From Gracilaria vermiculophylla (taxonomy: Eukaryota; Rhodophyta; Florideophyceae; Gracilariales; Gracilariaceae): a DNA stretch of 64,000 bases. The DNA is taken from assembly GCA_019155205.2 (NCBI GenBank), contig JAHNZQ020000004.1, positions 4,467,402-4,531,401 of the forward strand, in the 5' to 3' direction. Shown here piece by piece: positions 1 through 64,000 of this stretch. The notes beneath the pieces are model-generated. The model was not told where the DNA came from. It was given only the letters and a program-made list of their open reading frames with translations, and ran no database searches. Position 1 is the stretch's first letter; each line of letters starts with the position of its first letter. A program made the position numbers and the translations under genes.

Positions 1-19
1 GTAGGGAGCTTGCCAGTCC

Positions 20-741
20 TCATGGAGCCGAAAGCAGCCCCGGGAGCACGTCTGCGTGCACCAGATTGGGGCCAGCTCCGGTATCGAGGATAGCGCGCAC
101 CGTGGTGGAGGCGAGCGGGGAACATCCTATAGAGGCAAACACCTTGTAATTCTCACGGCGAAGCGTGCAAACAGAATCCTCAAAGGTGTCGAATGGGTCC
201 AACGGGATTGGGGGGCCCGCCGATTCTGCGTCGACAGAGCAGACGGCCTCTCCCCCTTTCCTGAAGGCGACCTCCGTGGAGCCGAGGCTCTGTGTTGGAG
301 CGCCACGCGGAGCCTCTACGCGTGGCTCTGAGGGTTTTCCTGGTTGGAGAGGGGCTGGGTTCCAGGCGGGGACGGCTTCTGCGGTTGTGCATCGCGATGC
401 GACGTGCTTCCTGGAAATGCAACCGGCTGGGACACCTGTACCGGCGTTGCGGGTGCCAGTGACAGTAGGACAGGCTGCACTCTCGGTGGAGCACGGTAAC
501 CGTAGTTTCCTTGAGGGTAGCGGATGTCGCGATACGCGGTTCTATAACTTCCGCTCTCCGTTGGTGTTTCCTTCAGGTCCTGGAAGTTTTTCTCTCTTTC
601 CTGTAGGATGGCGGCCCTCATTGCCGGGGTGAGAGTCGTACAGTATACGGGCTCTCGTGACAAGCAAATCCTGCGAGGCGGTGGGTAGCCTCGAGGGTTC
701 GCAAATCGGACGCTCTTGTAGGATCTTGCCGAGGCGTACAA
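20..741 (-). pseudogene. Post-gag and aspartic protease segment of the left-edge retroelement
   Basis: The stretch 202-20 encodes VRAILDTGAGPNLVHADVLP, a retroviral-type aspartic protease active site (LDTGA followed by a hydrophobic strand). It is in the same frame as the gag stretches farther right, as expected for one gag-pol polyprotein. Between them, about 741-316, lies a Pro/Gln/Ser-rich stretch in another frame, so at least one frame break has occurred. The protease domain runs on towards and past position 1. The flap region and everything downstream are outside the window. Confidence 0.65.
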
Positions 742-1051
742 AGTGAAAGACGAGGGTGTCCTCGTCCTAGACGGTGCTCGCGAGAGGAGGCGTATGGAAG
801 GGCAAGGGCCTCTTGCTCTCCTACGAGCGTGAGCTCGTCGACGTCCTCCGAGGTGCTGGAGTTCAACGTCAGGGCGGATGCCCGACGGGTCCTTGGGGAG
901 GCCGGTTTATCCGAAAGTGGGGTATGGCTGCAACCAGCAGCACGGTGAGTATCCCCATAAGATTCCGCGAAACGCGCTTACTCCGTGTAGGGGTCTTTGG
1001 GTGCGTGGTCAGGTGATCACGCACCCTCACGCGTATCCAGGTAGGGAGTCC

Positions 1052-2554
1052 CTAGACAGACAACGACTTCAACAGCCGTTCGAAGTACACGCTCCCACAC
1101 CGAAGGGCTTTCGTCCACAGCTTCTGTGAGGACTCCGTCTCGGTCATTCCGGTGTTCTGCCCATAGGAGATGACTTCGGCATCAGCATCGGCTATCACCT
1201 CGTCCGTGGCGTACCTTTTAAGGAGGAAATTTTCTACCTCCGAGTACGTCGTCAAGAACTCCGTTTCAGGATCATCAGCAATGGTGCTCTCCCCCGTGAG
1301 GCGTGGCTGCATCAGCGAGTGCGCTTGGCCTGTGAGGTAGAACTGAAAGAACCATACGGCGGCAACTTCATGGACACCATTGGTGTTACACGCTGAACGG
1401 AAGCGCGTAAGAAAATTCAACACCGAGATGGGGTCTTCGCCTGAGAAGGAGTGCTTCTTCATTTAAATATCCATACGGCGCTGCATCTTCGTGAGTCGTT
1501 TAGCGACCGACGCGTCGTAAAGTTTGGAGCGATTATTCAACCTGTAGCTGTCATAATCCACCACTTTTGCCGAAGCGGTCGTTAAACGGGACAACCTTCC
1601 TGATCCTTCTGCTCTTCTCCTTGAGAGGTATACTGTCCTCCGAGCTGGAGCCGTTCACGGATTCGGAGTCTGGGCTTCTCTCCGAATCGATGTCGCGCTT
1701 TCTTTTTTCTCCCTCCGTTTCTTTCGGCGTCTTCCCTTGACGTAGTCTGGGTTACTGACTATACTTCCGTTATCGCAATCCACCCGACGAGTATCCTGTC
1801 CTTCTCTCCTTAGGTGAGCTTCTTCGCGACCGGTATCCTGTACTCCTCCGCTGGTTGTCAGATCCAGACGGTGCATAGCAAGATTCCTTAGGTGGTCTCG
1901 TTTCCTTACGGCAGTATCCTGTCCTTCTCTGCCCGGGGTCACCTTTTTTTTTGATAGAGGGAAGCTCTCCTGTACGGAAGAATGACTTTGAATCGCCGGA
2001 GCGGGGAGCAGCTGCGTGGTTTGGGAGCGAACCTCCGCACGGATAACATCTGGGATAACCTCAAGGAAAGGATCGGAATCCAGCAAAGCATCCACAGCAC
2101 GGTGAGCGCTTTCCGCTGCGATTTCCTCCACAAAGGTGTGGCGGCGCGCTCCGAAGTGGGCTTCAAGACCTGCAGGTATTCTTTCGATCAGCTCTTGGGA
2201 GAGCCAATCCGTAAGGCGTGGAGCCATTCACCCCAGGAGGGAGTTTACCTCCGGGTGTTTCCGTCCCTGCAGCTCCTGAGGTGGCGGCTGCGATGCCGTG
2301 TGCGGTTCTTCAACCTCCACATGGGCATTCTCCGGAGCTGTCGCGGGGGATTCCGCTTGCCTCCAATCATGCATTTCCCTAAGGCAATTCCTGAAACGCT
2401 CCACAGAGGAGCTAGGATTTCGAAGGAGACTTTCAGGGTCCTCCAATGTGGCGGCAATCTCCTGGGGAGCGCTGCGCGTGCTGCGCCCACCAACGGCGTC
2501 GGTTGCTTGAGGATCCTGTAGGGGGGTTTCCATTGGGGGTTCTGAGTGGTCCAT
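1052..2554 (-). pseudogene. Gag-like region of the left-edge retroelement, interrupted by stops
   Basis: Three open stretches on the minus strand share one reading frame: 2554-2228, 2227-1655 and 1462-1052. The first two are separated by a single stop. The last stretch (136 codons, beginning MKKHSFSGEDP) has the character of a retrotransposon capsid: a GEDP..FL..F opening, an aromatic-rich helix (VWFFQFYLTG) and acidic/aromatic helices after it. The middle stretch is rich in Arg, Lys and Glu and probably low in structure. The shared frame says this was one polyprotein. No zinc knuckle is visible here. Identification rests on general gag character and on position between the LTR and a protease, not on a family match. 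Confidence 0.6.
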
Positions 2555-2709
2555 AGAGGAGTAGGTCGGGGGTGATTTTCTTCCACTTCCGAATCACATT
2601 AAGGAAGATTTCCACTGTTGGGGTTGGTCGTTGCAAACTAGAAACATGGTTCTGCTGCGACTTGTGCGAATCCTTTAGGAACTGTGACCTTCTAAGTCGG
2701 GAAACCAGT

Positions 2710-3261
2710 TGTGGTACTGTCAGTCCTCCTCTCGAGGTAGTAAAGCACAACGTCCGTTAGGAGTTTTTGCTGACTCCAAAGGTGCGTGTTCCTAAAGGTG
2801 GTCTCCGGTATCAGCTGTCGCGAGCCGGGGGAATTCTTAAAGAGGATCCGCAAACACCAAGCGGAGGGGGAGGTTCACCGAGCGGACAATGCTCTTACAG
2901 GCGCTGCTATGATGCGAGCTGGGGATCGGTGGCTTAGAAACCTGAGTTGATCGATAAGAGACTCCAACCCGGAAACGTAGATGAAGACTCAAGGGTGCTT
3001 GTCTTTACCTCCCCAGAGGTGGAGCTCAACCGGCAGATTAAGTATCAATCCGGGAGCTCGCCTCGGTAGGTCTCGCTACTGTACTAATTCCCTGCGTAGA
3101 ATAACTAGAATAAATAATAATTCTACCGTTCCCGAAAGATACTGTAGCGCACGCGAGTAAGATTATGCACGACGTCCCGGCTAATAAATTACGAGCCCTT
3201 CTTAGGAATATTTTACCATAAAGTCAAACCACCCTATTTCCTTAGAAGCCACTGTACTACA
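2710..3261 (-). repeat. 552-bp LTR, 5' LTR of the left-edge retroelement
   Basis: Read on the minus strand this block begins TGTAGTACAGTGGCT at 3261 and ends GACAGTACCACA at 2710, the usual TG..CA ends. It matches 14036-14587 in the opposite orientation over its whole length. Both copies are 552 bp, with scattered substitutions and small compensating indels. The matching partner LTR of this element lies outside the window, so its target duplication cannot be checked. Confidence 0.88.
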
Positions 3262-4191
3262 ATTCTGGCTCATATTGCTGATGATATTTTTGATATCTCG
3301 GAAACAACAGCTTCGAGATGTTTGGAGGAGTTTTGTGCTACCATGACAAAAGTATTTGCTGGACAGTATTTAAGATTTCCAACAGCGTCCGATATCAAAA
3401 ATATTGAACGTACATTTGTTTCTGCTGGCTTCTCGGGATGCATTGGATGCCTTGATTGTGCAGAATGGAAATGGAAGAATTGTCCAAAGGCTTCACAAGG
3501 AATTATGGTTGGTAAGGAAGGGGAATCTTCAGTAAGAATGGAGGTTATTTGTTCACTAGATGTATGGATATGGTCGTTCCAATTCGGTTTGCCTGGTGCC
3601 ATGAATGACCTCAATATACTAGAAGTTAGTGATTATTTTTCTCGTGTACTTTCGGGGACGTTTCCTCCAGTGACACCAAGCTACACAATCTCTGGGTGTG
3701 TCTTCGATTGATTTTATTATCTTACGGATGGTATTTACCCGAACTGGAAGGTTTTCGTAAAGTCTTTGGGTACGGCTTCAGACAAGAAGTCTAGACGTTA
3801 CATACGAAGGCAGAAGGGGCTTCGAAAATGCATCGAAAGAGTGTTCGGTGTTTTGTTTCGGCGGTTTAAACTACTGTTTATTGCTAGTGAGTTCTGGTGC
3901 TTGAAAAAAATGTAATGGCTTGCGAGTGCCTTTGTTTGCATGCAAAACATGATCGTAGAAAGCCGTAGAAATTTTTATTCAAGTGATGGATCTGGAGGCC
4001 GCACAGAAAGACTTAATGAACGGGAAGATACTACCGATATTTTCTTCGAACAGTGCGCTCCTGGAGACGTTCTTCTGACAGGACATTCCTCTCCCGTTAT
4101 CACTGACCACATTGAAATCCCAGCGGTGAACCAAAGGCTTATTTGTGCCTTGATCTCTCATATTTGGAGGCAACATGGTACAGAGACTTGA
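3262..4191 (+). pseudogene. PIF/Harbinger-type DDE transposase, 5' end lost to the LTR insertion
   Basis: The frame opens exactly where the retroelement LTR stops (ATT CTG GCT at 3262) and reads to a stop ending at 4191, with two internal in-frame stops: TGA at 3709 and TAA at 3913. Recognisable family blocks, in order, are GCLDCAEWKWKNCP (first catalytic Asp), PGAMNDLNIL (second Asp), YYLTDGIYPNW, then ERVFGVLFRRFK (catalytic Glu), and finally a QNMIVESRR block like the NMIVE near the C terminus of PIF transposases. The N-terminal part is absent, cut off by the retroelement. The TGA at 3709 sits where TGG would read smoothly into the next block. The gene is therefore doubly dead: truncated and stop-bearing. 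Confidence 0.85.
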
Positions 4192-4389
4192 CGCAGTGAT
4201 ATCCAATTGCAGTGGTAAAACAACATAGGCGTTCTGTATACAGTTCCAATTCTTCTCAATTCTAGATACCTAGATCTATTTCAACTATCTTTCTATGGTT
4301 TGTGACGTTGTTGAAACGTTCGGATTGTGATCAATATGCGGAGCAAGAGTATTGGGGGAAGAACCAGATTTCTGCATCGCTGGACTGAA

Positions 4390-5538
4390 TTAAATCGAAG
4401 TGGCATCGTTAGACCTGACTGCATCTTCCATAGTCGTATTGCTGCCTTTAGCCGTGTGACTCCCATCCTCTGCATCACCGACTACATATCCTGCCTTCAA
4501 GACATCTTGTGCAGGCACCCTTTCGATTTCTTCTTCCTCGCAACCCTTTGTACCGTTCCCACCTTCCGTGTCATCCACAATATTTTCTGGTCGCGCAATG
4601 ACTCGCATTTCTCGTTCCAGTTCCATCACCGCCTCCTCCTGTTTTAGCTTCATGAAGCGTTGACAAAGCTGGGGATCTGTGCCTGACATAGAGAACAGTT
4701 CGATCAATGCCCGTTGTTTATCGACCTCGAGCATCTCCTGAGCCTCTTCATTGCGTTTCATCGACGCCGCCGCCATCTTTTCAATACCCTCTGCACCTTT
4801 GTTCAACGCTTCTACTTGTTCCTTGATTTTGAAAGCTCGCTTTGTTCCCATAGGTCTGTTACTTGAAAGTCTGTGACCTTTACGGTGCGTGTCAGGAAAT
4901 TGTGGTTTCACTACAGTGGACTGATCGCTATCAGTCCTCTTTTCGTAGTCGGCCTTACTTGGAAGATTACATGTGCCCATGTGCTGTGATTTAACAACCA
5001 TATTTCACGTATGTGTGGTACGTAGGAACGTTAAGGCAGACCAGAACACACAACTTTGGCCAGCATAAAGAGTTTTGTCAGAGATGAACGTATATTTGTC
5101 TGAAATGTTTACTTCTCCATTGTAGATAGCCAGCGCTGCTCGTTTAATATCCTCCTCGCTTGGCGAACCAGTAGGTTTCTTGTATATGATACGTAAAATA
5201 ACCCCCTCCATTTTCAAACACTGACACCGGGCTTCGCGATAGCTTTGGGCCACAGCGGCTCCTGTAAGTTTAGGTATAGGGTCTTTAGCATCAAAGGAAG
5301 AAACTTCATTCTCGTATTTCTGTAACACGTCCGCGAGGAACAACTCTCTCTTTCTATCATTCCCTTTTCCGGGATCCTCGGATGCAGTAACATACGCACG
5401 GCAAACCGCAATAGTTTCCAGTGCAGTCCAACCTTTCCCGGTACCCATAGCGGAATTCGTCTTTAATTTCTGTCTAGTAGCAAACTTTGTAAAGTTAGAA
5501 CGGTCACAATACCGGTTGCAACTTTGCACTTCTGCCAT
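4390..5538 (-). pseudogene. Harbinger second ORF (Myb/SANT-like DNA-binding protein), one in-frame stop
   Basis: Two open stretches in the same frame, 5538-5005 and 5001-4390, separated by one TGA at 5005-5007. The first carries a trihelix/SANT-like opening (GKGWTALETIAVCRAYVTASEDPGKG would be its core, roughly residues 33-58) with aromatic residues spaced as in Myb-like helices. The second carries an RPMGTKRAFK motif and long charged helices (about EQVEALNK to MELERE), as in the C-terminal region of Harbinger Myb-like proteins and NAM-associated proteins. It lies tail-to-tail with the transposase on the other strand, consistent with two-gene PIF/Harbinger elements. TGG to TGA would explain the break. 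The ATG at 5538 is the first methionine; nothing shows an alternative. Confidence 0.72.
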
Positions 5539-5568
5539 ACGCAAAAAGCCACACGATATGAGGAACAA

Positions 5569-6298
5569 ATGTCATGGTTAGAAGCAGAGGTTATGAGTCA
5601 TGGTACGAGAGGAATATGTCCTTACCAATCGTTCAGTGGTAGAAATTGACTTGTTAGTGAAATTCTTTTCAAGATAAAAATGCAGACAGTGTGACAATCA
5701 CACCTAAGAGACGAACAAGGACACCCTCAAACTCACACCTGACCTCTTCCAAAGAGATTCACAGGAAACACTAGTACTAAACCCAACCCCAGAAAATAAT
5801 AATGCCAAATGTCTAGAAAGCCAATGGATCCCACAGAACCCCAGCCTGCCACTAGACAAAGGTGTAGAACGATTTTCCGCTCTTGAGAGTAGAGGCATGA
5901 AGGCTCTTTGACATCGCCGTATCAAGCAAAATAGAACACCAAACTAAAGGCGTGAACGAAGAAGGGGAGAAGCACAACGTAAACGAACACCGGAAGATTT
6001 TTGTGCAAACGAAAGAGTAAAGGATATGTATATGCAGAAGTATGACAAACAATAATACAATGATGGGATGTGGAGATGAAGACCGTTAACCTCGCCCTTG
6101 TTTATGTTCAGAGACGCTGCATATGTTGAAAAACCGGCTGTGTTGGCGCGAATACATTGCGCGTATGCAAAGGCGACTTACCTTGACGACAAGTTGGCGC
6201 TAAATCATGACGCAACAAAGGTGTTCCGGTGTCGTCGATGGCAGGAAGTTCCCGCTGGCATTGCCGTAACGTGCCCAAGAGATTCGTTGTCGGTGTGA
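5569..6298. other. Non-coding stretch between the Harbinger remnant and a MITE
   Basis: I see no convincing gene here. It probably contains the outer end of the Harbinger element, whose terminal inverted repeat I could not identify because the other end lies behind the retroelement. Short open frames on both strands lack recognisable motifs. Confidence 0.5.
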
Positions 6299-6852
6299 GA
6301 GCATCTCCACCCATATACCAAGCTCCAAAATTAGACATATTTTGTAGTTGGAAGCCGAAAGATCCGTTGCCACCCGTCTTCTGATTCCAACACGTTTGAA
6401 TCAGAGGACTCCAACACTCGGCAAGTACGCTCCAAAATCACTGGGTTTAGAGGGTTTAGGAGTTTAGGGGTTTAGGGGTTTAGGGTTAGGGTTGGGGGTT
6501 AAAGATTAGGGGGCTAACGGGCAAACATCCTTCATGTGTATGTCTGGGATGAAGTAGAGCGATTGGTGCCATTTGACACAAGAAACAGGCTGTAAATTCC
6601 TCTTTTTCATCTTCTTCAAAGAGCAGTGTCTTTGCTGTGTCCATTATGCAAGATCTGGACGAATTCTGAGGTTGGTCGTGTTGGTGTCGTGGTGCTCCGC
6701 GTTGGAGTTGGAGTCCGGGACTCACCGGTGGGAACACTGCACGTTGCAAACGACTGAGGCCTTGGCATTTTTTTTGTTTTGAAGCCCGCCAATCATGACT
6801 TGACTTGTGTCATTGCTCGATTTGGAATTTTTGTATATGGGTGGAGATGCTC
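6299..6852. mobile_element. MITE-like non-autonomous DNA transposon, 554 bp
   Basis: The ends are inverted repeats: GAGCATCTCCACCCATATAC at 6299-6318 and its exact complement ending at 6852, with weaker matching continuing inwards. Outside the repeats stand TGA (6296-6298) and TAA (6853-6855), which could be a diverged 3-bp TWA target duplication of the PIF/Harbinger type. There is no transposase; small open frames inside have no motifs. A run of telomere-like repeats lies near the middle (6443-6500). A Harbinger relation is inferred from the end sequence and target site only, but a Harbinger remnant is its immediate neighbour. Confidence 0.72.
6443..6500 (+). repeat. Interstitial telomere-like repeat (degenerate TTTAGGG)
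   Basis: A run of GGGTTTAG-type units: several 7-9 bp versions (GGGTTTA, GGAGTTTA, GGGGTTTA) followed by TTAGGG and TTGGGGG. It resembles plant-type TTTAGGG telomere DNA with unit-length drift. It lies inside the MITE-like element and not at a chromosome end, as gene-rich sequence continues on both sides. Confidence 0.75.
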
Positions 6853-7055
6853 TAAATAAGACTCAAGCAAATGAGTTGGGTGTTTGCTGTTGCTGAACTT
6901 CTGAAAGCCTAATTATTTGCTTTGATTAAATAAAAAGTGAAAAACCATCCCATCCCATACCAAACATGAACCATTACTGGTCGAGATGACTGAATTTTAT
7001 TTCGATTGGTGATGATCGACCATACTAATACTCATTTTTCAACTAGTAACGATTT

Positions 7056-7341
7056 TGTTGGGGGAGGAAGACAGAGAGGCGGGAAAGTACCCACAATTCA
7101 GCTGACTTGCCACAGCACGCGATCAGTGTGCGACACGTGGTGCTTCACCCAGGGCGCAGGCGAAGCGACTCAGAATAACGGGTCGTCGGCGGCACAGAGT
7201 GCGGCTCTCTCTCAGTCTCGACAAGTTCACTAAACTGTCTAGCTAGTCGCTGAAGTGAAGCTTGTCGTTCTCGTTTGCTCGTTGCAACAATCGTCAGCTC
7301 AATTGCTGCGACTACGACCGATCCAAAGCGTAAATTCAACA
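7056..7341 (+). repeat. Copia 5' LTR (286 bp)
   Basis: Begins TGTTGGGGGAGG and ends TAAATTCAACA, preceded by GATTT. It contains AAGTTCACTAAACTGT at 7223-7238, the exact complement of the sequence starting at the last LTR base (7341-7356). The gag ATG follows only 27 bases after the LTR. Confidence 0.93.
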
Positions 7342-7356
7342 CAGTTTAGTGAACTT
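7223..7356 (+). promoter_or_regulatory. Probable self-priming site of the Copia element (16-bp inverted repeat across the LTR end)
   Basis: The 16 bases at 7223-7238 in the LTR are perfectly complementary to 7341-7356, which start at the final LTR base where a primer binding site belongs. No TGG-starting tRNA complement is seen at the boundary. In the fission yeast element Tf1 the 5' end of the RNA folds back on such a site and primes reverse transcription; the same is inferred here. If so, transcription would start near 7223 and R-U5 would be about 119 nt. Confidence 0.6.
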
Positions 7357-7368
7357 CTGCGAGACCTT

Positions 7369-8981
7369 ATGGAAAAGAGAGACAAAGATACGCGAGAAAC
7401 AACCGAAAAGCGCTTTGTTCGAGATCGGCCAAAAAGGGCTGACCGATCCACGACTCCCCATGAAGGTTTCCTTGGGAAGCACAAGGACCTCCAGGGGTGG
7501 ACATACACATACGATACTGCCGCAAGAGCTTACCAGTACAGTAAAACGACCGAAGCAATCTGCGAGTGGGTCAAACTAAACCTAAAGTTCCCCATGGACG
7601 TGTGGCGCATTCTAATGACGCTTAAAGAGCCAAAAAAAAGGAATGGAAACCAAAGGCGCCAATAGAAGAACAAGAGAAGGTAGAACAAGCAGTCTTCGCT
7701 GAAGACATCAATAAGTACATGAAACGCGTTACCCAGTTCGAAGACAACTGCTGCAACGTATTCAATGTCGTGTATGGACAGTGCAGCGAGTCGCTGCAAG
7801 CCAAGATACGTAGGCAGGACAATTGGGAATCTTTTTTTGAAGACAACGACCTCTTGAGGCTTATGAAAAGCATCAAGGTGTGGATGCTAAACCAAGAGGG
7901 ATCTAGGAGCCCCGTGGCAGCAGCAGACGCAGCGCTGGCGGCAATGTACAGGGTTCGCCAAAGTAGGCATGAATCGCTGACAGAGTACTGCCGTAGGTTC
8001 ACGGCAGCTACAGAAGTGCTCAACCGCATAGACATAAAGCTTGAGAAGGCACTGGTGGGCTTAGCAGATAAATAACTAAAGGTTGAAGAAAAGAAAACAA
8101 GAAAGGATGCGACCGCGGAAGAGATTGAAACGGCTGAGAGTAGAACGCTTGAGAAGTTCCTGGCGTACCGCTTCATCGCCGCTGCAGACAAAGCAAGATT
8201 CTCGAACGTTGCAGTATACTTGGAAAACGAGTACGCCGCGGGAAGCGACAAGTTTCCAAAAGACACCACGTCGGCGTACAACTTCCTTGAGAATTGGAAG
8301 CGCAGCGCCGCGCCCGTAGAGGACCATTCTAACGATGGCGTGAGCTTTGCGCAGACCGATAAACCAGCTGACGCCAGAAAAACGCCCAGAGACCGCTCAC
8401 ACATCCAGTGCTACAGCTGCGGCAAGTTCGGGCATACACAGCATGTAGGCAAATGTGACCCGGATGACGTCACGACGTGCCAGAATAGAGGAAGCGCAAA
8501 GTCGGGCACAGCTAACCACATGACTGGCATGGCAGCAGGCAGCAGCGACGAGGTGGGCGACGAATGGTACCAAGTACCAATTCTGTGCATAACGCACAAG
8601 GAAGCCCGGGAAGGTGACAAGACCACAGAGCATGTCCTTGACGCGTGTGGAGAAGTCGTCGAAAGCGTGATGACGCATTCTTTCAACACAACGCGCGAGT
8701 ACGTGATACCGGCAGGAAGTGTTGGGTTGGACAGCATGTCCTCCGTGGACGTATTTGGTGAGAGCCGGCTGCCAACCAACATTCAAACGGTCCGAAACAG
8801 GATGAAAATAGTCTGCAACGCAGGAGAGGTCATAATCACGCAGATGGGTGACCTCGGCGGATACGGGCCAGTGTGGTACCATGCCGATGCTATCGCCAAC
8901 ATATTGTCGCTGAGCAATGTCCAAAAGCGATACAAGATGCGCTACGACAGTGCAGTGGGAGACTTCTTCACGATGGAATGA
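7369..8981 (+). pseudogene. Copia gag and protease region, broken by a frameshift and a stop
   Basis: The reading starts at ATG 7369. It shifts frame at an A8 tract (7632-7639), where one extra A would restore KKKEWKPK, then stays in one frame through a TAA at 8073 to a TGA at 8979. The gag part has an acidic/aromatic N-terminal domain and helices of the UBN2 type. A zinc knuckle follows, CYSCGKFGHTQHVGKC, but with six residues before the last Cys instead of the usual four. The protease reads GLDSMSSVDVFGE, the position of the catalytic Asp in the algal/diatom Copia form (D-x-x-S-x-V-D-V-F), not the DTG/DSG of most elements. The TGA at 8979 sits where TGG is expected. Confidence 0.85.
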
Positions 8982-9023
8982 AATGACGGTACGACTCGCG
9001 TATTCCGGCCCACAAAGAAAGGC

Positions 9024-10370
9024 TTGTACGCATCGCGGCTGATGCCTGAACAGGAGTCTTTGAACGGGGCATCGATGGTCACTACAGTGGATGGGAACGC
9101 GAAGTCGTTCACCAGACGGGAGGTCAAACGCGCCAAACAAGCCAGGCGGCTAATGGCTATCATTGGGCGACCAAGCGAGCGCCACATGCGGAAAATAGTC
9201 GGTCAAAAGCAGTTGCTCAACTGCGACATAAGTGAGCAGGACGTCCGCAACGCTTTCGACATATTCGGACCAGATGTCGGCTCACTGAAGGGCAAGACCA
9301 CCCGCAGGAGTGAATCACATGTCGGCCTAAACATGCGCCCGGTCCCAGAAGAAATCATGAAAATACATCGCGAGGTGGTGGTGTGCTTCGACGTCATGTA
9401 CGTGAACGGCATCCCATTCACTGTTTCGATCAGTCGGGCGTTGAAGTTCGGAACAGTTGAAGCCATCAAAAACCGCAAGGCGCAGACGCTGCTCAAAAGC
9501 ATCAAGGTGATCCAGGCAACGTATGCATAACGCGGTTTCCTACCCAACAGAAGTGCTGCCGACAAAGAGTTCGCATCGCTGGAGGGCGCATTGCCAGGAA
9601 TGGGCATGGCGCTGAACGTAGTGTCGAGGGGTGAGCACGTCCCGGAGATCGAGCGATACATACGCACGCTTAAGGAGCGGTGCAGGGCGGTTTTCAATAC
9701 GCTCCCGTTTAAGCGCATACCGAATCGGATGATTGTGGAGCTCGTCTACGCAATGAAATTTTGGCTGCACACGTTTCCCGCACAGGACGGCGTGTCAACC
9801 ACCATGAGCCCGCGCAAGATGATTACCGGCACGACCATCGACGCACGCAAGCACTGCATGGTGCCGTTTGGTACCTACGTGCAAACGCACGAGGAGAAAG
9901 ACAATACGCTTGCGACACGCACCGTCGGCGCCATCGCGCTAAGGCCCACAAGAAACGCCCAAGGCGGCCATTTCTTCTATAGTCTCATGACAGGGCAGCG
10001 CATCGTCCGCAACAGTTGGACGGAGGTTCCGATGCCAGCCGATGTCATTTCGCGAGTCGAGCGAATGGCAGGGAATAGGGCAATGAATCGGCTTGCATTC
10101 GATGACCGACACAATGACACGAAGGCCCCGGAGGAAGATGGAGATGTGGTATCGGTGGGGAGCGACCCCGAAGAGTCCGGCGGCGATATTCCATCCACCG
10201 ACGACGAGGCAGGGCAAAGTGACGAAGAAAAAGGCAGCCCCGACGATGAGCTGATCGAAGATAGGCGCACGAGCGTCGCCAAGCCAAGAGGGCAGCCAGC
10301 AGTCAAGCAGGAGAATGCCCACGTCAGGGCGGAGCCAATAATAATGGATGAGGACGCCGGTACGGGCTGA
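9024..10370 (+). pseudogene. Copia integrase region, one internal stop
   Basis: Same frame as the gag-protease part. The block CFDVMYVNGIPFTVSISR carries one catalytic Asp of the integrase core, and EHVPEIERYIRTLKERC (after the TAA at 9528) carries the catalytic Glu. The stretch continues with HTFPAQDGVSTTMSPRKM, the conserved post-core block, and GGHFFYSLMTGQRI, then a long acidic low-complexity tail and a TGA at 10368. An N-terminal HHCC zinc site is not obvious, as is common in the diatom-like Copia lineage. Confidence 0.85.
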
Positions 10371-10451
10371 GAACCAAGCGCTAACGAACCTGAAACTGAC
10401 ATCGGCGAATCAAATGATGAGTGGCATTCGGCACGGGAAAATAAGGTTGAC

Positions 10452-13242
10452 ATGCAGGAGAACGAGAGTGATGAATCGGACCCCAAGTGGACGCCAGAGA
10501 ACCACGACTCCGCCACCAGCGATTACGGTGCCAATCTACACACGCCTAATGAGATAGACAGCCCCACAAAGCAGAGCGGTGAGCATGACGCGACGTGCGG
10601 CGACACGGCAGGTAGTGGGGTACGGAATGCACCGAGCGGAGGAAATGCGGACCAGCGCGCAGGAGTGGGCAAACAAGACAGCGCCACTCAGCCGGAAGGC
10701 AGTGAGGGCGCAGCCACAAAGTTCACAGACACTACAAGAGAGCGACCAAGGCTCAAAGACCGGCGCACGATGAAGAGCCCCAATTATGGAGCGCGCCGCG
10801 TGACGCACACAGAAGAAACGCATGGCGGTGGGAATAAAAGAGACGCAGATGAGTCGGGGATAACGCTTGAGGAGCAAATGAACGCCAGGTACGGAGCCCG
10901 AACGCAAACAGGGATGAGAAGCCGAAGAAAGGCAAATTACGAAATTAATGCCTGTAAGGCTATGTCCGGCAATATCACTCACCAGGCGCACATGCTAGCG
11001 CAATCCGATACCATCGCCATCGCGCCGAAGTTCGATGTCGTCCACCTTGCCAACCTGAGCACGTCTTCAACGCCCATTACCCACACGCTCCTGAGGCAGT
11101 ACGGCATTGAGAAAGGCCTGAAGGTTTTCGGCCAACAAGGAGATATTGCGATCAACGCAGAGAGGCAGCAGCTGCACGACCTCAGCGTCATGAAACCGAA
11201 ATCGCCGTCAGCACTCAGCAAAGAAGACCGTCAGGCAGCGCTCCAGTATCTGATGTTCTTGAAGAGGAAAAGGGATGGTCGGGTCAAAGGGCGTGGCTGC
11301 GCGGACGGACAGAAACAGCGACTAGACGCAAAGAAGGGGGATGCCCCGTCACCAACCATCTCCACTGAAGCAGTCTTCCTAATACTAACTATAGCGGCAA
11401 AGGAAGGCCGAGATGTCATGACGATGGACATCCCCGGCGCGTTTCTTCAGACGCAACTCAGGGGCAAGCGGGTACACGTGAGATTCGAAGGAAGGATGGC
11501 CGAGCTGCTCGCGCTCATCGACCCAAAACTCTACCGGCCGAACATCATCATGGAGAAGGGGAGGCCTGTCCTTTACGCAGAATTACAGCGTGCGTTATAC
11601 GGGATGCTTAAGTCGGCGTTGCGTTTCTGGGAACAGGTACTTTCCGATCNNNNNNNNNNNNNNNNNNNNNNNNNNNNNNNNNNNNNNNNNNNNNNNNNNN
11701 NNNNNNNNNNNNNNNNNNNNNNNNNNNNNNNNNNNNNNNNNNNNNNNNNAGACCGTCAGGCAGCGCTCCAGTATCTGATGTTCTTGAAGAGGAAAAGGGA
11801 TGGTCGGGTCAAAGGGCGTGGCTGCGCGGACGGACGGAAACAGCGACTAGACGCAAAGAAGGGGGATGCCCCGTCACCAACCATCTCCACTGAAGCAGTC
11901 TTCCTAATACTAACTATAGCGGCAAAGGAAGGCCGCGATGTCATGATGATGGACATCCCCGGTGCGTTTCTTCAGACGCAACTCAGGGGCGAGCGGGTAC
12001 ACGTGGGTACACGTGATATTCGACCGAAGGATGGCCGAGCTGCTCGCGCTCATCGACCCAAAACTCTACCGGCCGAACATCATCATGGAGAAGGGGAGGC
12101 CTGTCCTTTACGCAGAATTACAGCGCGTGTTATACGGGATGCTCCAGTCGGCGTTGCGTTTCTGGGAACAGGTACTTTCCGATCTGGCCGTGCTTTAATT
12201 CATCGTTAACCTATATGATTGGTGTGTAGCAAACCGCACGATAAACGGATCTCAACAGACCGTGGGATGGCATGTCGACGACTTTCTTTTCACCCATGTC
12301 GACGCCAAGGTCAACGACGAACTTTACGAGTGGATTAACGCCAAATATGGAAAACGAACACTGGTCGCGGTACATCGGGGCACTACGCACGACTACCTCG
12401 GCATGCGTGTACACTCCACAGCCGATCGAAAGATGAAGGTCTCTATGGCAAACTACATCGACGAGCTACTGGATGACGCCCCTGCAGAGATTGCTGGCAT
12501 AGCGCCCACGCCATAAAAACGGCACTTGTTTGACGCATGTGACAGCGCAGCGAAACTGGACGGGAAGCGCGCACGCGAGTTTCACCGCATCGTAGCGAAG
12601 TCCCTTTTCCTCGCCAAGCGAGCGCGACCAGACATTCAGCTCTCCGTATCATTCCTGTGTTTGCGAGTGTGGGACAGCGATGAGCACGACTGGAAGAAGC
12701 TAGCCCGCCTTCTCCAATATTTACGCGGAAGCCGTGATCTTGCCCTGACACTGGAGGCTGACGACAGCCACGTGGTGAAGTGGTGGGTTTATGCAGCTTT
12801 TGCCGTTGCGAAGGACATGCGCAGCCAAAGCGGTGGGGTAATGACGCTCGGGAAGCGCGCAGTATACAGCTCATCACTCCACCAGCCCCTCAACACGCGA
12901 AGCTCAATGGAAGCTGAGCTAGTGGCCGCAGACGACTTCATGCCACAGGTCTTGTGGACTCGCTACTTCTTGGAGGAACAAGGCTACGAGGTCCGCGACA
13001 AAATCATGCTACAGGACAACCAGAGCGCCATACGGCTCGAGACCAACGGTAAGGGGTCCAGCGGTAAGCGCATACGCCATATTAACGTGCATTACTTCTT
13101 CATTAGCGATCGCGTGGCATCGGGCGGAGTATCAATCGGGCACCGCCCCACCAAGGAGATGAAGGGTGATTTCTTCATGAAGCTCCTCCTGGGCGCCGAT
13201 TTCCTAAAGATCCGTGACGCAATCCTCAACACCGAGGCATGA
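10452..13242 (+). pseudogene. Copia reverse transcriptase and RNase H, interrupted by an assembly gap and stops
   Basis: Before the gap the frame gives KGRGCADGQKQR and MDIPGAFLQTQL, early reverse transcriptase blocks. After the gap the blocks YDWCVANRTINGSQ and VGWHVDDFLFTHVD (the YVDD-box equivalent) follow, interrupted by TAA at 12196 and TAA at 12514. RNase H follows: SQSGGVMTLG, SSMEAELVAADD, LQDNQSAIRLETNG and the RHINVHYFFI block, ending with TGA at 13240. The segment 11750-12184 repeats 11225-11649 with a 10-bp tandem insertion (GGGTACACGT twice near 12003) that shifts the frame in that copy. Confidence 0.88.
11650..11749. other. Assembly gap of exactly 100 N
   Basis: A placeholder-length gap. 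The 425 bp to its left (11225-11649) and the 435 bp to its right (11750-12184) are the same sequence apart from about ten differences and one 10-bp tandem duplication. They start and stop at matching bases, so the contig ends overlap and were not merged. Confidence 0.97.
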
Positions 13243-13255
13243 AGTCGCAGGAGTG

Positions 13256-13541
13256 TGTTGGGAAAGAAAGACAGAGGGGCGGGAAAGTAGCCACAATTCA
13301 GCTGACTCGCCACAGCACGCGATCAGTGTGCGACACGTGGTGCTTCACCAAGGGCGCAGGCGAAGCGACTCAGGATAACGGGTCGTCGGCGGCACAGAGT
13401 GCGGCTCCCTCTCAGTCTCGACAAGTTCACTAAACTGTCTAGCTAGTCCTTAAAGTGAAGCCTGTCGTTCTCGTTTGCTCGTTGCAACAATCGTCAGCTC
13501 AATTGCTGCGACTACGACCGATCCGAAGCGTAAATTCAACA
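13256..13541 (+). repeat. Copia 3' LTR (286 bp)
   Basis: Same length as the 5' LTR and about 95% identical by eye. It begins TGTTGGGAAAG, ends TTCAACA, and is followed by the GATTT target duplication. The internal AAGTTCACTAAACTGT block is unchanged. The RNase H stop codon lies 13 bp before it. Confidence 0.93.
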
Positions 13542-13546
13542 GATTT

Positions 13547-13960
13547 ATTCCTGTGGATGTAATATAAGTTATCATAGAATGCCCTCGCTACCGCAGCATT
13601 GGATCGTATTATGGGACAAAGTGTCATCAATTGCAAAGAGCAGGATGCTTTGTGATCATGACTCCCCTTGCCCCAGCAGATGACAAACAAGCGTGCTGTA
13701 AGAGGCTCTGTAATAGCCGTCACAGAGGTAAAAAGGTAGTCTAGATGTCGCACTGCTTTTTGTGCCCCTGTTTGAAAGCAACAGGCAGGCAAACTGTTGT
13801 TAGAGAGTTTGAGTACATAAAAATGATGGTGCATTGGGTTTTCTCTGTTTGATCCGTCCGTCCCAGTGTTGATCGCCAAACGCAATCATTGACCTATTGA
13901 ACATCATGCTTGGTACGAGGAGGCTGCCAATGTATTGCACCGCGCCCATGGTTCTATGTA
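13547..13960. other. Non-coding stretch between the Copia element and a Tc1 element
   Basis: This is the right flank of the Copia target site. Before the insertion it was continuous with about 6853-7055. No gene or repeat ends are recognised. Confidence 0.5.
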
Positions 13961-14035
13961 CAGTACGTTTCAAAACCATATTACCCCTCAAAAGTGCGCC
14001 GAAACTGTACTGTAGGCTAGATTTTGCACATAGTC

Positions 14036-14587
14036 TGTAGTACAGTGGCTCCTACGAAAATCGGGTGGTTTGGCCTTAAGGTATAATATTCCTGAGGAGG
14101 GTTCGTAATTTATTAGCTGGGCCACGTGGTGCATAATCTCTCACGCATGCACTACAGTATCCTTGAGGTACGGTGGAATTATTATATATTTTAGATAATT
14201 TATGCAGGTAATTAGTACAGTGGCGAGACCTGCCGAGGCGGGCTCCCGGCTTGATACTTAATCTGCCGGTTGAGTTCCACCGTTGTGGAAGTAAAGACAA
14301 GCACTCTTGAGTCTTCTTCTACTTTTCCGGTTAGAGTCTCTTGTCTATCTACGCAGGTTTCTAAGCCGCCGATCCCCAGCTCGCATCATAGCAGCGCCTG
14401 TAGGAGCATTGTCCGCCCAGTGAACCTCCCCCTCCGCTTGGTATTTGCGGATCCCTTTCAGAATTCCACCGGCTCGCGACAGCGGATACCGGAGACCACC
14501 TTTAGGAATACGCGCCTTTGGAGTCAACAAAAACTCCTAACGGACGTTGTGCTTTACTACCTCAACAGGAGGGCTGACAGTACCACA
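14036..14587 (+). repeat. Solo LTR (552 bp) inserted in Tc1 copy A
   Basis: Starts TGTAGTACAGTGGCT and ends GACAGTACCACA, the same length and ends as the LTR at 2710-3261 but in the opposite orientation. It is flanked by a perfect 5-bp duplication, TAGTC (14031-14035 and 14588-14592). Tc1 copy C at the end of the window carries the uninterrupted site with a single TAGTC. There is no internal retroelement sequence, so this is a solo LTR left by recombination between the two LTRs of a full element. Confidence 0.93.
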
Positions 14588-14643
14588 TAGTCTATGTAGA
14601 ATCGTTTCAAAAAGATATGTACACCGCCTTCTTTCTAATGAAA

Positions 14644-15638
14644 ATGGCTCGAGGTCCGCCACTTTCCAAGCAAGAACATCTTCTAATCGTTAAGTTAAAC
14701 GCCGAAAAACATTCTAACAGTGCTATCGCAAAAAACGTGAAGCGTTCTAGGGTTACAATAGATGCTATTCTCCAAAAGCCGACTCTTTATGGATTAAAAC
14801 GATCTCCTGGACGCCCTAAGAAGCTCAGCTCAGCAGATAAAAGAGAAATTAAAAGTAAATTATGCAAAGGAAGACTATCGTGCAAAACAATTGGAATAAA
14901 ATTCAATCTCAACGTTTCTAAATCAACTATATGAAGGTAGATAAAATGCACAAATTTATTTAAATATAAAAAATGAAGAAAACTTTCTTTCTCCAAGACC
15001 ATGACAAGCAAAAGAGGGTTGAATGGTGTGCTGGAAACGACTACTAGAAAAAGGAATGGGAAAATTTTATTTTTACTGATGAAAAAAAGTTTAATTTGGA
15101 GGGACCAGATTGTTACAAATATTATTGGCACGATCTTCGTAAGAAACGTCATGAAGTTTATACCGGGCACTCTGGTGCAGGCTCTATATTGGTCCGGGCG
15201 GGCATTTCTAAAAAAGGTCTACCGGAAATTGCCTTCATTGAAACAAACATGAATGCAGAAAAATATCAAGAAGTTTTAAACAAATATTTGCTACCTTTCG
15301 GTTTATGTTTTCATGAAGAAAATTTCATTTTCCAACAGGATAAAGCGTCTGTACACACTGCATCTTTAATCAAAAATTGGCTACAGGAGTCTGAGGTATC
15401 TGTTTTAGAGTGGCCAGTGCGCTCACCAGATTTGAACCCAATCGAAAACATTTGGAGACTGCTGGCAAGGATGGTTTATGGGCATGGAAGGCAGTTTCAG
15501 ACAGTTTTTGAACTCGAAATCTGCATTAAAAATTGTTGGATATCTATAACAGTTTCAACTGTGGAGAAGTACACCAATTCGATGCCGAAACGCTGCATTA
15601 GCGTTAAACAGCAAAAAGGATGCAAAATAAACTATTGA
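14644..15638 (+). pseudogene. Tc1-type DD34E transposase of copy A, frame-broken
   Basis: An N-terminal helix-turn-helix part begins at ATG 14644 (MARGPPLSKQEHLLIVKLNA) with a GRPKKLS hook, and ends at a TGA near 14932. The catalytic part continues in other frames to 15638: an FTDEKKF-like first Asp (about 15080), QQDKASVH with the second Asp, and SPDLNPIENIWRLL with the Glu. The spacing between second Asp and Glu is 34 residues, which places it in Tc1 (DD34E) and not mariner proper (DD34D). The frame changes between the two halves, so the enzyme is inactive. Confidence 0.85.
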
Positions 15639-15797
15639 GCGTCGCGCAGTATAAATTTATTATTGATGATCATATGTTTTTGAAACGTTTTTTTGACTTC
15701 ACTTTTTTCTGAAATTTATTTTTGTAGGCGTACAGTATACATTTGTTCGTTTTTTTGAGATTTCACAGCATGTCGTATGTTTTTGAAACAGTCTGTA

Positions 15798-16171
15798 CGT
15801 GGAGAAGATCTACCTTGTTCGAAAATAGGAGATTATGATGTCTTACAGCGAAAAACTCATGGACATGGTTGGACAAAAAGTCCTTTTGTGACCCAAGGAA
15901 TACTGAGTGGCACTCGATTGTGAGAATATTCGGGTAGTATTCACTAATGAACCATTAAAAATCAGCCGGAGCACGGAGTATGCTCAACCGGTTTCTTACT
16001 TGGCCTCGCGCTACCGATTCCTCAGCGACATAATCATATCTACAGACAGGTTTCTCTCACGGGAAAGGCCAAAAACTGTGATGGCCACTCTGCATCTATT
16101 TCTATCAGCAATTTCTGTGGTTTTCATTGACAAGTTCCAAGTGCTAAATTGCGAGGTTATTTGTAAAGTAA
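15798..16171. other. Non-coding spacer between two Tc1-type elements
   Basis: No repeat ends and no recognisable protein. An open frame at 15907-16194 runs into the next element and has no motif. Confidence 0.5.
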
Positions 16172-16173
16172 TA

Positions 16174-17452
16174 CAGTCTGTTTCAAAATCATAACACGTC
16201 GGTGTCCAATTGCAAAAATTGTGAATTTGGTACTGTACGACTACAAGATCAATATTAAAAATAAATTCAACTCCAAAAACCGTTTCAAAAACATAACAAC
16301 TTTGTGAAGTTTAAGTCTCTTTTGGCGACTCAGTAACTAGTTTTTCCACCTTTTTGCTTAATTACGAAAATGCAGCGTTTGGGCATCAAAGTGATGTAGG
16401 CATTAGTTGTAAAAATAGATGTATTGTCCAAGCAATTATTAAAACAGTTTTTCAAATCAAAAACTGCGCTAAAATGCCTTCCGTGGCCATAAACCGTTCT
16501 TGATAAGAACTGTCATCCATTTATAATAGGGTTCACGGCTGGGGAGCGTGCTGGCGAATCAATTACCGTAATACTTGCTTCTTGTAGCCAATCTGTCACT
16601 ACTTTAGATTTGTACACCGGTTAATTATCTCGCTGGAAAACCAAACTTCTTTCGTGTACACAATATCTATAAGCTGGTCTATAGATACAAACAAATTTTT
16701 CATAGCATGCAAAATCTATATGTGTGTGAATAAATGCAATATCTGCTTTCCCATATTCTGATATGCCTGCCCGGACCATCATATAACAGCCTCTAGAGTT
16801 TCAGGTCCGGAATTCAGAGCTTTTTTTTCTTTGATCATGTCAATAAAATTTATAACAATTTTTAACATCCAAGTTGAATATTTATTCATCAGAAAAAATA
16901 AGTGTATCCCATTGATTTGTCTAGTACGCCATGTTTGCATACAAATATATTGCTTTTTCGCATATGGCTATCTTCTAAATGAAATGTTTTAATCATTTGT
17001 TTATACTTGAACAATTTTTTATTGCTTATTTGTCAAATTATTGATTTAGAAACATTGAGGTTTAAGGATTTTGCAATTTATTTTGCATGAAACTATTCTT
17101 TGACACAGTTTCCGTTTTCTAACTCGTTTATCTGCAGGACTGGAAAGGTATGAAGGCCTTGTAAGTGTTTTTGTTCTGCAGGTTGCTGAATTTTCTAGGA
17201 TACGGGGGGTTGTGAATGGATAACGTTTTAAAAGTCGGCTAATTTTGACATATAATTTTTATATAAGCTTTTAGTTGTATTATTGCAAGCTGTTTGGAGG
17301 GAGAAAGAGGTGAACGTCGATCCATAACGATGGATGATGATGGTGTAGTGTTATGATTATGAAACGGTTTTTACATATATGTTCTGCAAAAGGCGCACTA
17401 CAGTACTACTTTGGCGCGTTTTTTAGGCGTGATATGATTTTGAAACGCACTG
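16174..17452 (-). mobile_element. Tc1/mariner-type element, copy B, heavily decayed
   Basis: TA on both sides (16172-16173 and 17453-17454). The ends are CAGTCTGTTTCAAAATCATA at the left and the complement of CAGTGCGTTTCAAAATCATA at the right, with inner repeats of GTTTCAAAAACATA type (about 16283) and its complement (about 17355). Length is 1279 bp, the same as copies A and C. No long transposase frame survives. Short similarities to copy A (for example around 16370-16520) run on the minus strand. Identity between A and B is low, so B is an older copy or a separate subfamily. Confidence 0.85.
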
Positions 17453-17745
17453 TACAAGCGAAGAAACATGTCCACATCTGCACAAGTATACAAATCCCTG
17501 ACTCAAGATAAGGAGAAGCCTAAGAATACTGATCAGTCTCTACTGGTGGGCAGAGTCTAACGTTTACCGTTCACTAATTCTTTCCTTTAATGAGCAGATA
17601 CTTTGGAAATAATGGCTTTTTCTCTGAACTGGCTTCGGTTGTTTCGAACAAATTGGACAAGATTAGGAGATCACAAAGATTCGGTTGATGGATGGTTTAG
17701 AAATTATGATGCAGTTGTTACTACTGGATGACTGAAACAGGAATG

Positions 17746-19740
17746 TCAGCCAGCATTTCTGTTCAAATTGGCAGCGGATAACCGAGCGGAGCGTCTTCTG
17801 GGAACGGAGGATTTGATCTTTGTATCCCGCTTGGCAAGTGCGTCTGATGACTTTGTGCTTGCCGTGCTTGAACTAGATCTCAACCCTCTAGTCTCTTCCG
17901 ATCCATGAGAAGTATTTGATGCATCCATCAAAATTCTCTTGGAATCTTCCAGTATTCGCTTTACCTTCCTCTGCCTTGCACTTTCTGCCATGCTATCAAA
18001 GTCTCTCGGTCTACTTCCATTTCCCCGCTCGTTTACGTTTGTTTTCAACAGAGGCTTTCGGGGATTTTTTATGTCGCTTTCTTTTGCGGAGGCGACTATG
18101 GCAACCACTTCAGCTCCAGAATCGTCATTCCCATCATCAGTGTCATAGACCATATTAATTTTCCGCCCGCCAAGTTTGATGGAATCGGCCGCTTTTCTTT
18201 TATGAGCCGGACCTTGAGCATTGATGGAAGCGATGATTTCTTCGTTTCGTTTTGCTCTTGATAAAGTGCTGGCGTTTTTGCAAGATACCGCCGACTCATT
18301 CGATGTGCGAGGGTTTCTTTCTTGCTTGTTCGAAATGCGAGGCACGTTGATATCGGGGTTGTCGTTTGCTGCGGCCGCGTCAGTCTGAATTGCCGCTGGG
18401 CCTGGATAGATGGTGTCATGATTTCTCTCCGTCCAACTCTCTAACGGTGTTCTCCTAGCGAACACACTGGAATTATTTGCGTCTACCGAGATATTCATGG
18501 TGTCTTCCACAGCAGCCCGTCGAACCTCTTGCCGGATTTCAAATTGTCGTCTGGCGTCTCCAATTTGTCTTCGTAAGTAATTGGTGAGAAGCGTAGCGAT
18601 TATGTAGATCATGACGCCACCCAAAACAAATCTAACAAATACAACTTGGTCTTTGGGGTCTGTGAAAGCCTCTCCCAGTTCTGCGCTGAATTCGTCCAAT
18701 AGTTCCCTCGCTTCCGTGGCGTAATGGTCAGCACCTTCCAGCGGCGCAGACAAATTCAACTCTGAAATACTAATGAGAAGCGAATTCCACTCGTGAGAAA
18801 GCCTTTGTTTTCCTTTCGCCAAAGTGCTTCTGACACTCGTCAAAATGCTTTTCGTGGTCAATATGAGTTTCTCTGCCAGACTAGAAACCTCCTGGAACAT
18901 CTTGTTCCACCAGGATTTTTCATAGTAGTAAATCCATTCGACATTTGATCGGAAATATTGGTCACTGAAGTCCTCTTGGAACGCGTCAATCTTTTTCAAC
19001 AAGACAAGGACTTGCTTCTCGAACTCATATTTCAGCATGCTATTGCGCACTTCTGTTTTAATGCGTTCTAGCCTTTGCTTCCACTTTCTCCAGTCTTCTT
19101 TCTTGAACATGACATATGGTTTTGGGGAGGCCTGAATGGTCTGATGATGAGCTTGGCACTGCAAATTCCGTAGATAGGTTTGAATCACCTCTGGCAACGC
19201 CTTATCGTCTTGATACGAAGATTGTGGGCTCAAGTCCAGTGACCCATCGCCTGAAAAACGCTTAAGCAAAGCATAAAACTGCTTTTCCGTCTTCGCAGTA
19301 TAGCTCTCCGGATAACTATATGATATTAGCAGCATATTTCGATACCACCAGGGTTTGTCTTGACTGATTGTGCGCAGAAGCTCATTATGAGCATTGGCTA
19401 GAGCTTGAATAGCGCTTTGTATTTGCAGCAAAGTCTTCGTAACGTCTTCAAGGCCGTTTTGCTCCTGGCTTCCAGCTTCTCCTTTCGGTGACGGTAAAGT
19501 GGACTCTTGCAGACGAGTCTCATGCTGGGCAAATAATTGGGACGGATTTCCCAGCGATGACGGTGTAAGGGTCATATCCCGAACTGTTTTGATGGAGTTC
19601 GCCTTCATAGAAGCGGAAGGATTCGAGCTGCGGTCATTTTCCGTTTGGGAATTAGTTGCGTCTCCTTTCAAAGTACACCCTGAAACTACGGAGATCCAGA
19701 ATACAGCAAAAATCACGAGTCTGCAGCTCATCGCGAACAT
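17746..19740 (-). CDS. Uncharacterised membrane protein with signal peptide, luminal helical domain and basic tail
   Basis: I do not recognise this protein (664 aa). It starts at ATG 19740; an upstream GTG is in frame but the ATG gives a clean signal peptide (MFAMSCRLVIFAVFWISVVSG). Residues about 25-90 are Ser/Thr-rich; 95-360 are long amphipathic helices with several Trp-rich spots (DKPWWYRN, YYEKSWWNKMF). One strong transmembrane helix follows at about 366-387 (VFVRFVLGGVMIYIIATLL). The last 270 residues are charged and low complexity, with KRKAADSIK and PRRRSARLS, which look like nuclear localisation or chromatin-tether motifs. A single-pass protein with a luminal N domain and a cytosolic or nucleoplasmic tail is inferred; an inner nuclear membrane protein would fit but is not shown. 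No introns are visible. Confidence 0.75.
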   Translation of the reverse strand: MFAMSCRLVIFAVFWISVVSGCTLKGDATNSQTENDRSSNPSASMKANSIKTVRDMTLTPSSLGNPSQLFAQHETRLQESTLPSPKGEAGSQEQNGLEDVTKTLLQIQSAIQALANAHNELLRTISQDKPWWYRNMLLISYSYPESYTAKTEKQFYALLKRFSGDGSLDLSPQSSYQDDKALPEVIQTYLRNLQCQAHHQTIQASPKPYVMFKKEDWRKWKQRLERIKTEVRNSMLKYEFEKQVLVLLKKIDAFQEDFSDQYFRSNVEWIYYYEKSWWNKMFQEVSSLAEKLILTTKSILTSVRSTLAKGKQRLSHEWNSLLISISELNLSAPLEGADHYATEARELLDEFSAELGEAFTDPKDQVVFVRFVLGGVMIYIIATLLTNYLRRQIGDARRQFEIRQEVRRAAVEDTMNISVDANNSSVFARRTPLESWTERNHDTIYPGPAAIQTDAAAANDNPDINVPRISNKQERNPRTSNESAVSCKNASTLSRAKRNEEIIASINAQGPAHKRKAADSIKLGGRKINMVYDTDDGNDDSGAEVVAIVASAKESDIKNPRKPLLKTNVNERGNGSRPRDFDSMAESARQRKVKRILEDSKRILMDASNTSHGSEETRGLRSSSSTASTKSSDALAKRDTKIKSSVPRRRSARLSAANLNRNAG

Positions 19741-19755
19741 GTCCTTGCGATTCAC

Positions 19756-20746
19756 TCGGGGAATGTTGAACGCAAAGCTAGATCCGTTGGAAAGCAGAAC
19801 CAGTGATGAACTAAACTGTGGCGCGATGAAAACTCTTTAGTTTCTCCTGAGTTGTTTTGTCTTACGCAGTCCCCACAAGGCTCAAACTTTATGGATGTCT
19901 ACCAATTCTTTACATTGGTATCAACTCTGCTATCCTCTCAAAGTATTGTACGAGTACCCGCAGATTTTCGGAACTTGCGAATACCGCAATCGCGCGAGGG
20001 AGGTCTCAGCTAAGGAGGTTCACAGAGATTGGGAACGGCTGCAAATTTGAACTGATTCATTTCAAATTCAATTTCCATAAAAATAATATACATTTGCTTT
20101 GATGCTTACAGAAGCATTCTTTGTAGCCGTGCAAAAGATGTCATCAGCAACTTTTGGCGGGAACAGAATGGTTGTATGAAACCCATAACCCTTCGGGCCC
20201 ACTCTCGCAGCCAATCGAGTTAACGCATATTGCCATCGCAGTCAAACGGCAGGTGCTGAGAAAATGTCACTTCGCGCTCACATTCCCGGTACCGACAATC
20301 TTCATTCACAGTTGTCACAGTCTGGTAAGTCTAGTGGTTCATGACGTAGGGATGTGTCTGCAAAGTTGGCTCTGGGCAATCAAACAGGTCAGCACAATGC
20401 TGGGCTCGTCGCCCTTCTCCCGCGACGCTATCGGGTTTACTCGGCCTAAGGCTAGGCCTTTGTATATTTGCGCTCGTGCCCGTTCGCGTAGGCGCTGTCT
20501 GGCATCGTTCATGCAGATAATTGCAATCGGCGCTGTCGCCTATTCAAACTTGTATTATTCAGTAGCTTTGTGATTTGCATTCACCCATTTCTAATTCATA
20601 GAGCACTCCGTGCTCTACGACAGCGCGCTCCCACAACAGTACAGCACATGGCGCGCAGTTCTAAAGCTGATGTTGCGATGTGTTTGTGATGCAGGAATTG
20701 GTTTACTGGGAACAAGTAATTGTCTTGTCACAGGCGTGGTAGGAAA
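19756..20746. other. Non-coding stretch upstream of the membrane-protein gene
   Basis: It holds the promoter of the gene at 17746-19740 and the 3' flank of the hydrolase gene. An open frame of 139 codons (20154-20573) has no motif and is not called. Confidence 0.5.
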
Positions 20747-21799
20747 TCACTTGTTAGATTCATTTCTATAACCAAGAGACAAAGCTTGCGCGACAGCCTT
20801 GTTGATGGCTGCGAAAAACAATGGCGATCGCACTAAAGTGTCCGCGTGGTCCAAACCCTGCAACGGAACAAGTTCATAGCCAAAACCAAGCAAACGTGAA
20901 AGTGGTTCGAGCACTTGTGCTGAAGCCATGGCAGCGCTAAATGGGACCGTTTCATCAGCAGTACCATGAATCATCGTAATGTTATAATTCCTCTGTGCCA
21001 CATTGAAGGGACGAAACTCAGGAGGTAGTGCATAATCTGCGATGCGTGGCAGCACCCCGCTAATTGGTATCACTCCGGCTAGATGAACGTCAGTAGATAG
21101 AGCAAACTCTAGGGCGGTGAAGGCACCCAATGAGTGTCCGATAAGGAGCACTTTCTCTAGAGGGTGTCTGGAGCTGCAAGCTTGAGAAAGAGCCAGTCGT
21201 TCTACACGCTGAGATGCGCGGTATAAACTGAGGCGATCAGAACCACTGGCAAAAATATCTATCCAAGCTCTATAAGCGGTTTCGTTTGTGATAGAGAGTC
21301 CATTGACTGTTATAATGCGAAGTGGAGCCAATGGCACCTCGAGGCGAACAGATTCATATAATGGTGGAAAGCTGGTCAAAATGGCACTGAGGATAGGGAC
21401 ATAGATTGCAGCCTGCAACGGTGTCAAGAATCCATGTAGGAAAAGAATAGTGGCTTTTATCTTCTTTGACATCGGCTCAAAAGAAAACCCATTCGGATTA
21501 CAACGAAATACATGCGTGGCACCAACCGGAGAGTCGCACGTGAAATTTACCAGACCAGCTTCAAGTACCCTCGCTTCAACCGATGTATTTCCTTCTTGCT
21601 GTGAAGGTGGCAAGAGTGTTGGCTCAAAGTACGATGATTGCCAAGAGGAATCGAGCAAAGAGAGAGCTATGCAGGGAAAGTGTTTTCTAATTGACGACGA
21701 GAGTGAGAAAGCCTGTACAGATGATGAAATACATGAAGACAGGAGGCAGAACAGGGGAATGACAAACGTGCTGGTTTTCGGCTTCCAAAAGTCGTTCAT
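20747..21799 (-). CDS. Secreted alpha/beta hydrolase (esterase/thioesterase-like)
   Basis: A 350-residue serine hydrolase. The ATG at 21799 gives an N-terminal hydrophobic leader (PLFCLLSSCISSSVQAFS); a longer in-frame reading to 21988 lacks such a leader at its start and is less likely. Catalytic elements in order: the oxyanion strand ILFLHGFLTP, the nucleophile elbow LIGHSLGAFTALE (Ser), HGTADETVPF with the acidic residue, and GLDHADTL with the His. This order and the HGTAD block fit the carboxylesterase / acyl-protein thioesterase group of the fold. The leader suggests secretion or a membrane compartment. The substrate cannot be read from the sequence. Confidence 0.85.
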   Translation of the reverse strand: MNDFWKPKTSTFVIPLFCLLSSCISSSVQAFSLSSSIRKHFPCIALSLLDSSWQSSYFEPTLLPPSQQEGNTSVEARVLEAGLVNFTCDSPVGATHVFRCNPNGFSFEPMSKKIKATILFLHGFLTPLQAAIYVPILSAILTSFPPLYESVRLEVPLAPLRIITVNGLSITNETAYRAWIDIFASGSDRLSLYRASQRVERLALSQACSSRHPLEKVLLIGHSLGAFTALEFALSTDVHLAGVIPISGVLPRIADYALPPEFRPFNVAQRNYNITMIHGTADETVPFSAAMASAQVLEPLSRLLGFGYELVPLQGLDHADTLVRSPLFFAAINKAVAQALSLGYRNESNK

Positions 21800-22945
21800 T
21801 ATGAGAAAGAGCTGATGAAACGAGTTTTGACAGAGGTCGTCTGCACAAGGTAAGGTACGGTGCTTGACGTGTAAACGCGGATGATCTTGGTTTTTGAAGT
21901 TGCTCCTTGACCCCAAATTACTGACGTGGGCGTGCTGTATGGAAGTCAACCCATGAGCCAAATGGATGCGTGGTCCAGTCTTGAACAAAACCCTGGATTT
22001 GACGAGCAGTCCAGCAAGGCTTATTGGGCAATGCTGTTTGTGAATCCGCAGTCGCGTATTGTTATCACGCTATAGATTCAGGTACCAAGGGTTCAAATAT
22101 TTTGGTATAACTCCATAGTAAAATTGACCTCATATGAGGTCAATTATACTTACTTCAGAATTGTACCAAAACATTTGAAAAGTTTCCAATTTCTTTTCAA
22201 TATGAAATCTTTATCGTGTTTTCTAGACCGGCAGCGCCGAACCATGTCCACAACACTCAAACAACATTTGCAGCTGTTGAATCAGTCGTGGTTGTCAAAA
22301 ACATCCGTGAACGGGGTCCGCGAAGAGCGTGATGTTTTTTAAACCTTCCGCCGTCGTCAACTTTCGTTAATTGGCATAATAAATATTTTCTCGTGACCTT
22401 AATTGCTAGTCGCATGACGCCCTCTGCACCAACACCTGAGCCATAATGGTACTCTTGAACCAATCACAGATCCGGCGTGCTCATCACCGGAGCCGAGGTT
22501 CGTCTTCTCTCCGCGAAAACATTAGCGAAAGAGGAATGTCCTTCGTACGACAGAAATCCTTTTCCCTTTGTGAAATGCGGGTGTCGCGCATACTCAGCAG
22601 GGCAATCAAATGATACGCGGTAGACAACCGCTTTCCCCATGACCATCACGCTGTTCCGTCTGGTGTGCTCTCTCTCCAATGCGGCGACTTCTCAGCGCGC
22701 GGCCACACGAGCAAAAAGGTACGTCGCATTGCGAGCACGTGTTCAACATTATGCAGAGCGTTGGGGCTGAGAATTGGTAGCCTTGCTTTCCTAACAATCT
22801 GCTTCGGCAATCCGTAACCCCTTCAAGCCTGGCTAAAAGATGTCCTTCTCATGATGATAGGAACAGAATCCTGCGACCATCAAAATGCCGTGTTGCAACG
22901 GAGTAATCAGTGTTTCTTAGCATCATACATTACTATTTACTCAAG
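21800..22945. other. Non-coding stretch between hydrolase and kelch genes
   Basis: Two adjacent short minus-strand frames (22797-22606 and 22679-22464) could be exons of an unrecognised gene but show no motif and no clear splice pair. Otherwise nothing is seen. Confidence 0.45.
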
Positions 22946-24715
22946 TTATCTTGCGGACGATTTTGAACTCTTCTTCGGAACATGAAGCTTTGACAAATCA
23001 TTGTAGTACGTGAGCTGATGCCATCCGCCGTACATAACAGCATCACATTCGCCATCAATTCCAACACACATGGAAGCACCAGCTCGTGGACCAGGCGTTC
23101 TACTCTTCTGATCTCCATGAAACAAACAAACCCACATACATTCAGTGGCGCTCTTGATACGCAATTCCCACACATCAGAAAAGAAAATGCGATGCAAGCC
23201 CTGGTCATCCCAACCACCATACACAATTACATTTTTTCCATTTCTAGAAGGTACTGCACAGTGTCCAGTTCTCGGCTTTGGAGCCCGTCCACAAATCGTA
23301 ACCTCAGACCATAAGTACGAATCTGTTGACAGAAGATGCACATCATTAAAACATTTTGTCTTGTTATTTCCGCCAAAGAGCACGAGAAAGCCAGACGCGG
23401 GTGTTAAACTTGCATAAGATCGTGCACTTGGACAAGCACTCTTTGCAGATGGTTTGATCTTCTTCCACGTCCACAGTTCCTCCAGTACAAAAAGGTCATT
23501 TAGCCACTTTTTGCCGTTGATACCACCATATACAGCCATATTTTTCGAACCTGGAACAATCGATGCACAATGACCAGCGCGAGGCGACGGCTTTATACCG
23601 TTGTAGGAAGGCGGATACCACGAATAGTACGAGGTGTCGTAAACAAACACGTCATCTGTCTGTACACGTTCTCCATTAACTTGCTTCTCACCACCGAACA
23701 CCAGCAAAATGTCATCAATCACGCAAGTGGTGTGCCAAGCCCGTCCGCCTTCCGGCATAGGAGGAACGTCGTGTCCCGTAAGCACCCACCGATTTTCTTT
23801 TGCTTCGTACACTGACAGAGAGTTGTAAAAGCCCGCGAGTTCAGATTCACCACCCACCAAGAAAAACCGGTCAGAATCCAACTTGGATAGAGTGGCACCC
23901 CATCGTCGTGGTGGTAGATTGGCATCAGCAACCTGTTGCAGGCTCCACGGTGTGGAAACTGTAATTTTCGGGGAGTGTTTGGGAGGACTGCTGAGAATGA
24001 CGGGGCTTTCGTCAAAGCGCACGCGTTTCCCCTGTTTGGCCCCCCGATCCTCAACCTTGGGCATGGGAATGGGGCGTTTCTGAGGACTTGACTTCTTCTT
24101 TGGTCGTTTCTTTTCCAGACCACGCGCTTGAGAAGCTGTACCCTTTGGTTTTTGAGCATCTTTTGTATCAGAAGCTTCTGAAACAGGGGGTTGTTCGGTA
24201 GATTTGGGCTCGGGTGCGGCAAGCGGCTCAATAGAAGGAGTGGGATGCTGAGTGAGGGGGAGCAAACACGGCTCTGCATGAAGCGGGGAAGAACACGGAG
24301 AGAGCGATGAATTAGGCGTAAGCTGCATATATTGGTGAGAGAAATGGGGAAATTGAACAGAGGGGCTGATATCATGCGCTTGAAACGAATCCACAGGCTG
24401 CGAGCACGGAAATGGCTGCGACGGCTCCGGGAGTGCAGGAACAACTGATGGCGCCCCTTCTAAGGATGAGACGACTTGGGAGTATTCCGGTATGGGGGGG
24501 TCAGCAGGAAGCGCTTCGCTGAGCGCAGGAACCACCGAAGGTGCGGCATGTTGGCGATCTCGCGGGAGTGCCTCAAACAACACGCTGCCAGAGAAGTTGG
24601 AGAAACTAAGGCGTACCGCGCGCTCATCGACGAGCTGCACACTGGGCATACATGCCGAAACCGGCACCGAAAGGCGCAAAAGGCCGCACGTCACCTCGGT
24701 GGTGGAGGAAGCCAT
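22946..24715 (-). CDS. Kelch-repeat protein with disordered, RVxF-bearing N-terminal half
   Basis: 589 aa from ATG 24715. Residues about 1-250 are Pro/Ser-rich and probably disordered, with a twice-repeated APSVVPAL motif, a basic patch (EKKRPKKKSSPQKR) that could be a nuclear signal, and KRVRFDE (about 230), a canonical RVxF docking motif for protein phosphatase 1. Residues about 265-585 are kelch repeats forming a beta-propeller: repeated GG pairs (FFLVGGE, LLVFGGE, MAVYGGI, LVLFGGN, VIVYGGW, AVMYGGW) with the following Trp about 15-20 residues later. Six blades are visible. There is no BTB, F-box or phosphatase domain, so a scaffold role is likely. It is divergent from the RibBA gene; its ATG is 98 bp from a TTTGGCGCCAAA palindrome. 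Confidence 0.88.
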   Translation of the reverse strand: MASSTTEVTCGLLRLSVPVSACMPSVQLVDERAVRLSFSNFSGSVLFEALPRDRQHAAPSVVPALSEALPADPPIPEYSQVVSSLEGAPSVVPALPEPSQPFPCSQPVDSFQAHDISPSVQFPHFSHQYMQLTPNSSLSPCSSPLHAEPCLLPLTQHPTPSIEPLAAPEPKSTEQPPVSEASDTKDAQKPKGTASQARGLEKKRPKKKSSPQKRPIPMPKVEDRGAKQGKRVRFDESPVILSSPPKHSPKITVSTPWSLQQVADANLPPRRWGATLSKLDSDRFFLVGGESELAGFYNSLSVYEAKENRWVLTGHDVPPMPEGGRAWHTTCVIDDILLVFGGEKQVNGERVQTDDVFVYDTSYYSWYPPSYNGIKPSPRAGHCASIVPGSKNMAVYGGINGKKWLNDLFVLEELWTWKKIKPSAKSACPSARSYASLTPASGFLVLFGGNNKTKCFNDVHLLSTDSYLWSEVTICGRAPKPRTGHCAVPSRNGKNVIVYGGWDDQGLHRIFFSDVWELRIKSATECMWVCLFHGDQKSRTPGPRAGASMCVGIDGECDAVMYGGWHQLTYYNDLSKLHVPKKSSKSSAR

Positions 24716-25327
24716 CGCGCATGCGGACGGCGATTGCGGACGAGGCGTGAGAGGCGGACCGCGCCATTAGTCGGCTGCACGCCCCTTTGGGAATGCACGA
24801 GCGCGCGCAAAATTTGGCGCCAAAACGAGAGGCCGCGGGGCCACGCGACCACGTTACCACGTGGATGCCTGTCCATATTTTTGCAGCGTGGCGGCGGTCG
24901 CGACAGCTGCGGTTTGATATGCTGCAATTTTTGTGAATGTGCATCATGGCGGGGAGCCAACGTGTGCGGGGTGCGTGTAGCCAAGTGCGTGGTAGGGAAG
25001 GCGCCGTGGCGTTGGTGTCCAATGGCTGCCGTATCGCTGTTTGCTTGCATGGCCCGCCCCGTTGTGTCCACGCAGGCACCCCAGTTTCTCGGGGATCATT
25101 CCTTTGCCTCAACTAAACTGCCGTCTTCAGTACTCCCGCCACTCCCCGCAACCCGTTTCTACTTCGCCACGGATCTCCCTATTGAACAAAGTGTGGCACT
25201 TGCCAGCCGGCGCGCCAGCCGTACTCTTTCTCCTCAAAACGTACCACTGTCCCTTTGCTCAGCTGCTTATCTTCCGCCACCGCTCCTCGCGCCATCCATT
25301 CATCACTACGCCCATCTTTCTGTTACC
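24716..25327. promoter_or_regulatory. Divergent promoter region of the kelch and RibBA genes
   Basis: No gene of its own. TTTGGCGCCAAA at 24813-24824 is a perfect 12-bp palindrome matching the E2F/DP consensus. A CCAAT box occurs at about 25018. A reading frame open through this region in frame with RibBA is treated as chance, because the protein's plastid leader starts at 25328. Confidence 0.5.
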
Positions 25328-26770
25328 ATGGCTTTTGTTCACGCCCCATCTTCCTTTCTCCGCCGCTCCCCTCTTCTGCCTAGCCGCCTACCTCTCGCCG
25401 CTTCGCGCTACACCGTGCGAGCTGTCGCAGCCCCTCAACGAAGAACTGCCTCCGTCAGCGGCTGGCTGCCTGAATCTCTCTCAGCCTCTCCTAACCCGCC
25501 AGTTTCCGGTGATGGATGGTGCTTCGGGCGAGAGTCCGTTGAAGCGGCCCTGGAAGCCATAGCCCAAGGCAAGTTTATTGTCGTCACGGATGATGAGAAT
25601 CGCGAGAACGAGGGGGATCTCATCATTGCCGCTGATAAGGTTACTCCGGAAGCCATTGCTTTCATGGTTCGCTACACCTCAGGTGTAATCTGCTGTGCCA
25701 TGGAAGCAAAAGATCTCGATCGCCTTCAACTCCAGCAGATGGTTGCTAACAACACTGACCCCAAGAACACAGCGTTCACCATCACATGTGACCTCAAAGT
25801 CGGAACGTCGACCGGTATTTCCGCGGCTGACCGCGCAAAGACTCTGCGAGCTCTTGCAGATCCCAAATCGCACCCTGACGATTTCCACCGTCCGGGACAC
25901 ATCTTCCCATTGCGATATCGTGACGGCGGTGTGCTCAAGCGCGCTGGACATACAGAGGCCTCTGTGGATTTTGCTCGCTTGGCGGGATGTGCTCCTGTTG
26001 GGGTCCTCAGCGAGATTGTCAATGATAATGATGGATCAATGGCCCGCCTTCCTCAACTCCGCCAGTTTGCGAAAGAACACGGACTTGTTCTTACTTCCAT
26101 CGCTGATCTCGTCAAGTACCGTCGAATGCAAGAAAAACTCGTAACACGTATTGCAGGCACTCCTGCGCGCCTACCCACGCGTTACGGGGTGTTCGACGCG
26201 TATGCATACCGTTCTGTACTTGACGATGTTGACCATCTTGCTCTTGTTGTGGGGGGTGGTAATGATCCGCAAAATCCAAAGTTTGACGGCCCCGTGCTCG
26301 TCAGAGTGCATTCCGAGTGTTGCACTGGCGATGTTTTTGGATCTTTACGTTGCGATTGCGGACCGCAGCTAGACTTTGCCATGCGTGAAATTGCTGCCGC
26401 AGGTCGCGGTATTCTAGTGTATTTGCGTGGGCAAGAAGGTCGTGGCATCGGTCTTGGACACAAAATGAGGGCATATGCGTTGCAAGATCAAGGTAGAGAC
26501 ACCGTCCAGGCTAATGAAGACCTGGGTTTCCCCGTGGATAGTAGAGAGTACGGTATTGGCGCCCAGATTCTCACCGATCTGAATGTCAGTGAAATTGTTC
26601 TCATGACTAATAATCCTGCGAAGTACTCTGGTCTCACTGGATATGGTCTCTCCATTGTCGATAGATTACCCGTTCAGGTGTCACCAAATCCAGAGAACCT
26701 GGCCTATCTGACTACAAAGAAGGAGAAGATGGGACATTGGCTGAATCTAACTGCCCAGAAGAAGTCATGA
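25328..26770 (+). CDS. RIBA: Bifunctional riboflavin biosynthesis protein RibBA, plastid-targeted
   Basis: 480 aa. It joins 3,4-dihydroxy-2-butanone-4-phosphate synthase (RibB, acts on ribulose 5-phosphate) to GTP cyclohydrolase II (RibA), the two entry steps of riboflavin synthesis. ATG 25328 (ACCATGG context) opens a Ser/Arg/Ala-rich leader ending near residue 40, as expected for a plastid transit peptide. RibB signatures: DDENRENEGDLI and SVDFARLAGCAPVGVLSE. RibA signatures: the zinc site HSECCTGDVFGSLRCDCGPQ, RGQEGRGIGL, and TNNPAKY. Both halves look intact with catalytic residues present. Length fits the family. It is followed convergently by the CDC5-like gene only 193 bp away. Confidence 0.97.
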   Translation: MAFVHAPSSFLRRSPLLPSRLPLAASRYTVRAVAAPQRRTASVSGWLPESLSASPNPPVSGDGWCFGRESVEAALEAIAQGKFIVVTDDENRENEGDLIIAADKVTPEAIAFMVRYTSGVICCAMEAKDLDRLQLQQMVANNTDPKNTAFTITCDLKVGTSTGISAADRAKTLRALADPKSHPDDFHRPGHIFPLRYRDGGVLKRAGHTEASVDFARLAGCAPVGVLSEIVNDNDGSMARLPQLRQFAKEHGLVLTSIADLVKYRRMQEKLVTRIAGTPARLPTRYGVFDAYAYRSVLDDVDHLALVVGGGNDPQNPKFDGPVLVRVHSECCTGDVFGSLRCDCGPQLDFAMREIAAAGRGILVYLRGQEGRGIGLGHKMRAYALQDQGRDTVQANEDLGFPVDSREYGIGAQILTDLNVSEIVLMTNNPAKYSGLTGYGLSIVDRLPVQVSPNPENLAYLTTKKEKMGHWLNLTAQKKS

Positions 26771-26963
26771 CTGCCAGTCACAGTCCTATTTGCTAGCTTA
26801 TTTCCTCTTAGTTTTTTTGCGCCCGGGCTCTCATCAATGTCTCCAGTTCATATTCGTGATCATCTTTAAACATTTCAACCTGTGTTCGGCGCTGGAAACC
26901 ACCAACACACAAAGATTCAAGACGTATGGCGAAAGAAATCCAAGACGATTCTCTTTTTTTCAA

Positions 26964-29138
26964 TCAAGAACTATGTTTCTCTTTTAGTTCTTTGATTAGC
27001 GTCATAATGGCCGTTTCATCTGTCGCTTCTTTGGCTTCCGGAATGATGTCGTTTTCTATCACGAATTTTTTTCTGAGTTGTTGTGGCACGATAACGCCCA
27101 TTTGCGTTTTGATCTTGCTCTGTTGAAGAAGAGTCTCATCGTAGAGCTTTTGAAGGAGCTCACGTCTTTCTTTGAGCTTAAGTTCAAGTTCTGGTTCAAG
27201 ACGAGCTCTTGCGCTCGGATGTTCGACAGCAGTGGAGCCTTCTTGACCCGATGACAAATCTCTCGACTTCAGCACTTCCAATAGCTTGTCTTGTAAATCA
27301 AAAGCCAGGGAGCCGTCATGTGCAATCTCCTCGTTAACGAGGTCTATTCCTCTATTGATGCCTTTTTGAGTTACGCGGTCTCGGTCGGTAATGTACTGCA
27401 ATCGATCTAGCATGCTCACAGTAACGAGCCCTCCATTCTCTTTCTCCTCTAACAATAAACGATAAAATTCTTTATCTCGATCGACAAGGAAGCCCAATTC
27501 ATTTGCAAATTCGTCATCCATAGCAACTGCGTCAGGTATGGGTAAACTCTTACGCGCTGCTGACGATAAAAGTCTCGCTCTTTCGGATACCAGGAGTGAA
27601 TTATTACCCATCTGACGCTGCCGTGCCTCGTCTTCCACATCAATTTCTTCACTTTCAAGTTCTAGAGAAACATCTGTACTTTCATCAAGCGATTTAGATT
27701 CATTTGCCAAGTCGATTTCATACTCATTTTCTGGCTCTGGAAGATTTCTAAATCCTCGTTTGATTATCTCCGACAAAATGGATTTCCTGTCTGAATTGGC
27801 AACAGAGCTTGTGCTTAAGCCGTGTACTGAGCCAGGAGTCAACAGCGGTGTTGCCAAAGGATTCGGAGTTCTCAAGTCGGATGGAGCTGGAGTAACACGT
27901 CCTCCGAGCCCGAGCTCCTGAACATCAGGATTTGATCCTCCTCGCAGGGGAGTTCCCGCTGATTCCAAATTAATAAGCGTTTGAACTTGTTTGCTTCGGG
28001 TTACAGCCCATGGTTCAGGGGCAAACTGACCAGGGGTTGATTCGGGCCGCATTACATTAAACTTGTCACCAGTTGCTTGTTTACCACTCATAAGCGGGGG
28101 TTTAGCGGATCCTTTCATCTTTGTTGTATTTGACTTTGACAGCCGTCCGTTGCGAGACTTGGATAGTTTTACAAGCTCCAGGTCAGATAACTGAGGGGAA
28201 GGAAGCGATAATTTTGCTTTCTTTAAAGGAGGGCTGCGTGGTGCTCGCACTCTGTCAAGGCCTAGTGCAGCTGGCAAATTCGTTTTCTCAAGCTCCCTTC
28301 GCTTTGCCCGATCTCGCTTTTGGGCTTCTTCTTCTTTTTCTGCAACTGTTTTGCCTTTGAACTTTTGAAGGAGCTTGCCTACTTGTTGTTTTCGATCTCC
28401 CCTACTTTCTAATACGGAATCTTCTTCAGTAGTGTCAAAGAATCCCGCAACTGGTTTCCTTTCAAAAGGAATCTCCGTTCCGTAGTCGGTGACATTCTTT
28501 TTCTTTCGAAACAACTTTACGTCAATGCCGGCAGCTTTCAACTCTCTTCGCTTCTGCAACACGGCCAGCCTTTTGGCGACTTCAAGTTGCTTTTCCCTGG
28601 CTTTTCGTTTCGCTTTCTTTCCTTTCGTGTTTGCCAATCTTGCTCGGGCTTCGCTAAGCATTTCCAACTCGTCTTCATCCATATCCACAGGATCAGGTCT
28701 TGCAGGTTTACTTTCCGGAGCTGCGCCCGAATCACCTACTTTTCCTCGAGAGGCCATGGCTGTTGCTGATCCAAGCGAAGCATTACCGGGCTTGGAACCA
28801 TCTGTCACAGAGCCCTGCTGAGCTTGGTCAATTAATTCCTCATAATGTTCTATGCATTGAGCTGCTGTCCTGCCAATCATGGGAGCAATAGTGCGCCACG
28901 ATGTAGGCATGACCTTGACGAGATGAAGCAGTTTTTCTTCTTCTTCTCTGGTCCATGGAGTTTTCTTGATAGCTGGATCTAGCCACTCGTACCAACGTGC
29001 TTTGCACTGCGTAGCTGACTTTCTTCCGAGCAGAGAAGCTATTCGAGCCCATTGGTTCATTCCGTATTTCATTACGGCCGCCTTAAGAATTTCATCTTCC
29101 GAGTTCTTCCAAACTCCTCCCCTGAACTGAATCCTCAT
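26964..29138 (-). CDS. CDC5L: CDC5/Cef1-like splicing factor (Prp19-complex Myb protein)
   Basis: 724 aa. CDC5/Cef1 is a core component of the Prp19 (NTC) complex that acts in spliceosome activation. ATG 29138 starts MRIQFRGGVW, the family's hallmark beginning; a 68-codon upstream extension in frame is not used. Two Myb repeats follow (residues about 8-105), with evenly spaced Trp residues (GGVWKNSED, QWARIAS, RWYEWLDP, TPWTREEE, WRTIAPMIGR, CIEHYEEL). Then come the conserved RPDPVDMDEDELEMLSEARARLANTKGKKAKRK region (about 145-180) and a long charged tail ending in coiled coil. Although this genome is intron-poor, the factor is complete, in line with the introns visible in the RPC11 and PEMT-like genes. 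Confidence 0.96.
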   Translation of the reverse strand: MRIQFRGGVWKNSEDEILKAAVMKYGMNQWARIASLLGRKSATQCKARWYEWLDPAIKKTPWTREEEEKLLHLVKVMPTSWRTIAPMIGRTAAQCIEHYEELIDQAQQGSVTDGSKPGNASLGSATAMASRGKVGDSGAAPESKPARPDPVDMDEDELEMLSEARARLANTKGKKAKRKAREKQLEVAKRLAVLQKRRELKAAGIDVKLFRKKKNVTDYGTEIPFERKPVAGFFDTTEEDSVLESRGDRKQQVGKLLQKFKGKTVAEKEEEAQKRDRAKRRELEKTNLPAALGLDRVRAPRSPPLKKAKLSLPSPQLSDLELVKLSKSRNGRLSKSNTTKMKGSAKPPLMSGKQATGDKFNVMRPESTPGQFAPEPWAVTRSKQVQTLINLESAGTPLRGGSNPDVQELGLGGRVTPAPSDLRTPNPLATPLLTPGSVHGLSTSSVANSDRKSILSEIIKRGFRNLPEPENEYEIDLANESKSLDESTDVSLELESEEIDVEDEARQRQMGNNSLLVSERARLLSSAARKSLPIPDAVAMDDEFANELGFLVDRDKEFYRLLLEEKENGGLVTVSMLDRLQYITDRDRVTQKGINRGIDLVNEEIAHDGSLAFDLQDKLLEVLKSRDLSSGQEGSTAVEHPSARARLEPELELKLKERRELLQKLYDETLLQQSKIKTQMGVIVPQQLRKKFVIENDIIPEAKEATDETAIMTLIKELKEKHSS

Positions 29139-29778
29139 TTTGATAAACACCGAAAGCAAAAAACACAGTTGACGCTTGTATAATGCGACGAAGAAACTGC
29201 GAGGGTTGAATTGAACTGTGTGATATTGCGGCTTTTCCCTTACCCTTACAGAAAAGTTGCAGTTGAATGAAATAAAGAGGGTCTTTACGGGGGTCAGGTC
29301 ACCCAAGAACAAGGCAGAAGATATAAACAGTTTCAACCTCACTTCAGTTGTGGTGAGTCGACGAAGACAACAAAGCGGAGTTAAGCATCATGACAGAAGG
29401 CTTTCAGGAAAAAATCGACCCGCTTCCTTTCAAGGAAAAAAAAAACGGGATCTAATTTTTCCATGTGAAACTCAATTATTTCGGTTCTTTGTGTTTTCGA
29501 TTACTTCCAAGCTTCGCCGACGGCCTTCACGGGTTGCATATGACCAGCCTCTGTCAAATCTTTTACGGAAGGTTTGGGTAGCGATTTTGCGGTCCCATCG
29601 AGGTTATCCGTGGAGCAAAAGGGCAGTTCCAATATCTCTCTCAGCCCTCTGAAGAAAACTTGTGGAGGACAGCAGACTTTGTTCAAGCCGACGCGATCCA
29701 GACCTTCTCAACAAGCGCGACATTTGATTGGTTTCGTTTTCTTCTTCTATCCTTGCCATTATCTGGGTCTGAATTGGC
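29139..29778. promoter_or_regulatory. Divergent promoter region of CDC5L and RRS1
   Basis: 640 bp between the two start codons. It holds no recognised gene or repeat and none of the GCGCCAA cores seen in other divergent gaps here. Pairing of a splicing factor and a ribosome-assembly factor suggests a growth-regulated promoter; this is inference. Confidence 0.45.
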
Positions 29779-30579
29779 ATGTCTGAGGTTACGAATGCAG
29801 GGACAGCGGAGGCCCCAATTGGCATCGAGATTGATGTTGGAAACCTAACCGCTTTTGACAAGCGTATCTACGATGGAGCTGATGTTCAAAAAGCAACAGA
29901 AGCCGTTCAATCCCTAGTTACAGCCATATTTTCGTTACCTGCTGAGAGTACGGAGGACGGAAAACTAGTCAAGCTTCCAACTCCGTCTTTTGCACTGCCT
30001 CGGGAAAAACCAGTACCAAAAGAGAGACCGCTCACGAAATGGGAACAGTTTGCAAAAGAGAAAGGGATTCAAAAGAAGAAGCGAGACAGACTGGTGCTCG
30101 ACGAAGCTACGGGTGAGTATGTACCGCGTTATGGTCGCGGGAGCAAAAATTCTCTACAGAAAGACGTTATTATTCCGCACAAAGAGGGTATGGGTGATGA
30201 CTATGATCCATTCAGCGAGAAGAGGAAGGAAAAGAAGTTGAGAGTCACGGAAAACAAGAAAAAGCAGGCCGCTAATATCCGCCAGGCTCGGAAATCGCGC
30301 GGGTCTCAAATAAGCCCCATACAAGCGTTGGATGTGGCGAGCACTGGTCCAAGCGGGAAAAAGTTTCTACCGAAAAAGGGTCTCAAAGACGCATTGGCTG
30401 TTGTGCAGAAGTCGACAGCTTCTGCCGGAAAATTTGACAAAAAGGTATCTAAAGAACCAAAACAAAAATCACGGGGAGTAAAGCGAAAGTATGAGAATGT
30501 AGTTTCAAAGAGCGGGATAACGCGGGAGAAGGAAAGATCGCACAAGATAGCTGAGAGAATACTATTACAAAAGCGTTAG
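29779..30579 (+). CDS. RRS1: Ribosome biogenesis regulatory protein RRS1
   Basis: 266 aa. RRS1 works with RPF2 to bring the 5S RNP into the pre-60S ribosome in the nucleolus. Family blocks are present in order: an IEIDVGNLTAFD opening, LPTPSFALPREKPVPKERPLTKWEQFAKEKGI (about 66-98, the most conserved part), KKRDRLVLDEATGEYVPRYGRGS, and the acidic-aromatic GMGDDYDPFSEKR. The C-terminal half is Lys-rich with repeated basic clusters, typical of nucleolar assembly factors. The start ATG is preceded by GGC and gives the expected acidic N-terminus. Single exon, no anomalies. Confidence 0.95.
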   Translation: MSEVTNAGTAEAPIGIEIDVGNLTAFDKRIYDGADVQKATEAVQSLVTAIFSLPAESTEDGKLVKLPTPSFALPREKPVPKERPLTKWEQFAKEKGIQKKKRDRLVLDEATGEYVPRYGRGSKNSLQKDVIIPHKEGMGDDYDPFSEKRKEKKLRVTENKKKQAANIRQARKSRGSQISPIQALDVASTGPSGKKFLPKKGLKDALAVVQKSTASAGKFDKKVSKEPKQKSRGVKRKYENVVSKSGITREKERSHKIAERILLQKR

Positions 30580-30667
30580 GGTAGGTTAACTTGGTGAAAT
30601 AATATTAAACGGTTCTAAAGCGTCCTGAATCTTAAGCAGATAAACATGGAACGTGTGGAACCAGGGA

Positions 30668-33600
30668 TTACTCTGGCAAAGCTTCCAAAATAGGAACTAA
30701 CTCCCTGAACGAAGGCCTTTGACTGGGGTCACTATCCCAGCAATTCCGCATAAGCTTTGCTAAAGAAGGTGGACATTCGCGCGGAATGGTAGGGCGAAGT
30801 CCTTGATTAAGAACAGCCATTCCAACTTGCATAGGTTGCATTCCAAAGTACGGCAGTTTTCTCGCAACTATTTCCCAAAGGAGTATACCGAACGAAAAAA
30901 CATCGGCCTTCTCTGAATAAGGTTTGTTCGCGAGTACTTCCACAGCCATGTATTGAAATGTTCCGCACTGGCCAGTCATTTGTACGGCCGCCGATCCCTT
31001 TGAAATGCGCGTTAAGCCGAAGTCGCCGACCTTGCAGTTGTAATCCTTATCAAGCAGTAAATTCGATGACTTCAGATCTCTGTGTAGCAGTTTGCTGTCA
31101 TGCAGATATCGCATTCCCTTGCAGGTATCAAGAGCAAACTTTTTGCGCATTGGCCATGTTACACGCTCGTTCGACTGATGCAGAACATCGAACAATGTGC
31201 CCCTCTCCATAAACTCGGTGATGATCATCAAGTTGGGTGGTCGAGTACAGGCTCCAACGAACCCGATTATATTGGGGTGACGTAATGTGCAAAGAACAGC
31301 CACTTCAGATTGAAACTCTACTATCGAAGCAGAATTCATTAAAGCGTGAGCGTGGATCTTTTTGACAGCAACCGTCTCTCCACGAAACTTGGCTTTGAAA
31401 ACCACTCCGAACCCACCTGACCCAATCTGCTGTGCAAATTGCACTTCGTACGGGGCAACTTCGAACTTCAGATTCATACTTGGCGTCTTCTTTCCACTCG
31501 CAGCTGCCGCTAAGGCTTCCTTGCTCCCCCCCTCATACTCTTCATCATTCCCTTGCGGTTTTGCCCAAGTCTTTCGTTTCGGAGGCTTTTTATCGAAAGG
31601 AATAGCTTTTTCATTGGCGTGTTTCTTGCGCCCAACTCTCTTTTCTTTTGCCGATGGGTCTGCACTCGTGTCCTCAATATTTTCGTCTTTGCTTTTCCTT
31701 TTCGCCTTTCCCTTCTTTTTTCCTTTAGGTTTTCGACGGGGTTCTTCGTCTTCTGACCCAGATTCACTGTCGTTTTTTCTCTTCTTATTGGACTTCTTTT
31801 TCGCTCTTCCTTTCCGATCTTGCTTCCTGTTCGTAATTTGCTTCACATACGTGCCTTCCCCACCAGAACCTTGGACATCTGACGAGGCATCTGATGATTC
31901 AGACAAACTGTCACTACCATCTTGTTCACTGTCATCCTCGCTTCCAGAAAGTGCGCTACGTCGTAAAGGAGAACGAGACCTCGATCGGGATCGGATCTGA
32001 CGTCCATCAACCGCTTTGTATTTGTCATGAGGCATCTTGTAGCCATTTTGGACCGGTTCTTGGCCGTCACTTGGCAGTCCTTTGCGTACACTAATAGACA
32101 GCTTTCGAAGGCTGCTTATGTCCGGTGAACTCTTTCTGATGGGTTGCAAGGCATTTTGGGGTTGGCTGTTGGGCAATTGTTCAATATCATCGAGCGGAAC
32201 GACTGGGGGTTGACGAAATGCTTTTCTCGTATTAGGCACCTTCTTTCGTTGAGTCACTTCCGTGGGTGGCGATATCTCTCGGCGTTTATCTTTCGCTTCC
32301 TCCGGCGTCGTCAATGGCGATTTTGTCTCACTGTCCTCCGGAAGCCCCGTCTCGGATTCCGCCAGAACTTCTTCATCTTGTGAGTTTTCGACTCGCTTGC
32401 TCTTTGACAAGTTCACAGCAGCAGCTGAAGATTTCTTCTTCTTCTTCTTTCGCTTCAATTTCTTCAAGAGTGACACCAGCGCTTCGGGGTCGAGCTGATC
32501 AGGCACGGTTTCCTCTAATGTAAGCAGAAATTCAGGCGCGCATTGTGCTGCAACATCCGGGGCAGAATGAACGATATTGTTGGCGTTTCTAGCTGCAGTG
32601 TGAGCTACCCCCAGCTCGCACTCTAAAAGCGTCTTCATATTCATAGGAGCCGTCGCGAATAGCCAGCAAAGTGCATAGTATGTCTTACATATTTCTTGAA
32701 TGAGGAGCGGAATAGCAAACTGTTTGATGTTCGCGGCAGGGTCTTTGGACGTAGCCACTTTCCGAACGAGTGCGCCACATCTTTCAAGTATATCAAGAAT
32801 CGAGCGGAAGGCATCGCGTCTGTTCGCCTGGAGAGTGGGTAAACCATTTCCACGAGCCAACCAATGCGTACTGAACACCTTCGCGAAAGTTCCATGAACG
32901 AAAGCACGGCATCGAAGCATTGCTGCATACCAGGATATTTCCCCTGCAGCAAAGCAGTACGTGTACGCATGAACCCTTCCCCCATGATTGGAAATACGAG
33001 TTCTAGACCAGGATGTCTCAATCCATTTGAGAAAATCCAGTTTTTGCAAAGCAGAAGACGTCAATGTCGCAGGACCTTCCGCCAGCAATCGATGAATTAG
33101 AGTCGCGACTTTAAAGGCGACAACTGGGTTTCCTTTGGAACTCGAGATGTGCAGCTGACCCAATGCTTCAAAGATCCGATCAGGTAGTTGTTGCATCGGC
33201 AGGCAGGCTTCCAAAAGGCGGTTCACTTCGTTGTTACCTTCAGGAACAAGAGTAGGGGTAGCTATTCTTCTAACCGCTTCATTGACACCCGCTAAGCTAT
33301 GGAGATCGGAAAAGCCATTGTCGCGTTCAGCTTCAACAGTATTCGATGCGGAATGCGAAGCTGTAACCGATGGTGGTGATGTGTTGGCTTCAATCGGTAA
33401 TGTGGACTGGTTGTCGGTGACCACTGAACTCGGGGGCAGGCCACGGCTTGAATCTATATCAAGTTCGAGATTCTCTTGCGGTCTGGTATTTACTATTGGC
33501 TTCAGCGGTGGTGTACATGACGGAACAAGCTTTCGCGCAGCCGCAAGGTCATATCGATATACAAGCAAATCGGGAACCTTAGCCATTGGAACAAAAAGAA

Positions 33601-34249
33601 CGGAGCGAAGGAGATCTTTAGTAAGACCAGTGATTTGCGGGGCGTCAGGAATGGCTGGATTCGCTGAATCAAAGCGTTTTCCGTAGCACAGTTCGTACAG
33701 GAGAGCAGTGAGAGCGCGAATATCATTTCTCTCCGAAAGGTTTCTTTTTGTGCTGGCAACTCTTTTGGCCCTCGTTAGACCAAAGCCTCCAAGCTTCAGA
33801 GACCCGGTGGAATCAAATAAAATGTGATCCAACGATAAGCTTGCGTGCGCGCGTTGTTCTGCACTGTCAATAACAAACTGTAGCGCCGAAGCCACCGCAG
33901 CGATGGCACGCAAAGCGGAGCGTTCAGCTCGTGGAGCAGTTAGAATGCTACCTGCACAGTACTCCATGATGAAGAAGGCGGTGTCGGTGTTGAAGTAGAC
34001 GTCGTGCAACTTAAGAACTGCTGGACATTGGGAAGCTTTTTTCCAGGTTTCTGCTTCTCGCGTCAGTAGGAGACGGGTTTTTTCTCCCGAAACCGGCAAG
34101 AGCTTCAATGCGTAAATAGCTCCATCGGCAGCACGAACAAGCCGAACAGACGGGGACAAAGGTCGGAGCGTCGTGAGGTTCCACACCGTACCGCTCGCGG
34201 ATGTGAAATTAAAAGAAGCCAGTCCCGGCGAAGATGCGTGCTGCGTCAT
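30668..34249 (-). CDS. Two-kinase protein: degenerate NAK-like kinase, ANTH-like helices, and C-terminal Raf-type (TKL) kinase
   Basis: 1193 aa from ATG 34249; a 63-codon in-frame extension lacks support. (1) Residues about 20-250 resemble a protein kinase of the NAK/AAK1 group (YALKLL lysine kept; DIRALTALLYELCYGKRF near its end), but the HRD loop reads HASLSLDHILF without Asp and DFG reads GGFG, so it is probably a pseudokinase. (2) About 345-580 is helical and opens FKVATLIHRLLAEGP, like the ANTH domain of clathrin adaptors. (3) About 585-900 is highly charged and disordered. (4) About 915-1190 is an intact kinase: GSGGFGVVF, VAVKK, HRDLKSSNLLL, VGDFGLTR, SFGILLWEI. It is closest to plant Raf-like MAPKKK/TKL kinases. 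I know no standard family with this order; a gene-fusion artefact is unlikely as the whole is one open frame. Confidence 0.9.
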   Translation of the reverse strand: MTQHASSPGLASFNFTSASGTVWNLTTLRPLSPSVRLVRAADGAIYALKLLPVSGEKTRLLLTREAETWKKASQCPAVLKLHDVYFNTDTAFFIMEYCAGSILTAPRAERSALRAIAAVASALQFVIDSAEQRAHASLSLDHILFDSTGSLKLGGFGLTRAKRVASTKRNLSERNDIRALTALLYELCYGKRFDSANPAIPDAPQITGLTKDLLRSVLFVPMAKVPDLLVYRYDLAAARKLVPSCTPPLKPIVNTRPQENLELDIDSSRGLPPSSVVTDNQSTLPIEANTSPPSVTASHSASNTVEAERDNGFSDLHSLAGVNEAVRRIATPTLVPEGNNEVNRLLEACLPMQQLPDRIFEALGQLHISSSKGNPVVAFKVATLIHRLLAEGPATLTSSALQKLDFLKWIETSWSRTRISNHGGRVHAYTYCFAAGEISWYAAMLRCRAFVHGTFAKVFSTHWLARGNGLPTLQANRRDAFRSILDILERCGALVRKVATSKDPAANIKQFAIPLLIQEICKTYYALCWLFATAPMNMKTLLECELGVAHTAARNANNIVHSAPDVAAQCAPEFLLTLEETVPDQLDPEALVSLLKKLKRKKKKKKSSAAAVNLSKSKRVENSQDEEVLAESETGLPEDSETKSPLTTPEEAKDKRREISPPTEVTQRKKVPNTRKAFRQPPVVPLDDIEQLPNSQPQNALQPIRKSSPDISSLRKLSISVRKGLPSDGQEPVQNGYKMPHDKYKAVDGRQIRSRSRSRSPLRRSALSGSEDDSEQDGSDSLSESSDASSDVQGSGGEGTYVKQITNRKQDRKGRAKKKSNKKRKNDSESGSEDEEPRRKPKGKKKGKAKRKSKDENIEDTSADPSAKEKRVGRKKHANEKAIPFDKKPPKRKTWAKPQGNDEEYEGGSKEALAAAASGKKTPSMNLKFEVAPYEVQFAQQIGSGGFGVVFKAKFRGETVAVKKIHAHALMNSASIVEFQSEVAVLCTLRHPNIIGFVGACTRPPNLMIITEFMERGTLFDVLHQSNERVTWPMRKKFALDTCKGMRYLHDSKLLHRDLKSSNLLLDKDYNCKVGDFGLTRISKGSAAVQMTGQCGTFQYMAVEVLANKPYSEKADVFSFGILLWEIVARKLPYFGMQPMQVGMAVLNQGLRPTIPRECPPSLAKLMRNCWDSDPSQRPSFRELVPILEALPE

Positions 34250-35064
34250 GGTGGTCACGCAGGACTTCTGAAAGGGAAGGGAGCACACCAAGGAAAGCGC
34301 GAGAGGAGAGGGAAACGAGGAAGCTGAAGAATTCGAAGTGGTGGTGCATTCGAGGCACAGATGAATGAAAAAGTTTCTGGCGCACACCACCACCCGAGAC
34401 GCACGGCAACGAGAGTGCTCCGAACGGTTGAGCGGCAACGCGGGGCGCGCGTTGTGTCAGGCAGGACTTGGTGAGGGGATAGCACACGGCTGCAAAGCAG
34501 CCGCTACAAGTGCATGGTAATGCTTCACGCTCATTGGCCATAATTCCTTACTTGTCAGGCGTTGGCTCGAGAAAATTTCACGAAAATTCTGAAGGGCGGG
34601 CGGCGGCACCAAGCCCAAAATCTTGGTGCACAGTGTGCGACCTTGCGACGACTACTTTGGTTCAAACAGAGCAGATATTTTCAGTCCGGTCTGCATTCGT
34701 CAAAAGCGAGAGGATTGGGAGGCTTTGTTTTGACTACCTTATGTTCGTGTACTGTTGTATCTTGGCAGGCTTGGAGATTTTGCTTTCTGGGCACTCAGCA
34801 TGGCACCACAAGTCAAGTGGTAGTCAGCGAAGAAGCCAACCAGCACGCTTTGAAGTAAGGAACCTTGACATGGCATTGCCACAAAGCATCGAAACAGCCT
34901 CGAAAACTGTGCTGGACCGGAGCTACCCATCAGAGCAGGCGCCCCGCAGGCGTCCGTGCGTTTGGCACGTTAGGTTTTCTGCTTCAGTTAAAGTGTTAGA
35001 ATCAGCTTCCAGCCGAGACAGGTCCCAGCGTCCTGTCGCCAGCCATTCCTCAAAACCAGGTGTG
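34250..35064. other. Non-coding stretch between the double-kinase and Siva-like genes
   Basis: It holds the promoter of the kinase gene and the 3' flank of the Siva-like gene. A long plus-strand open frame across it also runs antisense through the Siva-like gene and is judged a shadow. Confidence 0.5.
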
Positions 35065-35565
35065 TCACTCCAAGGATATCATGTCCTCGTCCTCATCTAC
35101 AGCGCCGTTCTCACCAGCGCCCTCCTTGGCATCCTCCCAGCAACCCGAGCACAGTGTCCGCTCAAAAGGGCTGTCGTAATCAACCAGAGAACAAAATGTA
35201 CACCATGTCATGCCACACACGTCACAGAGCCTCGTGCAAAGAGCACACAACCGTTTCTCACACCGCTCACAGTCAGCCTCCAATCGCACCTCATCACAAG
35301 TGGCGCACGAATCGGTACGCTTGTACAACGCGGCCGCACGGGGCGGTTCCTTCCACCACGGTCTTGGCGGCGGCGGTGCATAGATTCGACGCCGCTTTGC
35401 AGCGTGCTGCGGCTCCCGTCCGAACTGTACTCGCTTACCCCCCGAAAGCAGCAGATGAAAGTCAGGCACTGGCGTGTCGTTGCCGCTATCGGTAGACATG
35501 GGCGCCTGGGCGCTGACTGCAACGCGCGCACGCGAAGCTGAACGAGTGTTTGCAGCGGGCGTCAT
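35065..35565 (-). CDS. Siva-like zinc-binding protein
   Basis: 166 aa. The C-terminal 65 residues (about 90-150) form a dense Cys array: CATCDEVR, DCERCEKRLCALC, LCDVCGMTWCTFCSLVDY, and RTLCSGCWED. The order CxxC..CxxCxxxLCxxCxxxCxxCG..xCTxCxLVD..xxE..LCxxC is that of the Siva family, animal proteins linked to apoptosis signalling through CD27, with a B-box-like and a second zinc-binding region. The N-terminal part is Ser/Pro-rich and carries KRVQF, an RVxF-type PP1 docking motif. In an alga the apoptosis role cannot be assumed; a transcription or ubiquitin-related role is equally open. ATG 35565 is used; ATG at residue 23 is possible. Confidence 0.78.
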   Translation of the reverse strand: MTPAANTRSASRARVAVSAQAPMSTDSGNDTPVPDFHLLLSGGKRVQFGREPQHAAKRRRIYAPPPPRPWWKEPPRAAALYKRTDSCATCDEVRLEADCERCEKRLCALCTRLCDVCGMTWCTFCSLVDYDSPFERTLCSGCWEDAKEGAGENGAVDEDEDMISLE

Positions 35566-36127
35566 ATCGTTCGGCGGTAGACAGGAGCCAGTTTGCTACG
35601 ACCGTGGCCAATGCTGCGGCGAGTGGCGGCGGGGCATGGACGCTGTCGCGCTCAAAGGCTCTGCAGCGGAGCGTATGACTTAAGTAGTGATTAAGAGCGT
35701 TGCCAATGGCGGTGGTGGAGTACGCGCCGTGTTTTGGCGCCAATGCACAAGCGCGGAGCTCCTACTGCTTTGGTTGGGTGCCGCCAAAACGACCCATCTG
35801 GCCCGCGATTGTTGCCCATCATGACGACCGCGGGAGCGTTGGCGCGCACTCGGCGTCTTTGACACTATGACTTGTGCTCCCTGTACTTCCGCCGTGTTCC
35901 ACGTCGCAATATGTCACAACTGACATTTACGTCAGTCATTGTAAGCTCATTGTTGTCCTGGCGCTCACATGATCGATATCAAACGCTTATTGCGTTTCGT
36001 AGAAAAGCAAAAAAGCAAATCTGAAACTGTGCTGGAACTTCCTACTGACAGTTGGTGCTCTTTTCCGCTGTGGCTGGGGCCGGGTAGAATCTCAACCTCG
36101 CCTCGCCCGTTGTTCCCTTTCTAAACC
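35566..36127. promoter_or_regulatory. Divergent promoter region of the Siva-like and PhoD-like genes
   Basis: 562 bp. TTGGCGCCAA (35734-35743) is a palindromic E2F-like core that also contains CCAAT, and TTGGCGCGC lies at 35839-35847. No gene is recognised. Confidence 0.5.
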
Positions 36128-37696
36128 ATGTTCCGCTCGTCTCTTCTATTACTTTTGAATGTCTTTGCTTTTTTCATTATCGTCTCGGCGGAGCCTTTTG
36201 TCTGGATTGGAGCGGTCACCGATACCTCATTCAAAATCCATATAGAAGTTCCCAACATCAACGACGCACAAATTCTAATCACCGAGAATGACAATCCGTC
36301 AACCACTGTTTCTTCCACGCCATCTAACAATTCAACTTTAAATATTGAAGAATTTGAGCTCTCCAGCCTTCGACAGTACATCTTTAATAATCTCGTTCCT
36401 TTAACAAAGTATCACGTAGCAATCCGTACACCATTTTCCACAACTTTCATAGCATCTGTAACAACGTACCCGTCTCAAGATTCCACACGAGACATCCAGC
36501 TTGCCTTCTCGTCATGTCAGAGAGACCATTCAGACGACGAAGCTTTTAAACACATACATGCACATTTTGCACGTGCGCAAGGTTCCCCTCAACCTCCGGT
36601 TTTCTTAATGATTCACATGGGCGACCTGCACTACGCGGACATCGCCAAAAACGACGTTTCCCTCTTCGGAAAGCGCTTCCGGCGAGTTGTCTCGGAACGC
36701 AACGTGCATCGCGTTATGCGCTCAATGCCAATGGCATACATGTACGACGACCATGACTACGGCAGAAATAATGCTGGCTTTTCTTCGCCATCACGCGAGG
36801 CTGCTTTGCAAGCATATCGACGCTATGTCCCCTCGTACGACTTGCCGTCGGAAAATGCTTCGTACCACGCCTTCTCCGTAGGTCGCGTACGAGTGGTCAT
36901 GACAGATTTAAGAGCAATGGCACGGAAAGAAGCAAGTTCTACCCTTGCTGCAGAACAGAAGAAATGGCTTTTTTCTGAATTCGCCGCTGCTGCCAACTTC
37001 AGTGTACTGGTGTGGATGTCCTCCAAGCCATGGATAGCGAGATCTCGCGCAAATGATGACTCTTGGGGTGGCTTTGCAGCAGAAAGGCGAGCCATTGCCA
37101 ACCAACTCGTGCGTCTTAACGTGACCAACCTTGTCATGATTGCTGGTGACGCTCACATGTTGGCGGCGGACGATGGCTCCAACAGTGATTACTCGAGCGA
37201 CGGCGGTGCTGGCTTTCCCGTGCTTCAAGCTGCCCCCTTGGCTCATTTCGGAACATCGAAAGGGGGTCCATTCTCTGAGGGATGTTTTGCGTACAGATTT
37301 ACTCGCAATCGACAATATGGGCTTTTAAGGCTTTCAAAGCTAGGGGAGCAGGGGGGGCCTTGCGTCCAGTTTGAAGGCTATAGAAGTGGTGAAACGGATC
37401 CTAAGATAGTTTTTGAGAGATGTGGAAGATTGAGTGGCGTCAATGGTACGGGAGGCAGTGAAAAAAGTTGTCGCCTGCCACTCTTTCCTGCTTGGGTCAT
37501 CGCTCTGATTAGTGTAGGAGCTACGTTGTTCTTTTGCATTTGTACAGCCGCCGTTGTTTTTATTCTGCGGAGGAAAATGCAGAAAAACAGAAGAGTTCAA
37601 GAAACTGTGAAAGAAACAAGCGAGAATGAAAGTCGCAAGGACGGTAAAATGAGTGACAAGGAAGCAAGTGATGGCAAGACGATAAAAGAGAAGTAA
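36128..37696 (+). CDS. PhoD-like phosphatase/phosphodiesterase, secreted and membrane-anchored
   Basis: 522 aa. PhoD enzymes hydrolyse phosphate mono- and diesters with a Fe/Ca metal centre. ATG 36128 opens a signal peptide (LLLLNVFAFFIIVSA). An N-terminal Fn3-like domain comes first, then the catalytic metallophosphatase part with the metal-ligand blocks MGDLHYADI (about 162), MYDDHDYGRNNAG (about 205), VVMTDLRAM, and MIAGDAHML (about 338). A transmembrane helix near 455-480 (LPLFPAWVIALISVGATLFFCICTAAVVFIL) would leave a charged cytosolic tail. Extracellular phosphate scavenging at the cell surface is the likely role. Several Asn-X-Ser/Thr sites fit an extracellular domain. Confidence 0.9.
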   Translation: MFRSSLLLLLNVFAFFIIVSAEPFVWIGAVTDTSFKIHIEVPNINDAQILITENDNPSTTVSSTPSNNSTLNIEEFELSSLRQYIFNNLVPLTKYHVAIRTPFSTTFIASVTTYPSQDSTRDIQLAFSSCQRDHSDDEAFKHIHAHFARAQGSPQPPVFLMIHMGDLHYADIAKNDVSLFGKRFRRVVSERNVHRVMRSMPMAYMYDDHDYGRNNAGFSSPSREAALQAYRRYVPSYDLPSENASYHAFSVGRVRVVMTDLRAMARKEASSTLAAEQKKWLFSEFAAAANFSVLVWMSSKPWIARSRANDDSWGGFAAERRAIANQLVRLNVTNLVMIAGDAHMLAADDGSNSDYSSDGGAGFPVLQAAPLAHFGTSKGGPFSEGCFAYRFTRNRQYGLLRLSKLGEQGGPCVQFEGYRSGETDPKIVFERCGRLSGVNGTGGSEKSCRLPLFPAWVIALISVGATLFFCICTAAVVFILRRKMQKNRRVQETVKETSENESRKDGKMSDKEASDGKTIKEK

Positions 37697-37780
37697 TGGG
37701 ACTCCGAAACCAGTTGGGAAGAGCATACATGAATTGAGTGGATGCGCAAAGAAAAACCAGCAATGGAGTTTACAAAACGC

Positions 37781-38758
37781 TCAGACGACAAGCGCATTTT
37801 CAGTTGCTGCAACTTGCTTCACGTCATTGTCGGCCGAAGTTACCCATAGTGCGTGCTTCATGATTGTAGCAACGAGTGATGCAGCAGAATCGACGCTGAG
37901 CTGCGGTTTTGTTACAATCTTACCTTGTTTAGCGGTTTGATCCGAAGAAAGATTTAGGCTAGAGCACAGCTTTTCTGCACTCTGAATGATTTGGGATTGA
38001 GAGGCCTTTCCGGCAGATGTGACAAGCAGAGGAGCGTCCGTTTCAAGGGCGGGCGACTCTCCAGAGTACACAAGAAGGGAACGGAAAGTAATGATGCCTC
38101 TCGCGTTGACGTCATCCGTGGAAACAATATGGCGCAAGAACGGGAACTGAGAGGAACGAAAAGGGCGGCCCGTGAGCGGAACAATGCCCAATAGCCCAGC
38201 TGCGTCGTTTAGGGAAATGGAAGGGTCCAGCGCGTTGACGACGGGATTCGAGGCGGCAAAAATACGAGTGGCATCGGCATTCTCGGCGACGGAATACGTG
38301 GCGTGCACAAATAGGGCGGCCGGGCGATGCTCGTTGAGGGCTGCCTTGAGCGACTCAACGTCCACGTTGTGGGGATCGGTCGGGACGGGGAGCGGAATGA
38401 CGGTGAGTCCGAGCTGGGAGGCGGCGAGCAGCAGCACGGAGTATTCCGGGCAGTCCGGAGGAAGGAGGGTGAGGATGGCGTCGTTTGGAGCGAGGTTGAG
38501 GTTGGCAAGACCTGTGGTTAGGGCGGTGACGTGCGAAAGCAACTGGGAGTAGGTCCACACGGTGGCTTTGGCGTCGGCGTAGCCCATGAACTTGACGGCA
38601 TCCTTGAGCGGGTTCGCGGCCGAGGCGGCGCGCAGCAGGTGGCCGATGGTGGAGGGCGCGGGGGCAGTGCTGAAGGCGCGCGCGGCGCGGCTGGACGCCG
38701 GGCGGGCGCACAGCAGGCGGAGCGACGCCGCCAGCGCGCGGCGGGGGGCCGACTGCAT
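37781..38758 (-). CDS. Acyl-CoA-synthetase-like N-terminal half protein, probably mitochondrial
   Basis: 325 aa from ATG 38758; the 31-codon extension begins at GTG. The first about 35 residues are Arg/Ala/Ser-rich without acids, ending ARAFSTAPAP, a typical mitochondrial presequence. The rest matches the start of AMP-forming acyl-CoA synthetases: WTYSQLLSHVTALTTGLANLNLAPNDAI, LLPPDCPEYSVLLLAASQLGLTVIPL, then a helical stretch. Where the ATP-binding YTSGTTGxPKG motif belongs there is LLVTSAGKASQSQ, which lacks the conserved core, and the protein ends soon after. The large catalytic part and the C-terminal domain are absent, so it should not make acyl-CoA. A structural or regulatory role is inferred. 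Not an obvious pseudogene: the frame is clean. Confidence 0.8.
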   Translation of the reverse strand: MQSAPRRALAASLRLLCARPASSRAARAFSTAPAPSTIGHLLRAASAANPLKDAVKFMGYADAKATVWTYSQLLSHVTALTTGLANLNLAPNDAILTLLPPDCPEYSVLLLAASQLGLTVIPLPVPTDPHNVDVESLKAALNEHRPAALFVHATYSVAENADATRIFAASNPVVNALDPSISLNDAAGLLGIVPLTGRPFRSSQFPFLRHIVSTDDVNARGIITFRSLLVYSGESPALETDAPLLVTSAGKASQSQIIQSAEKLCSSLNLSSDQTAKQGKIVTKPQLSVDSAASLVATIMKHALWVTSADNDVKQVAATENALVV

Positions 38759-39295
38759 GGTGGCGACGGAGGGCGAGTGAGCGATCGAGGCGGTGGCGAC
38801 GCGCTTGCATGCGGAGGCGACGCACTGCGCCGGTGGCGTGATTGCACGCACACCGACTCACGCGGCGCGGACGCTCGCGGGCGCGGGGGCTGACAGTATA
38901 AGATGGTGCTTGATAGGGAGCACGGCGGCAGCACAGGAACGCGTGGCGCACGGCTGCATCATCAGCGACGCTGCGGCGGTGGGGCACTGTAAAGACGGGC
39001 ACCGGAGGCGGCGGCAATCGGGCGCGTGCGGGGGATGCGCAGCGATGGCCTCAGCGCAGATCAAGGGCGCCAAAGGTGCTACCCCGAAGTGGAAACGCCC
39101 TTTTGGGAACGCGGTTCACCGCGTCACTGCCGCCTGCCGCCGTCGTGCCCCCGCCGCCGCGCGCCACCCCCCCGCGCCGCCCCCGTCGCTAAATAGCGCC
39201 GCGCCCGCCGCCCTGGCCGTTCTCTGTCGACGCACCGCACCTGCCCCCGTGCTCCGTCTACCACCGCGCCCACTTACCTCTTTCACCGGCTTGCC
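38759..39295. promoter_or_regulatory. GC-rich divergent promoter region of the acyl-CoA-synthetase-like and F-box genes
   Basis: Very GC-rich. It holds GGCGCCAAAG at 39066-39075. Long open frames on all strands here reflect GC bias. Confidence 0.45.
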
Positions 39296-40534
39296 ATGAC
39301 CTGGCTCAAATCCCTCCTTGAGCACGTTGCCCAAGCATGGCGTCTGCTGTTCCGCCGTCGCCGCTCAGACGTCTCCCGTCACTCCCCTGCCCCCCGCCGC
39401 CCCGTCTATCACGAGCCCGCTTCCGACCGCCTCGCCCTCCTGTCCTTGCCCGACGACATCCTTTTCGAAATAGTGTACAGACTCACTCACTCCCCCCATC
39501 CTACGCGCACCACCAGCATGAACCTCGTCGAGCTACACACGTACAAGAAAGGCCTACCGCTTGCCTCCACCTCCACCAAGCTCGCCAAAGTCTTCTACGC
39601 CTCCTTGGACAACGTGTGCCTGTCGTCTACCAAGGTCGATGATGCCGCTATACACGCCCTGGCCACCAATGCCGCTCACGCCCTGCGAAGATTAGTGCTT
39701 CGCGACTGCAAAATTTCCAACGACGCCCTTTTTTCGCTCAAGAACGCCGAACATCTCCGCTCCCTAGACCTTTCCTTCGTAACTTCCATCAACGACGCCG
39801 GCCTCATCTCATTTTGCAACGCCGCCGCGCCTCGCCTCACTACCCTGTTGCTCAGATCGTGCCCAGCCATCACAGACGCCGCCATGCGCACCGTGAGCAA
39901 ATGCCGCCACCTTCACACCCTCGATCTCAGTTACTGCAAGCAGTTGACCGATGCTGGCGTCGTAGAAGCCGTCGCCGGCTGCGCCTCCTCGCTACGCTTT
40001 CTTGCAATAGCGCACATCCCTTTCCTCACCGATCAATCCCTCATTGCCGTTGGAACTTGCTGCACCAACCTTTTGCAACTCTGTGCAAGGGGCTTGCACT
40101 GCGTCACAGACATCGGCTTTTCCTCGCTCTGCAGTGGCGTCGGCCAGACCATTGAGGGCATCGATGTTACCGCCTGTAACGGTCTCACTCGAGATGCCAC
40201 CCTGAGAAGTTTTCGTTTCTACTGTCCAAAGATCTATGCACACATTATGCCCGCCTTCGCCTCAAGAACTTTGCGACAAATTATTATCAGCACTTTGCGA
40301 CAAAATATATTCATCGTGCACGGGAGCGATCCTCTTTCGGGCAACGAAACCGTGCACACCGTGCTGATCGACAACGGAGATATTGTTTCGGCCTCATTAC
40401 TAAGTTCTGGTACAATAGATCTGTCGTTATTGGGAGTGGTTCTTTGCAAGAGTTACGGATCCGGATTGAACGACGACACAAAGAAGATGTTGGAGGTCGA
40501 CTACGGCATTCCTACTACATCGCTAACAGACTGA
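39296..40534 (+). CDS. F-box/leucine-rich-repeat protein
   Basis: 412 aa. Likely substrate receptor of an SCF ubiquitin ligase. An F-box-like segment lies at about 45-95 (LALLSLPDDILFEIVYRL then LASTSTKLAKVFYASLDNVCL). Cys-containing leucine-rich repeats follow at about 100-310, of the AMN1/FBXL type with the repeat L..L.L..C..ITD..L (for example LTTLLLRSCPAITDAAM, LHTLDLSYCKQLTDAGV). The C-terminal 100 residues lack repeats. The target is unknown. Codons are strongly C-ending in the 5' half, as in the neighbouring GC-rich promoter. Single exon. Confidence 0.88.
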   Translation: MTWLKSLLEHVAQAWRLLFRRRRSDVSRHSPAPRRPVYHEPASDRLALLSLPDDILFEIVYRLTHSPHPTRTTSMNLVELHTYKKGLPLASTSTKLAKVFYASLDNVCLSSTKVDDAAIHALATNAAHALRRLVLRDCKISNDALFSLKNAEHLRSLDLSFVTSINDAGLISFCNAAAPRLTTLLLRSCPAITDAAMRTVSKCRHLHTLDLSYCKQLTDAGVVEAVAGCASSLRFLAIAHIPFLTDQSLIAVGTCCTNLLQLCARGLHCVTDIGFSSLCSGVGQTIEGIDVTACNGLTRDATLRSFRFYCPKIYAHIMPAFASRTLRQIIISTLRQNIFIVHGSDPLSGNETVHTVLIDNGDIVSASLLSSGTIDLSLLGVVLCKSYGSGLNDDTKKMLEVDYGIPTTSLTD

Positions 40535-41840
40535 AAGCAAGTCACACATCACAACAGTTAGAGTATTCATACTGTACATAGTTCCATTGTAGCTTGTAGA
40601 TTACGGATTTTCACCGAGATGTTCCTCTTACCGGCTACTGTTCGAGACACGGCGATTTGCATCTTGCAGCATTTTCTTTGACCTGTAAACATCATAATAG
40701 CAGTGCCCCATTTCACACCCTGCCTATGCCGAAGGAATATCCGCCGAAGATCAGCGTCGGAACGCAATTGAGATATCCATCGAATGAAGAATTTTTACCA
40801 ATCGCTGTTATGCGCCACGAAAAAAATTTCGGCTTATCTCTTCAGGTTAAATCCTGAGTATCACACTTAGGACTGATTTCCAAATCTTCGGTAAGGTAGA
40901 ATTTCTTGTTCTATGGCATTCGCGATCACCATCGCCCTTATCGCCCTTGCCTGCGATTCAGATTGCAACCATGCCCCCCGCGAGGGACTTGCGATAGCAT
41001 TTCATTTTGCAATCCAATGCAATTCAAAGCGTTTCGGCATTATAAAATAGTTTGTAGAGGAGAACCAAATTTCGGGCGTATCATTGAGTGGCTGATTCCG
41101 ATCCGTAGTGCGATAGAAGCGAAGCCGACGGATTATCCACCAGAAGCAAAACTGAAACTGACTCCAGAACGCTTTCAAAAGATTCCAGCGCTCATGACGG
41201 AGGGGCTGTATCGACGTCGTGAGCTTTTGTTGTGATACATAAAAGGTAGACCGAAAAAAGGGAAGAAAGCTATTTTTTGAGTGGTGCTTTGGCCTCCACG
41301 ACTGGATTTGCTTTTGAGATTTCATTTGAAATAATGTATGAGAGAAATCAAGATTAAACTACTGAAGATCATGGGCACGGTCTATTTTTGTCAATCTCCG
41401 CAACGTCTATGAACCCTACTCACATTCATCTCTGGGTTCCCATCTGGCACTCGAACTACCGGGCATCCTGAGCTGAGATAAGTGCCAGCATCTGCTCCGA
41501 AATCTTTGATGGAAATTACAATAAGCCGAAATACAGTGTACGAACCAAAAGAGTAAACCAACATCTGCCCTGCAAATTCAGTATCGTGTTAATGTGGCAA
41601 AGCTGATACTCACATTCTGTCTCCATGGTCTGCGTGTAAGGCTTGTACACCAAGCCAGAGATCGATAAGTAGTGTTCAGGGTTGAGAAGAACTACGGAAT
41701 GCAAACCCGTCACAAAATCGCTGCTTGCTGTGAAGCGCGTCTACGAGGGGAATCATTCGGCAGCAGAGGTAGGAGCCCTTTCTGCGACTTTTCTTCAGAC
41801 AACCGATCACCTTCATTTATCCCGTTGCACATGCGCGAGA
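40535..41840. other. Non-coding stretch before the aminotransferase gene
   Basis: Open frames at 40657-40857 and 40906-41235 have an ordinary protein-like composition but no recognised motif and no splice pair that clearly joins them. They may be pieces of an unrecognised spliced gene. Confidence 0.4.
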
Positions 41841-43049
41841 ATGACCCATCCTGAACAATTCACCGTCGACACAGAGCCAATTCCTTTAGTGGATACGGTG
41901 GCAGAATTCAGTTTACACGGTGAAGAGCTCATAGACGGGATTCGGCAAGTCGCGAAATCGGGGAAATTCATTTTGGGGCCACAAGTGAAAGAGTTGGAAA
42001 CCGCGCTGGAATCATTCGTTCAAAGCGATGATAAAGAACACGCCACAGTCCAATGTATTGGTGTCTCAGATGGCACAGCAGCTCTGCAAATGTGTTTGAT
42101 GGCGCTCGGAATAGGAAAAGGTCATGAAGTAATTACTGTCCCGTTCACATGGATCTCTTCCGCCGAAGTGATCCCGTTGGTCGGAGCTACACCGATCTTC
42201 ACTGATATAGAACCAGACACCTATGTCATGGATGCTGAGAAGCTGGCGGATTTGATTACTGCGAATACACGCGCTGTAATCACAGTTTCGTTGTACGGCG
42301 TCATTCCTGACCTTAGACGAATTCGTCAGGTTTTGGATAATGCCCAAGAAAAGTTTAGTACAAACATTGCATTGATTGAAGACGGCGCGCAAAGCTTCGG
42401 TTCGACTCGCCAAGGCTATCGTTCGTGCGGTTCCCCTCATGCAACTTTAAGCACCACGTCTTTCTTTCCAACAAAACCACTTTCCTGTTATGGGGACGGC
42501 GGAGCTGTGTTCACTCGCGATGTGCAGCTTGCGGATCGCTTGCGCGCTATTCGAATCCATGGGAAAGCCAATGGATCACATGTCATGATCGGATTAAATG
42601 CGCGATTGGATACGCTACAAGCCGCTGTTTTGCTAACCAAATTGACATTCTTCGAAGAGTCTCTTAAAGCAAGACAGAAGGCAGCAGAAATATATTCCGA
42701 ATTGCTGCAGGAAGACGGACGGATAATTGTCCCCTCCTACACTCGAATAACAAATGAAGATGGCATGAAATCAGCATACGGAGTGTATACCATCCAGGTT
42801 CAACAACGAGATGAGGTAGTGAAAAGAATGAAACAGGCTGACATAGGATGTGCTATATACTACAGCAAGTGCTGTCATAAGCAACCAGTTTTTGCGAGCT
42901 CGGAAGAGCTTCCAGTTTCTGAGAGTATGACCGGCAAAGTGTTGTCGCTTCCAATTCATCCTTACCTAAACGTGAAACAACAGCGTCGAATCGTTCAAAT
43001 ACTACGGACTATATTAGATGACCTTGGAGTGACTCAATGTCCACAATAA
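41841..43049 (+). CDS. DegT/DnrJ/EryC1/StrS-family sugar aminotransferase
   Basis: 402 aa from ATG 41841, which gives the usual start just before IPLVDTVAEF; a 53-codon extension in frame is not typical. PLP-dependent enzymes of this family transfer an amino group to a keto-sugar bound to a nucleotide. Signatures: GVSDGTAALQMCLMALGIGKGHEVITVPFTWISS, a PLP-contacting IEDGAQSFGS, and SFFPTKPLSCYGDGGAV, where the Lys forms the Schiff base. LNARLDTLQAAVL and IYYSKCCHKQPVF (variant of YP.PLH..P) follow. Resemblance is to bacterial WbpE/PglE-like enzymes making amino sugars for surface glycans. No leader is seen, so cytosolic. Such genes in eukaryotes often come from bacteria; this is inference. 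Confidence 0.93.
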   Translation: MTHPEQFTVDTEPIPLVDTVAEFSLHGEELIDGIRQVAKSGKFILGPQVKELETALESFVQSDDKEHATVQCIGVSDGTAALQMCLMALGIGKGHEVITVPFTWISSAEVIPLVGATPIFTDIEPDTYVMDAEKLADLITANTRAVITVSLYGVIPDLRRIRQVLDNAQEKFSTNIALIEDGAQSFGSTRQGYRSCGSPHATLSTTSFFPTKPLSCYGDGGAVFTRDVQLADRLRAIRIHGKANGSHVMIGLNARLDTLQAAVLLTKLTFFEESLKARQKAAEIYSELLQEDGRIIVPSYTRITNEDGMKSAYGVYTIQVQQRDEVVKRMKQADIGCAIYYSKCCHKQPVFASSEELPVSESMTGKVLSLPIHPYLNVKQQRRIVQILRTILDDLGVTQCPQ

Positions 43050-43065
43050 GCGAAGTAATAGTGTT

Positions 43066-43143
<78 letters not shown>

Positions 43144-44102
43144 CTTTAATTTTTAAATCGAGTACGACGGCACTGGGGATCGGATTTGATGGGTGATGCA
43201 ACTTCTAAAGCCTTGTGCGTGTAAAGGCTTTTGACGTACATTCTGAATTTCCTTTCATGTTTCTCTTTGTAATGAAGACATATAAACAATTCTTTCTCGT
43301 TCTTCGTTGGGCACCACTCACTTTAGTCGGAGGCAATAAGAAAATTCTTATTGCAGAGGGCCTCTATATAAATGAAGGCCAAAAACTGAGACGGCGAACG
43401 TGAAACCATTTGCATGATTGAGGTGACATAAGATACAGGTGAATGAAGAACGCCTTCGCCCTTTAGTAGACATGAGACAGTGCGAACATGAATAATTAGA
43501 ATCGTGATCGGAACATATCACCTTATCAACTGTACCACAAACCAAAGGTTCTAATGTTGTTTAAATTCCACGTTTCTCATGCGACCTTCACCATTCCTTC
43601 TGGTGGTATGTTACCTTTTCGATCCATCTTATTCTCTTCTACGACGATTAGCAAGGGCTGTGATGTGATGGTCGCACAAATTGCGGCGCTTCAGACTTCC
43701 ACTGGATCAGACCAAATGCTTTACCAAGGGTACTGTGTTTTCTGCAAAATGCTTGATAATAATTTACCAGTCGAGGATGAAAAGATCTTAGCAAAATTTG
43801 CGCAGATCTCCACCTAGATCGTACATTAGCATCGACAGTGCCTTATCCGTCCATCCTGAGTATGACATCGGGCATTTAGAAGGAAGTTCAAAATACCTTC
43901 CGCATCTCGGAGCCGATATCTCATCAAGTTGGAAGCTGCACTTTGACATTTTACATACTTCATGCTCATTTACGAAATCTGGGAACAAGGTAAAAGAACA
44001 CAGTTCGCCACATTCATAAGACAGCGCGACATCTAACCAATTTCAAGGAAACCTTGAATACCCGTGCACCATTATCAGTTTTACTCCATATTTCATCCAG
44101 AG
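43050..44102. other. Non-coding stretch with a TC microsatellite
   Basis: Beyond the microsatellite at 43072-43140, open frames at 43554-43817 and 43798-44019 overlap in different frames and lack motifs. Confidence 0.45.
43072..43140 (+). repeat. (TC)n microsatellite
   Basis: About 34 uninterrupted TC units directly downstream of the aminotransferase stop. Its length is likely to vary between individuals. Confidence 0.98.
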
Positions 44103-45614
44103 ATGTCACTGTCTGCGTTTTCCCCTCCAATATCTGTAGTTGTGAAGGGTTCAACGTCGAATAGTAGTTTCGTCTCATTCTTTCGTCCCAGACCGTCGCA
44201 AGCCACACGTTTTCGATCCATACTTCATTGGTCTAGTGGTACGGGATCATCCAGAAGGCAGTATGATGGGCTTTGCATGCGACTTTCCGATGTGCCGTTG
44301 AAGTCTCTCGTGGTTCTTGTCGTAGGTTCTGGTGGTCGGGAACACGCTTTGGTTCACAGTATTTCCGATTCCCCGTATTTGAAGCATCTTCTGGCAGCCC
44401 CGGGGAATGTGGGTATGTTACCACAATGCGAATGTGTCCCCATTGCTGCGGATGATGTGGATGCGATTGTTAACTTGGCTGTTGAGAGATCTGTCTCTTT
44501 TGTAGTAGTCGGACCAGAAGTGCCACTTGTTCTTGGTCTGGTGGACAGATTGAATGAAAAAGGCATTTCTGCATTCGGTCCATCTAAAGCAGCGTCTGTA
44601 TTGGAAGGTTCGAAGGTATTCATGAAAGCGTTTTTGGAAAGGAATCAAATTCCTACGGCATGGTACGCCTCATTCACGGACGCCACCGAGGCGAAAAGGT
44701 TTATTCAAAAAAAAGGGGCACCGATCGTTGTTAAAGCAGATGGACTTGCTGCGGGAAAAGGAGTCATTTTGGCAGAGACAGTCAATGATGCTCTCGCAGC
44801 TGTTGACACAATGATGCTTGACCGGAAGTTCGGGGACGCAGGTTCAAAAATAGTGGTAGAAGAGTTCCTGGAAGGGGAGGAACTCAGTTTTTTTGCTCTC
44901 TTGGATGGAAACGTCGCACTACCCTTGGCGTCTGCTCAAGATCACAAGGCCGCCTTCGATGGTGACAAAGGGCCGAATACTGGAGGTATGGGGTCGTATT
45001 CCCCTGCACCAGTATGCAATAACGAGATACGAAATCAGGTTATGTCGAAAATTGTAATTCCAACGATGGACGGTATGAGAAATGAAGGTCGGGAGTTTCG
45101 CGGAATACTATACTGCGGATTAATGGTGGATAAAGCCGGGAAAGTAAAGGTTCTTGAATATAACATTAGGTTTGGAGACCCGGAATGCCAAGTGTTGTGT
45201 ACGAGAATGCGTACAGATTTATTAGAATTACTTTACCGCACAGCGTCGAAGCGTCTTGGTGAAAGCGAGTTCAAACTTGAATGGGATCCTCTGTCAACCA
45301 TAGTTGTGGTCCTTGCGGCAAAAGGCTATCCCGGGTCGTACAAGAAAGGGAGCATTATTCGAGGGATAGATGTTGCAGATTCCATGGATGGAGTGAAAGT
45401 ATATCACGCTGGAACCGCTTTATCACCTGATGGAGAGTTCATTGCTGATGGAGGGAGAGTTCTCGGAGTCACTGCGACCGGCGGAACGATCAGGGACGCA
45501 CAAGATCTAGCTTACAAAGCAATCGATGCTATAGACTGGGAAGAAGGCTTCTACCGAAAAGACATTGGATGGCGTGCTATTGAAAGGGAGAAGAGTTCTG
45601 TTGTTCACCGTTAG
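44103..45614 (+). CDS. PURD: Phosphoribosylamine-glycine ligase (GARS), plastid- or mitochondrion-targeted
   Basis: 503 aa. The second step of purine synthesis, joining glycine to phosphoribosylamine with ATP. ATG 44103 opens a Ser/Arg-rich leader of about 70 residues before the enzyme begins at VVLVVGSGGREHAL; an upstream GTG in frame is not used. ATP-grasp blocks: VGPEVPLVLGLVDRL, VKADGLAAGKGVI, VVEEFLEGEELSF, GPNTGGMGSYSP, EYNIRFGDPECQ. It is monofunctional as in plants and bacteria, not the GARS-AIRS-GART fusion of animals. The leader implies organellar purine synthesis, as in plant plastids. Confidence 0.95.
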   Translation: MSLSAFSPPISVVVKGSTSNSSFVSFFRPRPSQATRFRSILHWSSGTGSSRRQYDGLCMRLSDVPLKSLVVLVVGSGGREHALVHSISDSPYLKHLLAAPGNVGMLPQCECVPIAADDVDAIVNLAVERSVSFVVVGPEVPLVLGLVDRLNEKGISAFGPSKAASVLEGSKVFMKAFLERNQIPTAWYASFTDATEAKRFIQKKGAPIVVKADGLAAGKGVILAETVNDALAAVDTMMLDRKFGDAGSKIVVEEFLEGEELSFFALLDGNVALPLASAQDHKAAFDGDKGPNTGGMGSYSPAPVCNNEIRNQVMSKIVIPTMDGMRNEGREFRGILYCGLMVDKAGKVKVLEYNIRFGDPECQVLCTRMRTDLLELLYRTASKRLGESEFKLEWDPLSTIVVVLAAKGYPGSYKKGSIIRGIDVADSMDGVKVYHAGTALSPDGEFIADGGRVLGVTATGGTIRDAQDLAYKAIDAIDWEEGFYRKDIGWRAIEREKSSVVHR

Positions 45615-45799
45615 ACGCTAAATTTCGGGCGAAAGAAAACTTTAGCATTGTAACCGATGCGATAAGAGCCCAGCTTCCACAATAAAGAAGAAGTAAATGA
45701 TGAGATTCACCGTGCTATTGCTCGTAAAGACTTGACAGCTCTTTGTCGGGCTGCAGATAACCCTCTGGTAGTTTGTGAAAAAGATTAAATACCCATACT

Positions 45800-47443
45800 C
45801 TACTGCTCAGTAGGGATATTCGTATACCCGCTCTGTCTTCTTCTTTGGGACATATTTTGGGCGCAGAGCAGCAAGATGAAGATCCACACTCCAATTGAAA
45901 AGAATGTCAAGGCACGCATGAGCCATCTTGGAAGCAATCCTTTGTGCTTCGGGACATAATACATGCCTTCTGCGACTTGTGTCGCCCCTGAATCATGACA
46001 GTCTTTGGCAGCAGCGAAACCGATTCTATCATTCTCTCGATCGTATTCAACATAATACTTCCGAAGCACAGTGTCCCCAAGGATGACATTATTGCCCATC
46101 TGTTCAAGATTCTCTAAATATGAGATCCCCAGACAGCGATACGTCATTTTTCCGCCGAAAGGGTTGTTTGAATTCGACTCATATTTCAACATGTAGTCAT
46201 CCGGCTTTAATTCCAAGACCGCGCCATTGTCCAGTGTAATAGTCAACACGGGCAACATGGAAACATATTTGCTACTGAGGCTTGCGCAATATCCTGGTTG
46301 AAACCATGATTGTTCAGTAGGTCTCTCGATCATGCTCTCATTTCGACGTGTTATATCAATTTTGTCTTGATGCAGAACCTCAGTATCTTTCAACTCTCTT
46401 GAATTACCTCCTGAGCATAATCCGGGAACGCCGCAGAAATTTGATTGAAAGTAGCTTCGAAGCTTGCGATACGCTTTTGATGTGATCACTAACACAGTCG
46501 TTCCAGAATCAACGATACCGTTTGAAAAGCTCGGCAGGTCTATCTCGTCACCGTTACTCTTCATGCCATGTATTTTGATACCGTAGAACAGTTTGATACC
46601 CTGCTGATGAACCATCGGAACATATTGTAATTCTCCTTTGTAAAGATTCGGATTTGACCCGCCAAGAACGAGAGTTCCCCCCTCCATTCCAGTGCAGATT
46701 GAAAAAATATCCCGATCGATTTCACCTCTCTCGAGGAGCGTATCAAATAAGGGTAGCACGCAAGTAGGGTTGCACGCAAGTGCTTTATACGCCATACCAA
46801 AGATACCATCGACATTCGCGGCCTCAAAATCATCAGTCTCACGAAGAATTGCTCCGAAAGCGAGAGGAACAGTCTTTCCCGCAATTCCAACCATGCCCTC
46901 AGCGAGTGCGCCTGCAGCGCCAGATTTATCAGCGTAAGACAAAAAGAATCCACATGCATCGGGAACTACAGACGAGCAGCATGCTTGAGATGAGGAGCAC
47001 TTGGTGCATTTAGACATCGCGGAGCAACTGTTCGGTCGGCAAATTTGCGACTCGCATGCAATAAGTCCGGCTGAATCTCGAGATTTAGATATATCAAAGC
47101 GATGATCGCGAGGTCTGCAATTGACGCATTGTTTCAGCGGGACTGCCATTGTTGAACTGCCAGTGTCGATCTGCACATTTATGGGTTGTCCACCGAAGAG
47201 TAAGGTGAGATAGTACTCTCCAACAGGAACTATGTTTCCTTTCATCTCCTGAGCTGGAAGCCTGTTTTCAGTGCTAAGTTTGATCGGAAACTGTGTTCGC
47301 GAGTTTGGAGCCCAAGGTCGGCCATGGTGAGAGAAGACACGAGATGAGGCAACATTTTTGCGTTTTAGCGAAAGATGAACAAGATCGGCGTTGGAAACAC
47401 CAGAAAAGATGAAAAGCAGATAAAGTACTCGAATAAGACTCAT
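45800..47443 (-). CDS. Pepsin-family aspartic protease, secretory pathway, single-pass membrane anchor
   Basis: 547 aa. ATG 47443 opens a signal peptide (RVLYLLFIFSGVSNADL). The two catalytic motifs are IDTGSSTMAVP (about residue 96) and IVDSGTTVLVI (about 313). A Cys-rich insertion (CTKCSSSQACCSS) lies after the first lobe's early strands. Before the C terminus there is a transmembrane helix (ALTFFSIGVWIFILLLCA, about 510-530) and a short basic tail. Type I membrane aspartic proteases of this form are found in algae, protists and yeast. The tail and membrane helix suggest Golgi, vacuole or plasma membrane. No introns. Confidence 0.93.
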   Translation of the reverse strand: MSLIRVLYLLFIFSGVSNADLVHLSLKRKNVASSRVFSHHGRPWAPNSRTQFPIKLSTENRLPAQEMKGNIVPVGEYYLTLLFGGQPINVQIDTGSSTMAVPLKQCVNCRPRDHRFDISKSRDSAGLIACESQICRPNSCSAMSKCTKCSSSQACCSSVVPDACGFFLSYADKSGAAGALAEGMVGIAGKTVPLAFGAILRETDDFEAANVDGIFGMAYKALACNPTCVLPLFDTLLERGEIDRDIFSICTGMEGGTLVLGGSNPNLYKGELQYVPMVHQQGIKLFYGIKIHGMKSNGDEIDLPSFSNGIVDSGTTVLVITSKAYRKLRSYFQSNFCGVPGLCSGGNSRELKDTEVLHQDKIDITRRNESMIERPTEQSWFQPGYCASLSSKYVSMLPVLTITLDNGAVLELKPDDYMLKYESNSNNPFGGKMTYRCLGISYLENLEQMGNNVILGDTVLRKYYVEYDRENDRIGFAAAKDCHDSGATQVAEGMYYVPKHKGLLPRWLMRALTFFSIGVWIFILLLCAQNMSQRRRQSGYTNIPTEQ

Positions 47444-48969
47444 CTTGAGTCAAAACTTTTTCTCACACTCACTATGAGCGTAGAAAGCTTTCGACAAGTT
47501 TCCAGAATCAGATATGACAGAAATATCAAGATTGAAGAAACGGAAAATGTCCGAATACGTTCCTTACCTGAGACAGGCCCGAGATTGACAGGTTGATTTA
47601 ACGTGTTGTTGTACTACAGTGCTTTACTTCTGACTGCACGCAAATCTCTCAAGACAAGAGTATGTGCTCGAAAGTCGATTGCAACATCATGGTACGAAGG
47701 GTAGATACTAAGTGGTTTCACCGATTTTGTCGTCTGGGAAACCTGGGTACCATCACCATCGAAGAGTCGATGCTCCTATATCTATGTTCGTTTCTGTAAG
47801 CAAGGGCCCGGTACATGAGTTGCTTTAGGCCAGCTTCAAACAGGACAAATTCAGCTCCTAACATGGAAGCAACTTTTTATTTGCGCGCGCATGTTGTGGC
47901 ACCGGGCATTGGATCAAGCAGCTCAGAGATGGTTCACCGAGCGCATGTTTCTCCGAGTGCACAGTATTCTGATCCTTTGGTTCGTGGGGTGCGTAAAGTT
48001 CGCTCAATAGATCTACGGATGGGTGACAGAATGTGACTGTGTGCGGTTCGTCACCTATCTTGGCAATGCAGGAATAGCTGAACATCAAGAGTGTATTAGT
48101 AGATGAGTCAGGATCATGCACATTGATCCGCGTTCTATGTTGGACATGCATACAGGACAGGGGTGCGAGAAGTGCGTGCTCACTCTTGTACCGGTTCAGA
48201 ACTTGCTCCAGAGTCCTGGGATTGTCTTAGATAGAGCGGAAATGCTTGCCATGCTGAGGATGGTAACACAATCTGCAATCGGCAGCAGACGGAAACAAGC
48301 CGACGCCTTGAGTAATCAGCAGAAAGCTGCATGAACAACAGTGCGCAACAGCACCGTCAGCATTCTGCCAGGGCGTCCGTAGACATATCTCCAGCGTGGA
48401 GTGTGTATTCTGTTACCCTCCACCCGCTCCCCAGCTCTGACTGCAGCCGCGTGGGGGCCCATATCTAACGCAAGCCATGATGGACTATAGAGGGACGTTC
48501 ACCTGTAGTGTCAAATGAAGGCATACAAGTGACATTTTCACTGAAGCTTTTGAATGTCTACCTTCAGGAAAGGTTGGCTTGATCATCAGCAATTATAATT
48601 GCCTTCTTTCCAGCACCCACCAAAGAGGATTCAAAAATGGATACTCCCTTCCCCCTTGAAGCTCAAGTCCCCGCGATCTCTAGCTGGCAAGACCCCGCGA
48701 CTCAAGACTGGACGCTCTGTGCTGGAACTAAAGGACTTAAAACAATTTCGAAAAGTTTGGGTTTTGAGAGTCCCAAACTTTCCCGCGAAAAGTTCGACGT
48801 ACATGTCATGGTCAAGTATGCAACCGTTGATCGCCAAATCACTGCCATCATGATGAGCATGCTCGGAGACCCATAACTCCTGCATTGCCGTCAAGCTTCA
48901 ACGGTTGTGGCCGTTCACCGCTTTTCAATCCATGCGCCACACCGATTGCACCAACATCCATCCGTGCAA
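47444..48969. other. Non-coding stretch before the PEX16 gene
   Basis: Several short open frames (47815-48036, 48116-48334, 48599-48876) show no motif. Nothing else is recognised. Confidence 0.4.
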
Positions 48970-50160
48970 ATGTCCGCGTCAGTATCCAAAATATGCTCTC
49001 TTATCGGGAGCCTTGACGACTCGCTTCGGAAATCGTTACTGGCAAACAACCGAATATTAGCCATTGCAGCCGACGCTCTGCAATCCATAGCACTCCTAAC
49101 CCCTTCTGCCAATGCCGAGTTACGCGCTCAGATAGCAGCCACATTCGTTTCACTCCTCACCATTTACCGCGATTACCCATTCGCACCCTTCCCAACATCC
49201 CGTCGTCGTAAACTTCTCGCTCTCAACCTCATTTCCGCCGTTCAGTTGCTGGTCGAGATGGTTGCCAGACGACTCGATACGTTATCCGATTGCCCTTCTC
49301 GCACACAGCTCAACTCCATTTCACTTCTCGAAGCGCTCAAAGCGCTCCTTCGTCTTTCCCTTCTTTCCGCTTCTAGGGAAACCAACGCGCGATTCCTTAC
49401 AGCCAGCGATCAACAGCTACCAGAAGCACCAGCTCCCCCCTCCTGCACATGTGGAATGCAGAGTGTGCCAGGCAACGAAAAAGTAGCTGTGGAGAAAGGC
49501 ACTCGTACGAACCGCATGATTATCAAACCTCGACAAGAACAAAAGCGAAAACGTTCTACGTCACATCAAGTGATCGCCGGCTTAGAGCCCATTCCATCTG
49601 CGCTCCAACAGCATCGCCCCACTTCTGATCCACTGCTCGATGCCTTATTCACCATCGCTTACGAAAGGCGTGCCAATTGGGTTGTGCGAATGTTTATGCC
49701 TCAACCTTCTTGCGAGGCATGCTCTGTGAATCCACCCAGACGGCCCACTCTGACACAAACAATAGAAGGCATTCAAAGCGCATTCAACAGTCTGACACCC
49801 ACCGAACTTGCAGCGGAAGTGGCATACGTCGTCAGACCATTGATTCACATCACTCTGATTCGAAGATTTGGATGGCGATCATGGAAGGCATGGTGTGCGG
49901 CCCTTTTGCTCGATGTTGGCTCTCGTGTTGCGATGGCCGCCCCGGTTTCGACGTCGGAACTTGAAGAACGGAGAAGGCGCATGGCACAGCTAGTGCTTTA
50001 CCTCGGTCGAAGTCCGTTGTTTGATTTGATCTTGAGGCGCGTAATAAAGAAGTTCACGGAACCATTGCGTAGAGTTCCTCTCATCGGCGGTGTGTCATCC
50101 TCGGCCATCGAATGGATTACTTTACTCCAGCAGTACTGGTTCTACCTGAGCGCCTCGTGA
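48970..50160 (+). CDS. PEX16: Peroxisomal membrane biogenesis protein PEX16
   Basis: 396 aa from ATG 48970; the 21-codon extension starts at GTG. PEX16 helps insert peroxisomal membrane proteins and recruit PEX3 at the ER and peroxisome. The C-terminal third carries the family's best-conserved segment: EVAYVVRPLIHITLIRRFGWRSWKAWCAALLLDV, ELEERRRRMAQLVLYLGRSPLFD, and VPLIGGVSSSAIEWITLLQQYWFYL. The N-terminal half is helical with a moderately conserved FAPF/RRRKLL stretch (about 90-115), and about 180-215 is an unconserved insert. It ends on an aromatic-rich segment as in animals and plants. Convergent with the RRM gene. Confidence 0.9.
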   Translation: MSASVSKICSLIGSLDDSLRKSLLANNRILAIAADALQSIALLTPSANAELRAQIAATFVSLLTIYRDYPFAPFPTSRRRKLLALNLISAVQLLVEMVARRLDTLSDCPSRTQLNSISLLEALKALLRLSLLSASRETNARFLTASDQQLPEAPAPPSCTCGMQSVPGNEKVAVEKGTRTNRMIIKPRQEQKRKRSTSHQVIAGLEPIPSALQQHRPTSDPLLDALFTIAYERRANWVVRMFMPQPSCEACSVNPPRRPTLTQTIEGIQSAFNSLTPTELAAEVAYVVRPLIHITLIRRFGWRSWKAWCAALLLDVGSRVAMAAPVSTSELEERRRRMAQLVLYLGRSPLFDLILRRVIKKFTEPLRRVPLIGGVSSSAIEWITLLQQYWFYLSAS

Positions 50161-50662
50161 GGCGATATTCGGTTCAGGAAAGACATCATCACTGAGCAAT
50201 TGAAATTGGATAGATTACGAAAACGAAAGACACTTTTCGCTGTTGCGTTCCGTCGTGTCGGTAGAACGTTTGTATTCAGGTTGTATACACGGAGTGTTCG
50301 TACGGTTTCGCACTGTTCTCTTTGCGGAGATACGAAACTCGAGGGCATGTATGATGATAGGTCACCGCGAGATGAACTGTTAGCGGTTTGAGCAAACAGA
50401 AAATCGACGACAGCGGTGAGCGACGATAGTAACAACAGCTTCATTTAAACAAGAGACACAAAAGGTTGTCATTTGCCTCAGTTTTGCGAGAGACGCGGTC
50501 GGCATGTTGGAAGGACGATGCTAAGCATAAGATCGATTGTCTCTCTATTCGAATTCGAATCGGTGCTCGCAAGGTACTTCGTAGAGAGTGCAGAATTCGA
50601 CGCAGTATGCCCGGAGGACTGGCATCGAATCTCTACAGCACATTTTCTTTTCGCGGAAGATT
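50161..50662. other. Convergent intergenic stretch between PEX16 and the RRM gene
   Basis: No recognised feature. It holds the two 3' ends. Confidence 0.5.
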
Positions 50663-51934
50663 CTAAAACGCAGCGTTACGATCTTCATCATCTCCCTCAG
50701 CACGATGCTGTGCCGTATCATCCTCTTCCCTGGAGGGTTCGTCGTGATCATCACGGTCACACTGCTTACGAGTTACGTCCATTTCTCTTCGGGAATCTCC
50801 ATGACCGGAGTGACTCTGGTCGCGTTCTTCATGCTTCTCGCGATCGTCCCACTCGTCCTCTCGGTTCTTCTCTTCGCTATCTCGGTGAGTTCCATTTTCG
50901 GCAGCATAGCCCTTTTCCTGATCGCTGCTACTATGTGGGCCATCCCTCGAATCATTGTCATCCTTTGACTCAAGTCTGTCGTCACCGTTCTCTTTGCTGC
51001 GGCGCTCTTCTTCTTGGTCAGGGCTGTTGCGGTCCATCTCACCATCATTGAGTCTGCGCCTTTTCACATCAGCGACATCTTGATCGTAGTCGTCTCCATC
51101 CTGCTCTTCTTCCCTATGACGTCTGCGATTATCCTCTTCTCGATAGACTTCTTTGTTTTCATGATCGCCTTCTTCACGTTCACCGGGCTTCTCAACCGGT
51201 CCATTTCGCATATCTTCTTCCTCTTGACGTTCTTTTTCGACAAGAGTATTACCATCTCCGTTGGCATTCTCTTGTCGTTCAATGAGAGGGCGCTCATTGT
51301 CGTCCTTTCGGCGCATGTCGTCGTTCTCGGCCAGACCTCTATCATCCCCTGGGTCTCGGGGACCTTCGCGCGGCTTGACATGTTCTTCATGCCTCCTCCT
51401 CTCGTACCCAAGTTCGCGTCCCCTTTCACGACCTCTACCACCTCGGTAATCCCGTGCACCGTACTCATCTCTGTCATAACGATCGCGAATATCTCGGTCC
51501 CGGCCGCGATCGTATCTAAAATCATCTCTATCTCGATAACGGCGGTCGTAGTCCCTGTCTCTATCATACCTATCGCGGTCATACGCAGGGTCATACCTGC
51601 GACGATGGTCGCGGTCATAGTCCCTGTCGTAGTCCCGCGGACGGCGATCGTCGGCATATCGAGACGGGCGCCTGCGTTCCCAGTCTACAGCAGGGCCGGC
51701 TACACCAGAAGTGCGGGCTATATGCTTCTTCGACCATTCGACGTTGAGTTTCATGCCATAAAAGTCTTTACCGTTAGTATCGTTTCGCGCGTCCTCGGCG
51801 TCGCGGTTGTTGTCATAATCGATAAAGGCGTAACCTCTTTTGACGTCGACGCGGCAGGGGCCGAATTTAGAGAAGAAAGCACGAATCTCGTCGGGAGACG
51901 CGCGCAGGGAAACGTTTCCCGCAAACAAAGACAT
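50663..51934 (-). CDS. SR-like RNA-binding protein with one RRM and an RD/RE-rich tail
   Basis: 423 aa from ATG 51934. One RNA recognition motif at about 1-70: LFAGNVSL (RNP2 position), a RVDVKRGYAFIDYDN block (RNP1 with GYAFIDY), and a final beta strand (GMKLNVEWSKKH). The remaining 350 residues are almost entirely Arg/Asp/Glu with Tyr (YDRDRDYDRRYRDRDD), changing to Glu/Lys/Asp/Ser farther on. Classical SR proteins have RS repeats; here RD and RE dominate, with few RS pairs, which changes phospho-regulation. Splicing or mRNA processing is likely. The strongly biased codons keep a 313-codon antisense frame open; this is a shadow. Confidence 0.88.
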   Translation of the reverse strand: MSLFAGNVSLRASPDEIRAFFSKFGPCRVDVKRGYAFIDYDNNRDAEDARNDTNGKDFYGMKLNVEWSKKHIARTSGVAGPAVDWERRRPSRYADDRRPRDYDRDYDRDHRRRYDPAYDRDRYDRDRDYDRRYRDRDDFRYDRGRDRDIRDRYDRDEYGARDYRGGRGRERGRELGYERRRHEEHVKPREGPRDPGDDRGLAENDDMRRKDDNERPLIERQENANGDGNTLVEKERQEEEDMRNGPVEKPGEREEGDHENKEVYREEDNRRRHREEEQDGDDYDQDVADVKRRRLNDGEMDRNSPDQEEERRSKENGDDRLESKDDNDSRDGPHSSSDQEKGYAAENGTHRDSEEKNREDEWDDREKHEERDQSHSGHGDSRREMDVTRKQCDRDDHDEPSREEDDTAQHRAEGDDEDRNAAF

Positions 51935-52796
51935 TTTCTTCACCGACGACGGTAAAAACCGACGCAGGGGAGCGGAATTCGAAAACAATGCCCTTTCGGT
52001 GGCGCTAGTGCGCTAGAAAAACAGAGTTTTGAGGGACCCAAGCAGGAATGTTGAGGGAGAGTTGAAGCGGAGCGACGTGAGTGCTTGACGCAGATGAGGA
52101 GCGTCTCAAAGCGAGCGACAGTGTGTTGGGCAGCACAGCGGACGGACCTGTCGTTACATGGTGATGGGAGGCGTTAGAAACAACGCGCGCCAAAAACAGC
52201 GAAAATCATTTTCAACAATGCGCCAATTGTGGTAAAAGGGGGACCGCAGCGCCTTATTTGCGGCCACAAGCTCCGTGCCAATATTTCGGTGCGGAGCACA
52301 GCAGCCTGGCATGCTGCGCCGTGCAATTTTACTAACAGCTCATGGTCCGAAAGTTGATCTTCACCAAGGATTCTCCGCCTTGGTGTGACTTACAGAGTGA
52401 TCAAGATGCCCCTACGGACCTGACGGTCCGTCGGATAGTTTACCATTAGCGCCGCTGGCCCCATTTCCGAATAAAAAATCACCACGAGACACCACCCAGC
52501 GATTCCTGATTCCCCGGCCTCCCTTCTTCATCAATTCATGGAGCCCTTTTAACCATGTCGCCGTCATGACGGGACCACTCGGACCATGCCCTCCCAATTT
52601 CGCATTGTGCTGGTAGCCCTCTTCTCCTCTGGGTCCGCAGTAATTGCAACGAGGTACCCTCTGAATACCCCGGTTCAATGGAACTAATGATTGCACGCAT
52701 GAATCCGAGTCTGTCCCCGAGATTATGGTTCAGAGGCATCCCGTTCATCTACTGATATCTGCATCAATTGCAGATTGAGCAAGGCAGTCGGAGACA
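51935..52796. promoter_or_regulatory. Divergent promoter region of the RRM and RPC11 genes
   Basis: 862 bp. GCGCCAAAAA at 52187-52196 and GCGCCAATT at 52220-52228 lie within 300 bp of the RRM start. Open frames at 52412-52748 (minus) have no motif. Confidence 0.45.
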
Positions 52797-53239
52797 ATGT
52801 TGTTCTGCCCGGTCGTGAGTTCCCTCTCTCCGTCAACTTACGTTTGAAACGCATGCAAAGATCACTGACCATGCTTTTATCGTATGTTACACTTCTTCAA
52901 ACAACGCAGTGTGGGAACTATTTACTCGCCAATAAAACGCCTCCCGGGGGGCTTCAAGAGCCAACTTGGAGGTTCGAATGCCGTACTTGCCCTTACATCC
53001 ATAGAATAACCACCCGGATTGAGAGAAAGGTTACCAATTTGCCCAAGAAGCAAGTCGAAGACGTCCTGGGAGGTGAGGCTGCTTGGGAGCTCGCAGATTC
53101 TACAGACATACCATGTCCGAGGTGTACGCACCCAAAGGCCTACTACTTCCAGATGCAAACAAGGTCTGCGGACGAACCGATGACCACTTTCTATCGATGC
53201 GCCAATCCAACATGCGCACATCAATGGAAAGAGAATTAA
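52797..53239 (+). CDS. RPC11: RNA polymerase III subunit RPC11 (TFIIS-like zinc ribbon), two exons
   Basis: Exon 1 52797-52814, exon 2 52910-53239; 115 aa. The intron (95 bp, 52815-52909) starts GTGAGT and ends AACGCAG, with a CTGAC branch-like site at about 52865. Splicing gives MLFCPVCGNYLL, the exact kind of N-terminus this family has; the unspliced frame cannot provide the first zinc Cys pair. The N-terminal ribbon is completed by FECRTCPYIH, followed by the linker and DVLGGEAAWELADST. The C-terminal TFIIS-type ribbon is CPRCTHPKAYYFQMQTRSADEPMTTFYRCANPTC, which holds the acidic RSADE hairpin needed for RNA cleavage in Pol III termination. Exon 1 is only 18 nt. Confidence 0.95.
52815..52909 (+). 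other. Spliceosomal intron of RPC11 (95 bp)
   Basis: Donor GTC|GTGAGT, acceptor CGCAG|TGT. Removing it restores the conserved zinc-ribbon start (CPVCGNYLL). The long pre-existing open frame through the intron is chance. Confidence 0.9.
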
Positions 53240-54186
53240 TTCGTTCACCAGCTTGCTCTTTTTCATTTTTGCTCTCTCTTATTGTGATCGTCCTTCTTTC
53301 CTCCGTGCTTTCCGTTGTTGCATGCCACCCGATCAAAATCGTTGTTTTCATTTGCGTATGGAAACGTCCGTTGCTTACCGACTTTGTGCTCCGACACTTC
53401 CAAGGTCTTGGGCAGTCTCTTCGAAACCATGATATTCAGTTGGATATGTTTCTGACAGGCTCTGATGAGTTGGAAACGAGCATCATGGCCAACAAGTACA
53501 ATGCTGGCTATTCCATTTTTCCGAATAGTCCGCTTGGTGCAAAGCATGACTATGGATTGCAATCCTTGCGAGATTTCTTCACTAACAAGACTGCCGACAA
53601 TGGGGAGCCTCTACCCGACGCTGTGACAATCTTTGGTTCGGATGATGTCGTGAATCAGCAATTCTTCTTCACTGTACGAGATCTGTTAAGAGGTACATCT
53701 GGGGTCCACGTCGTGGGATTGGAAGACCTTTATTTCCAGGATTTGAAGTCTAAGCGCCTCGTGTACACACGAGGGTACAAATCTTTTCAAATCCCAATCT
53801 CAGGCACGTTGGGGTGCGGGAGAGTTTACTCATGGGATATTCTTGAAGATCTAGATTGGCATCTTTGGGACACTGATAGGGAACGAGGCCTAGATCAAAG
53901 CGCCGTGAGAAATGTTATTACACGACTTCCGCTAATCGGCGAAGTCAGCGTCGCCGTATTCGGAGCCGAGCAGGGTATTGTAGCGGTTGATATCAAATCG
54001 GACGGGTATTCCACGGGCACAAACATATGGAAATTTGAAGAAGTCATTCAAGCTGTCGGCAAGAACGGGCGCCTTCATGACTTCGAGGATAAAGACGAAA
54101 CAGTTTTGAGAGAAGCCTTTGGTGATGAGTTTATCCAGTCCCTGGACGAATTACGCTCTCAGATGGAGCATTCCAATACTACTTAA
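53212..54186 (+). CDS. Putative type II membrane glycosyltransferase
   Basis: 324 aa from ATG 53212 (or 320 aa from 53224). Both ATGs lie inside the last 28 bases of the RPC11 coding exon, in another frame. A signal-anchor helix follows at about 14-38 (CSFSFLLSLIVIVLLSSVLSVVAC). The rest is a GT-A-like domain: IKIVVFICVWKRPLLT (nucleotide-sugar strand), FGSDDVVN (a DxD-like metal site), and GCGRVYSWDILEDLDWHLWD with RGLDQSAV. A Golgi luminal enzyme is implied. No known CAZy family is recognised with certainty, so donor and acceptor are open. The overlap means either a very compact gene pair or an unseen 5' exon. Confidence 0.72.
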   Translation: MRTSMERELIRSPACSFSFLLSLIVIVLLSSVLSVVACHPIKIVVFICVWKRPLLTDFVLRHFQGLGQSLRNHDIQLDMFLTGSDELETSIMANKYNAGYSIFPNSPLGAKHDYGLQSLRDFFTNKTADNGEPLPDAVTIFGSDDVVNQQFFFTVRDLLRGTSGVHVVGLEDLYFQDLKSKRLVYTRGYKSFQIPISGTLGCGRVYSWDILEDLDWHLWDTDRERGLDQSAVRNVITRLPLIGEVSVAVFGAEQGIVAVDIKSDGYSTGTNIWKFEEVIQAVGKNGRLHDFEDKDETVLREAFGDEFIQSLDELRSQMEHSNTT

Positions 54187-54283
54187 CCACACCCTACTAT
54201 AACTACCTTCCGCGTTTCATACAGCATACACAGTTATATTGGCATATTCATTGAGTGTCGACAATTCTGTCTTACAATCTAGT

Positions 54284-54949
54284 TTACCGATTTTCTTCAC
54301 ATTCCAGCCAGTATTCCATAATTTCTTGCATTAGAAAGTTAATGTCAGTGTCAATGTTATTCAACTGTTTTGCATAACTGGCCAGTTTCTGCTTCATTTC
54401 CGGATCGGCTGAAGAAAACATTAAACTCGAGGATGAAAGAGCATTTCTTGAGTGAGATTTTTTTCTCTCTGCATTGCTTCTGGATATTGCATGGACGGAG
54501 ACGGTACAGACCAGCTTCTTTTCTTCCAAATCTTGTAGTGAATCGAGCCACTTCAGCGCAGTGGAAACCTCAGATTCTGGGGTGTCGCAAATTGGGCTCT
54601 TCAAGCCCCTGTAATCAGAAAGAAGATCTATTAACTTCATAACGGCTTCACTGCATAGTTTCAAATCTTCCGTGACATGGGCACATACGACGGGATACGC
54701 CGTTGATTGCGTGGTTGTACTGTCAAAAACGTCGAAAGGATCATCTTTCTTTGAATGTTCCCTCGAAGAGTTCGACCCGTGCCTTATTGCAGAGCTATCT
54801 CGCAAAGCTTTATTTAGTCTGTTATAAGCGTTTGCTCGTTTTGCCTGGATTTTCGGAATACACCTTCGTAGCAGGGATGATAAGTGTTCTCCTTCCGAAG
54901 GGTAAACGAAGGCATGTGTTTCTTCAGTTTCTGAAACCTGCTTGCTCAT
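54284..54949 (-). CDS. Hypothetical helical protein
   Basis: 221 aa, ATG 54949, not recognised. It has a conserved-looking opening helix (LSSLLRRCIPKIQAKRANAYNRLNKAL), a DPFDVFDS acidic-aromatic segment of the kind that binds adaptor ears, and a C-terminal coiled coil (MKQKLASYAKQLNNIDTDINFLMQEIMEYW). No signal peptide or membrane helix. The frame is clean and composition is normal, so the gene is probably real. An adaptor, tether or centrosomal role would fit, but nothing proves one. Confidence 0.6.
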   Translation of the reverse strand: MSKQVSETEETHAFVYPSEGEHLSSLLRRCIPKIQAKRANAYNRLNKALRDSSAIRHGSNSSREHSKKDDPFDVFDSTTTQSTAYPVVCAHVTEDLKLCSEAVMKLIDLLSDYRGLKSPICDTPESEVSTALKWLDSLQDLEEKKLVCTVSVHAISRSNAERKKSHSRNALSSSSLMFSSADPEMKQKLASYAKQLNNIDTDINFLMQEIMEYWLECEENR

Positions 54950-55821
54950 TGCGCGTTTCGAGTTCAGATAAGTAGCTGACTCGTTTCTAAGTTAACGATC
55001 GTGAAATGAAAGTCATACAACAGGCTTTAGAGGATCTGGGATTTCGAGGAGTGTTTTGAGGTTTTTGTCCATCCAGTCCAATTTCGACGGTCAACCTTTG
55101 AAGGCTATGCCTTTAGAGGATTATTGTGTAAAGGTTACCAATAATCAGGAAATTACTCATAAACATGGAAAAAAATAGTTTCTGTTTGCAGAAAAGCGTC
55201 GAGGTACATCTTTCATCAATATTCGATCCTTCACCAGTCCATTTCAGTGACGGTACAATTGTTGCGCTCTTCAACCGACAGCGTCAACATTAATTTACAA
55301 TATGATCGAGAGCTTATCTAATTATGACGCTCATCCGCACCGGATTATGTCTAACGCATCTCGAAAAGCAGTTAAGTGAACGATCAAGTGATCAGGTGAT
55401 GTTTTCCGCCTCTTCAGAGAAAACTACAACAATTGTACGTTTTGATCAACTGTGATGCACTATCGAATCAAAGCGTGTCCGTTTGCACAGACACACATCA
55501 CTATCGCACTATTCCCCGCTGCTTATTTGAACGATCAGAACGTCCGGAACTCCGGAAGTTAACCAAGGGAATGAACATAAATGGTTTCTTCACTCCACTG
55601 GCCATCTTGAGGAAAGCAAGTTCCCCTTTGAGTGTCATGCACCATTGCAATAACCTGGGTGCAGCATTGGAAGCAAACGAGAAGTACATCCACACTGAAT
55701 GGCAAACATAAGCTAGTTGTATATATATATACACATGCGATTTTTAATCACTACTGCTTTCCGAGCCTTCCGATCACCATGTGCTAAAGACAGGAGAACA
55801 ATTAGATGACACAGCACAACA
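54950..55821. other. Non-coding stretch after the PEMT-like gene
   Basis: Nothing recognised except a short TA run (about 55720-55733). Confidence 0.45.
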
Positions 55822-56735
55822 CTATTGCTCTTTCTCCTTGTTCTTTTCAGCATAGATGTGTTCCGTGAATGAGCTACGTCAAAATACATGACAACAAAGT
55901 TAGTGTTAATTGTGTGAGCTGCGATAAGCGAAGCGAGTTGTGATTTTGAAAATAGAGCCCAACGTACCCTTCAAAAATGCAGGCTATACGATAAACAATG
56001 TACACCCACATTGTCAGAAATATTCCAGCTGGGCTTCGCGCCCTGTTATGTCATTGGAAGGGTGGTAAGCAAAAAACAGCAGCAAATGAAAGCAGTTAGA
56101 AAGCGAATCAATAAAAGCTCAACCGGATCCAAAACGATATGGACTTACATTATGGCCTTTCCGAGAAACACTAATGTAGATCCGTCGTACATCGGGTGCT
56201 CAAATACATTAAACGGAAATGCTGTGACTTTCTCGGACATAAGTATCCCAAAATAATCACCAAGATATGTCCCTGTGACTCCCAGTTGATAGAAGGAAGA
56301 CGAAACGAGAATTGCTCCCAACGCTAGGCAGGAAATGCCAAAAAACTGGTACTCAATATTTCCCAACAAAAGAGCCGTTTGTTGCGTCTGCATAGCTGCT
56401 ACAAAAAGGGCATCGCGATAGAGGCTGGAGAAAAAGATCCAAAGCGCCACAGCATACACACCAATTATAGGTTTGACGAACAACTTAGAAAGTATTCTCG
56501 TGTAGTACTCAAATCTGGCAACGCAGTTCCATATGAATGGCTGCAGAAATATGACAATGGCAGCCTCCCATAAGGCGACGTCGCCAATTTCGATATGCCT
56601 CAGTCGGTACGGAAATGAGGGTGATGTGCAAAAGTCGCTTATGTATTCTGCTGCCGTAGTGATTGGCTCAGGGACATAAAGGACGTGAGGAATGAAGTCG
56701 TCTACATACTCGAGGACCTCGTTGATCTTGTCCAT
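55822..56735 (-). CDS. PEMT: Phosphatidylethanolamine/phospholipid N-methyltransferase, three exons
   Basis: Exons (minus strand) 56735-56149, 56042-55968 and 55873-55822; 237 aa. Introns of 106 and 94 bp have donors GTAAGT and GTACGT and acceptors AACAG and CGTAG. Without splicing the frame ends at LGKAIM; with it the protein continues ARSPAGIFLTMWVYIVYRI, then FTEHIYAEKNKEKEQ, the expected C-terminus. Conserved catalytic region: YQLGVTGTYLGDYFGILM, KVTAFPFNVFEHPMYDGST. Four or more hydrophobic helices fit the ER enzyme. It methylates phosphatidylethanolamine derivatives towards phosphatidylcholine, using S-adenosylmethionine. ATG 56735 starts MDKINEVLEY; an upstream in-frame ATG at 56861 is possible. 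Confidence 0.92.
55874..55967 (-). other. Intron 2 of the PEMT-like gene (94 bp)
   Basis: Donor GG|GTACGT, acceptor GACGTAG|CTC. Joins ..IFEG to SFTEHIYAEK. Confidence 0.85.
56043..56148 (-). other. Intron 1 of the PEMT-like gene (106 bp)
   Basis: Donor AAT|GTAAGT, acceptor TAACAG|GGC. Restores ..GKAIMARSPAG. Confidence 0.9.
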
Positions 56736-57630
56736 TTTCTTGAAACAAATAGGCAGCACCTGAACGGTAGTCGTCAGCGCCGCGACGCAGGTCGATCTCT
56801 GAAAACGAAAACTGAATGGATTTGCACGGCAGCAGTTGATGCAGAGGAGGTTACGTTCCAAACAGCAGTGTCAGACGCTCGTCGCTACCAGGGGAACGTG
56901 GTAGAGGTATTCAACACAAATGGCTGCACATGCGTCGCTGCACATGTGGTGCGCCCGGTTGAGATAAGCGGAGGGCGACGAACAATGGCGTTTGTATACC
57001 CCCCCTAGGCCCACGGTGTAACCCTTTTCCATTGAGCGGAAACCGCCTGGCGAGGATGCGCCCGTCGCGGCGTTTCGAATTAGAACGATTGCAAAACGCA
57101 TCAAATTTTGGAGTTTTTTATTCAATCCCAAGTCAAAGGCTGCAAGCGCGGCATGATTTTTACGAATCCGAACCAAATGATGGGAAGCGGACCGGTCTCG
57201 ACAGTACACAGTGTTCCACCGCCTAAATTGTAGATTACCTGCCCACATCGTATGCTTAACGTCACGACTGCCTCGAGGAGGCTCGGTCCACTTCATTGAA
57301 AGTTTGACGGAACCGTACATGTCTTTGGTGCGCATTTCGGGCCACCATCGCCATTGCTCACCGCCAACACTTCTCCCCCCTCCCCTACATTCTGACAACT
57401 CCGCCTGCTCCGCTCCGCAGCCAACTGCCCTTCGCAGCCAATCCGCTCCACTCTGGAATCGTCCCAACACAGCCTGGTCTACTGCAGTCGCTCTCGGACT
57501 AAAACGTTGCATTCACAAACTCTACAACGTATTCTGATTCACAGCTCCGAGTTTTCGTCGGCTTGCTGTCTAGCTCCACATTTCAGCCCGGCATCCGCAT
57601 ACCGCGCCAATCAGCAGTTCGTACGCATTC
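56736..57630. promoter_or_regulatory. Divergent promoter region of the PEMT-like and cyclin genes
   Basis: GCGCCAATC at 57604-57612 lies 19 bp before the cyclin ATG. A long minus-strand open frame (57512-56871) has no motif and is not called. Confidence 0.45.
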
Positions 57631-58659
57631 ATGTCGCGGCCACATAACCTCTCCCAGGATGGCTCTCGACGCGGAATCAAGCGCCCAAATCAACATATTG
57701 GTGGAGCCTGCCCCCCCGTGCAGACCTCAGAAGATAACTCGTGGCTGTTCACAGAAGAAGAGGTGACAGAAACTCCCTCACGGGTACAGGGGCTTCCGGA
57801 ACCTGTTGAGCTCAAGGTCATCGCCAAAACTGCACAATTCATTCAAGAAACCGGACGTGAGCTTCAAGTCCCGCAGCTCACTATGTCTGTCGCCGTCAAA
57901 TTCTTTCAACGCTTCTTTATGTTGGAAAGCATGCTCAATCACCCGCCGCCGCTCGTGGCCGCCGCATGCCTGTTTCTTTCCTGCAAGGTGCAGGAAACAC
58001 ACAAACGCCTCAAGGATATCATTTATTGGACAGTAAAAGTGCGAACAAGAAACACAAAAGATTTCCCCGAGGGCATGGATTTGCTCGAGAATTCTCCAGG
58101 ATATTACGAAGAGAAGAACAACATTCTCGACAAGGAACGCGAGGTTTTACGCGTTCTAAACTTTGATCTCACCGTTGATCATCCGTACAAGCACTTGTGG
58201 ACCTTGACAAAGTCCTACCTCGGCAGTGATCAAGTACAGAAATCCATCACCCAAGCTGGCTGGAATTTCTTGAATGACTCATTCAGAACCTATTTGCACG
58301 TAAGATACGACGCAAAAGAGGTTGCTACGGCAGCGTTTTTCATGTCAGCCAAGCTTCATAATCATCCGCTGCCGGATGGGACTACCAGGGAACGAGCAAC
58401 AGGCAAGCGAATCCTCGCTTGGCATGAGTTCTTTAAAACAAATCTCAATCGCGTGGAGGAAATTTGCAAGATTCTTCTTGACATGTACGAATTGGAAGAT
58501 AAGGCTTCCAATATGTTTAGAAACGGAACTGGCGTTTTGGACTCTATACCCGCCAGTCATCCTGCAAAGCGTCACAAGACTGAGGGGGTTAAGCTAGAGT
58601 CAACTCCAATCGTGAACGACTCCCGACCACGAGTTGAGCCATACACCGCTTACCGTTAA
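57631..58659 (+). CDS. Cyclin K/T-like transcriptional cyclin
   Basis: 342 aa from ATG 57631. Cyclins K and T partner CDK9/CDK12-type kinases that phosphorylate the RNA polymerase II tail. The first cyclin box runs about 50-165: WLFTEEEVTETPSR opening, FIQETGRELQVPQLTMSVAVKFFQRFF, then PPLVAAACLFLSCKVQETHKRLKDIIY. The second is at about 180-285: LDKEREVLRVLNFDLTVDHPYKHL, WNFLNDSFRTYLHVRYDAKEVATAAFF. The tail is short with a basic spot (PAKRHK). The WLFTEEE start and the FDLTVDHPY block are typical of cyclin T/K/L and not of cell-cycle cyclins. No PEST or RS tail, so cyclin L is less likely. Confidence 0.92.
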   Translation: MSRPHNLSQDGSRRGIKRPNQHIGGACPPVQTSEDNSWLFTEEEVTETPSRVQGLPEPVELKVIAKTAQFIQETGRELQVPQLTMSVAVKFFQRFFMLESMLNHPPPLVAAACLFLSCKVQETHKRLKDIIYWTVKVRTRNTKDFPEGMDLLENSPGYYEEKNNILDKEREVLRVLNFDLTVDHPYKHLWTLTKSYLGSDQVQKSITQAGWNFLNDSFRTYLHVRYDAKEVATAAFFMSAKLHNHPLPDGTTRERATGKRILAWHEFFKTNLNRVEEICKILLDMYELEDKASNMFRNGTGVLDSIPASHPAKRHKTEGVKLESTPIVNDSRPRVEPYTAYR

Positions 58660-59273
58660 CCATGATTTTCTTCGTTAATATGCAAGTGTAGCTGAAATAG
58701 CTGAAAGTCTGTGACATTGTTTATTCGAATCAACACTCACAGGCCCGGGCACAATACGTAGCGCAACTTCGTCAGAGTGTTTTTGAATTCATTGTTTTCC
58801 ACTTTCCTTTGTCTCTCAATGCACAAAATAACATGTCGCTTCCAGAGGGGAAAGTGGTACACCGTCAAAGATCCTGAAGTTAAAGCAAAGCTGCATAGCG
58901 CGCGTCTACACGTCATACACTGCAAATAGCGTTACTGTTCATGGATTCAAGTCGATTTTTGTTTTTCTGACTTGGTTTACTCGTCACCGTTGGCTTTGAT
59001 GTTCTCATGGTTGCATGGGCTGAGCTTCAATAAGAAATAACAAAACAAGCATCGGATTACACGATCTGGGGGAACCAGTTCCGTCAAATGAATAAGAAAA
59101 TATATTTAGGGGATTTGATGAAAGGCCAGCGAATGTTTGTGAATGTGAAGAGTGTATGAGGCCGCCGGAACCGGCCTACACCGAAAGCCTAAAAGCTCCT
59201 TCATCGAGCACGTATACTTTACGTAGGGCTACAAGAGTAACAAAATATGTCTACACGCACGCCCCCTTTGAGA
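58660..59273. other. Convergent intergenic stretch between cyclin and GPAT genes
   Basis: Nothing recognised. Confidence 0.5.
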
Positions 59274-60509
59274 TCAATGCTCATACCCGCCGATTCGTGT
59301 ATATCCATCCCTGACGAGATTCTCAATGTATGTGCATTGAGTTTTTCTCTTTTCGAGTTTGTCCGCAATACTTGTCGACACAACCGGACTCCAGTCGATT
59401 TCATTGCCCACGTACATTCGCATTGGTGTATATTTGACGGTTCTTTCTTCTCCGACTTCCGCACCTCCAACACCGGAAGGCGGTGGAAGCATATCGTACG
59501 TCCAGAGTGCCATTGGATAAAAATGACATGGAGCTCCGCTTTTCTCCGCTGTGAATATCATCGTGGCTACGGCCCCTTCATCGAAAGGTGATATCTCAAC
59601 ACTCCCCGTTTCCGCACTCCTTCTATCTCGCCCTCCTGACGGAGCGAACCACACCGCTTTTCCGCCCTTCTTCAATATGCGCTGTGTCTCCCAAATAGTT
59701 CGCCTATTGTGCTGCAGTTTCTGGTCCCGCAGCTCCGGTTGGTCATTGATATGTTTCTTTGAGTACACGGTGAGCAGATTTCGGCCGGCTGAAAATGGGG
59801 CAACCATGGGATCGTTCCTCACACGATCACCAGCCATGAACACCAGCTTCTCACAAAAACGTCGGTCGCATCCTGCAATCCAGTCCAATAAGAAATCGAT
59901 AGCATACGGGTCTCCCTCAGACTGGTGGTTGGACAAGAATATAACATTGTGTCCCTGTGATACGTAATTCTCCGCTTGACGAATATTTTCAATTCCGATG
60001 ACAGAACTCTTGGATCTATCAAGAAGAACACTGGAAAAGTCGAAGCCAAATTTGTAGTGATCGAACGGGTGTCGGATCCGTCGATGGTAAGATGAGAAAT
60101 CGAGAGGGTCTGCAATAGTTCTCCGACAGAGCTCTAGGAGGGTTGAGAACATAGCCTCCGTGAAATCGTCCGGATCCTCCTCCAATGATGGGTTTTCCGA
60201 GGCTGCCACTCCGTAGGATTTGTGCCAAGCTTTGAGGTTTTCGACTATGTGACGGGGTACTTGCCGTGAGTTGACAAGATAGTCGGCGCGCTCGAAGAAT
60301 CGCAATCCATCGACGGCTTCCAAGCGACTGGGGCTGGGAGCTTCGAAGGTGGAACGGTGATTCTCCTTGTCGAGAGAAATTAGAGCAGTAGCGCGCAAGC
60401 GGTAGATTCGTTGGCGGACCGCTGTTTGGGAATGGGCCGTGCTCGAGGCGGGCAACGACTGCAGCAAGCGTCGTAATGGCAGAGGAGACACAAAAGCGCA
60501 ATTTTTCAT
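59274..60509 (-). CDS. ATS1: Plastid glycerol-3-phosphate acyltransferase (ATS1-like)
   Basis: 411 aa. It acylates the sn-1 position of glycerol 3-phosphate from acyl-ACP, the first step of prokaryote-type glycerolipid synthesis in plastids. ATG 60509 opens an Arg/Ser-rich leader of about 45 residues (LPLRRLLQSLPASSTAHSQ), a plausible plastid transit peptide. The acyltransferase motif I is FLSNHQSEGDPYAIDF (NHx4D, about 194-200); motif II around FMAGDRVRNDPMVAPFSAGRN; motif III WFAPSGGRDRRS; motif IV CHFYPMALWTYDMLPPPSG. The length and the alpha-helical domain before motif I (about 70-165) fit the soluble plastid enzyme and not the membrane GPATs. Confidence 0.94.
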   Translation of the reverse strand: MKNCAFVSPLPLRRLLQSLPASSTAHSQTAVRQRIYRLRATALISLDKENHRSTFEAPSPSRLEAVDGLRFFERADYLVNSRQVPRHIVENLKAWHKSYGVAASENPSLEEDPDDFTEAMFSTLLELCRRTIADPLDFSSYHRRIRHPFDHYKFGFDFSSVLLDRSKSSVIGIENIRQAENYVSQGHNVIFLSNHQSEGDPYAIDFLLDWIAGCDRRFCEKLVFMAGDRVRNDPMVAPFSAGRNLLTVYSKKHINDQPELRDQKLQHNRRTIWETQRILKKGGKAVWFAPSGGRDRRSAETGSVEISPFDEGAVATMIFTAEKSGAPCHFYPMALWTYDMLPPPSGVGGAEVGEERTVKYTPMRMYVGNEIDWSPVVSTSIADKLEKRKTQCTYIENLVRDGYTRIGGYEH

Positions 60510-61464
60510 GACGCGGCGCGGAAGCTCGACCTCGGCGAAAGAGGAAGACTAGAATATGAAAGAGGACGACCTGGGCGTTTGTAAGAGGCAATGCTCGCAG
60601 ATGTCCCGCTGCACAAGGTAGCCTAGGTGATCGCCCGGCCGCGACTCCGAGGACGTGAGCGACAGTTCAGAGCGGTTCGGGTGCGACGGAGAAGACACGA
60701 GTGGAAAAGATATGCTGCTTGACAACAGCCTTTTGTTCGCCGATGCACGTGAGTCGCTGCCGTGGATGGTGTCGGTTCGCCTTCGCGCCCTGCTCCATTC
60801 GCGAGCGCCAATCATTGCGCCCCAAGTGGAAGAACAAGTGCGCTGCGGCCAATTATTTATTCGGGCCGCTGCTGCGCGTTATAAATCCACGAAGTGTTTG
60901 GATCACGTCCATCCTCGAGCACTAAGGCCAGGAGTGGCGCAGGGGTAAGGTGGCAATCATCTTTGCCGGGTGAGTCAACTTTCGCGGTGAACGCGAAGGT
61001 ATGTGATTCTAAAGACCACGGCTCTCCGTGTCGACTACTCCACAACCCGCGGGCGCATCGTCTGTTTTGGTATGGAAATATACACTGCGCGCTTGGGCAT
61101 GGAGCGCAACATCAGTCGCTTCAAGCCCAAGCGCGCAGTCTATATTCTATGCCCTATTCAGCACTGGGATTGTGCCATTACATTACTTTACCACTGTGTG
61201 ACTTTACTAAGCCTCGCCTCGGGACTCATACTGCAAGTAATGCCCCATAGCATCAAGAAAAAGAAAAGCAGCACATGAGCTCAGATGAAGTCCATGCGAC
61301 CCCTCAACGTACAAAACCATAAACATTCCACCCCTTCGTCCTCTTTCCCGCTCCTCTATTCCCACTTTTTCTGCTTGCCCCTCCACAGCGCGCAAATGCC
61401 CTGGAACAACGACTAAAGTACACCGTCGCATTTTCAAGCGCAAACAACTTGAACCAAATGTCCC
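60510..61464. other. Intergenic stretch with a strong hairpin
   Basis: Contains the GPAT promoter (GCGCCAATC at 60805-60813) and the downstream flank of the PP1 inhibitor gene, with a hairpin at 61077-61146. An open frame at 60655-60948 starts with GTG and shows no motif. Confidence 0.5.
61077..61146. repeat. 22-bp inverted repeat (hairpin), 26-nt loop
   Basis: The left arm 61077-61098 and right arm 61125-61146 pair over 22 positions with one mismatch; the core CTGCGCGCTTGGGC pairs perfectly with GCCCAAGCGCGCAG. It lies about 320 bp past the stop codon of the PP1 inhibitor gene and 570 bp upstream of the GPAT ATG. It could be an RNA structure, a terminator-like element, a small-RNA precursor or a chance palindrome from a former mobile element. 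Confidence 0.7.
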
Positions 61465-61917
61465 CTATTCACCCTTCGTTCCAATCTTTTCATCCCGCAC
61501 CGGCTTTTCTTCCCTTTCTAGCGGTTCTTCTTCCAAAGGGCACGAGTCCTCCACAATTGAACTTGACGGGAGCCGCCTCCTTGTCGTCGCCGGCCCCCCA
61601 CTACTGCTACTACTGCTATCGTTACTGCGTTTGTCATCGCCGTCGCCGCTGTCGTCCACTTCGCTTTCCGACGAGCTCTCATCCCAAGCACGTTTCTTAT
61701 GGTACACACAACAACTTTTCGAGCTTCGCTTTCCTTCGTGCTCGTTATCATGAGTGTCGGAAGTCCATCGTACTCGTGGCCTCCGGTGCAGCTCCAGTCT
61801 AAGTAATGGCGTAGGTGTTTCGGTCACAGTTACTGTATGAGTCGAGCTTGCTGGCACCGGCCGCGCCGGCCTTAATCGTGATGCTCTTGCGCCGCGCGTT
61901 CTTCTCCCTGGATTCAT
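61465..61917 (-). CDS. PPP1R11: Protein phosphatase 1 inhibitor-3 (PPP1R11/YPI1 family)
   Basis: 150 aa, ATG 61917. A small, mostly disordered PP1 regulator. The family core sits at about 45-85: RRPRVRWTSDTHDNEHEGKR, then SSKSCCVYHKKRAWDESSSES. The RVRW is the RVxF-type docking motif that inserts in the PP1 groove; the following CCVYHK replaces the CCCIYEK block. An acidic, Ser-rich stretch (SEVDDSGDGDD) and a Pro/Arg/Ser-rich C-terminus follow. The N-terminus is Arg/Pro-rich. In animals the protein also has E3-ligase activity; that is not predicted here. High confidence because the core is unmistakable. Confidence 0.94.
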   Translation of the reverse strand: MNPGRRTRGARASRLRPARPVPASSTHTVTVTETPTPLLRLELHRRPRVRWTSDTHDNEHEGKRSSKSCCVYHKKRAWDESSSESEVDDSGDGDDKRSNDSSSSSSGGPATTRRRLPSSSIVEDSCPLEEEPLEREEKPVRDEKIGTKGE

Positions 61918-62654
61918 TGCGCCATCAAACGGCAGGGTGATTTCCTTGCGATTTCTTTGCCGAGATGAGTTTCCGGTGATTGTATCTTGATTGGCAAATC
62001 TAGATCAGCTCGCCCACTGTGTAGATTAGGTAGACTGCGCAAGCAGCAAGGTAGTCGCCAACTGCACTACAATATCTGCAGCCAAAGAGCTTAGCGACGA
62101 GTATACTCCGTCGCCGCCCGCAAGCTTGCCGCTCGTGACCCTCTTCGGAACACCGAAATCTTCGAATGAACCACCGATGGCCTCCAACACTGCTGTGCAC
62201 AGTTAGGGTTCCTGGTGAACGAATGTGCGATTCTCTTATCAAGAACAAGGTTGCAGAGCAGCGCTGCACAAGAAATGAGAATGCTTTCTTCCGTATGTTG
62301 ATCTAGGTTGAACCGGTTCGAGCCCTTCACGACTAATTGCTCTTTCTTGGGGAGTTCATTTGAACAGGTGCCCTGTACAAGGGTAGTGCTTTTGAACGAA
62401 GCTCGACCAGTAGCCCGCCATGAAATGTGTCTATTCAAATGATTATTACAGAACTGTGAGCCTCGGAAAATCAGAAAAATGATCAATGGGTCAAGAATTT
62501 CACATGTTAAAAAACGGCCCTGAGGGACATTAAAATTAATCCCCCTATCGGGACATTTACGAAAAGAATTGTCCAATAACTAAAATATTTCGTTCACCGG
62601 TGATATGCTGACATCTGTCGTTCAAGCTTCATAAATCAAGAATTGACGTACATA
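61918..62654. other. Non-coding stretch before Tc1 copy C
   Basis: A 161-codon minus-strand frame (62576-62091) has no motif. Nothing else is recognised. Confidence 0.45.
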
Positions 62655-63930
62655 CAGACTGTTTCAAAAACATACGACATGCTGTGAAATCTCAAAAAAC
62701 TACCAAATGTATACTGTACGCCTACAAAAATAGGTTTCAGAAAAAAGTAAAGTCAAAAAAACGTTTCAAAAACATATGATCATCAATAACAAATCTTTAC
62801 TGCGCGACGCTCAATAGTTTATTTTGCATTCTTTTTGATGTTTAACGCTAATGAAACGTTTTGGCATCGAATTGATGTACTTTTCCACAGTTGAAACTGT
62901 TATAGATTTCCAGCAATTTTTAATACAGTTTTTGAGTTCAAAAACTGTCTAAAAATGCCTTTCATGCGCATAAACCATCCTCGCCAGCAGTCTTCAAACG
63001 TTTTCAATTGGGTTAAAATCTGGTGCGCGCGCCGGTAATTCTAGAACAGATACTTCAGACTCCTGTAGCCAATTTTTGATTAAAGATGAAGTGTGTACAG
63101 GCGCAGTATCCTGTTGAAAAAAGAAAATTTCTTCATGAAAACATAAACCGAGCGGTAAAAAATAACTTTATAGAACTTCTTGATATTTTTACGCACTCAT
63201 GTTTGTTTCAATGAAGGCAATTTCAGTCAAACCTTTTTTAGAAATACCTGCCCAAACCATTACAGAGCCTCTACATGAATGCCTGGTATAAACTTCATGA
63301 CGTTGTTTACGAAGATCGTGCCAATAAAATTTGTAGCAATCTGGTCCGTCCAAATTAAACTTTTTTTCATCATTAAGAATAATATTTTCCCATTTTTTTC
63401 TCCATTAAGCTTTTCCAGCACACCTGACAATCCTCTTGGGCTTGTGATGGTCTTGAAGAAAGGAAGTGTTTTTTTTTTTTTTTTTTAATAAGTTTGTGCT
63501 GTTTATCTGCCTCCATATATATGATTTGGGAACGTTGAGATTAAGATTAATTCTAATTGTTTCGCACGATACTTTTCCTTTGTACAGCTCCCTTTTTAAT
63601 ACCTCTCTTATCTACTGGTCTGAGCTTCTCTGGGCGTCCAGAAGATGATTTTAAGCACTATAGAGTCGGGTTTTATAGAAAAGTAGCAATTGTGACCCTA
63701 AAACGCTTCACTTTTTTAGCGATAGCACTGTAGGAATGTTTCTTGGCGTTTAACTTAACGATTTGAAGCTGTTTATGCTTGAAAAGTGGCGGGCGTCGAG
63801 CCATTTTTATTATAAAGAAGACGGTGTACATATCTTTTTGAAACGATTCTACCTAGACTATGTGCAAAATCTAGTCTACAGTACAGTTTTGGCGCACTTT
63901 TGAGGGGTAATATGTTTTTGAAACGCACTG
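62655..63930 (-). mobile_element. Tc1/mariner element, copy C
   Basis: TA on both sides (62653-62654 and 63931-63932). The outer repeats are CAGACTGTTTCAAAAACATA at the left and the complement of CAGTGCGTTTCAAAAACATA at the right; inner repeats of the same motif lie about 100 bp in from each end. It is 1276 bp and in the opposite orientation to copy A, to which it is clearly related along its whole length. It retains the target site of the solo LTR of copy A undisturbed (GACTA near 63854 on the plus strand, TAGTC on the minus). Confidence 0.92.
62810..63804 (-). pseudogene. Tc1 transposase of copy C, with stops and frame breaks
   Basis: The minus strand from ATG 63804 reads MARRPPLFKHKQLQIVKLNA and continues like copy A, but stops occur soon after (within the helix-turn-helix part) and later frames shift. 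The C-terminal blocks corresponding to QQDKASVH and SPDLNPIEN can be traced near 63100-63020 in altered form. It is inactive. Confidence 0.78.
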
Positions 63931-64000
63931 TATGTTAAAAATGGGAATTACAATCTGATGAGCTTTCTAAAAAGCCCTTCGCACCACTGACTTTTCCGCT

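Follow-up and report, generated by a model that had tools for sequence, protein, structure and literature searches.

Kinases of the NAK family (GAK, AAK1, BIKE) and proteins with an ANTH domain (Sla2/HIP1R, AP180/CALM) both act in clathrin traffic, and the Raf-like TKL kinase CTR1 of Arabidopsis is not known to carry a pseudokinase or an ANTH domain. The signalling routes of red algae are poorly known. An endocytic link of NAK kinases is also described in PMC4780864. The nearest precedent found for a NAK pseudokinase is AAK1L1 of Trypanosoma brucei, an AAK1-like, NAK-related putative pseudokinase with replaced HRD and DFG aspartates and a cargo-uptake phenotype, which, unlike the algal protein presented below, retains APE and, at its C-terminus, a DPF motif; no word beginning with "ANTH" occurs in that main text (PMC10952953).

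The window, a stretch of 64,000 nucleotides from Gracilaria vermiculophylla, contains a gene whose product (P0001), near certainly, joins in one chain a pseudokinase, an ANTH domain and a Raf-like kinase (Table 1). Its reading frame begins with an ATG at 34249 and closes with a stop codon ending at 30668, without internal stops, which agrees exactly in length and coordinates with the single clean 1193-residue frame claimed by a sequence-only reading of this DNA; the strand is minus, and the first plus-strand frame over the same coordinates is riddled with stops. The neighbouring genes scanned are all of ordinary types, the Myb protein presumably being CDC5-like. In the G. vermiculophylla genome of 44.8 Mb and 27 contigs, where 39 of 121 candidates were scored, P0001 is the sole full-length match among those listed, and the remaining 39 rows are confined to the part with the C-terminal kinase. 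The domains are individually familiar, and their combination appears new: no description of the order pseudokinase, ANTH, Raf-like kinase was found in the open-access literature, and the sequence-only reading likewise knew of no described family so arranged.

Table 1. Features of P0001 and flanking genes (window coordinates; residue numbers of P0001)
Feature	Residues	Coordinates	Strand	Remarks
P0001 coding frame	1193 aa + stop	30668..34249	-	uninterrupted; start region matched by relatives P0003 and P0005
Pseudokinase, NAK/GAK-like by fold	12-245	33515..34216	-	PF00069 2.1e-9; Foldseek ranks 1-18 NAK
Retained beta-3 lysine	K49	34103..34105	-	12/12 sequences covering position; 4/16 do not reach it
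Degenerate HRD motif, HAS		33839..33847	-	HAN or HGN in other 15
Degenerate DFG motif, GFG		33779..33787	-	GWG in 7/16; followed by truncated activation segment without APE
Linker 1, low confidence	246-312	33314..33514	-	pLDDT under 50 at 242-311
ANTH domain	313-600	32450..33313	-	
Position of canonical ANTH PIP2 site	328-341	33227..33268	-	from CALM and Sla2 alignment; most basic residues lost
Polybasic stretch KKLKRKKKKKK	596-606	32432..32464	-	directly after ANTH; a polybasic stretch in 15/15 reaching it
Linker 2, long, charged, Ser-rich	607-900	31550..32431	-	poorly conserved
Linker motif, LxKLSxSVR-like	714-724	32078..32110	-	recognisable in 14/15 reaching it
Linker motif EKxIPFxK	880-887	31589..31612	-	present in 14/15 reaching it
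Complete CTR1/Raf-like kinase	934-1190	30680..31450	-	Pfam; CTR1 7.2e-64; catalytic residues intact in 15/15
Myb protein with pre-mRNA-splicing Myb_Cef match		26964-29138	-	flanking gene, domain scan
RRS1		29779-30579	+	flanking gene, domain scan
PhoD-type phosphatase		36128-37696	+	flanking gene, domain scan

Three protein searches, each scoring about 8000 candidates (those sharing the most words), recovered 15 relatives, P0002-P0016, a result that counters a chance frame. The sequence-only reading had proposed looking for the same order in other red algae, and it is found in 14 of the 15 relatives, at 1100-1242 residues each; ten are co-linear with P0001 over essentially the whole length, and P0009, P0012, P0013 and P0015 begin within the N-terminal kinase. 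The 15th, P0016 (620 residues, with Pfam kinase and ANTH matches), is truncated and ends inside ANTH; it was considered as a natural form lacking the Raf-like kinase and set aside, the similarity of its tail being lost within ANTH as would follow a frameshift. Also rejected, as generic kinases, were P0017 and P0018, which match over 16% of the query with no ANTH listed and are left out of all counts. Two of the relatives come from Agarophyton chilense (77% identity to P0001 across its N-terminal 640 residues) and Gracilaria domingensis (74%). The EukProt entry P0004 (72%) bears a Trinity name and is labelled as a complete ORF, which is read here as RNA support for one undivided message in that relative. 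From the shared architecture, the others are probably red-algal as well. The third search listed none of P0006, P0011, P0012 and P0014, all of which the earlier two had found; with four members missed, the failure of these searches to find the fusion order in any other lineage is weak evidence for its absence there. In phages, tblastn matched 17 records, and the five listed align with the C-terminal kinase only.

Conservation is uneven along the chain. Over aligned positions in 14 relatives, identity to P0001 is highest in the C-terminal kinase (80-96%), followed by the pseudokinase (37-82%) and ANTH (39-79%), both of which are thus held above linker 2 (14-59%, residues 613-900). Catalytic output probably comes from the C-terminal kinase: Pfam PF07714 matches residues 936-1186 at 2.7e-76, among single-kinase PDB entries CTR1 matches best, with B-Raf at about 3e-45 (one 678-residue chain labelled EGFR outscores CTR1), and K963, E982, HRD, N1063 and DFG are all kept in 15 of 15 sequences. 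The complete TKL/Raf-like kinase claimed earlier is borne out; it is presumably active and may have a MAP-kinase target.

At the other end of the protein, the first kinase has kept its ATP lysine and lost the HRD and DFG aspartates, as had been read from the letters. The HRD aspartate is replaced in 16 of 16 sequences (by Asn in 15 and Ser in one), the DFG aspartate is Gly in all 16, and His takes the place of the magnesium-binding Asn in 15; no glycine-rich loop of the usual kind can be made out in the sequence. Canonical phosphotransfer by this domain is very unlikely. PF00069 matches the pseudokinase when it is scanned alone, and matches ten of ten members of its alignment. Between GFG and the alpha-F Asp lie 21-24 residues in 15 of 16 sequences (41, of low complexity, in P0015); the C-terminal kinase has 41 residues in this stretch, and the organism's own NAK kinase 52. 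In the structural model it holds helices 158-165 and 173-189 alone, and a segment so shortened leaves no room for the ASCH helix, the NAK hallmark. P0001 differs further from NAK kinases in the fusion of this domain to ANTH and a second kinase. A KLGG motif in the pseudokinase prompted consideration of an SCYL-like pseudokinase origin.

The central domain was claimed to be ANTH-like, and both sequence and model agree. Pfam ANTH (PF07651) matches residues 372-529 at 3.4e-6, scoring 26.7 bits where the cut-off is 21.5, a value passed in ten of the 14 proteins scanned (15.9-20.3 bits in the other four), and the region is predicted to adopt the ANTH superhelical fold. P0001 departs from the ANTH domains of Sla2/HIP1R and AP180/CALM in its fusion to kinases and in the loss of the PIP2 motif. 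The equivalents of CALM K38, K40 and H41 are basic in only one, none and none of the 16 sequences, respectively, so that the canonical PIP2 site is lacking, and the equivalent of K28 is basic in 11; these are PIP2 ligand positions in CALM. Directly after ANTH, ten of 12 residues at 595-606 are basic, and this stretch could contact acidic membranes or serve in nuclear targeting. With a pTM of 0.49, the model of the two N-terminal domains leaves the mutual arrangement of pseudokinase and ANTH undefined. None of the clathrin and adaptor motifs scanned for in 14 proteins is family-wide: NPF and FxDxF occur in none and DPF/DPW in one. A clathrin-box pattern occurs in seven, P0001 included (LLTLE, 575-579); being confined to half the proteins and to the ordered C-terminal stretch of ANTH in the model, it is not relied on, though not disproved. 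At this end a similar arrangement of leucines is also seen in domains of the AP180 type.

The long charged linker of the sequence-only reading corresponds to linker 2. Its RS/SR dipeptides number 13 in P0001 and range from seven to 20 across 15 full-length sequences. Two short conserved motifs, the LxKLSxSVR-like element and EKxIPFxK, stand amid its otherwise variable sequence.

These features are best accommodated, with a probability of about one half, by a conserved, lineage-specific red-algal Raf-like kinase in which the pseudokinase and ANTH domain act as a front end that localises the C-terminal kinase and gates it. The pseudokinase and the divergent ANTH domain would together form a binding module that is not expected to transfer phosphate in the usual way. 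Such a module could hold P0001 at a protein or membrane platform, making contact through the superhelical ANTH domain and the polybasic run behind it instead of the classical ANTH PIP2 pocket, and would gate the C-terminal kinase. Gating plus localisation is suggested by the plan of the protein, in which a scaffold domain separates a dead kinase from a complete one. A pseudokinase preceding a complete kinase in one chain is also the plan of JAK-type tandem proteins, an analogy tempered by the approximately 690 residues of linker, ANTH and linker that separate the two kinases in P0001. Gating, localisation, the partners engaged and a MAPKKK function are all conjectural parts of this scheme. Whatever its role, P0001 is a case of an ANTH fold that has lost the lipid site for which the domain is best known.

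The pseudokinase could belong to another Ser/Thr group, in which case it would be by coincidence that two endocytic families seem to be paired; this is unlikely, yet it deserves serious weight, since descent from NAK kinases is backed neither by the whole-domain sequence profile, in which NEK2 ranks first, nor by a small panel of ORFs from the same genome, mostly fetched as kinase matches, in which the organism's own NAK kinase comes sixth of 14 non-self rows. A single-sequence search of the genome reveals no close paralogue of the domain, and its best non-self match is one ORF (E 0.0016), which we take to be a tousled-like kinase. Fold comparison argues for NAK: ranks 1-18 in Foldseek are all NAK kinases. 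In a separate fold alignment AAK1 and BIKE reach 23-25% identity over the fold (ranks 1-6) vs 17-21% for the non-NAK rows among the 50 listed, with VIA tied within 1 Z. A profile of the C-lobe also places GAK sequences at ranks 1-3 and STK16 fifth of nine, though with E values of 0.36 or worse, and the C-lobe of P0001 ends in DLAAAR, resembling the EIAAAR of GAK. Structure prediction, which had been suggested for residues 1-600 and comparison with AAK1 and AP180, returns a NAK-first ranking and an ANTH fold; the NAK-like assignment is favoured by fold ranking and not by the whole-domain profile, and the activation segment has no room for ASCH. That two genes were joined by assembly or read-through is scarcely credible, as the same order at similar length recurs in 14 relatives recorded under ncbi, eukprot, lgn and ena, and P0004 bears a transcript name and has a complete ORF.

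Alternatively, P0001 might act in clathrin-mediated endocytosis, its pseudokinase and ANTH domain binding coats or cargo and vesicle formation feeding a MAPKKK-type output; so construed, the dead NAK-derived kinase and divergent ANTH domain would make up a trafficking module in which coat or membrane occupancy switches the signal. Both forms of this proposal are doubtful. The folds, the clathrin-box pattern, the shared business of the two families and the uptake phenotype of the trypanosome pseudokinase speak for it, but the lost PIP2 site and the want of a family-wide clathrin-box, DPF/DPW, NPF or FxDxF motif argue against a plain AP180-like adaptor role, and a GAK-like kinase and a canonical ANTH protein are encoded elsewhere in the same genome. 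The interpretation of the sequence-only reading is thus partly supported, and the endocytic link that it proposed is retained as a possible role. If true, it would define a kinase family that reports vesicle traffic, and P0001 offers a concrete test of whether covalent fusion can tie a kinase to membrane traffic. More improbable still is a nuclear or cytosolic signalling kinase in which the polybasic stretch would direct the protein to the nucleus and the ANTH domain would be re-used as a plain protein-binding superhelix. The basic run, the RS/SR dipeptides and the lost PIP2 site would all fit, and the suitability of the polybasic stretch and the Ser/Arg-rich linker for a nuclear protein counts against the preferred scheme of a gated, localised Raf-like kinase; however, the dipeptide number varies widely among the full-length sequences, and polybasic stretches also bind acidic membranes.

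The separately encoded GAK-like kinase and ANTH protein of this genome are of familiar form. The kinase (L019, 1363-3045, contig C14) is an ordinary GAK-like NAK kinase, with GAK as its best PDB match (5.6e-47), an HRD that reads IRD and a kept DFGSA. The only other ANTH match in the genome search (L009, 544-2760, contig C12) lies above the cut-off and is an adaptor-like protein that keeps the PIP2 motif. Another unusual kinase pairing in Gracilaria vermiculophylla is the fusion of TIR and a TKL kinase within one ORF (L002, 46-2319, and L004, 187-2334; contigs C14 and C17, respectively), the TIR domain being present in two of the three own-genome TKL matches scanned, at 4.6e-10 and 3.4e-12.
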